Shown one piece after another: positions 1-36,802 of a DNA stretch of 36,802 nt; position 1 is the stretch's first letter; each line of letters begins with the position of its first letter. A model generated the notes under the pieces. It was not told the DNA's origin. It searched no databases and saw only the letters and a list, made by a program, of their open reading frames with translations. Source of the stretch: Anaerolineales bacterium (GTDB lineage Bacteria > Chloroflexota > Anaerolineae > Anaerolineales > UBA11579); the NCBI GenBank assembly GCA_026129335.1, contig JAHCIH010000018.1:1-36802 (forward strand). The letters are read 5' to 3'. The position numbers and the translations under genes were made by a program.

Positions 1-12
1 GGAGCGCCAGGC

Positions 13-1374
13 TTGAGCTACGCCGGCTCGTTCATCCCCCATACCGACGCCGAGCGCGCCGAGATGCTCAAGACAATCGGCGTGAAGGATGTCGCCGCGC
101 TGTTCGCCGGCATCCCCGCCAAGGCGCGCTACCCCAAGCTCAACCTGCCCAAGCCGCTGACCGAGATGGAAGCCCGCGGCGAGCTGGAAAGCATCGCCGC
201 GGCCAACGACAGCACACACGACCTGGTCAGCTTCCTCGGCGCGGGGGCATACAGCCATTACATCCCCGCCGGGGTGGACGCCATTCTGCGCCGCGGCGAG
301 TACTACACGGCTTACACGCCCTACCAGCCGGAGATCTCACAGGGGACGCTGCAGGCCATCTTCGAATACCAGAGCCTGATCGTGGCGCTGACCGGCATGG
401 AAGTGAGCAACGCCTCACACTACGATGGCGCCACCGCGCTGGCCGAGGCGGTGAACATGGCCCGGGTCATCCAAAGGGGGGCGCGCAAGAAGGTGTTGCT
501 CTCGCCCGGCCTGCACCCGCAGTACCGCGCCACCGTGCACACCTACGAACAAGGCTCGGACATCCAACTGCTGGGCGAAGACCTGGACCTGAACGCCGGA
601 CCACAGGCCTTGATCGATTTGATCGACGAGGACACCAGTCTGGTGGCGGTGGCCTACCCCGACTTCTTCGGGCGCATCTACGATTACACTGCCCTGGCCG
701 AAGCGGCCCATGCCAAAGGCGCGCTGCTGGCCGTCTCGGCGAACCCTACTGCGCTGGGCTTGCTGCGCCCGCCCGGCGAATTCGGCGCCGACATCGTCAC
801 CGGCGAAGGGCAGCCGCTGGGCATCCCGCTGTCCTTCGGCGGGCCGTACCTCGGCATCCTGGCCACTCGCCAGGAGTACGTGCGCAGCCTGGCCGGCCGC
901 CTGGTGGGCGAAACGAGCGACAGCCGCGGCCAGCGCGGCTATGTGCTGACGCTGAGCACCCGCGAGCAGCACATCAAGCGCGAAAAGGCCAGCTCCAACA
1001 TATGCACCAACCAGGGGCTGATGATGTTGGCCGCCACGGTGTACACCAGCCTGCTGGGCAAGCAGGGCTTGCGCCAGGTGGCGGAGAGCTGCTATCACAA
1101 GGCGCACTACGCCGCGGCGCAGATCGGGAAGCTCAAGGGCTTCTCGCTGCCCTTTGGCGACACACCCTTCTTCCATGAATTCGTGGTCAAAGGCCCGCTG
1201 CCTGCCGCAGAACTGAACCGCCGCCTGCTGGAGCGCGGCATCATCGGCGGCTATGCCCTGGGCGGGGACTACCCAGGCCTGGAGGATTGCAGCCTGCTGG
1301 CAGTCACCGAGGTCAACAGCAAGGAAGAAATCGACTTCCTGGTCGAGAGCCTCAAGGAGGTGGCCCGTGCCTGA
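13..1374 (+). CDS. gcvPA: Glycine dehydrogenase (decarboxylating) subunit 1
   Basis: Subunit 1 of the two-subunit P-protein of the glycine cleavage system. With GcvPB it decarboxylates glycine and passes the aminomethyl group to lipoylated GcvH in the cytoplasm. The 453-aa product has the usual family length, and its N-terminus (FIPHTDAERAEMLKTIGV) is the standard GcvPA opening. The start is a TTG at 13 preceded by GGAG at 1-4; the frame stays open to the window edge, so an upstream start cannot be strictly excluded. As expected for this subunit, the PLP-binding lysine lies in the partner instead. The gene overlaps gcvPB by 8 bp, which implies translational coupling and 1:1 production. gcvT and gcvH are probably just upstream, outside the window. 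Confidence 0.95.
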   Translation: MSYAGSFIPHTDAERAEMLKTIGVKDVAALFAGIPAKARYPKLNLPKPLTEMEARGELESIAAANDSTHDLVSFLGAGAYSHYIPAGVDAILRRGEYYTAYTPYQPEISQGTLQAIFEYQSLIVALTGMEVSNASHYDGATALAEAVNMARVIQRGARKKVLLSPGLHPQYRATVHTYEQGSDIQLLGEDLDLNAGPQALIDLIDEDTSLVAVAYPDFFGRIYDYTALAEAAHAKGALLAVSANPTALGLLRPPGEFGADIVTGEGQPLGIPLSFGGPYLGILATRQEYVRSLAGRLVGETSDSRGQRGYVLTLSTREQHIKREKASSNICTNQGLMMLAATVYTSLLGKQGLRQVAESCYHKAHYAAAQIGKLKGFSLPFGDTPFFHEFVVKGPLPAAELNRRLLERGIIGGYALGGDYPGLEDCSLLAVTEVNSKEEIDFLVESLKEVARA

Positions 1375-2833
1375 ACTGATCTACGATCTGGGCGCGCCCG
1401 GCCGCCAGGGCGTGCAGCTTCCGGCGCCTGATGTACCCCTCGCCGAGCTGCCCAGCGCGCACCTGCGCGGCGACCTGCCGCTGCCCGAGGTGGGCGAACT
1501 GGAGACGCTGCGCCACTACACGCGCCTCTCGCAGCTCAACCACAGCATCCTCACCGGGTTCTATCCGCTGGGCTCCTGCACGATGAAATACAACCCGGTG
1601 ATCAACGAAGAAACCGCCCGGCTGGGCGGCTTCGCCTACGCCCACCCGCTGCAGCCCGCCGAGATGGTGCAGGGCAGCCTGGCGATCATGTACCACTTAC
1701 AGGAATGGCTCAAGGAGATCACCGGCTTCGGCGGCTGCAGCCTGCAGCCCGCCGCGGGAGCGCACGGGGAACTGGCCGGTGTGATGATGATCCGCGCCTA
1801 CCACCAGAGCCGCGGCGACACGCAGCGGAACAAGATCCTCATCCCCGACTCGGCGCACGGTACCAACCCGGCGACCTCGTCCATGTCCGGCTATCGCGTG
1901 GTGGAGATCCCCAGCGATGCCCGCGGCAACGTGGACCTGGCCGCGCTGAAGGCTGAGTGCGACGAAACGCTGGCCGGCTTCATGTTGACCAACCCCAACA
2001 CGCTGGGCCTGTTCGAAGAGCAGGTCGTCGAAGCCATCGAGGCGGTGCACGCCGCCGGCGGTCTGGTCTACGGCGACGGGGCGAACATGAACGCCCTGCT
2101 TGGCGTCTGCCGCCCCGGCGACCTGGGCTTCGATGTGCTGCACCTCAACCTACACAAAACTTTCACCACGCCGCACGGCGGCGGCGGCCCGGGCTCCGGC
2201 CCGGTGTGCGTGGCCGAGCACCTGGCCGACTTTTTGCCCGGCCCGATTGCCGGCATTGTCAAAGAAGCCGGCGAGGGCGAGGCCCCCGAATACGGCTGGG
2301 TGATGCCGCAGCAGAGCATCGGCCGGCTCAAGGCATTCCACGGCCAGTTCGGCATGCACGTGCGCGCCTTCACCTACATCTTGATGCAGGGCGCAGAGGG
2401 CCTGCGCGCGGTGGCCGAGCATGCCGTGCTCAACGCCAACTACCTCAAGGCCCGGCTGGAAGGCGCCTACAAGGTGGCCTACGACCGGCCCTGCATGCAC
2501 GAAGTGGTGCTGGAGGGCCGCTGGCCCGACGCGCCGGACGTGCACGCGCTGGATATCTCCAAGCGGCTGATGGACTACGGCTTCCACCCCCCGACGAACT
2601 ATTTCCCGCTGATTGTGCGCGAGGCGCTGATGATCGAACCTACAGAGACGGAGGACAAAGCCACGCTGGACGCCTTCGCCGATGCGATGCTCAAGATCGC
2701 CGAAGAAGCGCACAACGAGCCGGAGACGCTGCAGAATGCACCGCACACGACGAAGTACGGCCGCATGGATGAAGTGAAGGCGGCCCGGCAGTTGGTGCTG
2801 TGTTGCGAGTTTCCGCGCAACATAGAGACGTAG
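1367..2833 (+). CDS. gcvPB: Glycine dehydrogenase (decarboxylating) subunit 2
   Basis: PLP-carrying subunit of the split P-protein. The motif LNLHKTF places the Schiff-base lysine at K264, followed by the glycine-rich run TPHGGGGPGSGPV typical of the family. The N-terminal segment HYTRLSQLNHSILTGFYPLG is also characteristic. I chose the GTG at 1367 (488 aa) because AAGGAGG at 1354-1360 stands 6 nt upstream and the protein then begins PELIYDLGAPGR like its relatives; a longer frame open further upstream would only run through the gcvPA coding region. The gene ends 4 bp before the next one, so the DinB-like gene may share the transcript. Confidence 0.95.
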   Translation: MPELIYDLGAPGRQGVQLPAPDVPLAELPSAHLRGDLPLPEVGELETLRHYTRLSQLNHSILTGFYPLGSCTMKYNPVINEETARLGGFAYAHPLQPAEMVQGSLAIMYHLQEWLKEITGFGGCSLQPAAGAHGELAGVMMIRAYHQSRGDTQRNKILIPDSAHGTNPATSSMSGYRVVEIPSDARGNVDLAALKAECDETLAGFMLTNPNTLGLFEEQVVEAIEAVHAAGGLVYGDGANMNALLGVCRPGDLGFDVLHLNLHKTFTTPHGGGGPGSGPVCVAEHLADFLPGPIAGIVKEAGEGEAPEYGWVMPQQSIGRLKAFHGQFGMHVRAFTYILMQGAEGLRAVAEHAVLNANYLKARLEGAYKVAYDRPCMHEVVLEGRWPDAPDVHALDISKRLMDYGFHPPTNYFPLIVREALMIEPTETEDKATLDAFADAMLKIAEEAHNEPETLQNAPHTTKYGRMDEVKAARQLVLCCEFPRNIET

Positions 2834-2837
2834 CTGC

Positions 2838-3347
2838 ATGGCGCATCCCCTGGTAGTGCAACTACGCTTCACCCGCAAAGAATTCGAGCGCGGGTTGAAG
2901 GGCGTCACCGCAGAAGAGGCGGTACGCCGCTTCGAGCCGCTCAACCCGATCAGCTGGATCATCGCCCACTTGGCCTGGCAGGAGCAACTCTATTGGCTAA
3001 CCCATCCACAGGGGCTGATGCCTGCGCCCGGCGTGCGGGCGCAGGGTAGCGGTGCCCCGCTAGCCATCCCAACGCTGGAGGAAGCCTGGGATGGCTGGCA
3101 CACGGTAACCAAAGCCGCCGACCCCTGGCTGGATGCGCTGACCAGCCAGGACCTGACGACGCATACGCTCAACGAGAAGGGCGAACCGTACAGGGAGAGC
3201 ATCGGCTCGCGGGTGTGGCGCACCATGCACCATTATTGGTACCACCTCGGCGAGGCCCAGGCCATCCGCCAACTGCTGGGGCACGGCGGACTGCCCACCT
3301 TCGTCGGGGACCAGCACGGCAAAGCGCCCTACACTCCGGAAGGCTAG
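2838..3347 (+). CDS. DinB-superfamily (DinB_2-like) protein
   Basis: A 169-aa protein with the four-helix DinB/YfiT layout: a first-helix region (RFTRKEFERGLKGVTAEEA), a histidine in the second (ISWIIAHLAWQEQLYW) and a pair in the third region (TMHHYWYHLGEAQAI). These three histidines are the usual metal-ligand positions of the family. Some members are metal-dependent thiol transferases (bacillithiol or mycothiol), but most are uncharacterised, so no substrate is assigned. It follows gcvPB by 4 bp and is closed by a strong terminator, so it is probably the last gene of the gcv transcript. Confidence 0.75.
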   Translation: MAHPLVVQLRFTRKEFERGLKGVTAEEAVRRFEPLNPISWIIAHLAWQEQLYWLTHPQGLMPAPGVRAQGSGAPLAIPTLEEAWDGWHTVTKAADPWLDALTSQDLTTHTLNEKGEPYRESIGSRVWRTMHHYWYHLGEAQAIRQLLGHGGLPTFVGDQHGKAPYTPEG

Positions 3348-3351
3348 AATC

Positions 3352-3385
3352 AAAAGAGCCTCGTTCGTTGAACGAGGCTCTTTTT
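3352..3385. terminator. Bidirectional intrinsic terminator
   Basis: Perfect 15-bp stem: AAAAGAGCCTCGTTC (3352-3366), loop GTT, and GAACGAGGCTCTTTT (3370-3384) followed by another T. A-tract and T-tract on opposite sides let it work in both directions. It lies between the convergent DinB-like gene (+) and the META lipoprotein gene (-). Confidence 0.93.
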
Positions 3386-3398
3386 ATGGGCACTTTAC

Positions 3399-3824
3399 CT
3401 ATTCGCGAGCGAACTCCAAAGTGTCGCCGTTGGAGCTGATCGTCAGCGTGTTGCCGGAGATGGCGTAGCCGCCGGCGTTCTGCAGCGCAGCGAAGAAGGC
3501 CTGCTCCACAGACATGATCGGTTCTTCGCAGGCGATCAGCGTGGAGACCAGCGGTGAGAAGCTCAGGCTGCCATCGCGAGCATCGGCCTCATAATCGCCC
3601 CCAAAGCCGTTGCAGCCAGAAAAGCCACTAACCCGCCCGTCGGCCTCAAAGCTGATCGTCACCGGCTGGCTGCCAATTGCCTCGCCCACCTGGGTATTGC
3701 CGTTCAGGCTGGTCAGCACCCAGGAGGTGCCGGCCAACTCAGATTGTGGTTCGCCGGGAGCGGCCGGTGCGCCGCAGGCCGCCATTAGAAGCACAGCAAA
3801 CAAAAACAAGGTGAATGGTCTCAT
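3399..3824 (-). CDS. META-domain (HslJ-like) lipoprotein
   Basis: A 141-aa secreted lipoprotein. The N-terminus MRPFTLFLFAVLLMAACG is a signal peptide with a lipobox (LMAAC) and a cysteine for lipidation. After a short Pro/Ala linker comes one META domain: LAGTSWVLTSLNG, then FSGCNGFGGDYEAD with the hallmark GCN, and a C-terminal TLTISSNGDTLEF strand. HslJ-type META domains sit on the cell surface or in the periplasm and are linked to novobiocin or heat-shock phenotypes in E. coli; the biochemical role is unknown. AAGGAAGG stands 5 nt upstream of the ATG at 3824. The gene diverges from the GT-C membrane protein across 75 bp containing a 15-bp palindrome. Confidence 0.85.
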   Translation of the reverse strand: MRPFTLFLFAVLLMAACGAPAAPGEPQSELAGTSWVLTSLNGNTQVGEAIGSQPVTISFEADGRVSGFSGCNGFGGDYEADARDGSLSFSPLVSTLIACEEPIMSVEQAFFAALQNAGGYAISGNTLTISSNGDTLEFARE

Positions 3825-3840
3825 GTTATCCTTCCTTTGA

Positions 3841-3855
3841 TGGTTTATTAAACCA
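3841..3855. promoter_or_regulatory. 15-bp perfect palindrome between divergent genes
   Basis: TGGTTTATTAAACCA is a perfect 7+1+7 palindrome, 16 bp upstream of the META lipoprotein start. It could be a repressor site; on the minus strand the same AT-rich stretch could also serve as a -10 box. No T-run follows it, so a terminator is unlikely. Confidence 0.4.
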
Positions 3856-3887
3856 AACGGAATTCTCGGCGAAAATGTTCCAGCCGT

Positions 3888-3893
3888 TATGAA
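3888..3893 (+). promoter_or_regulatory. Candidate -10 element (TATGAA), leaderless start
   Basis: TATGAA ends 6 nt before the ATG at 3900 and no Shine-Dalgarno sequence is visible, which fits a leaderless transcript. No clear -35 was found, so this is tentative. Confidence 0.3.
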
Positions 3894-3899
3894 TAGAAC

Positions 3900-5450
3900 A
3901 TGAAAAACCCCTTCTCATCAGCCGAATGGATGTTTGTATTACTTTGTGCTGCGCTCAGCGCTGCGCTGGGGCTGGCCGCAGCGGCCCCTTTTGGGCTGGG
4001 CGTTTCCGGGGATGGAGTGGCCTATCTGTCCACCGCGGACAGTTTTGCCGCCGGCGAAGGCATCATCGATTACCGCGGCGACCCGATGGTCAACTGGGCG
4101 CCGCTGTATTCCGCCGTGGTCGGTGGGGTGAAGCGGCTCAGCGGGAGCAGCGCGCTGGCTGCGGCCCAGTTCATAAACCTGGTTTCAGGGGCCGCGGTGG
4201 TGTTCAGCACCGCCCTGCTGTTCAAAACCACATCTTTCAAACACAGTATGTGGTTCTACGCCGCCACGCTGGCCACCGCCGTCTTTCCCTCATTGCTCTA
4301 TCTCAACGCCAACGTCGGTTCGGACATGCTGTTCATGGCGCTGGTGATGGCTTTTCTGCTGGCCATCCGGCATTATTACGCCGAAGGCCGGCGCGCCGAC
4401 TTCGTCTGGGCGCTGGCCCTGGTCGCCATCGCCACCACAGTGCGCTGGGCCGGGCTGGTTTTCGTCGCCGCTGGCGTGCTGCTGGTCTCCCTGCGCGCAC
4501 GCCGCGACGAGGACAGCTGGCTGCGTCCGGCGCTCACTTTCGGCGGCGCGGCGCTGCTGCCATTCTTGGCCTGGACACTGGGGCACAACTACCTGCTCAC
4601 CGGCACGCTGCTGGGGCCGCGCGTGCTGGGCGACGTGCTGGTGGCGTCCAACCTGCTGTTCGCCTATCAACGCATTTCGGAGTGGTTCCTGCCGGACATG
4701 GTCAGCCGCCACATCAGCCTGGCGGCGCTGGCCGGGCTGGCCCTGGCCGCCGCCTGGTGGCTGACCCCGCGGGCGGCATGGCGCGCCTGGGGCCAGCGAA
4801 TGCTCTCCGCCGAGCTGCTGCCCGTGTGGCTGAGCGCGGCGATATATCTCGGTTTTGTGGCGCTGACCACCTTCACCCATGACCATGTAGACCATTTCGA
4901 CGACCGCTATCAGGTGATGATGCTGCCGGCGCTGCTGCTGTGCCTGTTTGTGGGCATCGAGGAACTGGCGCCGCGGCCCAGGCGATGGCGGGCCTACCTG
5001 CGCGGGCTGGGCATGGCCGGCCTGGCGGTTTGGGTCGCCTGGCTGGGCCTGAACAGCTACAAATTCATCGCCGAAGCGCAAGAAGCCGGTGTGCCTTATT
5101 ACAACGTCTTCAATGTAGAGAGCTACTACAACTCCGGTTTTGTGCGCTACTTGCAGCGCTACGCTTTCGAAGAAGGCGTGCCGCTGTACAGCAACGCTTC
5201 CGGAGCGGTGTACCTGCACATTGGGCGGCGGGCGGCGCGCTCGCCGCTCCACACCGAGAGCGGCGGCACGGACATGCAGTATCTATACAGCGAATACGGA
5301 GACTGGCCGGAAGGGGGCCGGGGATACCTGGTGTGGTTCTACCTCAACCCGCGCAGCAACTATTACCTGCCTGAAATGCTGGAAAATTTGGCCGAACTGG
5401 AGCTGATTTTCAGCGAGCCGGATGGCGTGCTGTTCCGGCTGGGTCACTAG
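3900..5450 (+). CDS. Polytopic membrane protein, GT-C (GT39/ArnT-like) glycosyltransferase candidate
   Basis: A 516-aa integral membrane protein with roughly ten hydrophobic segments. After the first membrane helix comes an extracytoplasmic loop with VSGDGVAYLSTADSFAAGEG followed by MVNWAPLYSAVVGG. An acidic residue (D38) at this position and the P-L-Y motif are typical of GT-C enzymes of the PMT/ArnT type, which transfer sugars from polyprenyl-phosphate carriers to acceptors outside the membrane. The C-terminal ~130 residues form a soluble, tyrosine-rich domain. Donor and acceptor cannot be told from sequence. The stop overlaps that of the convergent PHP gene within a shared CTAG at 5447-5450. 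Confidence 0.65.
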   Translation: MKNPFSSAEWMFVLLCAALSAALGLAAAAPFGLGVSGDGVAYLSTADSFAAGEGIIDYRGDPMVNWAPLYSAVVGGVKRLSGSSALAAAQFINLVSGAAVVFSTALLFKTTSFKHSMWFYAATLATAVFPSLLYLNANVGSDMLFMALVMAFLLAIRHYYAEGRRADFVWALALVAIATTVRWAGLVFVAAGVLLVSLRARRDEDSWLRPALTFGGAALLPFLAWTLGHNYLLTGTLLGPRVLGDVLVASNLLFAYQRISEWFLPDMVSRHISLAALAGLALAAAWWLTPRAAWRAWGQRMLSAELLPVWLSAAIYLGFVALTTFTHDHVDHFDDRYQVMMLPALLLCLFVGIEELAPRPRRWRAYLRGLGMAGLAVWVAWLGLNSYKFIAEAQEAGVPYYNVFNVESYYNSGFVRYLQRYAFEEGVPLYSNASGAVYLHIGRRAARSPLHTESGGTDMQYLYSEYGDWPEGGRGYLVWFYLNPRSNYYLPEMLENLAELELIFSEPDGVLFRLGH

Positions 5451-7255
5451 CCGGCTTCGCCAGACTGTTGCGGCTCCGCCTGCACCACGAACTGGCGCCA
5501 GTCGCCGTGGATGCCGTCTTCGGTGACGCCGAAGTAATAGCGAATCTCGCGGCCCACACGCTGCACAAAATCGTAGCGCTGCTGTCTGTGCTGGGTATAA
5601 GCCTTGAGCAGGCCGAACTTGCCGCGCCATTCGATGGACGGGTCCGGAGGCAAGGCGGCGTAGGCCTTAATGGCGTAGTGCCACAGCTTGCGAGCTGATT
5701 TCTCGGTGACATTGTTGACCACCATGCCGTTGCGTAAATCACGCACCACGTAATACGAGGCGCCGTCGCGCTGCTCTACACTGACCACCTCCACGCCGGT
5801 GCGCGGGGAGTTCTCCGCCTGCGGCGGCGCCTCCGGCTTCGGGCGAGCCGGTTTGGGCGCCGCGGCGGCTTCCGGTTTACGCGCGGCCGGCTTGGCCGCG
5901 CCGCGCGGCTGGCGCCGGCCGCGGGGCGCTTCGGCGGCCTCCGGTTCGGCCCGCCTGGCAGTCAGGCGCACAATCTCATCCCGCACCGCCAGGCCGGTCT
6001 CGGCCTCGCTGCGGATGTAAATTTTATTGTCGTCGATGGCATAGGGTCGTTCTTCGCCGCGCGGCACCAGGATGCGGATGACATCCTTGCCGGCGGACTT
6101 CTGCACGTCCACGGTGCAGTGCAGCTGCGGGCTGATGCGCTGGCCAATCTCCTTCTGCAGGCGGCGCACCGCCAGGCCGGCGGCGCGCACGCCGGCCACC
6201 GGCCGGCTGGTGTCGCTGCTCACGCCGACGAAGACGGTGCCGCCGTTGGTGTTGGCAAAAGCACACACATCGGCCAGCGCCTCGTCTAGGCGAGCGCCGC
6301 GCAGGCTCTCGTGGAATTCCTGCACGATGTTGCTGCCCTCTTCGCGGGCGGCCTGGATGAAGTCGAACTCGGGTTCCTTGGCCTGGCGCTTCCCAGTGCG
6401 CGGGCGGGTGCGGGCGAAGTCGTTGCCTTCGAACAGCTCCTTGAGCGCGGCGAAGCTGGGCTCCGGCAGCAGCGCTTCGGTTACCCGGCCGCCAATGCCC
6501 AGGTTGTTGCGCCGGATCAGGTCGTTGTCCAGCCGGTGGGCATCTGAGCCCTGGATGCAGTGCATGCGCCGCGGGTATTCCGGCTTGCTGCCGCTGAAGA
6601 AGGCCGCGGTGGAGAAGCGGCCGCGCTTCTCCAGGTCGGTGATTTCCAGGGCGTGCAGATGCGGATCCTGCGTATAAGCGATCTTGGTCTGGCCACCGAA
6701 CTTGAAGCCGCGCATCGCCACGCCATTGGTCGAATTGGCGTGCGCGGCGATGGCCAGGCCGCCAGCCTCATGGATCGCGTGGTAGGCGGTGAGCACATCC
6801 GCCGAAGCGCCTACCGTCACCGAGCCGGCTTCCAGCTGGTCGCCGGGCACGTTCAAGTCCAGCAGAATGTGCTCCAGTTCGCGCAGCGACTTCTCGGGGG
6901 AGAAGATGCCGAGGATGTGAAAGCCGAAGGTGGCGGTGAACTCGAAGCCGGGCAGCACCAGCACCCTGGCGAGCAGGCGCTCGAATTCCTTGAGGCGTTG
7001 TTCCTCTTCGGGCAGGATGCGGTTCAGCGAGCGCAGTAAACGCAGCTGCTCCAGCTCGGCCTGCATGGTGCGGCAGCCAGCCACGGTATTGTGGTCGGTA
7101 ATGGCGATTATATCCAGGTCGCGCGACTCGGCGCGGCGCAATATATCCAAATAGCTGGCCTCGGGGTTCTGGTAATCGCTTGAGGCCGGGGTGTGGATGT
7201 GCAAATCCATCGCGTACCATTTCATCGGCGCGCTGGGGTTGTCGTTCTTGGTCAC
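5447..7255 (-). CDS. PHP phosphoesterase domain fused to AlbA_2 (Schlafen AAA_4-like) domain
   Basis: A 602-aa multidomain protein. Residues 15-245 form a PHP metal-dependent phosphoesterase: DLHIHTPAS (17-25), ITDHNT (52-57), GFEFTA (103-108), AHANST (171-176) and GSDAH (236-240) supply the usual metal ligands. Residues ~305-430 are an AlbA_2 domain (FANTNGGTVFVGV, then YIRSEAETG). A ~70-residue Ala/Pro/Lys linker leads to an unassigned ~90-residue C-terminal domain. PHP domains cleave phosphoesters, including nucleotides and DNA 3' ends; AlbA_2 domains occur with DNA- or RNA-acting regulators. A nucleic-acid or nucleotide role is inference. I prefer the GTG at 7255 (AAGGA upstream); a GTG at 7294 with GGAGG is also possible. 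The gene follows the response regulator on the same strand. Confidence 0.8.
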   Translation of the reverse strand: MTKNDNPSAPMKWYAMDLHIHTPASSDYQNPEASYLDILRRAESRDLDIIAITDHNTVAGCRTMQAELEQLRLLRSLNRILPEEEQRLKEFERLLARVLVLPGFEFTATFGFHILGIFSPEKSLRELEHILLDLNVPGDQLEAGSVTVGASADVLTAYHAIHEAGGLAIAAHANSTNGVAMRGFKFGGQTKIAYTQDPHLHALEITDLEKRGRFSTAAFFSGSKPEYPRRMHCIQGSDAHRLDNDLIRRNNLGIGGRVTEALLPEPSFAALKELFEGNDFARTRPRTGKRQAKEPEFDFIQAAREEGSNIVQEFHESLRGARLDEALADVCAFANTNGGTVFVGVSSDTSRPVAGVRAAGLAVRRLQKEIGQRISPQLHCTVDVQKSAGKDVIRILVPRGEERPYAIDDNKIYIRSEAETGLAVRDEIVRLTARRAEPEAAEAPRGRRQPRGAAKPAARKPEAAAAPKPARPKPEAPPQAENSPRTGVEVVSVEQRDGASYYVVRDLRNGMVVNNVTEKSARKLWHYAIKAYAALPPDPSIEWRGKFGLLKAYTQHRQQRYDFVQRVGREIRYYFGVTEDGIHGDWRQFVVQAEPQQSGEAG

Positions 7256-7309
7256 AGTTGTCCTTTTTGGCAAAATATTTTTGACAGGCCACACGCTAAA
7301 AATGCCTCC

Positions 7310-7669
7310 CTATTGGGCGAAATGGGCCTTCAATATATCCAGCAGTTCACTGGGGGGATAAGGTTTCATCAGAAATGTATCCGCCCCGGCGGCGATAGAA
7401 AGCTGCTGGTAGTCCATCCCGGAAGTGAGTATCACAAACAGGTCTTTGAGTTCCTGATCGCCGCGAATCTTACCCAGTAGCTCCAGGCCGTCGGCGCCCT
7501 TCAGGTTCACATCTATCAACACCGCATCGGGTTTCTCGGTGCGCAAATCCACCAGGGGTTCGGCGAAGTCGGCGGGCTGGATTACGTGGTAACCCTCCAG
7601 GTGAAGGAGTTCTTGCAATAACTCAAGCAGCAGGGGCTCATCTTCCAGAAGAGCGATTTTTTTAGGCAT
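7310..7669 (-). CDS. Stand-alone response regulator receiver (REC) domain
   Basis: A 119-aa CheY-like protein made of a receiver domain only: acidic pair LLEDEP near the N-terminus, phospho-acceptor in DAVLIDVNL, switch threonine in VILTSG and lysine in FLMKPY. There is no output domain, so it must act by protein contact. The ATG at 7669 lies 8 bp inside the end of lon, with a weak AAGG just upstream, suggesting coupling to lon translation. No histidine kinase is in the window. Upstream in-frame codons lie within lon and are not needed. Confidence 0.9.
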
Positions 7670-10271
7670 TGGCCTTGGCGGGCTTTTTGGCGCCTTTGCG
7701 CGGCGACTTGCTCCCCGCCCCATTGGCTCGCTCGCGCCCCCCTTTGGCAGGCGCCAGGGCCACTTGCAGCACCTCGTCCATCGTGCGCACGAAATGGAAT
7801 TCGAGCTTGCTGCGCACTTCAGCGGGCAATTCTTCCAGGTCGACTTCGTTGCGCTCGGGAAGGATGATCGTCTTCAAACCGGCCCGGTGGGCAGCCAATA
7901 CTTTCTCCTTGATGCCGCCGACGGGCATCACCTGGCCGCGCAGGGTAATCTCGCCAGACATGCCCACGTGCGCTTTGATGGGCCGGCCGGTGAGCAGGGA
8001 GACCAGGGCGGTGACCATGGTCACGCCGGCCGAGGGGCCATCCTTGGGCTGCGCGCCGGCGGGTACATGCAGGTGGATGTCAGTGTTCTGGAAGAAGTCG
8101 GCAGAGATGCCCAACTTCTCGGCCCGCGAGCGCACGAAGGAGAGCGCCGCCTTGGCCGACTCTTGCATCACATCGCCCAATTGACCGGAAAGCTGGAAAC
8201 CCTTGCTGCCCGGCATGCGTGTGGCTTCGATGAAGAGCACGTCGCCGCCGCTGGGCGTCCAGGAAAGGCCGGTGACCACGCCGGGGAGCGAGGTGCGCCG
8301 GGTGATGTCTTCCATGTGATAGTACTTGGGCGGGCCGAGGTATTCGCGCACCAGCCCGGCGTTGATCTTCACCGTTTGAGTTTCGCCTTCGGCGATCTTG
8401 GTGACCACCTTGCGGCACACCGCGCCGATCTGGCGTTCCAGGTTGCGCACGCCGGCTTCGCGGGTATAGGAACGGATCAGGCTGCGGATGGCGTCGTTGC
8501 CGAACTTGACCTCGTTCTTGCGCAGGCCGTTCTCGGCCAACTGGCGGGGAATGAGGTAACCCTTGGCGATGGCCTGCTTATCGTTTTCCGTATAGCTGGA
8601 GAGGCGGATGATCTCCATGCGGTCGCGCAACGGGCCAGGGATCGACTCCAGCGAATTGGCCGTGGTGATGAACATGACCTGCGAAAGGTCGAAAGCGACT
8701 TCCATATAGTGGTCGCGGAATTCGCTGTTCTGTTCGGGGTCGAGCACTTCGAGCAGGGCCGAAGACGGGTCGCCGCGGAAGTCGCTGCCCAGCTTATCCA
8801 CCTCGTCGAGCATGAAGACGGGGTTGCGGCTCTCCACGCGGCGCAGCGCCTGCATGATGCGACCGGGCAGCGCGCCGATGTAGGTGCGGCGGTGGCCGCG
8901 GATCTCAGCCTCGTCGCGCACGCCGCCCAGCGAGATGCGCACGAACTCGCGGCCCAGCGCGCTGGCAATGGAGCGGCCCAGCGAGGTCTTGCCCACGCCG
9001 GGCGGGCCGACGAAGCAGAGGATCACGCCTTCGCGCTCGCGGCGGATGGTATCGTCGCGGGTCGATTTGGCCAATTCATCCTGGCGCTCGTGGCGCAGCT
9101 TACGCACCGCCAGGTATTCGAGAATGCGCTCTTTGACGTCTTTGAGGCCGTAGTGGTCCTTGTCCAACACCTTGCGGGCATGGCGGATATCCAGATTGTC
9201 TTCGGTACCGTGGGCCCAGGGGAGCGAGACCAGCCAATCTAGATAGGTGCGGATGACGCCATATTCTGCCGCAGCGGAGTTGAGCCGGGAGAGCCGGTCC
9301 AGCTCGCGGCGAGCTTGCTTATCGGCTTCTTCCGGCATGCGAGCGGCGTCGATCTTCTTACGCAGCTCTTCCACCTCAGCGGCGGCTTCGTCCATCTCGC
9401 CCAACTCACGCTGGATGGCCTTGAGCTGCTCGCGCAGGAAGTAGTCGCGCTGCATGCCCTCGATCTCGGAACGGGCCTCGTTCTGGATGCGCTGGCCCAC
9501 CTCAAGGACTTCGATCTCGCGGGTGAGGAACTCCACCAGCTTCTGCAGCTTGTCGCGCAGCGAATCGTATTCCAGCACAGTTTGCGCGTCGGCCAGTTCC
9601 ATGCGCTGCAGGTTGGCGATCAGGTAGGCGACCTGTAGAGAGTTCTCTAGGTCCAGAATGGAAGCGACCAGTTCCTGTGGGATGGTGCCGATCAGTTCGG
9701 CGATGCGCTCAAACTGGCCGCGCACGCTGCGGGCCAGCGCTTCGACTTCCAAGCCCCCTTCCAGCGACTCGGGGTGCGCCAGCACCTTCGCCTTCAGGTA
9801 GGGCTCGGTGGCAACGAATTCCTGCACACGGATGCGCGAGAGGCCCTGCACCAGCAGGCGGATGGTGCCATCCGGGGCGCGGAACAGGCGATGCACGGAT
9901 GCCAGCGTGCCTACCTGGTAGAGATCTTCCGGCCCGGGGTTCTCCTTTTCAGGGTCCTTTGAAGCCACCAGACCCACCAGGCGGGCGCCGGAGACCGCAT
10001 CGTCCACCAGGCGGATGGAGCGCGGCTGGCCGATGGTCAGCGGGACGCCGGTTTGCGGGTAGACCACGACGCCGCGCAGCGGCAGGATGGGCAACTCGTC
10101 AGGCACTTCCACGCCGTCAACCTGCGGTTTGCCGTCGCCGGCCGGGGCGTCTTTGCCCTGCAACACCTTGGTCAGTTTGGGCCCGAGGATGAATTCATCT
10201 AAATCGGGATCGTCTTCAGGCTCATCCCAAATCCAGTTGGCGTTCAACTCATCCCACCAATCGTAAGCCAT
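7662..10271 (-). CDS. lon: ATP-dependent Lon protease
   Basis: A cytoplasmic AAA+ serine protease that degrades misfolded and regulatory proteins. The N-terminal LON domain begins [16 protein letters not shown] (about residue 60). Walker A GPPGVGKT is at 422-429, Walker B FMLDEVDK at 486-493, and the catalytic dyad is S747 ([10 protein letters not shown]) with K790 (GGIKEK). All expected residues are present. At 869 aa it is longer than classic Lon (~780-810 aa): it carries a ~57-residue acidic, Trp-rich N-terminal extension ([20 protein letters not shown]) and a Lys/Arg-rich C-terminal tail ([15 protein letters not shown]). It starts on the last base of the hsp20 stop, so the two are translationally coupled. 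Confidence 0.97.
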
Positions 10272-10675
10272 CAGGAATTGCCCGCCTTGGGCAGGGTGAC
10301 CAACAGAAAGCCGTCTGAATACTCCGCTTCGATGCGCTCGGTGTCCACTGGAGCGGGAAGCTCCAACACGGAGAGGAAGTCGCCATAGCGCACTTCCAGC
10401 TGGTGGTAGGCGCCGCTCTGGCTGGGTGGCTGGCGCAGGCCGTAGAGCGCCAGCTGGCGGCCTTCGACGGCGATGTGCAGCTCGGCGTCCTGCATGCCGG
10501 CGATTTCCATGCGTACCACCAGAGCTTTCTCGGTTTCGAGCAAATCAGTCGGGGGGCGCCAGAGATGAGGCCGCGTCTTCCACTGCCGCGAGAACGAAGT
10601 GACGCGGAAGTGCACTTCCTGCGGCTGGTTCCAGGAAGCCGGGGAATGGCGGATGATCAGTTCATCTCTGGACAT
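10271..10675 (-). CDS. Hsp20/alpha-crystallin family small heat shock protein
   Basis: A 134-aa ATP-independent holdase chaperone. The alpha-crystallin domain spans roughly residues 42-130: [20 protein letters not shown], then the strand region [17 protein letters not shown], ending with [16 protein letters not shown], the conserved C-terminal signature (usually ...NGVLTITLPK). The ATG at 10675 has AAGGA 6 nt upstream. It sits 8 bp after tpx and its stop shares a base with the lon start, giving a chaperone-protease pair. A longer reading frame upstream runs only through tpx and is rejected. Confidence 0.92.
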
Positions 10676-10683
10676 GCAAATCC

Positions 10684-11199
10684 TTAGAGGGCGGCGCGGG
10701 CCGCGGCCAACACCGCGTCGAAGTCCGGAGCGTCGCCCAGGGCGGGCATGTAGTCCGCGTAGGTTACCTTGCCATCTTTGTCGACGACGAAGACTGCGCG
10801 GCGCAGAATGCGGCGGTCTTTGATCAGCACGCCGTACTTTTCGCCGAAGTTGGCATCGTAGGCGTCGGAGACGACTTTGACTTTGTCCACGCCCGCGGCG
10901 GCGCACCAACTCTTCAGCGAATACGGCAGATCAGTGCTGATGCCGTAGATGACTACATCGTCGCCCAAGCCGGCGGCCTCTTCATTGAAACGCCTCGTCT
11001 CGGCATCGCAGACGCCGGTGGCGAGCGAGGGCAGCGAAGCGATGATGCGCACCTTGCCCGGGGTGCTTTCCAAGGCGTTGACCTGGTTCCAATCATGGTC
11101 ATGGACGGTGAATTCCGGGGCCGCCTGACCCACTTCAATATCCGGGCCGACAATCGTGGCATCTTTGTCGCCCAATTTCAATAAACCGGTTCTTTCCAT
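10684..11199 (-). CDS. tpx: Thiol peroxidase (Tpx-type peroxiredoxin)
   Basis: A 171-aa atypical two-Cys peroxiredoxin that reduces hydrogen and alkyl peroxides using thioredoxin. The peroxidatic cysteine is C64 in SLATGVCDAETRRFN, equivalent to the TxxCDxxTRRFN signature of Tpx. The resolving cysteine is C99 in LKSWCAAAGV. The N-terminus VGQAAPEFTVHD and the C-terminal TYADYMPALGDAPDFDAVL also fit. The ATG at 11199 follows GAGGAG; in-frame codons upstream are not needed. It is the first gene of the tpx-hsp20-lon group, downstream of the Ub-like operon and separated from it by a terminator. Confidence 0.95.
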   Translation of the reverse strand: MERTGLLKLGDKDATIVGPDIEVGQAAPEFTVHDHDWNQVNALESTPGKVRIIASLPSLATGVCDAETRRFNEEAAGLGDDVVIYGISTDLPYSLKSWCAAAGVDKVKVVSDAYDANFGEKYGVLIKDRRILRRAVFVVDKDGKVTYADYMPALGDAPDFDAVLAAARAAL

Positions 11200-11211
11200 A
11201 GTTCTCCTCAA

Positions 11212-11399
11212 AATTGGCGGGGATCGTAATGCTGAGGTATTTTACCCAGCTTCCCGGTCGCGCACGTAAGAAAAGCATCAGAGGTACCCTTAGATGCTTG
11301 GCATTAAAGCGGGCATCGCACTTCAAGCGTCGCGCAGTTGATAGACCAAAAATTCATCAACCTGGATGACTGGATCCCGCCCACCAGGAACGTCCAACT
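11212..11399. other. Region between tpx and the small membrane ORF
   Basis: About 190 bp upstream of tpx without a convincing gene. A 43-codon frame from 11230 has no ribosome binding site or recognisable composition and was not accepted. The promoters of tpx (-) and of the 34-aa ORF (+) should lie here, but I see no clear -10/-35 pair. Confidence 0.5.
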
Positions 11400-11504
11400 A
11401 TGGGGACAGTGGAAGAGGTGCTTGAAATGGTTGGGGCGGCGTTGTTTTTTGTGGCGGGTCTATATTTCTGGCCCATTCAAAATCGCGGGAAGAACCAGAA
11501 GTAG
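11400..11504 (+). CDS. Predicted 34-aa single-span membrane microprotein
   Basis: ATG at 11400 to TAG at 11504, 34 aa: a short acidic N-terminus (MGTVEEVLEM), one hydrophobic helix (VGAALFFVAGLYFWPI) and a basic C-terminal tail (QNRGKNQK), as expected for a single-span inner-membrane peptide with a cytoplasmic positive end. AGGA lies about 10 nt upstream. The terminator hairpin begins at the very next base, which is the spacing expected of a real gene end. Too small to assign by homology; conservation in relatives would decide it. Confidence 0.5.
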   Translation: MGTVEEVLEMVGAALFFVAGLYFWPIQNRGKNQK

Positions 11505-11546
11505 AAACCATGAAAGAAGCCCCGAACGGGGCTTCTTTCATGGTTT
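11505..11546. terminator. Bidirectional terminator ending the Ub-like operon
   Basis: Near-perfect long inverted repeat: AAACCATGAAAGAAGCCCC (11505-11523), a four-base GAAC turn, and the matching right arm to 11546. It lies 7 bp past the VWA stop (-) and directly after the small ORF (+), so it can end both transcripts. The distal T/A tracts are short. Confidence 0.85.
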
Positions 11547-11553
11547 GTGGTGG

Positions 11554-12675
11554 CTACTTGAGTTTAACGCGCGCCTTAACAGGCTTCTTGAGGCGCACCT
11601 TGCCGCCGCCGGCAGTTTGCGCCCCAGCCGGGCGCAAACTGCTCCACAGCATGGGCAGGATAACCAAGGCGGCCAACACGGCGATGATGCCTGCAAAGAG
11701 CGGCCAGGCAGCGGGTCGCTCCACTTCCGGCACTAGGCCGCCGGGGTTGTAGCGTGCTTCCTCGCTCAGGCCCGGGCTGGTCCCCGCTGGGGCCAGCGCC
11801 ACGCTGAGCGAGCGGTTCACGCCGTCGCGCAGCGCCGCCGGGGAGGTGTAGGTAATCACGTATTCGCTCTGCAGGGCCACGGCGTAGGTGTTGTAGAGGC
11901 GGGTGAGGCTCTCTTCGTCGTCGGCGTAGCCGTACACGCCGCCTGCCTGCTCGGCCAGGTCTTCCAGGCGGCTCTCGTTGATGCCGGCCAGCGTGCCCGC
12001 CTGGCCAGGCAGGCCTAAGCCCACCGGAGAGATGGATAACCCGGAGGGGCCGATGCGCTCGACCACTGTGTCGACATTGGCCGAGCTGGAGTTGTCCATG
12101 CCGTCGGTGAGCACGATGACCGCTTTGCGGCCGGGTTCATTCTCTAACTGCTCGATGGCAACGACCAGCGCATCGTACATGGCGGTTTCGCCATCTGCAG
12201 TCAGGCTGTCAATCGCGGCGCGCAGCGCTTCCTGGTCTCCGGTGATCGGCTGCACAATTTCGATGCGCGTGTTGAACGAAATCAGACCCACTTGGTCACC
12301 GGAGCGCATGCGGTCGATGAACTGGTGGGCGGCGGACTTGGCCGCGTCCAGCTTGCCGGCGGCATCCATGCTGCCAGAGACATCCATGACCAGCATGGTG
12401 GTCAGCGTGCCCACTTCGCCGACGCCTTCAATCTGGTCGAGCGGGATGGGCACACCGTTCTCGAAAAGCTGCAGGCGGCCGGCATCCACCGGGTAGGGGT
12501 TGCCCTCCGCATCGGTCACCGAGACGTAGACGGTAACGCGGGGAAAGTCGCTGGTGTCCACCTGGGTGATGCGGATGGCCGCCTCACCTCCGGTCTGGGC
12601 AAGTGGGGCAAAAGCGCTGCCGGCCAGCAGGGCCAGCGCGGTCAGCAGGGTTAGGGATAGGCGAAAGCGGTTCAC
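11554..12675 (-). CDS. VWA-domain membrane protein, last gene of Ub-like operon
   Basis: A 373-aa protein. A signal peptide (about residues 1-26) is followed by a ~60-residue beta-rich segment and a von Willebrand A domain (~90-275) with an intact metal-binding MIDAS: D98-x-S100-x-S102 (MDVSGSM), T164 and D191 (VLTDGMD). A transmembrane helix lies at ~324-345 (WPLFAGIIAVLAALVILPML), placing the VWA domain outside and the short basic tail inside. The tail ends KVRLKKPVKARVKLK and resembles the E2 tail. VWA domains bind protein partners through the metal; the ligand here is unknown. The GTG start at 12675 has GAGGTG upstream and lies 3 bp after the FHA stop, so it belongs to the operon. Confidence 0.88.
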   Translation of the reverse strand: MNRFRLSLTLLTALALLAGSAFAPLAQTGGEAAIRITQVDTSDFPRVTVYVSVTDAEGNPYPVDAGRLQLFENGVPIPLDQIEGVGEVGTLTTMLVMDVSGSMDAAGKLDAAKSAAHQFIDRMRSGDQVGLISFNTRIEIVQPITGDQEALRAAIDSLTADGETAMYDALVVAIEQLENEPGRKAVIVLTDGMDNSSSANVDTVVERIGPSGLSISPVGLGLPGQAGTLAGINESRLEDLAEQAGGVYGYADDEESLTRLYNTYAVALQSEYVITYTSPAALRDGVNRSLSVALAPAGTSPGLSEEARYNPGGLVPEVERPAAWPLFAGIIAVLAALVILPMLWSSLRPAGAQTAGGGKVRLKKPVKARVKLK

Positions 12676-12678
12676 AGC

Positions 12679-13536
12679 TCACCTCTTCTCGTGATAGACC
12701 ATTTGGGTGTTGCCCATGCGGATGGCCTGGTCGTTTTGCAAATTGGCCACCTGCACTTTACGGTTGTTGATGTAAGTGCCCTGGCGGCTGATGTCCTTGA
12801 GGGTCATGTGCGTATCGGCGCCTTTGAGCAGCGCGTGTTGGGGCGCGATATCGGGGTCGGGCAGCACGATGTCGGCCTTGAGCGCATCCGAGCCGATGTA
12901 AGCGCTGGGCCCGCCGGCGCGGATGAACTTGTCGAGCACGAATTCGGTGCCCTTCATCTTACCGGTGACCACTTCCAGCCAGGCCTTGGAAAGCAGCAAC
13001 ACCACCAAGGCGATGAAGGCTCCTACCGCAGCGCCCAGCAGGCCCAGGCCTGCGGCCTTGCCGACCAGCGGATCGGACAGGCGCTGGCGGGCCAGCTCCA
13101 GCAACAAGCCACCCACCGCGCCACCCAGCAGGCCGCCCAGTGCGGGCTTCCATAGCTGCGAGCTGCTGGTGATGCCGAGGCCAATGCCGATGAGCAGGCC
13201 GAAGATGGCCCAGCCCAGCGCACGCGCCCAGGATTCGCCGCCGACGAACTGGAAGGCGTATTCAGCCAGCGGCAGGCCTATCGCCCCGCCCAGCGCGCCC
13301 AGCAGGCCGCTAATCACGCCGGAACGAAGTCCGTAGAGCAGACTGCGGGCGGCAAACCCTTCGCTGAGGCCGATGAGCGCGCCGATGCAGAAGCCAATCA
13401 GCGCGCCCACGACCACTTCGCTGAGGTAGAGGTTTTGGGCGAAAGACAGGCCGAGCAGGTTGCTGACCTGCCAGCCAATCAGGCCGCCGATAGCGCCCAA
13501 CAGGCTGTAGTAGTACAAGCGTGAATAACGGTTCAT
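12679..13536 (-). CDS. Membrane-anchored FHA-domain protein
   Basis: A 285-aa protein. Residues 1-185 are a Gly/Ala/Leu-rich polytopic region of about six hydrophobic segments with glycine-zipper repeats (GGLLGGAVGGLLL). Residues ~197-285 are a cytoplasmic FHA domain: AYIGSDALKADIVLPDPDIAPQ, ALLKGADTHMTLKDIS, GTYINNRKV and DQAIRMGNTQMVYHE. FHA domains bind phosphothreonine peptides. Here the usual GR near strand 3 is IGS and the usual SRxH is APQH, so phosphopeptide binding may be altered or lost. The ATG overlaps the JAB stop as ATGA (13533-13536), with GGAG upstream, showing tight coupling to the isopeptidase. Confidence 0.88.
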   Translation of the reverse strand: MNRYSRLYYYSLLGAIGGLIGWQVSNLLGLSFAQNLYLSEVVVGALIGFCIGALIGLSEGFAARSLLYGLRSGVISGLLGALGGAIGLPLAEYAFQFVGGESWARALGWAIFGLLIGIGLGITSSSQLWKPALGGLLGGAVGGLLLELARQRLSDPLVGKAAGLGLLGAAVGAFIALVVLLLSKAWLEVVTGKMKGTEFVLDKFIRAGGPSAYIGSDALKADIVLPDPDIAPQHALLKGADTHMTLKDISRQGTYINNRKVQVANLQNDQAIRMGNTQMVYHEKR

Positions 13537-14282
13537 GGTTCTTTCTCCGTAGAGGGTTGGTCAGCCTGCCCTTGAGGCTGAGATGGTTTGCGCTTGGCCG
13601 ACGTTGCGGGCAACGCGGCCGGCTGAACGAGAGCGGATGGGTCATCCTTTGCGTCCTGCGCAGGGGATTGCAAGCGCAGGTTCTTCCAATCCACAAGCGG
13701 CTGGCGCTTGCGATTCATGAGTTCGTGAAAACCATAGAAGCGGCGAGCTTCCAATTGCTGCTCGGCGTCAGGGATGAAGAAGCCGGCGGTGTGGCTGTGC
13801 GGCTCCACCACCAAAGCCACTTGCCAGGGGTGCGGGAAGAAGTGCTGGTGCAGCCAGAGGTCGTAGCCGGAGAGGAAAATATCCATGCGCGGGTGCGTGT
13901 GATACCAGCCCACGATGCACTTGTTGGCATAGCGCTCCTCCAGCGCGGCGAGCATGGCCACCTGGCTGTCGTGCGTGAAGGTGAGAAAAGTGCTGCCCGA
14001 ACGCACCTGCTGGGCGGGCAGCAGGGCTTCGATGATGATGTACTGCGCGCCGTCCCCTGGCTGGCAGCACCAGCGGCCAGCCAGCCAGCCGCCCACTTCG
14101 TTGTCCAGGTCGCTGTTCGCGTGGCGGTCGATGGCCTGGAAAGTGGTCTGGGTGAGGAAGACCTGAGTGCGAGGCTCCCCGGGCTCGCGCTCGGCGAGCC
14201 AGCGATGGGCGCGCTCCAAGGGCATGCGCGCCACGCGCGGCTCGCCGGCGGATACCAGGGGGTGGATGGATTCTTTGTGCAT
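13533..14282 (-). CDS. JAB/MPN+ (JAMM) metalloprotease, predicted Ubl isopeptidase
   Basis: A 249-aa protein with an intact JAMM zinc motif: E62 (NEVGGWLAG) and H128-x-H130-P-x6-S138-x2-D141 (YHTHPRMDIFLSGYD). This matches the catalytic set of deubiquitinases of the RPN11/AMSH class and archaeal desampylases. It probably removes the operon's Ubl from targets. The free Ubl already ends in glycine, so precursor trimming is not required. Residues ~185-249 are a low-complexity Pro/Gln/Ala tail ending QPSTEKEP. The ATG at 14282 has no good ribosome binding site; a second Met (residue 20) is a possible start. The upstream 51-nt gap holds two hairpins. Downstream it overlaps the FHA gene by 4 bp. 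Confidence 0.92.
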   Translation of the reverse strand: MHKESIHPLVSAGEPRVARMPLERAHRWLAEREPGEPRTQVFLTQTTFQAIDRHANSDLDNEVGGWLAGRWCCQPGDGAQYIIIEALLPAQQVRSGSTFLTFTHDSQVAMLAALEERYANKCIVGWYHTHPRMDIFLSGYDLWLHQHFFPHPWQVALVVEPHSHTAGFFIPDAEQQLEARRFYGFHELMNRKRQPLVDWKNLRLQSPAQDAKDDPSALVQPAALPATSAKRKPSQPQGQADQPSTEKEP

Positions 14283-14294
14283 GGCGCCCGAAGC

Positions 14295-14332
14295 GGGGCT
14301 GGGCGCAAAGCGCCCAGCCCCGGCAAAGCCGG
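14295..14332 (-). promoter_or_regulatory. Tandem hairpins between Ubl and JAB genes
   Basis: Stem 1 is GGGGCTGGGCGC / GCGCCCAGCCCC (14295-14306 and 14310-14321, 12 bp, 3-nt loop). Stem 2 is CCGGC-AAA-GCCGG (14320-14332), overlapping by two bases. There is no T-run, so this is not a simple terminator. In the mRNA it follows the Ubl stop by 1 nt and may stabilise the Ubl message, limit read-through into the JAB gene, or occlude the weak JAB start. Confidence 0.55.
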
Positions 14333-14333
14333 T

Positions 14334-14600
14334 TCAGCCGGCGGTGACGTCGGCGGTCATGATCAGGCGGTCGTCTGCGGGGATCCCCGCGGCGGCCAGC
14401 GTCTCATCATCCTTGAGCTCGCGGCCCAGCGCCTTGCTGTCCAGGCGGTAGCCCATCGGGCGACCGTCCGGGCCTGTGGTGGGCAGCTCCAGCGAGGTGG
14501 CCAGTTCAGGGATGAGGTCTTTCACTTCCACATCGTCCGGCACGTCGGCGGAACGGCTGCCCCCTGAGGGCAACACTACAGTTACGGGTACGTCAGCCAT
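14334..14600 (-). CDS. Free ubiquitin-like protein (YukD/EsaB-like beta-grasp)
   Basis: An 88-aa beta-grasp protein and the likely conjugated modifier. Strand 1 is VTVVLPSGGS, followed by the helix region VKDLIPELATSLEL and the late strand DDRLIMTADVTAG. The sequence resembles YukD/EsaB-type Ubls. It ends exactly in ...TAG (G88), so the C-terminal glycine needed for E1 adenylation is exposed without processing; note that it is a single Gly, not GlyGly. About 64 of 85 aligned residues match the Ubl domain fused to E2, with residues 43-63 identical. AAAGGAG 7 nt upstream makes this the strongest ribosome binding site in the operon, consistent with abundant production. Confidence 0.9.
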   Translation of the reverse strand: MADVPVTVVLPSGGSRSADVPDDVEVKDLIPELATSLELPTTGPDGRPMGYRLDSKALGRELKDDETLAAAGIPADDRLIMTADVTAG

Positions 14601-14662
14601 TTTCTTGCTCCTTTCGAGTCTTGTCTTGGCACATCAACGGCAATCAGGTCTGCCGGGAACCA

Positions 14663-15505
14663 CTATTTGAGGCGAATGCGCGGCTTGGTGGTTTTCTTCT
14701 TCTTATCGGTGAGGCGGATGCGCTCAGGGCGCAGCAGCTCGCGGCTGTCCACCGGGAAAGCGCGCGGGTTGCGCCGGCGGTACTCGCGGCTCCAACGCGC
14801 CGCTTCGGGGTCCCAGGGGAACGGCGGCTTGGTGGGGTCGTCGTGGAAGTTCTTGTATTGCACCATCTCGCCAATCATCAGCACCAGGCGGTCCAGCGAG
14901 CGGCTGGCCGTCCACCAGGCGGCGTCCACGCAGACGGTGCCGTTGAGGTGGTTGATGTTGGGGTGCCAAACCGGGGTCAGCCACTTCATGCCCGGCCAGC
15001 GCTGGGGATATTGGTTGTGCAGGTAGATTTCCACCTGGTGGCGGTTGCCAATCTTGGGGGTACCCGCCCGGTCCACACCCGTGATGCCCTTGCAGGTATA
15101 GGTGACGATGTAACGTTCGGGCGGCAGACCGCGACGTTCCGAGAAGGCTTCAAAGTCGATGAAGTCGCTCTGGGCGGCCAGTTCCTGCATGCGGACCAAG
15201 TCGGCCTTGAGGCGGCGCATTCGCGGGCTTTCCCCCAGCGCGCCGGCGGTGATGTCAGCGGTGAGGATGAGGCGGTCGTCTGCCGGAATACCTGCTGAGG
15301 CCAGCGTCTCGTCCTCCTTGAGTTCGCGGCCCAGCGCCTTGCTGTCCAGGCGATAGCCCATCGGGCGGCCGTCCGGGCCAACGGTGGGCAACTCCAGCAG
15401 CGAAGCCAGCTCGGTGATCAATTCGCGGATGGGGATATCGTCCGGCATTTCGGCCTTGCGCGCCCCTCCGCTGGGCATAACAACGGTGATTTCAATTTCT
15501 GCCAT
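14663..15505 (-). CDS. E2-like ubiquitin-conjugating enzyme with N-terminal Ubl domain
   Basis: A 280-aa fusion. Residues 1-88 are a Ubl nearly identical to the free one (ending DITAG, then ALGESP). Residues ~93-245 are a UBC fold: helix 1 (RMRRLKADLVRMQELAAQ), the strand-loop QYPQRWPGMKWLTPVWHPN, the HPN motif at 181-183, and catalytic C192 in NGTVCVDAAWW, followed by a helix like LVLMIGEMVQY. Key E2 residues are thus all present. The tail (260-280) is very basic and repeats RIRL (ERIRL and PRIRLK). E2s accept Ubl from E1 as a thioester. The ATG at 15505 has AGGAG upstream; a TTG 15 nt earlier would put that site inside the gene. It starts 11 bp after the RING-like gene stop. Confidence 0.93.
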   Translation of the reverse strand: MAEIEITVVMPSGGARKAEMPDDIPIRELITELASLLELPTVGPDGRPMGYRLDSKALGRELKEDETLASAGIPADDRLILTADITAGALGESPRMRRLKADLVRMQELAAQSDFIDFEAFSERRGLPPERYIVTYTCKGITGVDRAGTPKIGNRHQVEIYLHNQYPQRWPGMKWLTPVWHPNINHLNGTVCVDAAWWTASRSLDRLVLMIGEMVQYKNFHDDPTKPPFPWDPEAARWSREYRRRNPRAFPVDSRELLRPERIRLTDKKKKTTKPRIRLK

Positions 15506-15516
15506 GATGGTTCTCC

Positions 15517-16377
15517 TCAATCAACATATTGGTGCGGCACCTGGCAAACGCCGGTGACTTCCCAGCAGTCGGCGTGGTGCCAGGTCTTGCAGACTTTGCA
15601 AATCTTCACGCCGCGCGAGTCGCGCTTGGTGACCACTTCCAGGCAATAGGGGCAGACGTGCGTCTCTGCGCCGGAAAAATGCACCGCGGGGCGGCGCCGG
15701 GTGCGCCGCGGCCGCGCCGGTTTGGCCGGGGCGGCCACACGGCGGCGGGCCGGCCGGCGTACTGTGGGGCCGGGCAGTAGGCTGACCAGCCTGGCGCGAG
15801 CCCGGTCGCGCCAGGCGACGAACGACGTGCGGATGCTACGCCGCGGCGCGGGGCGGGCGGAGCGCACCCGCCGGGCCGGACGCACCGCGGGCGGCGGGGG
15901 TGACGGGGCCACGGCAATCGCCGCGCGCGGCTCGACCAGGATTTCGGTGCGCCGCGGGGCAAAGGCGCTGAGCGCCAGCCAGGCGGCGGCGCTGCTGAGC
16001 GCCAAGGCGATGCCGCCCTGGCGGGCCGGCTGGGCGACGTATTGACGCAGCGGGTCGATGCCCACCGCGCCCTGGCTGGCCTGGCTGGCCAGCCACAAAG
16101 CCGCGCAGAGGGCGAACAAGACCACCGCGGCGCGCAGGCCGGTGCTGCGCCCAGCCAAAAAGTAGCGACTACTGAAGCCGGCGGCCAGACCGGTGACGCT
16201 CAACAACACGTATTCGATGGCGGCAGCGGAAATCTGCAAATCCGCCGAAAAGAGCAGCAGCATGCCAAGGGCCGCCACCACGGTAACCAAAGTCACCAAG
16301 ATGACCCGCTCCAGCAAGCGGCCCAGAGTGCTGCTAGTCGAAACCATCGGCGAAATCCTGCTCAAGTAGACAGCCAT
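15517..16377 (-). CDS. Membrane-anchored RING-like zinc finger protein, predicted E3
   Basis: A 286-aa protein with four hydrophobic helices (about 25-45, 53-75, 81-100, 121-140), a ~90-residue Arg/Pro/Ala-rich cytoplasmic linker (150-235, strongly basic), and a C-terminal treble-clef/RING-like finger. The ligands are C242-x2-C245, C260-x2-C263, H267-H268, C271 and C278 (CPYC...CKVCKTWHHADCW...C). This C..C-C..C-HH..C-C spacing matches prokaryotic RING families found beside E1/E2 genes. It probably brings charged E2 and targets together at the membrane. The ATG at 16377 is 2 bp after the E1 stop and lacks a clear ribosome binding site (coupled translation); an ATG at 16347 is an alternative start. 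Confidence 0.88.
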   Translation of the reverse strand: MAVYLSRISPMVSTSSTLGRLLERVILVTLVTVVAALGMLLLFSADLQISAAAIEYVLLSVTGLAAGFSSRYFLAGRSTGLRAAVVLFALCAALWLASQASQGAVGIDPLRQYVAQPARQGGIALALSSAAAWLALSAFAPRRTEILVEPRAAIAVAPSPPPPAVRPARRVRSARPAPRRSIRTSFVAWRDRARARLVSLLPGPTVRRPARRRVAAPAKPARPRRTRRRPAVHFSGAETHVCPYCLEVVTKRDSRGVKICKVCKTWHHADCWEVTGVCQVPHQYVD

Positions 16378-16379
16378 GC

Positions 16380-18011
16380 CTAATCAACGAGATGGATGCG
16401 CCCGCCATCGGGCATGTCGCCAGCGTCCGCCACCTGATCGCCGAGGCGCACGCGCGACTCGGCGACGGGGCTGGGTTCAGCTTCGGCGAAGTGGTTGAAG
16501 TGCAGCGCCTCGTCCAGATCGCCGGTGAGTTCGTAGAACCGGAACTGGCGGCCGTTGGTGGCGCGGACGACGTGCAGCGGCGGCACGCCCACGCTGGCCA
16601 GGCTGCGGTCCAGGAAGGCTTCGTCACCGCGGATGGTGTGGGTCATCACCACTTCGCGCATCTGTCCGCAGGTGGGGCAGTGGCCGGCCTCGAAGGACAC
16701 CTGCGACATGGGCTTGAGCACCTGCTCAGAGGTATTGCAGACCATGCAGTTCAACGAGAGCACGATTTCTTCGTCCAACTCCAGCACGGCCTCCTGGCCC
16801 AGGTCGGCGAAGGCCAGGTCAAGCATTTCGCCCAGGCTGGTCGTTTCGGCGCGCAGCGGGGTTTCGCTGATTTCGCCGTACACCCAATGGCTCTCGCAAT
16901 CCTGCTCAGGCAGGTAGGCGGTGGTGTGCATGTGATTGGTATAGCCGTTGAAGTGGGTCACCTTGCCCGGCTCCACCGGCATATCGTGGATGAGCTTGAG
17001 CGCCTCTTGCGACTGCATGGCGCCGATGATGGACGCGATGGTGGGTGTGGTGGGCACCTTGCCCAGCAGGATGTTCTGGCGGGCGAGCAGCGGGCAGGAA
17101 TAGCGCAGCGCCAGGTCGCGGCGGGCCTGCTCCGTGAGGGTGCACTCGAAGCAGGCGCCCTCCCCCGGCACGAAGACACGCACCAAGCCGAGCAGCTCCT
17201 GGATGGCCCCATCCACCCAGGGCTTGTTCATCCAATAAGCGAAGCGGTTCACCGCCAGGCGAGCCTCGCGGTTGTCCAGGCAGCCTACGATGACGTCCAT
17301 ACGGCGGAAGATACCCAGGCCGATATCGTGGGTCACATCGCCGTGCAGGTATTGCACCTGCACGTCGGGGTTGATTTCTTTGGCGCGGGCGGCGGCCAAT
17401 TGAGCCTTCTCGCGGCCGGAATCCTTCTCGCGGAACAGGATGGAGCGACTGAGGTTGGCCAGCTCCACCTTGTCGAAATCGACCACGTAGATGTGGCCGA
17501 TGCCCATCAGGGTGAGGTTCTTGATGACTTCGTTGCCCAGCGCGCCGGCGCCCACCACCATCACGCGTGCCTGGCGGACTTTTTCACGTTCCCACCAGGA
17601 GATGAAATTGAAAGTGCCCAGGCGGTCTTTCTTGAGGTTGGGGATGTGCAGCGGCTTCTCTTTGGCCACCGGCAGGCGGCGGGGCCCTTCGGCCGGGGCG
17701 GCCTTGCGCCGGGCTGGCTTCGCCGTGGCCAGCGGCGAGATCCTGGCGGCCAACTTACGCGCCCGGGCGGCCAGCGGCGCGGAGAGCGGCCCCACCAGCC
17801 AACCCACGCCCTGGTGCGGCTGAATCAGCTCGGCTTCGGCGAGGATCTGCAGCCCCTCGCGCAGCGAAGAACGGCTGACGCCGAGGTCCTTGATCAGGTC
17901 GCGCTCCGGCGGCAGGTAGGCGCCGGGCAGGTATTCTTTTTCCAGCAGCGAAGCGGCCAGGCGGCCGGCGACCAGCTCGGGGATCGTGCTGCGGGGGATG
18001 GCATTGCTCAT
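16380..18011 (-). CDS. GntR-type winged helix fused to E1-like (ThiF/MoeB) Ubl-activating enzyme
   Basis: A 543-aa fusion. Residues 7-75 are a GntR/FadR-type winged helix (PELVAGRLAASLLEKEYLPG, PPERDLIKDLGVSRSSLREG, then the wing HQGVGWLVG). A Lys/Arg/Pro linker follows. Residues ~125-345 are an E1 adenylation domain: GAGALG (154-159), D178-x-D180, N186 and R189 (ELANLSRSILF), K202, and CLDN (244-247). CFEC (287, 290) is a zinc pair as in MoeB. C306 in YSCPLLA, before PTTPTIASIIGAMQSQEALKLI, is the best candidate for the thioester cysteine. A second cysteine set (C422/C425, C445/C448) marks a zinc ribbon in the C-terminal domain. The ATG at 18011 follows GGAGA. It is the first gene of the operon, with a matching palindromic operator just upstream. 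Confidence 0.92.
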   Translation of the reverse strand: MSNAIPRSTIPELVAGRLAASLLEKEYLPGAYLPPERDLIKDLGVSRSSLREGLQILAEAELIQPHQGVGWLVGPLSAPLAARARKLAARISPLATAKPARRKAAPAEGPRRLPVAKEKPLHIPNLKKDRLGTFNFISWWEREKVRQARVMVVGAGALGNEVIKNLTLMGIGHIYVVDFDKVELANLSRSILFREKDSGREKAQLAAARAKEINPDVQVQYLHGDVTHDIGLGIFRRMDVIVGCLDNREARLAVNRFAYWMNKPWVDGAIQELLGLVRVFVPGEGACFECTLTEQARRDLALRYSCPLLARQNILLGKVPTTPTIASIIGAMQSQEALKLIHDMPVEPGKVTHFNGYTNHMHTTAYLPEQDCESHWVYGEISETPLRAETTSLGEMLDLAFADLGQEAVLELDEEIVLSLNCMVCNTSEQVLKPMSQVSFEAGHCPTCGQMREVVMTHTIRGDEAFLDRSLASVGVPPLHVVRATNGRQFRFYELTGDLDEALHFNHFAEAEPSPVAESRVRLGDQVADAGDMPDGGRIHLVD

Positions 18012-18037
18012 CGTTTCGCGTCTCCGGCGCGGCGGTC

Positions 18038-18054
18038 TGTTGGTCAGACCAACA
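18038..18054. promoter_or_regulatory. Predicted GntR/FadR-family operator
   Basis: TGTTGGTCAGACCAACA is a perfect 8+1+8 palindrome 26 bp upstream of the E1 start. It fits the TGGTnnnACCA core known for FadR/PdhR-type GntR regulators, and the adjacent gene encodes exactly such a winged helix. Position near a start site suggests autorepression. Direct binding is inference. Confidence 0.75.
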
Positions 18055-18266
18055 CTCCACTGCGCTGGTGATATGAACGCTGGGCGCAAGCAAAGTGCTA
18101 CGGGGCGCGGATTTTTTAATCAAAGCAGTTTTGGGGTGGTCCAGGGTGGCGAGAACTCCTAACAATTGGGACATCTGAGGGGACATCTTCCTCTGCGTGC
18201 AGAGGGGTCTTCTTTCTATGCTATAGTCAGCCAAATTTTGGCCCGGCAAGCATACGAGAAAAGAAC
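18055..18266. promoter_or_regulatory. Divergent promoter region, Ub-like operon / ptsI
   Basis: About 210 bp with no gene. It must hold the promoters of the E1 operon (-) and ptsI (+). On the plus strand TATAGT (18222-18227) is a fair -10 with no good -35, giving a ~33-nt leader. A small inverted repeat CCTCTGC-GT-GCAGAGG lies at 18190-18205. On the minus strand no strong promoter pair is evident. Confidence 0.5.
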
Positions 18267-19997
18267 ATGTCCCCAGCTTCCTATCCTGAAAACACCACTT
18301 TCCAAGGCATCCCCGCTTCGCCCGGCATTGCGCTGGGCCCTGCGCAGTTGATCGAAAAGCAGGGCGTGCAGGTGGAGCAGCGCACGGTCTCCGACGCGGA
18401 AGCCGAGTTGGCCCGCCTGCCCGGGGCAATAGAGCTGGCTGCCGCGCAATTGCAGCAGCTCAAGGCCCGCGCCGAGGTCGAAGCCGGCGCCGAAGAAGCG
18501 GCGATCTTCGACGCGCACAAGCTGCTGCTGCAAGACCCGGCGCTGAGCGGGATGGTGGCGACCAAGGTACGCGAGGAGAAGCTCAACGTCGAGGCCGCCT
18601 GGGCCGCGGCGATCGAGAGCTTTGCGGCGCAAATGGAAGCCCTGGGTGACGAATATTTCCGCGCCCGGGCGACGGACATCCGCGATGTGGGCGAGCGCGT
18701 GCTGCGTATCCTGGCCGGTGCAGACGATTACGGCGCCTACGAACTCCGCGAGGCGGCCATCATCCTGGCCCGCGACCTGACGCCGTCAGATACCATCCAG
18801 CTGGACAAAGCGCTGGTACTGGGCTTTTGCACTGCCGAGGGCGGCCCCACCTCGCATGCTGCCATTCTGGCCAAGGCGTTGGGGCTGCCCGCGCTGGTCG
18901 GCGCTGGCGAAGCTGTGCTGCACATCCCAGCCGGCACGCGGCTGATATTGGACGCCGACTCCGGCCAGCTGACCGCCAACCCGGACCAGGTGCGCTTCGA
19001 GGCCAGCCGCCGGCTGCAGGTGCACCAGGCGGCGCAGAGTGCCGCCTACAAAGAGGCCGCACTGGGGCCGGCGGTGACGCTGGACGGCGTGCAAAAGGAA
19101 GTCGTCGCCAACATCGGAGGGCTGGAGGATGCCAGGCTGGCACTGGAGAACGGCGCGGAAGGCGTGGGCCTGCTGCGTACCGAGTTTATCTACTTGGACC
19201 GCTGGACCGCCCCCAGCGAAGACGAGCAATACGAAATCTACAAAACCATCATGGAACTGATGGGGCCGCGCCCGGTGGTGGCGCGCACCCTGGACGTGGG
19301 CGGGGACAAACCCATCCCCTACCTGGATTTGGGCGACGAAGCCAACCCGTTCCTGGGCTGGCGGGCGATCCGCATGTGCCTGGACACGCCGGAGTTGTTC
19401 AAGACGCAACTGCGCGCTCTGCTACGCGCCGGGGCGGGTCACGATCTGCGCATCATGCTGCCGATGGTCTCCACGCTGGACGAGGTGCAGCGCGCCAAGG
19501 CGCTGGTCGCCGAGGCCGCCGCCGAGGCGCAGGCCGCCGGGCACGCCGTGGGCGAGTGCCAGCTGGGCATCATGGTGGAGGTGCCGGCGGTGGCCATGCT
19601 GGCCGACTTGTTCGCCCGCGAGGTGGACTTCTTCAGCATCGGCACCAACGACCTGACGCAGTACAGCTTCGCCGCCGACCGCACCAACAAAAAGGTGGCC
19701 CATCTGGCCGACCCCTGCCACCCGGCAGTGCTGCGCCAGATCGCCCGCGTCATCGAGGCGGGGCGCGAAGCCGGCATCTGGACCGGGCTGTGCGGCGAGA
19801 TGGGCGGCGACCCGGATGCGGCGCCCCTGCTGCTGGGCCTGGGCCTGGACGAATTCAGCATGGCCCCGGCGCTGATCCCGCGGGCCAAGGCGATCATCCG
19901 CAAGTGGTCGCTGGCCGAGGCCGAGGCGCTGGCGCAGCAGGCGCTGCGCCTGGACTCAGGCGCAGCGGTGCGCGAGCTGGTACAGGAGCGGGCTTAG
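18267..19997 (+). CDS. ptsI: PTS enzyme I (phosphoenolpyruvate-protein phosphotransferase)
   Basis: A 576-aa cytoplasmic enzyme that takes phosphate from PEP and passes it to HPr. The N-terminal phosphohistidine domain carries H197 in GGPTSHAAILAKALG. The PEP-binding barrel has GVGLLRTEFIYLDR, LDVGGDKPIPYLDLG, the SIGTNDLTQYSFAADR signature and the catalytic cysteine in TGLCGEMGGDP. Length and order are those of standard enzyme I. No HPr or EII gene is adjacent, so its partner lies elsewhere. The ATG at 18267 has only a weak purine-rich site (GAGAAAAG). It diverges from the Ub-like operon. No clear terminator follows, only short hairpins before tRNA-Arg. Confidence 0.93.
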   Translation: MSPASYPENTTFQGIPASPGIALGPAQLIEKQGVQVEQRTVSDAEAELARLPGAIELAAAQLQQLKARAEVEAGAEEAAIFDAHKLLLQDPALSGMVATKVREEKLNVEAAWAAAIESFAAQMEALGDEYFRARATDIRDVGERVLRILAGADDYGAYELREAAIILARDLTPSDTIQLDKALVLGFCTAEGGPTSHAAILAKALGLPALVGAGEAVLHIPAGTRLILDADSGQLTANPDQVRFEASRRLQVHQAAQSAAYKEAALGPAVTLDGVQKEVVANIGGLEDARLALENGAEGVGLLRTEFIYLDRWTAPSEDEQYEIYKTIMELMGPRPVVARTLDVGGDKPIPYLDLGDEANPFLGWRAIRMCLDTPELFKTQLRALLRAGAGHDLRIMLPMVSTLDEVQRAKALVAEAAAEAQAAGHAVGECQLGIMVEVPAVAMLADLFAREVDFFSIGTNDLTQYSFAADRTNKKVAHLADPCHPAVLRQIARVIEAGREAGIWTGLCGEMGGDPDAAPLLLGLGLDEFSMAPALIPRAKAIIRKWSLAEAEALAQQALRLDSGAAVRELVQERA

Positions 19998-20021
19998 AGA
20001 ATAGGGATTGAAAATTATGTG

Positions 20022-20083
20022 GGGAGTTTCGTACTCGGCGAACGCCGAGTAGAAATCTCCACTAGCAACGCCGAAGGCGTTGC
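20022..20083. repeat. Two palindromic hairpins on the 3' side of tRNA-Arg
   Basis: Hairpin A: ACTCGGCG-AA-CGCCGAGT nested inside GGAGTTTC / GAAATCTCC (20022-20060). Hairpin B: GCAACGCC-GAA-GGCGTTGC (20065-20083), ending 5 bp from the tRNA 3' end. They could end tRNA transcription or ptsI read-through, but neither has a proper T-run. Confidence 0.6.
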
Positions 20084-20087
20084 GTAG

Positions 20088-20161
<74 letters not shown>

Positions 20162-20163
20162 CT

Positions 20164-20229
20164 AGCGATTGCTTCGCAATCGCTGTGCAGTTCACTTCGT
20201 GAACTGCACGGTTGCGTAAACTCACGCAA
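20164..20229. repeat. Three palindromic hairpins on the 5' side of tRNA-Arg
   Basis: AGCGATTGC-TTC-GCAATCGCT (20164-20184), GTGCAGTTCAC-TTC-GTGAACTGCAC (20185-20209, stem 11 bp) and TTGCGT-N6-ACGCAA (20212-20229) stand head to tail. The first stem recurs at 20925-20945. Both large hairpins share a TTC loop. Confidence 0.65.
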
Positions 20230-20253
20230 ACTCCACGCAGATTATACAAGCGG

Positions 20254-20283
20254 TTGCCTTCTGCGTAAGAGACTATCTATAAT
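20254..20283 (+). promoter_or_regulatory. Promoter for leaderless GNAT gene
   Basis: -35 TTGCCT (20254-20259), 18-bp spacer, -10 TATAAT (20278-20283). The ATG is 6 nt after the -10, so the start codon should be at or next to the transcription start; there is no Shine-Dalgarno sequence. Confidence 0.65.
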
Positions 20284-20289
20284 AACGAC

Positions 20290-20874
20290 ATGAGCGCGAA
20301 CTCTATTCAAATCCATCCGGCAACTTCTGCTAATTGGGACGATTTGGAAACCTTGTTCGGTGAGCATGGCGCCGATGCAGGCTGCTGGTGCATGTTTTGG
20401 CGGCTGCGCCATAAGGATTACGCCCAGGGCACGCCGGAGACGAACAAGCTGGCACATAAGCAGATGCTGGCCGAAGGCAGGCCAACCGGGCTGCTGGCCT
20501 ACCTGGACGGTAAGGCGGTAGGCTGGTGCGGGGTCAGCCCGCGGGCCGCGTTCGCCCGGTTGGACAGCTCCAAGCTGATCCCCTCCACGCAAGAGAAGAC
20601 GGCCTGGTCGGTGATCTGCCTGTTCGTGGATGGCGCCGCCCGCGGGCAGGGTGCTGGGTTGGCCCTGCTGAACGAAGCCGCCAACTTCGCCCGCGCTCAC
20701 GGGGCCAGCCTTCTGGAAGCTTACCCGGCGGAGACGCTCGGCAAGAAACTGCCGGCGAAGCGCGCCTATGCAGGCACGGTTGCGCTCTTCAAGAAAGCGG
20801 GATTTGAGCCCATTGCGGCAACCGAGGCGCGCATCCAGGGGTTTGAACGCTGGATCGTCCAGCGCAGTTTATAA
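20290..20874 (+). CDS. GNAT-family N-acetyltransferase
   Basis: A 194-aa acetyltransferase. The core is SVICLFVDGAARGQGAGLALLNEAANFARAHGAS, where ARGQGAG is the acetyl-CoA pyrophosphate loop and the preceding strand is the usual beta4. It continues to GTVALFKKAGFEPIA, the typical C-terminal motif (LYxKxGF). A cysteine/tryptophan-rich N-terminal segment (DAGCWCMFWRLRHKDY) is seen in a subgroup of uncharacterised GNATs. The acceptor substrate is unknown. It stands alone behind its own promoter and appears to be translated from a leaderless mRNA. Confidence 0.85.
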   Translation: MSANSIQIHPATSANWDDLETLFGEHGADAGCWCMFWRLRHKDYAQGTPETNKLAHKQMLAEGRPTGLLAYLDGKAVGWCGVSPRAAFARLDSSKLIPSTQEKTAWSVICLFVDGAARGQGAGLALLNEAANFARAHGASLLEAYPAETLGKKLPAKRAYAGTVALFKKAGFEPIAATEARIQGFERWIVQRSL

Positions 20875-20900
20875 ATCGCTCAAGGGAGAAATCCAAGCCG

Positions 20901-20945
20901 GGAGTTTGCGCAGCAAACTCCAAAAGCGATTGTGTAGCAATCGCT
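20901..20945. repeat. Two palindromic hairpins between convergent genes
   Basis: GGAGTTTGC-GCA-GCAAACTCC (20901-20921) and AGCGATTG-N5-CAATCGCT (20925-20945). The second overlaps the stop of the minus-strand gene and repeats the stem at 20164-20184. They probably serve as the boundary between the convergent GNAT and hypothetical genes. Confidence 0.6.
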
Positions 20946-21393
20946 AGCCAGCCGGGCGGATGCCGCGGTAGACCTGGCGGCCGGAGAGGGTGCGCAGAAT
21001 GGTCTGCGGCGGGCGGCCCAGGGCCTCGCCGAGCTGCTCGGCGGTCAGTGGTTGGTTGCCGTTTTTGAGGAACGCCCGAAAGATGGACTCGATCAGCGAA
21101 GAACCGCCCTGCTCCTCATCGCTTGCATAGTGCGAACTGAGCAGGTATTGCAGCACGTCCATCGGGGTCACTTCGCCGGTTTGCGGGTCCACCCAGTCGA
21201 TGGTGTCTTCCAGGTTGATGCGGCCCACCTTCTCGCGCTGCTCTTCGCTGAGCAGACCCTGCAGGAAGACCTGCCATTCCTGGTCGTTCTGCCGCCACCA
21301 GGAAAAGTCGATATGAAAAGGCGTTTCCAGCGTGGGTTTGACCAGGCTGGGACGCGGGACGTCGTTCTCTTGCGCTTCGGGGTTCTCGCTCAT
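20944..21393 (-). CDS. Conserved-type hypothetical protein with C-terminal HTH-like region
   Basis: A 149-aa soluble protein that I do not recognise. Residues 1-25 are Pro/Glu-rich and likely disordered. The middle (residues ~28-85) is rich in Trp and acidic residues (HIDFSWWRQNDQEWQVFLQG, INLEDTIDWVDPQTGEVTPM). The last ~45 residues (NQPLTAEQLGEALGRPPQTI, then LRTLSGRQVYRGIRP) look like a helix-turn-helix or winged helix. The start overlaps the stop of the 536-aa gene as ATGA, so the two are made together. A DNA- or RNA-binding role is possible but unproven. Confidence 0.7.
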   Translation of the reverse strand: MSENPEAQENDVPRPSLVKPTLETPFHIDFSWWRQNDQEWQVFLQGLLSEEQREKVGRINLEDTIDWVDPQTGEVTPMDVLQYLLSSHYASDEEQGGSSLIESIFRAFLKNGNQPLTAEQLGEALGRPPQTILRTLSGRQVYRGIRPAG

Positions 21394-23000
21394 GCGTCTG
21401 CAATCTGCTCGGCCAGGCGGAAGTGCAAATGGCCGACGTGTTCGAATTGGGGCCGGCTGGCCAGCAGCGCCAGCAGCGGGGCGGGCGGGCAGCGCAGCAC
21501 CAGGTTGAGCGCCGAGTACAGCTCCACGGCATGCACATGGTTCTGCGGGTTGAGCTTGGCCAGCTCGCGCATGGTGCCCGCGACGATTTGGGCCAGGTTA
21601 TCCACCGGCTTGCCGGCGCGGCGCTGCCAAACGGCGTCCAACGCGCTGAGGTCGGCGGGCAGCTGCACCATCATGCGCTCGTCGAAGGACGCTTCCACCG
21701 GCTGCTTGAGCATGGCGTAGACCACGCCGCCGTCCGCGCCGACCAGCGCGGTGCGCACCCACTCCTTGCTGGAGCGGTGCGTCTCGGTGGCGACAAGTAC
21801 CTCGCCGGGCTGCTCGCCCCGGCTCAACTGCACATAGGCGCCGGGCATCAGGCCGCGCGCCTGGTACCACCCGTGCAAGCCGACCACGTAGCCATGGCTG
21901 CGGTCCACCCAGCCCTGGAAGCGCCCGTCGTTGGCGGCATCCACAAAATCGAAGCGCACCCGCGGCGACTCGTAGGCGCTGGGGAACAGCGCCGCCAGGC
22001 GGCGGGTGAGCGGCAGGCTGCCCACGCGCCAGTGCGGGTAGAGCAAAGCCACCTGCAGCTGGTCGCCTTCGCCCTCCGGCTGGAGCTCGGCAGAGGTCAG
22101 TTCATCATCCAGCTGGGCTTCCAGCGCCAACATGTCTTCGGTCAGCGCGGCACGGTCATGCTCCAACGGCTCGTAGTGCAGGTAAAGCGGCGGCTTCTGC
22201 AAGGGCTCCGGCTCCAGACGGCGCAGGAACCAGGCCACCTCGCCGGAGGGGCCAACCTCGTCGAAACGGGGGTCTTCCTGCAAGGCCAGATCCAGCGAGA
22301 ATTCGGCCAGGCGCGGGTTGAGCCCGCTGGGCAATTCCACCTCGCCGAGCAGCTGGGCGGTGGGCAGCGGGCCGCCGGAAGCCATGTCCAGCAAAGCCTC
22401 GGCCACGTTCAGCTGGCCGGAGTCGACATCCACGATCAGCGCCCGGGGGAACCAGCGCCCGGCGATGTAAACGAATTCCGGGCTCTCGCGCAGGGCCTCG
22501 GCCAGCAGCGGCGCGATGCGCGCCGCGTGGGCCGCCACGGCGGCATCCGCGGCGTCTTCAGGAGTTTCCTCGACTTCGGGCGGTTGGTTAAGGATGTGCT
22601 CTTCCAAACCGGCGGCGTAGTCATGTTGTGCGCCGTCCTCGAACTCCACGGTGATGACTTCGAAGTCCGGCTCGCCCAGCGTCTTCGCCGGGCGCACGGC
22701 GCTCACTTTGCCGGCGGTCCAATCCAGCGCCGGGAAGCTGACCCGGTCGCCCACCGCGTAGCGTTCCTTGGGCAGGTAAGGCTTGTTGGCCGCCTGATGA
22801 GCGGCGGCTTGTTCATGCTGTTGTTGGATACGGTGGCGGATCAGTTCGGCGGCCAGCGCTTCGGGGCCTAAGGGCGTCTCCTCCTCCAGCAGGTATGCGG
22901 AGAGGAATTCGAGGTCTTCCGGTCGAATGTGGAATTGCTCCCAATCGGTTTCAACCGCATCGGGCCGAGGCGCAGTCAACGTCATGGGCCGGCTGCTCAT
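21390..23000 (-). CDS. Large hypothetical protein, partner of the 149-aa protein
   Basis: A 536-aa soluble protein without a family I can name. Visible parts: an N-terminal helical segment (EDLEFLSAYLLEEETPLGPE, AALAELIRHR-like) that recalls a small HTH; a Tudor/SH3-like stretch (KERYAVGDRVSFPALDWTAG then KVSAVRP...FEDGAQHDYAAGL); an acidic linker (PPEVEETPEDAADAA); and a long mixed alpha/beta C-terminal half ending FEHVGHLHFRLAEQIADA. No transmembrane segment, no nucleotide-binding loop. The ATG at 23000 lies directly after CGAGG, too close for a normal site; an ATG at 22985 is an alternative. It forms a two-gene unit with the downstream gene. Confidence 0.75.
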   Translation of the reverse strand: MSSRPMTLTAPRPDAVETDWEQFHIRPEDLEFLSAYLLEEETPLGPEALAAELIRHRIQQQHEQAAAHQAANKPYLPKERYAVGDRVSFPALDWTAGKVSAVRPAKTLGEPDFEVITVEFEDGAQHDYAAGLEEHILNQPPEVEETPEDAADAAVAAHAARIAPLLAEALRESPEFVYIAGRWFPRALIVDVDSGQLNVAEALLDMASGGPLPTAQLLGEVELPSGLNPRLAEFSLDLALQEDPRFDEVGPSGEVAWFLRRLEPEPLQKPPLYLHYEPLEHDRAALTEDMLALEAQLDDELTSAELQPEGEGDQLQVALLYPHWRVGSLPLTRRLAALFPSAYESPRVRFDFVDAANDGRFQGWVDRSHGYVVGLHGWYQARGLMPGAYVQLSRGEQPGEVLVATETHRSSKEWVRTALVGADGGVVYAMLKQPVEASFDERMMVQLPADLSALDAVWQRRAGKPVDNLAQIVAGTMRELAKLNPQNHVHAVELYSALNLVLRCPPAPLLALLASRPQFEHVGHLHFRLAEQIADA

Positions 23001-23106
23001 CCTCGAGGCGATTGAAATGTGGGAAAATAAAACGAAACTACACTACAGCGAACCAAAGCGGCGATATTATACCTGAGCGAGCCGAGTTCTCAAGAGGCAG
23101 ATACGA

Positions 23107-23340
23107 ATGAGCGACCCCCAATTGACCCGCATTGCGGTGATGAGCGACTCGATTTTGGCCGAGGTGCTGCGCGGCCTGCTGGAAGCGCAGAACATTCCGG
23201 TGATGCTGAGCAAGGAAGGCGCCAGCATCGCTTACGGTTTGAATGTGGGCAAGTTCGCTGAGGTGGAAGTCTTCGTGCCCGCCCGGCACGCCGAGCAAGC
23301 CAAGCAAATCTATTTGGACAACTTCACGGGCGAAGACTAA
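23107..23340 (+). CDS. DUF2007-type small protein
   Basis: A 77-aa protein with the compact ferredoxin-like DUF2007 pattern: an early helix with LAEVLRGLLEAQNIPVMLSK, a central GLNVGKFAEVEVFVP strand and a last helix ARHAEQAKQIYLDNF. DUF2007 proteins are described as putative signal-transducing or PII-like small proteins; no ligand is known. AGAGG stands 8 nt upstream of the ATG at 23107, and TATTAT at 23065-23070 is a possible -10. Its stop overlaps that of the convergent peptidase gene by 3 bp. Confidence 0.8.
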   Translation: MSDPQLTRIAVMSDSILAEVLRGLLEAQNIPVMLSKEGASIAYGLNVGKFAEVEVFVPARHAEQAKQIYLDNFTGED

Positions 23341-24758
23341 GGATACAGGCGGGCCAGCCAATCCAGCGGCTGGACAGGCACGCCGCCCACCCAAAGTTCC
23401 CAGTGCAGATGCGGGCCGTTGACCCGGCCGGTGCCACCGACGATGCCGATCACCTGCCCCGGCTCGACGACATCTCCCACGCTCACATACATCTCCGCCT
23501 GGTGCCAGTATCCGGTGAATACGCCCCAGCCATGGTCGATGATGGTGGCGTTGCCGCGGATGTCCAGCGGGCCGGCGAAGGCCACGCGCCCCGGCGCCGG
23601 GGCATAGATGGCCAGCAGCGCGCCGCCGCCGAAGTCCACGCCGGTGTGATAGCTGGAGGCCAGGCCTGCGTTGTAGGTGCGGAACAGGCCGAAGCCGGAG
23701 GTGATGTTGTTGACCAGGTCGTGCGGCCAGCCCCAGCCTCGGCTCCACATGCGCTCCGGGGTCACCTGCGACATGATGCCTCTAACGAAGGCCAGCTCGC
23801 TGGCGGTGAGTTGCTCGTCGAGCAGCTCCGGCGAAACGGTGAGGTTGGCCCTCTCGTAGCCGGCATTGAGCACGCGCACCGGTTGGGCAAAGGCGAACGG
23901 CGTGCCGTCGGCCAGCGCACCGTTGATCTCCAGCGTGAAGCGTCCGCCGACAGCCTCCAGCGGGATGCCCTGCAGGCTGACCCAGCCGCCATCATCCAGT
24001 GGAAAGAAGTTCAGCGAGTGGCCGGCAAAGTCGCCACCCAGGCTGATGTCGTCCGGCGCGTCCACGGTGAGCTGCAGCGTAGCGCCCTGGATAAAGCCGG
24101 GCGCGGACATCTCCAGGCTGCGGATTTCGCCCGGCAGGCCGCCGGGGCCGCCGCCTTGGCGGGCAGGGGTAAAGAGCACATCGCCGGGCAGTGCCGCCCA
24201 GGTGCCGGGCAGCTGGTTGGCCGCGGCCAGGCTCCAGGGGCTGTCGCCGGAGGCCACGGCCAGCTCCAGCAGCGAGCCGCCGGGCGGCAGCGCGGCGCGG
24301 GCGCTGTCCGCCAGCTCGCCGTGCTCCGTGGCGACCATCACCTGGTAGCCGACATAAATTTGCTCGGGGCTGGTGCTGGTGAAGCGGTTGAGGCGGGCCA
24401 TGTCTGCGTCGCTGAGCAGGTAGCGGCGACGCAGGCTGAAATAGTCTTCGCCCACTGCCAACGGCTGCAGCACCAGCGTGCCTTGTATCCAATCGATACC
24501 GGGGATAACGAGCACATCGCCCACATTGAGGTTGTTGGGGTTGATCAGGCTGTTGGCTTCGATGAGGTCGTTGAGCGGCACGTCAAAGCGCACCGAAATG
24601 CTGGAGAGCGTGTCGCCGGGCTGGACTACGTAGCGCACGCCCTCGGGTTCAGGCTCGTCCTGCGCGGCGACCGGCGCAGCGCTGAGCAGTAGCAGAGCCG
24701 CCAAGAGGGCGGCCCACAAGCTAAATAGCCAAATCTTTGAGTTCCAATTGGTCGCCAA
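23337..24758 (-). CDS. LysM domain M23-family cell-wall metallopeptidase
   Basis: A 473-aa secreted protein. A signal peptide (LFSLWAALLAALLLLSAAPVAAQ) is followed by a LysM domain (YVVQPGDTLSSISVRFDVPL to VGDVLVIPG), which binds peptidoglycan-type glycans. A second, weaker LysM-like segment and a beta-sandwich region lead to a C-terminal M23 (LytM) peptidase with zinc ligands in SYHTGVDFGG (H-x3-D) and GPHLHWEL (H-x-H). It probably cleaves cell-wall cross-bridges or acts as an activator. The start is a TTG at 24758, chosen because AGGA is 8 nt upstream; it overlaps the DUF192 gene by 38 bp, implying coupled expression. Confidence 0.9.
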   Translation of the reverse strand: MATNWNSKIWLFSLWAALLAALLLLSAAPVAAQDEPEPEGVRYVVQPGDTLSSISVRFDVPLNDLIEANSLINPNNLNVGDVLVIPGIDWIQGTLVLQPLAVGEDYFSLRRRYLLSDADMARLNRFTSTSPEQIYVGYQVMVATEHGELADSARAALPPGGSLLELAVASGDSPWSLAAANQLPGTWAALPGDVLFTPARQGGGPGGLPGEIRSLEMSAPGFIQGATLQLTVDAPDDISLGGDFAGHSLNFFPLDDGGWVSLQGIPLEAVGGRFTLEINGALADGTPFAFAQPVRVLNAGYERANLTVSPELLDEQLTASELAFVRGIMSQVTPERMWSRGWGWPHDLVNNITSGFGLFRTYNAGLASSYHTGVDFGGGALLAIYAPAPGRVAFAGPLDIRGNATIIDHGWGVFTGYWHQAEMYVSVGDVVEPGQVIGIVGGTGRVNGPHLHWELWVGGVPVQPLDWLARLYP

Positions 24759-25095
24759 TCTGAAATTCCTCGAGACGTTCAGGCCGACACTCTAACACAT
24801 AGCGGGCGGGTTTGCGGGGCATCAGGAAGGAGCGCCAGCGTTTGGCCGGACGCGCGTCCACCACGCGTAGTTCGCCATCCAACCAGACGATGCCCAGGTC
24901 GAAAGCCATGCCCAACATGTGGATGGCGGTGTTCATGCGGCTCTCGGCCGCCTCGGCCATCAGCAGCGCTTCGTCTGCAGGCAAATCTGCCCGCCAGGAA
25001 AGGCCGCGTAGCTTGCACAGGAAAGACGCACAGTATTGGGCAGTGAGGGGTTGGCGCAGGGCGCGACTGCGGTTTAGGACTTGAACCCGGCGCAT
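24721..25095 (-). CDS. DUF192 family protein
   Basis: A 124-aa protein with the DUF192 signature: SRMNTAIHMLGMAFDLGIVWLD (shown in part as AESRMNTAIHMLGMAFD), then VVDARPAKRW, ARYVLECRPERLEEFQIGDQ and a final L-E-L strand. Many DUF192 proteins are exported; this one lacks an obvious signal peptide. Function unknown. It starts 12 bp after the response regulator and overlaps the M23 peptidase start, so the three form one operon. No clear ribosome binding site precedes the ATG at 25095. Confidence 0.85.
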   Translation of the reverse strand: MRRVQVLNRSRALRQPLTAQYCASFLCKLRGLSWRADLPADEALLMAEAAESRMNTAIHMLGMAFDLGIVWLDGELRVVDARPAKRWRSFLMPRKPARYVLECRPERLEEFQIGDQLELKDLAI

Positions 25096-25107
25096 GTCGG
25101 GTGCGGG

Positions 25108-25518
25108 TCAGGCGGCGCTGCGGGCCTGGTCGCGGCGCTTGAGCACCGCGTCCACCCGGTCCACCAGTTCTTGCAGGCTGAAAGGCTTGGGGATGTAGTC
25201 GTCCACTTTGGCGATGTGCAGGCCCAGCACCTTGTCGATGTTCTGGGCTTTGGCGGTGACCACAATGACGGGGATGTCCGCTGTGGCCGGGTCGGCCTTG
25301 AGCTGTTGGTAGACTTGCCAGCCGTCCACCTCCGGCATCATCAGGTCCAGCAGCACCAGGTCGGGCAGTTCGGCGCGGATGGTGTTGAGTCCCTGCTGGC
25401 CGCCCTCGGCCCCAATGACCTCGAAGCCGCGCCGGCTGAGGATCAGCCGGATCAGGTCGATCATTTCGGGCTCATCTTCCACGCAGACCACCTTGCGCGG
25501 CTGGGCATTGGCCATCAT
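25108..25518 (-). CDS. Response regulator receiver protein (REC only)
   Basis: A 136-aa CheY-like protein: VCVEDEPEMIDLIRL (acidic pair), PDLVLLDLMMPEVDG (phospho-acceptor Asp), IPVIVVTAKA (switch Thr) and DDYIPKPFSLQEL (Lys). No output domain. The start is one of two adjacent ATGs at 25518/25515; no Shine-Dalgarno sequence is seen, so a leaderless or weak start is possible. First gene of the REC-DUF192-M23 unit, divergent from efp. This is the second orphan receiver in the window, unlike the one after lon in its flanking sequence. Confidence 0.92.
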   Translation of the reverse strand: MMANAQPRKVVCVEDEPEMIDLIRLILSRRGFEVIGAEGGQQGLNTIRAELPDLVLLDLMMPEVDGWQVYQQLKADPATADIPVIVVTAKAQNIDKVLGLHIAKVDDYIPKPFSLQELVDRVDAVLKRRDQARSAA

Positions 25519-25563
25519 GCGCGGAAGTGTACCATTAAGGGAAGCGGCCCTGCTTTGCACGAG

Positions 25564-25572
25564 TGTTATAAT
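25564..25572 (+). promoter_or_regulatory. Extended -10 promoter of efp
   Basis: TGTTATAAT at 25564-25572 is a consensus -10 (TATAAT) with the TGn extension, 34 nt before the efp start. No good -35 is present, as is common for extended -10 promoters. Confidence 0.65.
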
Positions 25573-25606
25573 CCCGCCGCCCTACCGGGCTTCTGAGGAG
25601 TTTTTG

Positions 25607-26164
25607 ATGATCGACGTAAACGACCTGCGCAAAGGCACCACCTTTGAGCAAGATGGCAGCCTGTACAAAGTGCTGGACTATTCGCACAGCAAGCCGGGCC
25701 GCGGCAGCGCCACCATCCGCATCAAAGCGCGCGACCTGCGCAGCGGGGCCATCACTGAAAAGACCTTCAACTCCGGCATGCGCGTGCAAGACGTGCGCCT
25801 GGACTACCAGACGGTGCAGTACCTCTACAAGGACGGCGACCGCTACATTTTCATGGACCAGGAAACCTACGAGCAGCCCGCGCTGACCGAGGAGACGCTC
25901 GGCGAAGTGGTGGGCTATTTGAAGGAAGGCCTGGATGTGAAGCTGACCTTCTACCAGGGTGAGCCCATCGATGTGGAAGTGCCCACCACGGTCGACCTGA
26001 CCGTGACCCAGGCGGAGACCGCAGTGCGCGGCGACACGGCCACCGGGGTGAACAAACTGGTGACCACGGAGACCGGCCTGCAGGTGCAGGTGCCCGCCTT
26101 CGTGAACCAGGGCGACGTCATCCGGGTGGACACACGCACTGGCGAGTACGTTACGCGGGCGTAG
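25607..26164 (+). CDS. efp: Translation elongation factor P
   Basis: A 185-aa protein that relieves ribosome stalling at proline runs. All three domains are present: the KOW-like N-terminal domain (NDLRKGTTFEQDGSLYKVLD), the middle OB domain and the C-terminal OB domain (PAFVNQGDVIRVDTRTGEYV). The tip loop reads SKPGRGSA, so the position modified by lysylation in E. coli is arginine (R32). The ATG at 25607 follows GAGGAG. Monocistronic: its own extended -10 promoter lies upstream and a 43-bp inverted repeat downstream. Confidence 0.97.
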   Translation: MIDVNDLRKGTTFEQDGSLYKVLDYSHSKPGRGSATIRIKARDLRSGAITEKTFNSGMRVQDVRLDYQTVQYLYKDGDRYIFMDQETYEQPALTEETLGEVVGYLKEGLDVKLTFYQGEPIDVEVPTTVDLTVTQAETAVRGDTATGVNKLVTTETGLQVQVPAFVNQGDVIRVDTRTGEYVTRA

Positions 26165-26175
26165 ACCCGCACTGT

Positions 26176-26218
26176 TCGTCATTGCGAGGAGCATTCCCGA
26201 GTCTCCTCGCAATGACGA
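26176..26218. repeat. Short copy of dispersed palindromic repeat
   Basis: Perfect 16-bp arms, TCGTCATTGCGAGGAG (26176-26191) and CTCCTCGCAATGACGA (26203-26218), around an 11-bp centre. The arm core CATTGCGAG recurs in the larger elements at 30546 and 31784. It may also end efp transcription. Confidence 0.8.
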
Positions 26219-26232
26219 TTCTCCCAAGGGAC

Positions 26233-26238
26233 TATAAT
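26233..26238 (+). promoter_or_regulatory. -10 element of a leaderless gene
   Basis: TATAAT ends 6 nt before the ATG at 26245. No Shine-Dalgarno sequence; no convincing -35, as the expected place falls in the palindromic repeat. Confidence 0.5.
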
Positions 26239-26244
26239 CCCCGC

Positions 26245-26574
26245 ATGCAAACCCCTGCCGGCAGAGAGTGCCGCTACTTCTTTGGGGACTATTTCCGCGG
26301 CCGGCATGTGGAACGCTGCCGGCTGCTGGAGGCCGCAGCGCTGGATTGGGAGCCGCGGCTGTGCGAAACCTGCCCGGTGCCGGATATCTTGCAGGCCAAC
26401 GCCTGCGAGCATCAGCAACTCTCGCCCAAGGTGAACAAGCCGCTGTTCTTCATGAAACCCGAAGTGCAGGTGAGCGCTTATTGCAGCAAATGCGAGTGCG
26501 ATGTGGACGAACCCGCCATCGGCTGCGGGCAGTGCGTGACGCTACCCGGCGAGTGGGTGGTGGGTGGCGATTAA
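26245..26574 (+). CDS. Cysteine-rich small hypothetical protein (probable zinc or metal binding)
   Basis: A 109-aa soluble protein with many cysteines in paired arrangements: GRECRYFFGDYFRGRHVERC, LCETCPVPDIL with a later NACEH, YCSKCECDVD, and CGQC near the end. The spacing suggests two or three zinc or Fe-S sites. I do not recognise the family. The start at 26245 is supported by the -10 box immediately upstream (leaderless). In-frame codons upstream run into the palindromic repeat and are not used. The next genes are convergent and of different base composition. Confidence 0.7.
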   Translation: MQTPAGRECRYFFGDYFRGRHVERCRLLEAAALDWEPRLCETCPVPDILQANACEHQQLSPKVNKPLFFMKPEVQVSAYCSKCECDVDEPAIGCGQCVTLPGEWVVGGD

Positions 26575-26599
26575 CTAGAGTTTTTTCTGGCTAAATGGG

Positions 26600-27547
26600 T
26601 CATTGGCATACACTAGCTTCATCCCAAACAAAAGCATTATCAGAATATAGATCAATGTAGTAAAAGCGATAAGGGTAATCCGAATATCCTCTTACTCTCC
26701 CGAAAATTGCGACACACTTTCCTCGTAGACTGCTATTAAAGGGGCGTTGGTAAGACTTAAGTCTGAAATCTCCTCCATAATTCACATTGGGAGCAAACAC
26801 AGCATAGGCATTGCCATCAAAGGGGTCTAAATCAGTCAGATGCGTTACAACACCATAGACACACATTTCCTGATTTACTTGATCCAAACTCACTGAGGAC
26901 CATGGTACGCAATCTTCAAAACCTTGCAAATTTCGAATTCTTAGATTAATGGTTGTTCTAGTTGGAAACAACTCAAGAGTACGAGTAGGTAGAGGAGACG
27001 GATTCGTGCTTACACTTCTAGGATTGTTGCTTCCCAAAGAACTAGCAAGGTAGAAATAACCTATGGCCAGGGTTAAAAACAAACCAAGCCAAAATTCCCA
27101 CTTATACAAAATTGATCCGATGGGTACGTTCTCTGAAGCAGGTGATGATTGAGTGCGTGCCGCTCTTACTGCATCTCCCTCAGATTGTACATTTCTTGTT
27201 CCCGCGTAAGGTTTCTCGTTGACACGTGTCCTAGGCTTCTCCGGGTTCTGGCGATCCCATTTGGCTCGACTATTGTCATTCGATAACAACTTATAGGCCC
27301 AATTTAGTTCTTGCATTTTACGTACGTCACCTGACGGGGAATCCGGGTGGTATTTCTTAGCAAGCGCTTTATATGAGGCCTTTATTACATCCAATGAAGC
27401 AGAACGCGAAACCTGAAGAACGGTATAGGGATTCGCTGAGTTTTCTAGTTCCTGCGACAGAGGAATTCCGCATTTCGGACAGAAACGCAACCCCTCTCTA
27501 ATTGTTGCTTGGCAGTTATGGCAGTGAATTTTCCGTTGATTTCCCAT
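26600..27547 (-). CDS. Zinc ribbon - J-domain - transmembrane protein
   Basis: A 315-aa protein. Residues 8-30 form a zinc ribbon (CHNC...FCPKC). Residues ~39-100 form a J-domain with the intact HPD (ALAKKYHPDSPSGDVRKMQE), able to stimulate an Hsp70 ATPase. A low-complexity linker leads to one transmembrane helix (WEFWLGLFLTLAIGYFYLAS), then an external ~120-residue domain with two cysteines (DCVPW, EMCVYG) that may be an OB-like fold. The J-domain should face the cytoplasm. Base composition is clearly AT-richer than neighbouring genes, with codons rarely used elsewhere in the window, suggesting transfer. The start overlaps the upstream stop as TAATG. Confidence 0.82.
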   Translation of the reverse strand: MGNQRKIHCHNCQATIREGLRFCPKCGIPLSQELENSANPYTVLQVSRSASLDVIKASYKALAKKYHPDSPSGDVRKMQELNWAYKLLSNDNSRAKWDRQNPEKPRTRVNEKPYAGTRNVQSEGDAVRAARTQSSPASENVPIGSILYKWEFWLGLFLTLAIGYFYLASSLGSNNPRSVSTNPSPLPTRTLELFPTRTTINLRIRNLQGFEDCVPWSSVSLDQVNQEMCVYGVVTHLTDLDPFDGNAYAVFAPNVNYGGDFRLKSYQRPFNSSLRGKCVAIFGRVRGYSDYPYRFYYIDLYSDNAFVWDEASVCQ

Positions 27548-28008
27548 TAGCTGATTGCAGACAAGGGATCACCACAATTCGAACAATAGGATAAGTCCGC
27601 AGAATAAATAAATTCGCAAGACTTGCACTGCTTCATCTTTCCGGTTGTAGCTATTCCAACTACCATGTTTGCGACTTCTTTAGTAGCGCCGTTGTTGATA
27701 AGAGCAGAGTAGATAACGTGGAGGGGTTGACCAGAAGATATCTCGTCTTTAACAACTGCAAGCAGTCCTCTCAACGCGCTTTCAGACTGGGGATCAAGGT
27801 TGAGTACGCTTTTCTCATAGGGAGTATTACAAACCGTGCACTCAACAAATTCGCCGAGGTCTTTGGTTCTAAAAACAGGAATGAAATAAAGCGTAAAGTA
27901 TTTTCCCAACTGCTTGTGTTTATAAGCTCTTTCAACACCACATCTTGGGCAGAAAAAAATGCCAGTGTTTATTACAGTTTCTTTACCCTTAGAGCCCCAA
28001 ATGATCAT
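27547..28008 (-). CDS. Zinc-ribbon protein (zinc_ribbon_15-like)
   Basis: A 153-aa protein. The N-terminus IIWGSKGKE, then FFCPRCGVERAYKHKQLGKY, FTLYFIPVF and GEFVECTVCNTPYE matches a widespread small zinc-ribbon family of unknown function (two CxxC pairs). A ~65-residue helical middle follows, and a second zinc ribbon ends the protein (CKSCEFIYSADLSYCSNCG). It lies directly upstream of the J-domain gene and is coupled to it. Both are AT-rich. The ATG at 28008 has no visible Shine-Dalgarno sequence; ATC/ATT codons next to it make other starts unlikely. Confidence 0.82.
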   Translation of the reverse strand: MIIWGSKGKETVINTGIFFCPRCGVERAYKHKQLGKYFTLYFIPVFRTKDLGEFVECTVCNTPYEKSVLNLDPQSESALRGLLAVVKDEISSGQPLHVIYSALINNGATKEVANMVVGIATTGKMKQCKSCEFIYSADLSYCSNCGDPLSAIS

Positions 28009-28079
28009 GGTGGCGTATTATAAATCCAAACTCAAATGTCTCTCCAACTTGTGGCGTAGCTTATCCATTGAGGGCGTGT

Positions 28080-28085
28080 TATAAC
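28080..28085 (+). promoter_or_regulatory. Candidate -10 for fabF-fabH
   Basis: TATAAC ends 23 nt before the fabF ATG. No clear -35; tentative. Confidence 0.35.
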
Positions 28086-28108
28086 CCTGAGAAGCGAGCA
28101 ACCACATA

Positions 28109-29359
28109 ATGAAAAAACAAGTCGTTGTAACCGGCCTGGGCTGCATCAGCCCTTTGGGCCACACGGTAGAAAGCACCTGGGCCGCCGCGCTGGCGGGCAC
28201 CTCCGGCGGCGGGCCGATCACCCTGATTGACCCTACTCTGCACAAAAGCCGCATCGCCGCCGAAGTGAAGGATTTCGACGCCGTGGCGCGCTTCGGCGCG
28301 CGAGAGGCGCGGCGCATGGACCGCTTCGCGCAGCTGGCGATGGCCGCCGCCGAGGAAGCGCTGGCAGACAGCGCCCTGCAGATCACCGACAGCAACCGGC
28401 TGCGCGTGGGCTGCCTGGTGGGCAGCGGCATCGGCGGCTCCAGCAGCCTGATCGAGCAAGTCAAAGTCTTTATGAATGGCGGCCCCGACCGGGTGAGCCC
28501 CTTCCTGGTGCCGATGATGATTCCCGATTCGGCGGGCGGGCTGATCGCCATCCGCATGCAGATCCAGGGCCCCAACTGGGCGATCGCCACCGCCTGCGCC
28601 ACCGGCGCCAATGCGCTGGGCGAGGCTGCCGAGATCATCCGCCGCGGCCAGGCCGACGTGATGCTGGCCGGCGGTTCCGAAGCCTCAGTCAATGATCTGG
28701 CTATGGCCGGCCTGGCCAACATGACCGCGCTGACCAACCGCAACGACGACCCCCAGGGCGCCTCGCGCCCCTTCGACGCCACCCGTGACGGCTTCCTGAT
28801 GGGCGAAGGCGCTACAGTGATGGTGCTCGAGTCGCTGGAGCACGCCCAGGCGCGCGGCGCCAAGATCTACGGCGAGATCCTCGGTTACGGCAGCACCAAC
28901 GACGCCTTCCACATCTCCGCCCCGGCCGAAAACGGTCGCGGCGCGGTGGACTGCATGCAGATGGCGCTGGACGACGCCGGGCTGAAGCCGGAGCAGATCG
29001 ATTACATCAACGCCCACGGCACCAGCACGCCGCTGAACGACAAGAGTGAGACGGCGGCGATCAAGACCACCTTCGGTGAGCACGCTTACGACATCCCGGT
29101 CTCCTCGACCAAATCGATGACCGGACATATGATCGGCGCGGCCGGGGCTATCGAGGCCATGTTCTGCCTGCTGGCGATGCGCGACAGCCAGCTGCCGCCG
29201 ACGATCAACTATGAGAACCCTGACCCGCTCTGCGATCTGGACATCGTTCCCAACCAGTCCCGCCCCGCAGAACTGAGCATTTGCATGTCCAATTCCTTCG
29301 GCTTTGGGGGGCACAACGCGACGCTGATCGTCGGCAAGCACCAGGCACAGGCGAACTAG
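28109..29359 (+). CDS. fabF: 3-oxoacyl-ACP synthase II
   Basis: A 416-aa condensing enzyme that elongates acyl-ACP with malonyl-ACP in type II fatty acid synthesis. The catalytic triad is clear: Cys in IATACATGANALGEA, His in YINAHGTSTPLND and His in STKSMTGHMIGAAG. The N-terminus VVVTGLGCISPLG and the end SNSFGFGGHNATLI are family hallmarks. Length is standard. It is followed by fabH with no gap (TAG-ATG), so the two are coupled. No ACP, fabD or fabG is adjacent. Ribosome binding site is weak (GAGAAGCGAG). Confidence 0.96.
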   Translation: MKKQVVVTGLGCISPLGHTVESTWAAALAGTSGGGPITLIDPTLHKSRIAAEVKDFDAVARFGAREARRMDRFAQLAMAAAEEALADSALQITDSNRLRVGCLVGSGIGGSSSLIEQVKVFMNGGPDRVSPFLVPMMIPDSAGGLIAIRMQIQGPNWAIATACATGANALGEAAEIIRRGQADVMLAGGSEASVNDLAMAGLANMTALTNRNDDPQGASRPFDATRDGFLMGEGATVMVLESLEHAQARGAKIYGEILGYGSTNDAFHISAPAENGRGAVDCMQMALDDAGLKPEQIDYINAHGTSTPLNDKSETAAIKTTFGEHAYDIPVSSTKSMTGHMIGAAGAIEAMFCLLAMRDSQLPPTINYENPDPLCDLDIVPNQSRPAELSICMSNSFGFGGHNATLIVGKHQAQAN

Positions 29360-30475
29360 ATGGCTTACGCACACATCACCGGCTGGGGCATGCATGTTCC
29401 CAAGAAGATACTGACCAACGATGACCTGGCTCAGATGGTGGATACCAACGATGAGTGGATCCGTGAACGCACCGGCATCCACCAGCGCCACATCGCCGAC
29501 AAGAGCGACACCACCGCCTCGCTGGCGGTGGAAGCGGCCACCCATGCGCTGCGCATGGCCAAGCTGCCGCCCACTGAACTGGATTTGATCATCGTGGCGA
29601 CTTCGTCGCCGGAGTATGTCTTCCCCTCCACGGCCAGCATCGTGCAAGACCAGCTGGGCGCGGAAACGGCCGGGGCCTTCGACCTTTCGGCGGCCTGCAC
29701 CGGCTTCATCTACGCATTGAACATGGCCACCCAGGCCATCCGCAGCGAGCAGATAAAGACCGCGCTGGTCATCGGCTCGGAGACGCTCTCGCGCATCGTG
29801 GACTGGACGGACCGCAGCACCTGCATCCTGTTCGGCGACGGGGCCGGCGCCTTCGTGCTGCAAGCCTCCGACGAACCTGGCGGCGTGCTCTCGGCGGTGA
29901 TGCGCTCGGACGGCTCCGGCGGCAACCTGCTGGCCATCCCTGGGGGCGGCAGCGTCAACCCGGCCAGTTCACAGACCGTGCTCGACGGCCTGCATTTCAT
30001 CCATATGAACGGCAACGAGGTCTTCCGCTTCGCCACCCGGGTGATGGCGGCCGCCTCGCGCGAGGCGATGGAGAAGGCCGGGCTGGAAATGGACGACATC
30101 GCCCTCATCGTGCCGCATCAGGCCAACTACCGCATCATCCAGGCCGCGGCCCGCGGGCTGAAGCTGCCCATGGAGCGCTTCGCGGTCAACGTGCACAAAT
30201 ACGGCAACACCTCCACGGCGTCCATCCCCATCGCGGTGTGCGAGGCCGCGGAGCAAGGCATGCTGCAGTCCGGCGACAACACCGTGATGGTGGGCTTCGG
30301 CGCCGGGCTCACTTGGGGCTCGCTGGCGGTGCGCTGGACCGGGCCGTTCGAGGAGGCCAAGCCGATCAAGGTGCGCCCCTACCGCCGTCGCGCCTGGCTG
30401 CGCTCGGTGCTGCGCCGCATCTGGCGCTTCATCGAAGGCCTCGTATGGGGCCGGGGCAAAGACTCCTCGGCATAG
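29360..30475 (+). CDS. fabH: 3-oxoacyl-ACP synthase III (KAS III) with basic C-terminal extension
   Basis: A 371-aa enzyme that starts fatty acid synthesis by condensing an acyl-CoA with malonyl-ACP. Catalytic residues: Cys in DLSAACTGFIYAL, His in VPHQANYRII and Asn in HKYGNTSTASIPI. The conserved GFGAGLTWGSLAVRW closes the usual fold near residue 325. About 45 extra residues follow (VRPYRRRAWLRSVLRRIWRF, then IEGLVWGRG), rich in Arg and Trp and likely an amphipathic membrane-binding helix. The ATG directly abuts the fabF stop. A strong terminator follows 9 bp after the stop. Confidence 0.94.
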   Translation: MAYAHITGWGMHVPKKILTNDDLAQMVDTNDEWIRERTGIHQRHIADKSDTTASLAVEAATHALRMAKLPPTELDLIIVATSSPEYVFPSTASIVQDQLGAETAGAFDLSAACTGFIYALNMATQAIRSEQIKTALVIGSETLSRIVDWTDRSTCILFGDGAGAFVLQASDEPGGVLSAVMRSDGSGGNLLAIPGGGSVNPASSQTVLDGLHFIHMNGNEVFRFATRVMAAASREAMEKAGLEMDDIALIVPHQANYRIIQAAARGLKLPMERFAVNVHKYGNTSTASIPIAVCEAAEQGMLQSGDNTVMVGFGAGLTWGSLAVRWTGPFEEAKPIKVRPYRRRAWLRSVLRRIWRFIEGLVWGRGKDSSA

Positions 30476-30483
30476 ACGAAAAC

Positions 30484-30513
30484 AAAAGGCGGCGCACATG
30501 CGCCGCCTTTTTT
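30484..30513 (+). terminator. Intrinsic terminator of fabF-fabH
   Basis: 13-bp stem AAAAGGCGGCGCA / TGCGCCGCCTTTT with a CA turn, followed by a T-run. Located 9 bp past the fabH stop. Confidence 0.93.
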
Positions 30514-30545
30514 GTTGGCAGAAAAGAGCACGAAGCCGGGCTGTT

Positions 30546-30672
30546 CTTGTCATTGCGAGTAGTAGCCAGCGCAGGGCGCTGGCAGCGACGAAGCATCTGG
30601 TTATTGGCTTATGGCCGAGATTGCTTCGTCCGTTGCCGTTGCTTCGCAACGGCGTGCTCTCGCAGTGACAAG
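30546..30672. repeat. Cruciform repeat element, copy 1
   Basis: 127 bp. Outer arms CTTGTCATTGCGAG (30546-30559) and CTCGCAGTGACAAG (30659-30672) pair except for one T-G. Inner arms GCGACGAAGCATCT (30585-30598) and AGATTGCTTCGTC (30618-30630) pair with one bulge. Each side carries its own hairpin: GCCAGCGC-AGG-GCGCTGGC (30565-30583) and GCCGTTGC-TTC-GCAACGGC (30635-30653). The result is a four-way-junction fold. Same design as copy 2. Confidence 0.8.
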
Positions 30673-30723
30673 TTGGGCAAACCTAGCTTTTCAAGCAGAG
30701 CGGGGCGGATTAGATTGACCCGC

Positions 30724-31731
30724 ATGAAACGAAAAGGCATCTTGTTGATTAATCTCGGTTCGCCGGACAGCCCGGAGCCCGAAGCCCTGCGCCCTTACCT
30801 GGACGAGTTCCTGATGGACGAGCGTGTGCTGGATTATCCCTATCCCATCCGGCGGGCGGCGGTGAGCCTGTTCATCCTGCCCAAGCGGCCGTACAGTTCG
30901 GCGGAGGCCTACAAAGCCATCTGGACGCCGGAGGGTTCGCCGCTGCTGGTCACCAGCCAACGGCTGCGCGCCGAGGTGGCGGCGCGCACGCGGCTGCCGG
31001 TGGCGCTGGGCATGCGCTACGGCAACCCGTCCATCGCCAGCGCGCTGCGCGAGCTGCTGGCCGCGGGCGTCGAGAGCATCTACGCCATCCCGTTGTATCC
31101 GCAGTTCGCCATGGCTACTGTGGAGACCTGCCTGGTGGAAACGCAGGAGCGGCTGAGCGCACTGGACGACAGCGTCGAACTGCACAGCCACCCACCCTTT
31201 TACGACGACCCGAACTACATCGCCGCGCTGGTGGAGAGCGCCAGGCCCTACGCCAGCGAATATGACCACCTGCTGTTCAGTTACCATGGCGTGCCGGAGC
31301 GCCACCTGCGCAAGAGCGACCCGACCGGCGGCCACTGCCTGAGCAGCCCGGACTGCTGCCAGCAGCCCTCGCCGGCGCACGCCAGCTGCTACCGCCACCA
31401 GTCGCTGGCCACCATGCAGGCGGTGGCCAGTGCGTTGGGGCTGGCCGTGGAGGACTACTCGGTGGGCTTCCAGTCGCGGCTGGGGCCGGAGGCCTGGCTG
31501 CGGCCCTTCACCACACACGAGCTCACCCGGCTGGCGCAGAATGGCGTGAAGCGCCTGGCGGTGATCTGCCCGGCCTTCGTGGCCGATTGCGTGGAGACGC
31601 TGGAAGAGATCGGCCTGCGCGGCAAGGAAGCCTTTCTGGAAGCCAGCGGCGAGGAGCTGGCGCTGGTGCCCTGCCTGAACACGGACGAGGCCTGGGTGGA
31701 GACGCTCGTGGGTTGGGTGCGGAATAGCTGA
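30724..31731 (+). CDS. hemH: Ferrochelatase (heme synthesis)
   Basis: A 335-aa enzyme that inserts ferrous iron into protoporphyrin IX or coproporphyrin III. LLINLGSPDSP opens the family fold; the catalytic His is H188 in FSYHGVPERH, and the conserved glutamate lies in CPAFVADCVETLEEI; GFQSRLGPEAWLRP is also typical. An internal cysteine group (C205, C211, C212, C222; GHCLSSPDCCQQPSPAHASC) could hold an Fe-S cluster, as known for some bacterial ferrochelatases. The ATG at 30724 was chosen because the protein then begins exactly as its relatives do; upstream in-frame codons run through the repeat element. No Shine-Dalgarno sequence is visible. Confidence 0.93.
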   Translation: MKRKGILLINLGSPDSPEPEALRPYLDEFLMDERVLDYPYPIRRAAVSLFILPKRPYSSAEAYKAIWTPEGSPLLVTSQRLRAEVAARTRLPVALGMRYGNPSIASALRELLAAGVESIYAIPLYPQFAMATVETCLVETQERLSALDDSVELHSHPPFYDDPNYIAALVESARPYASEYDHLLFSYHGVPERHLRKSDPTGGHCLSSPDCCQQPSPAHASCYRHQSLATMQAVASALGLAVEDYSVGFQSRLGPEAWLRPFTTHELTRLAQNGVKRLAVICPAFVADCVETLEEIGLRGKEAFLEASGEELALVPCLNTDEAWVETLVGWVRNS

Positions 31732-31783
31732 CAGTTGACGGTGGTCAGTTGACAGTAGGTGTCCCGGCATTCTGCTTTTTCGA

Positions 31784-31894
31784 CATTGCGAGGAGTACTT
31801 GCGTAGCAAGTGCGACGAAGCAATCTCGGTGTGCAAATTGACCTTCAGATTGCTTCGTCGCTGCCAGCGCTCGCGCTGGCTACTCCTCGCAATG
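31784..31894. repeat. Cruciform repeat element, copy 2
   Basis: 111 bp. Outer arms CATTGCGAGGAGTA (31784-31797) and TACTCCTCGCAATG (31881-31894) are perfect complements, as are inner arms GCGACGAAGCAATCT (31812-31826) and AGATTGCTTCGTCGC (31847-31861). Side hairpins are ACTTGC-GTA-GCAAGT (31797-31811) and GCCAGCGC-TC-GCGCTGGC (31863-31880). The 20-nt centre is unpaired. Confidence 0.85.
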
Positions 31895-31906
31895 CCGGAA
31901 GGTGTG

Positions 31907-32093
31907 GGGCGAGGCATGCCTCGCCCTACTACACAACTTAGCTATGCTCCCACAAATAGCACCAGTCGTTATAGGGATCCTTCGCTGCGCTCAGGATGAC
32001 GAGGCTGAATAGGGGCGGCTTGCAAGCCGCCCCTACGCGATGGTGACTTCGGGCGCAGCATCCCTTCGCTTCGCTCAGGACAAGGCTGCGCCC
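31907..32093. repeat. Palindrome cluster between hemH and ileS
   Basis: Three further palindromes: GGGCGAGGCATGCCTCGCCC (31907-31926, perfect 20 bp); a perfect 24-bp palindrome at 32011-32034 with half-site AGGGGCGGCTTG; and GGGCGCAGC / GCTGCGCCC (32051-32059 and 32085-32093). A CCTTCGCTnCGCTCAGGA motif occurs twice, near 31979 and near 32063. No gene is visible in 31732-32105. Confidence 0.75.
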
Positions 32094-32105
32094 CACACGA
32101 TACGG

Positions 32106-35100
32106 CTAGCTGCGCTCCACACCCAACAGCAACGTCTCGCCCTCCAGCTTGTGCTCCTCGCTGTAGGCGCCGGCGGGCGGCGCGGTATCGCTGAGCTGCT
32201 CGCTGAGCGTTTCAGCCTTGATGTAGTCGGCCCAGTCGGTCAGCACCGTGGCCAGGTCGCCACCAGCCTGGTAGCTGGTGTGGATGCGATCTTCGATGTT
32301 GAAGCCGGCCTTCTTGCGCATGTCCTGGATGCGGCGCACGATCTCACGCGCCGTGCCTTCGGCCTTGAGCTCCGGCGTCAGCGCGGTGTCCAGGCCAACG
32401 GTGACGCCTTTGTCGGCGGCCACGGCCAGGCCCTCAGCGGGCTGGCTGCTGACCAGCACTTCGTCAGCGGCCAGCTCGTGCGCTGCGCCGCCGACCTCCA
32501 ATTGCAAGATCTCGCCACGGTCGAGCTGGGCTTTGACCGCCGCCGGGTCCAGCGCGTCCAGCGCCTTGCGCAGCGCGGGAAAGTCGGCCCCAAAGCGCGG
32601 GCCGAGCTTGACGTTGTCCGGCTGCAGGCGATAGGTGACCAGTTCGCCGGCTTCCTTGACGAAGAGTAGCGCTTTGACGTTGAGTTCGTCTTTGACGATG
32701 TCAACCAGGTAGCCCGGCAGTTCTGTGGCCGCGCCGCCAGCATGCACACGCACCGCGGCCAGCGGCTGGCGCACCTTGAGATTCGCATTGCCGCGGGCGC
32801 TGAGGCCCAGGCTGGCGACCTGGCGGGCCAGGCCCATCTGGGCCACCAGGGCATCGTCTTGCGCGGCAGGGTCTGCTTGGGGCCAAAGAGTCATATGTAC
32901 GGAAGTGAACGCTTCGGGGTTCTGAGTGACCACCAGGTTCTGATAGATCTCTTCGGTCACAAAAGGCGTCAGCGGGGCGATGAGACGGACCAGCTTGACC
33001 AGCACATGATACAGCGTGGCATAAGCCATGCCTTTATCAGCATCCTGCTCGCTGCGCCAGAAGCGGCGGCGGCTGCGGCGCACGTACCAGTTGGTCAGGT
33101 CGTCAATCAGCGCCTCGACTGCCAGCGTGGTGGCGAAGGCGTCCCAGTCGTCCAGCGAACGGCTGACCTGGCTCACAGTCTGGTTGAGGCGGGCGAGAAT
33201 CCAGCGGTCGAGGGGATTCTCCGATTTGGGCGTGGGGCCTTCGGGGTGGTTCGGGTCGAAGTCGGCGGCCTCCGGCGTCCAGCCGTCCAGGCGGGCGTAG
33301 GTGGCGAAGAAACTGTAGACGTTCCACAGCGGGATGAGGAAGCGGCGGCGCACATCGTCGGCCTTGTTGTAGCCGAAGAGCAGGTTGTTCTCCGGCTTTT
33401 GGGCGCAGTACATCCAGCGCATCACATCCACGCCCATGATGTCGGCGGCTTGGCTGAACTCGATAGAGTTGCCCTTGCTCTTGTGCATCGACTCGCCCTG
33501 CTCATCCAGCAGCGTGCTGTAGCTGAACAGATTCTTGAACGGCGCGGTCTCGGCCACCACGGTGCCCATGGCCAGCATGCTGTAGAACCAGTTGCGGAAC
33601 TGGCCGGGGAAGCTCTCGCTGATCCAATCGGCGGGGAACCACTGCTGCCAGTATTCAGGCTCGCTGCGGTAGCGCAGAGTGCTCATGCTGACGATGCCGG
33701 CATCCAGCCAGGGGTTGCCTACATCTGGGATGCGGCTCATGCTGCCGCCGCACTCACAGGTGAGCTTGACGGCATCGATGTATGGGCGGTGCGGCGTGTG
33801 CCCGGCGAAGGTCTCGTAGCCGGCCACGGCGCGCTCGGCCAGCTCAGTCTTGCTGCCGACGACAGTGTGCTGGCTGCAGCCCTCGCACACCCAGATGGGC
33901 AGCGCCAGGCCCCAGTAGCGCTTCTTGCTGATCATCCAGTCGTGCATGTTGCGCAGCCAGTCCATCTCACGCGCGTGGCCGAACTCGGGCACCCAGCGGA
34001 TCTGGTCAACCACATCCATGATTTGATAGCGCAGGTTGTTGGCCTTCTCCTCAGCGGTCAGCTCCTCGCGGGGTTTGTCGAAGCTCTGGCCCATGCTGAT
34101 GAACCATTCGTCTACCACGCGCCAAACCAGCTCGGTCTTGCAACGCCAGCAGGTGGGATAACGGTGCGTATAGTCACTGGTGTGATAGAGGATGCCCTTG
34201 CGTTCCAATTCGTCCAGGATGGGCTGGCGGGCTTCGTTGACGTCTTTGCCCTCCAGCCAGCCGGCGGTGCCGGGCAGGAAGCGGCCCTCGTCGTCGATGC
34301 AGACGACGACAGGCAGCTGCTGCTCGCGGCCCAGGCGATAGTCGTCCGCGCCAGCGCCGGGGGCGATGTGCACGATGCCCGTGCCCTCGGCCTCACCGAC
34401 CTCATCCCAGAGGATGACGCGGTGCGCCTCAGCGGCGTTCTGGTTGATACCTTCTTTGATCTCGGCCACTTCAGTAAAGCCACCGACAACCTGGGCTGGG
34501 GGCAGGTCGTCGAAGGGGCCGTCGTAGGCCCAGCCTTCCATCTCGCGGCCCTGCAGCTCGGCGAGCAGTTCGTACTCGCCCTGCAGCATGCCCAGCGTGC
34601 CCTTCGAGAGGTAATACACCTGCTCGCCCTGGCGGACCTTGGCATAGGCCAGCTCCGGCCCCACGGCGGCGGCCACGTTGCTGGGCAGCGTCCACGGCGT
34701 GGTGGTCCAGATGAGCAGGCTCTCGTTCTCACGGCCGCGCAGCGGGAAGCGCAGTGTCACCGTGCGGTGGGTGACTTCTTTGTAGCCGTCGGACTCGATC
34801 TCGTGCTGGCTGATGCCGGTGGCGCAGCGCGGACACCAGGGCATCGAATCGGCGCCACGGTACAGCCAGCCCTTCTCCCAGCACTTCTTGAGGAAGGTCC
34901 AGATGATGTAGTTGTTCTCGTCGCTGAAGGTGAAATAGCTGCCGCCCAGCTCGGGCATGCCCAGGCGACCAGCGACCTGCTCCGCGGTGCCTTCGGCAAT
35001 GCCGGCCGGCCCTTCGTACTCGATGACCTGCCCCGGGTCGGCGGCCAACTGCTCGCCCAGCCAGCGCAGCTTGTCCGGCGAGTCCCACTCCATCCAGTAG

Positions 35101-35519
35101 CCCAGGCGGATGGACTGCTCGGTCTGTACCGCGGCGTAGCGCAGCACGCGCTCTTTGCAGCGCAGTACGAACTTGTCTAGGCCGTAGGCTTCGATGTCGC
35201 GCTTGCTGGCGAAGTTGAGCTCCTTTTCGACCTCGACCTCGACCCACAGGCCCTGGCAGTCGAAGCCCTGCTGGTAGCGCAGCTCTCGGCCCTGCATGGC
35301 GTAATAGCGGTTGTAGAGATCCTTATAGGTGCGGCCCCAGCCGTGGTGCACGCCCATCGGGTTGTTAGCGGTAATCGGGCCGTCGATGAAGCTCCACTTT
35401 TCGCCGCCCTGGCGCAGGGCGCGCAGCTTGGCCAGCGCCTGGGTCTCATCCCAGAATTTGAGGATGGAATGCTCTTGGGCAATGAAGTCGACTTTGTTAG
35501 GTACTTCGCCAAATGCCAT
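32106..35519 (-). CDS. ileS: Isoleucyl-tRNA synthetase, type 2 (eukaryote-like)
   Basis: A 1137-aa class I synthetase that charges tRNA-Ile. The HIGH-type motif is GVHHG (56-60) in PITANNPMGVHHGWGRTYKD, and the KMSKS-type motif is HKSKGN near residue 680 in GESMHKSKGNSIEFSQ. The editing domain includes WTTTPWTLPSN. Length and the PITANNPMGVHHGWGR segment point to the type-2 IleRS group, which in general tolerates mupirocin. The C-terminal domain (DMRKKAGFNIEDRI) is typical of this group. AAGGAG lies 7-9 nt upstream of the ATG at 35519. A T-box leader precedes it, so transcription should respond to uncharged tRNA-Ile. Confidence 0.97.
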   Translation of the reverse strand: MAFGEVPNKVDFIAQEHSILKFWDETQALAKLRALRQGGEKWSFIDGPITANNPMGVHHGWGRTYKDLYNRYYAMQGRELRYQQGFDCQGLWVEVEVEKELNFASKRDIEAYGLDKFVLRCKERVLRYAAVQTEQSIRLGYWMEWDSPDKLRWLGEQLAADPGQVIEYEGPAGIAEGTAEQVAGRLGMPELGGSYFTFSDENNYIIWTFLKKCWEKGWLYRGADSMPWCPRCATGISQHEIESDGYKEVTHRTVTLRFPLRGRENESLLIWTTTPWTLPSNVAAAVGPELAYAKVRQGEQVYYLSKGTLGMLQGEYELLAELQGREMEGWAYDGPFDDLPPAQVVGGFTEVAEIKEGINQNAAEAHRVILWDEVGEAEGTGIVHIAPGAGADDYRLGREQQLPVVVCIDDEGRFLPGTAGWLEGKDVNEARQPILDELERKGILYHTSDYTHRYPTCWRCKTELVWRVVDEWFISMGQSFDKPREELTAEEKANNLRYQIMDVVDQIRWVPEFGHAREMDWLRNMHDWMISKKRYWGLALPIWVCEGCSQHTVVGSKTELAERAVAGYETFAGHTPHRPYIDAVKLTCECGGSMSRIPDVGNPWLDAGIVSMSTLRYRSEPEYWQQWFPADWISESFPGQFRNWFYSMLAMGTVVAETAPFKNLFSYSTLLDEQGESMHKSKGNSIEFSQAADIMGVDVMRWMYCAQKPENNLLFGYNKADDVRRRFLIPLWNVYSFFATYARLDGWTPEAADFDPNHPEGPTPKSENPLDRWILARLNQTVSQVSRSLDDWDAFATTLAVEALIDDLTNWYVRRSRRRFWRSEQDADKGMAYATLYHVLVKLVRLIAPLTPFVTEEIYQNLVVTQNPEAFTSVHMTLWPQADPAAQDDALVAQMGLARQVASLGLSARGNANLKVRQPLAAVRVHAGGAATELPGYLVDIVKDELNVKALLFVKEAGELVTYRLQPDNVKLGPRFGADFPALRKALDALDPAAVKAQLDRGEILQLEVGGAAHELAADEVLVSSQPAEGLAVAADKGVTVGLDTALTPELKAEGTAREIVRRIQDMRKKAGFNIEDRIHTSYQAGGDLATVLTDWADYIKAETLSEQLSDTAPPAGAYSEEHKLEGETLLLGVERS

Positions 35520-35544
35520 GTTGTGTTGCTCCTTGTTTGGTTAA

Positions 35545-35822
35545 AGCAAAACTCTCGTCCTGCACACGGAATTGTCCGTGTGCAGGACGAGAGTTTTGCT
35601 CCCGCGGTACCACCTGCGTTCCACGCCGCACGGCGTAGCACTCTATCGGGGACTGGCATCCCCGCGCCCGGGTAACGGTGGGCGGTGCCGTATCGCTTAC
35701 TGGGCCGGATGGCCGTTCAGCTCTAGGCTCGGAAAGGATTTTCGGCCCGCTGGACTGCCCCGGCTCTCACTCTCCCAGGGTCGCTAGCCAGCCATGGCGG
35801 GCGTACTCGTTTTCGTCTCAGC
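35545..35822 (-). promoter_or_regulatory. T-box riboswitch leader of ileS
   Basis: On the minus strand the T-box core AGGTGGTACCGCGG lies at 35601-35615, preceded by an antiterminator-type stem (CTACGCCGTGCGGCGTGG). Immediately downstream is a terminator hairpin with a perfect 26-bp stem (35545-35570 and 35575-35600, left arm on the transcript beginning AGCAAAACTCTCGTCC). Stem I-like sequences fill the leader back to about 35822, and CATAAT at 35835-35840 (minus strand) is a possible -10. T-boxes read tRNA charging; tRNA-Ile is expected from the gene. I could not fix the specifier codon by eye. Confidence 0.9.
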
Positions 35823-35878
35823 CAGTACAAATTAATTATGCCACAAAAAGCGATCAGCAATCAGAAATACCGTCCCTG

Positions 35879-35884
35879 TATAAT
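35879..35884 (+). promoter_or_regulatory. -10 element (TATAAT) of small membrane protein gene
   Basis: Consensus TATAAT, 16 nt before the ATG at 35901; the expected -35 position shows no match. Confidence 0.5.
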
Positions 35885-35900
35885 CCTTGCAGGTGTCCTG

Positions 35901-36221
35901 ATGAAGATTTTCGAAAGATTGACGGACCTGCTGGCCACGCCGGGTGTGACCCGCTGGAATATTTTTTCGTATGCCTTCCTGGTGCCGGCGCTATTTGGCA
36001 TGCTGCTGGAAGATTGGTTTGGATACGAAGAGGGCGTTTCTAACCCGGTGACCTTGGCTTTCGTGAGCCTGTTCTTCTTTAGCCAGGCGCTGGTGCGCAT
36101 GTTCGACCGCAACAATCTGCTCTCCACAGGGGAAAGCCGTAGTCAGAAGTGGTGGACGATCTTCCTGTTCCTGGTGGTTGCAGCCGGGTTGGCTTACCGG
36201 GTTGCCTCGCAAGTCTTTTAG
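35901..36221 (+). CDS. Small membrane protein, unknown function
   Basis: A 106-aa protein with three hydrophobic segments: FSYAFLVPALFGMLLEDWFG (partly), TLAFVSLFFFSQALVRMF, and WWTIFLFLVVAAGLAYRVAS. Polar loops carry DRNNLLSTGESRSQK. I do not recognise a family. AGGTG 5 nt upstream supports the ATG at 35901; a longer frame upstream would cross the -10 box and is rejected. It diverges from ileS. Confidence 0.7.
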   Translation: MKIFERLTDLLATPGVTRWNIFSYAFLVPALFGMLLEDWFGYEEGVSNPVTLAFVSLFFFSQALVRMFDRNNLLSTGESRSQKWWTIFLFLVVAAGLAYRVASQVF

Positions 36222-36262
36222 CTTTCTGGTTTGTGCTTGTTGAGGATTTGTGGCCGGGGTGG

Positions 36263-36291
36263 TTTTTGTGCTGTTTGCGATTTTTGTGCTG
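36263..36291. repeat. Short direct repeat TTTTTGTGCTG
   Basis: An 11-bp unit at 36263-36273 and 36281-36291, with a weaker third copy near 36231, in a 211-bp gap (36222-36432) that holds nothing else recognisable apart from the next promoter. Confidence 0.5.
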
Positions 36292-36416
36292 CTAAGCCGG
36301 GCAAAGGGGCCCGCAACGAGGCGGCAGCCAACAGGTGGCCTGGTGGCAGCGAGCATGCGCTGATTAATGCCACGAAAACGCTCCGCTCTGGATAAAATTG
36401 GGAGTGGTGTCAAGGT

Positions 36417-36422
36417 TATAAT
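36417..36422 (+). promoter_or_regulatory. -10 element (TATAAT) of the TA-like pair
   Basis: Consensus -10, 10 nt before the ATG at 36433, implying a leader of only a few nucleotides. A -35 at standard spacing is not evident. Confidence 0.5.
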
Positions 36423-36432
36423 TCCATAACCG

Positions 36433-36711
36433 ATGCACTTTGAGAGGGTAGTTTTCCGTGTCCATGCACTGCAACGCATGTTTGAGCGAGCGGTTAGCTA
36501 CGATGATGTAATTCATGTGCTTAAGTTCGGTGAAGTAATTGAGGAGTATCCGGAAGATCATCCCCATCCAAGCCAACTCGTACTAGGCTGGCTGAACGAG
36601 CGCCCACTTCACGTTGTGGTGGCTACAGATGGGGCAGGAACTGTGATTGTTATTACTGTTTATGAACCAAAAGCCGACCGTTGGAACAATGAGTTCACAC
36701 GCCGGAGGTGA
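36433..36711 (+). CDS. DUF4258 family protein (toxin-like)
   Basis: A 92-aa protein with the DUF4258 pattern: an N-terminal HALQRMFERAVSYDDVIHVL helix pair, GEVIEEYPEDHPHPSQLVLG, then RPLHVVVATDGAGTVIVITV and YEPKADRW. DUF4258 proteins resemble RelE/BrnT-type RNases and are commonly paired with a YgiT-type zinc-finger antitoxin, which is what follows here 3 bp downstream. Ribonuclease activity is inferred from family and context. The gene appears to be read from a nearly leaderless transcript. Confidence 0.85.
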   Translation: MHFERVVFRVHALQRMFERAVSYDDVIHVLKFGEVIEEYPEDHPHPSQLVLGWLNERPLHVVVATDGAGTVIVITVYEPKADRWNNEFTRRR

Positions 36712-36714
36712 AAG

Positions 36715-36802
36715 ATGAAATGCGTAATCTGCAAACAGGCCGAGCTCGAAACAGGTCAAGCCACTGTAACTCTTGAACGCAAACGAGCAACGCTGGTGAT
36801 TA
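36715..36802 (+). CDS. YgiT-type zinc finger (MqsA-like antitoxin), N-terminal part
   Basis: The first 29 codons, cut by the window end. It opens MKCVICKQAELETGQATVTL, with the CxxC zinc pair and G-x-x-T-V-T-L strand of YgiT/MqsA N-terminal domains. GGAGG (36704-36708) stands 6 nt before the ATG. By family it would neutralise the DUF4258 protein and may carry a C-terminal HTH that represses the pair; that part is not visible. Confidence 0.8.
   Translation, partial: MKCVICKQAELETGQATVTLERKRATLVI

Follow-up and report, generated by a model that had tools for sequence, protein, structure and literature searches.

A likely ubiquitin-like conjugation operon of Chloroflexota with a GntR-fused E1 predicted to repress its own genes

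Bacterial gene neighborhoods that join an E1, an E2, a Prok-RING protein, a JAB peptidase and a YukD-like ubiquitin-like protein (Ubl) were reportedly described by Burroughs, Iyer and Aravind in 2011, and counterparts of all five, with a candidate for the Prok-RING protein, recur in the operon analyzed here. The ubiquitin operon of Ca. Caldiarchaeum subterraneum, which has been reconstituted in vitro, likewise combines an E1, an E2, a small RING protein and ubiquitin with a nearby JAMM/Rpn11 protease (PMC5654768). It encodes an archaeal ubiquitin with a pro-peptide, whereas the Ubl studied here is of the YukD type and already ends in Ala-Gly, and the excerpted text of that paper mentions neither a GntR domain nor FHA or VWA proteins (PMC5654768). 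In the bacterial BilABCD systems, a Ubl, an E1, an E2 and a JAMM protease are also encoded in a single operon, with BilA consisting of two Ubl domains (PMC11354881). Our locus, in contrast, specifies a single free Ubl of 88 amino acids and a Ubl-E2 fusion, and with seven genes instead of four, among them those for a RING-like, an FHA and a VWA protein and for a GntR-fused E1, it falls outside the BilABCD type. A further relative is an operon of the Ca. Promineifilum breve type (L058; the name is that of the identical protein P0241), which encodes an E1 55% identical over the core, a Ubl ending in VTAG, an E2 and JAMM proteins. Its E1, however, lacks the GntR domain, its E2 lacks the fused Ubl, no operator is present and no FHA or VWA match was found, while its open reading frames read as two JAMM and two RING-like genes.

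The window, by which we mean the entire stretch of 36,802 nucleotides analyzed from an Anaerolineales bacterium (contig JAHCIH010000018.1), carries all seven genes on the minus strand between positions 11554 and 18011:

11506-11545, minus strand: hairpin terminator with an 18-bp stem (fold z -7.7)
11554-12675, minus strand: VWA protein with a signal-like N-terminal helix, a VWA domain with MIDAS, a C-terminal hydrophobic helix and the basic tail ARVKLK
12679-13536, minus strand: FHA protein, overlapping the JAMM gene; a multi-helix membrane protein with a C-terminal FHA-fold domain
13533-14282, minus strand: JAMM/MPN+ metalloprotease with E62, H128, H130, S138 and D141
14334-14600, minus strand: free Ubl, 88 amino acids, YukD-type beta-grasp, C-terminus TAG
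14663-15505, minus strand: Ubl-E2 fusion, a YukD-type Ubl joined to a UBC domain
15517-16377, minus strand: RING-like membrane protein, hydrophobic helices at the N-terminus and a Prok-RING_1-like zinc finger at the C-terminus; candidate E3
16380-18011, minus strand: E1, 543 amino acids, with a GntR/FadR-type winged helix, a ThiF core, a C-terminal region and a tail
18041-18051, minus strand: predicted FadR-type operator TGGTCTGACCA, its start 40 nt and its end 30 nt upstream of the E1 ATG

These coordinates reproduce the seven linked genes, with the gaps and overlaps that the preliminary description had reported, as well as the single terminator at the operon end, which is absent from the list of a simple terminator scan and was recovered by folding. 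The extent of the operon needs one amendment: the E1 most likely starts at the ATG at position 18011, not at 18054. That earlier reading had noticed neither the GntR domain of the E1 nor the operator before the genes, nor the common C-terminal tails.

Linkage of these genes is far beyond chance. All seven genes stand in this order in 67 of the 80 named Chloroflexota loci; of the 13 others, 12 are truncated by a contig end. The order is likewise identical in every one of the 13 relatives for which the retrieved stretch covers the region. Synteny thus gave no sign of unlinking; among relatives with a spanning contig, only locus L130 is an exception, as its FHA and VWA genes were not found. Protein searches drew on the best 120 matches, and a comparison of 41 genomes comprised 16 that carry a GntR-type E1 and 25 that do not.

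The E1 of the window consists of a winged helix (approximately residues 10-89), a disordered linker, a ThiF/E1 adenylation core (approximately 133-378; Pfam E 5e-56, above cut-off) and a C-terminal region carrying two CxxC pairs and showing a UFD-like alignment, followed by a disordered tail ending in GRIHLVD. The GAGALG motif, an instance of the GxGxxG signature of the ThiF superfamily, is present in 80 of 81 E1s, and Cys306, the cysteine of YSC[PQ], in all 81 (YSCP in 74, YSCQ in 7), so that both features singled out previously are conserved. Cys306 sits in a flexible loop (303-320) of low confidence in the predicted structure; we regard it as the candidate catalytic cysteine and infer a role in thioester formation with the Ubl. 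The closest folds include ThiF and MoeB. Scored by single stretches, the E1 profile places SAE2 slightly ahead (102.7 bits) of ThiF (93.5) and MoeB (86.1), and the model alignment with SAE2 reaches residue 498, beyond the ThiF core. UBA7 and UBA1 head the E1 list because the scores of two stretches are summed; the best single UBA7 stretch (76.7 bits) scores below ThiF (83.5).

In the Ubl-E2 protein, UQ_con is matched at 7.7e-11 (42.2 bits against a cut-off of 27), the best PDB profile match is E2-25K (1.1e-8), and HPN (181-183) with Cys192 follows a fused Ubl that ends in ADITAG and precedes the tail KPRIRLK. HPN-x8-C is kept in 76 of 77 E2s, the single miss being truncated by a contig end. 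Both YukD domains score above cut-off (8.8e-12 and 1.1e-10), and TAG is the C-terminus of the free Ubl in 71 of 72 sequences. The junction AD[IVL]TAG is kept in 65 of 77 sequences, and five others that were inspected (L071, L088, L093, L102, L121) have TTDITAG; because this TAG junction is conserved, the fused Ubl is possibly a precursor cleaved by the JAMM protein. Such a fusion is not universal, since the E2 match of L057/L123 (one contig) starts past the Ubl part. The JAMM protein matches Prok-JAB (2e-9, above cut-off), and its zinc motif (E62, H128, H130, S138, D141; E plus HxH-x7-S-x2-D) is retained in at least 97% of 73 sequences, which makes it a predicted isopeptidase with the full ligand set claimed for it. 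With the E2 fold placed and the genes linked, the proposal of a ubiquitin-like conjugation operon has gained support.

The RING label is the weakest of our assignments, and the protein is best called a candidate E3. Its zinc finger (C-C-C-C-HH-C-C-H) retains the ligands in at least 97% of 75 sequences, and a second scan found Prok-RING_1 in all ten family members supplied (best 2.3e-10). The match of the window protein itself (9.1e-4), however, lies below cut-off, and structural matches of the predicted fold include both RING and PHD fingers, none at E<=0.001; a family missing from the VIA list is not thereby excluded. The claimed finger is hence conserved, but its RING identity is only partly upheld. 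FHA (2.1e-11) and VWA_2 (5.5e-22) are both matched above cut-off, as expected for the two partner proteins, and the MIDAS residues D98, S100, S102, T164 and D191 are kept in at least 97% of 65 VWA sequences. FHA domains contact phosphothreonine through a motif of GR, SxxH and NG. Across 67 sequences, the family at hand has GS (67/67) and mostly APQH, and Asn is outside the four commonest residues before Gly253; since these canonical contact residues are absent family-wide, we rejected the default view of a phosphothreonine reader, and the domain should not be read as phospho-recognition.

A basic C-terminal tail is common to the E1, the Ubl-E2 and the VWA protein. The expression [KRH][VI][KRHITQVSN][LIVMF][KRHD], applied to the last 12 residues and written with the tails already seen, fits 48/78 E1s, 59/76 Ubl-E2s and 47/66 VWA proteins, and none of the RING-like (0/77), FHA (0/68), JAMM (0/71) or free Ubl (0/72) proteins. 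Control open reading frames, among which some operon proteins possibly remain, fit in 5 of 353 cases. All three proteins fit simultaneously in 18 of 66 loci only, and the E1 tail of the window does not fit. A strict codon pattern of the tail matched in 12 of 41 genomes (10 in the operon, 2 elsewhere), and its reversed control in 5.

The N-terminus of the E1 is a GntR domain (Pfam 7.6e-14, 51.6 bits against a cut-off of 27). In FadR, the DNA-contact residues include E34, R35, R45, R49 and E50 (PMC4494728, excerpt). Their equivalents in the E1 are E36, R37, R47 and R51, invariant in 78 of 78 E1s, and E52, kept in 77. The all-helical ligand-binding domain of FadR regulators was not found in a Pfam scan of the E1 to E 1; because ThiF takes its place, the E1 stands outside the FadR subfamily proper, although it would work like a member of it.

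The FadR operator consensus is given as TNGTNNNACNA (PMC2230225, excerpt), from which the search pattern TNGTN{1,5}ACNA was set before any upstream DNA was inspected. Of the 16 loci examined first, 15 have it, and the remaining one is off by one base. A core, GGTN3AC[CT], starts 24-46 nt upstream of the E1 in 75 of 78 testable loci, which are related and hence not independent observations; L069, L114 and L119, where the contig does not include the E1 start, were left out. Mononucleotide shuffles of these regions yielded a core in 1.2 loci on average and in 5 at most. Exact TGGTCTGACCA occurs in 51 of the 75, and 67 of the core sites fit TNGTNNNACNA fully while 8 deviate only at the outer T or A. 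Three loci have no core near the start: L139, with TGGTCTGACCG at -198, and the similar L122 and L124, which keep the GntR residues and have a different palindrome farther upstream. Among 67 loci less than 80% alike, operator positions 1, 5, 6, 7 and 11 hold 1.0-1.9 bits; information at positions 2-4 and 8-9 (fixed) and 10 (C or T) is no evidence, as the search pattern imposes it. An extra box at positions 14 and 16-19 reaches 1.4-2.0 bits, where most distal columns hold about 0.1, and in the window a weaker half-site, ACAGACC, follows the operator; extra half-sites have been described for GntR regulators (PMC4494728, excerpt). The 11-mer of the window is the only exact copy in this 72%-complete assembly. 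We therefore predict that the upstream TGGTCTGACCA is the operator of the GntR domain of the E1 itself, and the pairing of a GntR-fused E1 with a matching site just upstream makes it likely that the E1 switches its own operon.

A wide regulon at exact match was considered and dropped: carriers, like non-carriers, hold between 0 and 6 copies of exact TGGTCTGACCA per genome, and the reversed pattern used as a control gives similar counts. Protein-DNA covariation was likewise rejected: operator position 5 tracks residue 67, but also residue 21, which is absent from the list of contacts, and is accordingly read as a clade effect. A sigma-70 promoter scan of the window region found none (shuffles: mean 1.0), so that promoter occlusion stays a proposal.

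The winged helix could instead be a protein-interaction or dimerization module, and some other GntR regulator could read the palindrome. Protein binding is known for winged helices, other GntR proteins exist in relatives (they are the weak matches to the E1 N-terminus), and operator variants and protein residues vary mostly by clade. We nevertheless hold this to be unlikely: invariance extends to the DNA-contact residues and is not confined to the fold, the longer pattern TGGTCTGACCANNANACCA occurs in 13 of 41 genomes, once in each and always at the E1 (13 of 16 carriers, none of 25 non-carriers), and no operator core lies within 150 nt in the two loci whose sister E1 lacks GntR.

As to function, an anti-phage role of the Bil or CBASS-accessory kind draws on PADLOC matches for the E1 and JAMM proteins (E1-E2, best 7.2e-20; BilD, 2.5e-6; JAB, best 7.7e-8) and on a patchy distribution, the E2 profile matching in 12 of 400 Chloroflexota genomes and the E1 being present in 2 of 13 genomes from the same family but another genus. 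Yet the PADLOC matches listed (25 of 30 for the E1) comprise only E1-E2, BilD and JAB; no effector and no nucleotide cyclase (CBASS CD-NTase) appear among them or in the seven proteins by Pfam. Composition and order are nearly constant across families, 9 of 10 other genomes of the source genus have the GntR-type E1, and a VWA protein outside the cytoplasm would be unusual in such a system, all of which renders defense improbable. Slightly less improbable is a role of the Ubl as a mark for degradation, carried out for example by the Lon encoded nearby. In the window, genes resembling Tpx, Hsp20 and Lon come after the operon, and 4 of the 13 intact loci of relatives show the same; Lon was not found, however, in the fetched flanks of the other nine. 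Proteasomal degradation was discarded, as no proteasome-family protein was found in any of the 15 carrier genomes searched (16 are known here), with controls matching in 10 of 14. A Ubl that works in sulfur transfer or T7SS-like assembly instead of protein conjugation seems very improbable. The YukD family membership of the Ubl, the reportedly unconjugated YukD of B. subtilis (PMC1779556, excerpt) and the closeness of the E1 to ThiF and MoeB speak for such a role, but the Ubl, whose TAG end is conserved, is encoded in fixed order with a JAMM protein and with an E2 that has both HPN and Cys.

From the genes, their order, their domains and conserved residues and the operator sequence we infer that the seven genes likely form a membrane-anchored Ubl conjugation pathway, the GntR-E1 of which is predicted to repress its own operon via TGGTCTGACCA. 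The C-terminal Gly of the Ubl would be adenylated by the E1, loaded onto Cys306 and handed to Cys192 of the E2; the RING-like finger would aid, at the membrane, the transfer onto targets, and the JAMM protease would strip the Ubl again and may cleave the fused Ubl past TAG. An E1 dimer would keep both of its winged helices on the palindrome, thereby taking the role of the ligand-binding domain in FadR-type regulators. DNA binding would be set by the load of the E1 (ATP, Ubl or Ubl thioester), so that synthesis would track demand. The biotin ligase/repressor BirA, which joins a winged helix to an enzyme, makes an acyl-adenylate and represses its own operon, offers a parallel, as do the MocR regulators, which are GntR-enzyme fusions (PMC4944035, excerpt); unlike in both, the enzyme fold here comes from the family that activates protein modifiers. 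A fuller version is tentative and, in our estimate, rather doubtful: the E1 would be a transcription factor gated by its Ubl-adenylate or thioester state, charging being measured at the operon promoter, and the common tail would dock the pathway on, or be an acceptor at, a membrane complex of the FHA, RING-like and VWA proteins.

In the limited literature listings searched, we found no description of the operator or the common tails, and we know of no earlier ubiquitin-like E1 that reads DNA. If our reading is true, this E1 would be the first to do so, uniting modifier activation and transcription in one polypeptide. The operator is short and sharply conserved, hence testable, and the complete genomes of Pelolinea submarina MO-CFX1 (L071) and Leptolinea sp. 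HRD-7 (L134) carry all seven genes and the operator core, which makes the pathway accessible in a named strain. It likely represents a bacterial E1-E2-RING pathway outside the known defense systems.

Gene sets combining E1, E2, RING, JAB and YukD proteins were reportedly described in bacteria by Burroughs in 2011, and as such are already known. A DNA-binding E1 or an operator for it was not found among the matches listed for such operons, or for GntR together with E1/ThiF, in those portions of the open-access literature that these matches presented. The arrangement considered here comprises the following features.

18011 down to 11554, minus strand: seven-gene operon, head to tail
11506-11545, minus strand: 18-bp hairpin, 3' of the last operon gene (fold z -7.7)

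The preliminary description had proposed seven closely spaced genes on one strand ending at a terminator, and both points are borne out, with gaps of 2-62 nt or an overlap of 4 nt between neighboring genes. Profile searches, which it had proposed as a check, place all but the RING-like finger above cut-off (Pfam): the 543-aa E1 matches both ThiF and GntR on one protein, the Ubl-E2 protein matches UQ_con and YukD, the free Ubl matches YukD, and the last three genes match Prok-JAB, FHA and VWA, respectively. The RING-like finger of the window protein scored under the Pfam cut-off, but Prok-RING_1 was matched in 10 of 10 family members submitted to a second scan. Downstream of the operon, an ORF reading places Tpx-, Hsp20- and Lon-like genes on the same strand (7662-11211); among 13 intact relative loci, four (L014-L017) have them in the flanking sequence that was fetched.

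The E1 is carried by 15 of 40 relatives, namely nine of ten in the genus (one of them interrupted by a contig end), two of 13 in the rest of the family and four of 17 in the rest of the order. In the Chloroflexota this type of E2 is rare (12 of 400 sampled genomes, counting the window's own). The synteny survey proposed earlier found the genes linked: the seven occur in identical order in 13 of the 15 relative loci fetched, the remaining two running off their contigs, and in 67 of 80 named loci, which represent the best 80 of 393 relatives. Contig ends interrupt 12 of the other 13; the last one (L130) has the first five genes and leaves room for the other two, so that FHA and VWA are either absent there or too diverged to match. 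The window's own assembly (72% complete) contains no ThiF-family match other than the operon E1; many relatives have a second one, with about 30-37% identity to the E1 core. All eight same-genus loci scanned (L012-L019) have a tRNA-Arg (TCT) gene in the vicinity of the operon, at a distance of roughly 0.2-4 kb from where E1 starts; it is a possible insertion site.

Residues 10-89 of the E1 are modeled confidently as a winged helix whose solved relatives by sequence are GntR regulators, Rv0494 being the best (1.3e-9), followed by PdhR among others. The counterparts of the DNA-contacting residues of FadR, as given in an excerpt of PMC4494728, are E36, R37, R47, R51 and E52; the first four are each invariant in 78 of 78 E1 proteins, and E52 is present in 77. 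Since these contacts are kept, an operator of the FadR type, TNGTNNNACNA according to an excerpt of PMC2230225, is predicted for the E1.

Upstream of the first 16 loci, searched with the FadR pattern and spacers of 1-5, 15 carry a match with spacer 3 that starts 22-39 nt before the aligned E1 start, and one locus (L020) has the pattern with one base altered. The window's copy is located as follows.

18041-18051, minus strand: predicted operator TGGTCTGACCA, its start 40 nt upstream of the E1 ATG

A sigma-70 promoter was not recognised in the window. In a larger set of 81 loci (the window and the Chloroflexota loci L060-L139), three lack upstream sequence; 75 of the 78 testable loci possess the core GGTN3AC[CT], starting 24-46 nt upstream of E1 and exact in 51, versus 1.2 loci on average and 5 at most in mononucleotide shuffles. 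One locus without a core near the start (L139) has an operator site at -198; in the other two (L122, L124) no core was found upstream of E1 despite the GntR domain. What L122 and L124 have in common is another palindrome, AACTGGTATNATAANNATACCAGTT, some 170 nt upstream of E1. The free Ubl of L124 ends in TAGA rather than TAG, and one additional residue would therefore need trimming.

Positions 2-4 and 8-9 are set by the search pattern, which also restricts position 10, so the sequence logo is evidence only outside these positions. Among 67 loci whose similarity is below 80%, positions 1, 5, 6, 7 and 11 carry 1.0-1.9 bits and an extra half-site (positions 14 and 16-19) carries 1.4-2.0 bits, compared with about 0.1 bits in the majority of distal columns. 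Searched for across whole genomes, TGGTCTGACCANNANACCA is present as a single copy, invariably at E1, in 13 of 41; these comprise 13 of the 16 carriers of this E1 and none of the 25 genomes that lack it. The three other carriers (the window's assembly G000, G004 and G017) each have one base changed at the E1 promoter. Operator position 5 is A in seven loci, all with His at GntR residue 67, which aligns with His65 of FadR; four loci with C at this position likewise have His. This pattern probably reflects one clade.

A sister operon in two genomes of the same class (L058, L059), whose E1 is 55-57% identical over the core, offers a natural control; the L058 E1 has the same sequence as a protein assigned by name to Candidatus Promineifilum breve. 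Unlike their window-type counterparts, the sister E1 lacks the GntR part and the sister E2 the fused Ubl. FHA or VWA matches were not found in these two operons, nor was the operator core within 150 nt. Across the two operon types, GntR domain and operator co-occur or are both absent, with L122 and L124 as the exception. An ORF reading of L058 (5344-9399) gives two JAMM genes and two differing RING/PHD-like zinc-finger genes.

By simple hydropathy in six loci, the RING-like protein has three to five helices, the FHA protein three to six, and the VWA protein a signal-like helix and one near its C-terminus; one of the loci has a further, third segment in the VWA protein. FHA domains that read phosphothreonine carry GR; the family has GS at this position in 67 of 67 sequences, in which the motif Asn is unconserved. 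E1, Ubl-E2 and VWA end in alike short basic tails (e.g., KPRIRLK, ARVKLK), and that of E1 ends a segment modeled with low confidence. A tail pattern composed after the tails had been inspected is clearly enriched in these three, as against 0 of 288 tails from the remaining operon proteins and 5 of 353 from control ORFs. All three proteins fit it together in just 18 of 66 loci, though, and the window's E1 tail does not fit. We propose that the tail serves for docking or as an acceptor; the latter is reasonable since an archaeal E2 is modified on a C-terminal lysine, according to an excerpt of PMC5654768.

In the model considered most likely, the Ubl would be activated by E1 and handed to Ubl-E2, the RING-like protein would steer it toward targets at the membrane, and the JAMM protein would take it off again. 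A proteasome-family protein was not found in the 15 carriers searched, and a non-proteasomal role of the Ubl is therefore favored. E1 would also occupy its own promoter, and by analogy with BirA we predict negative autoregulation of the operon, gated by E1 loading.
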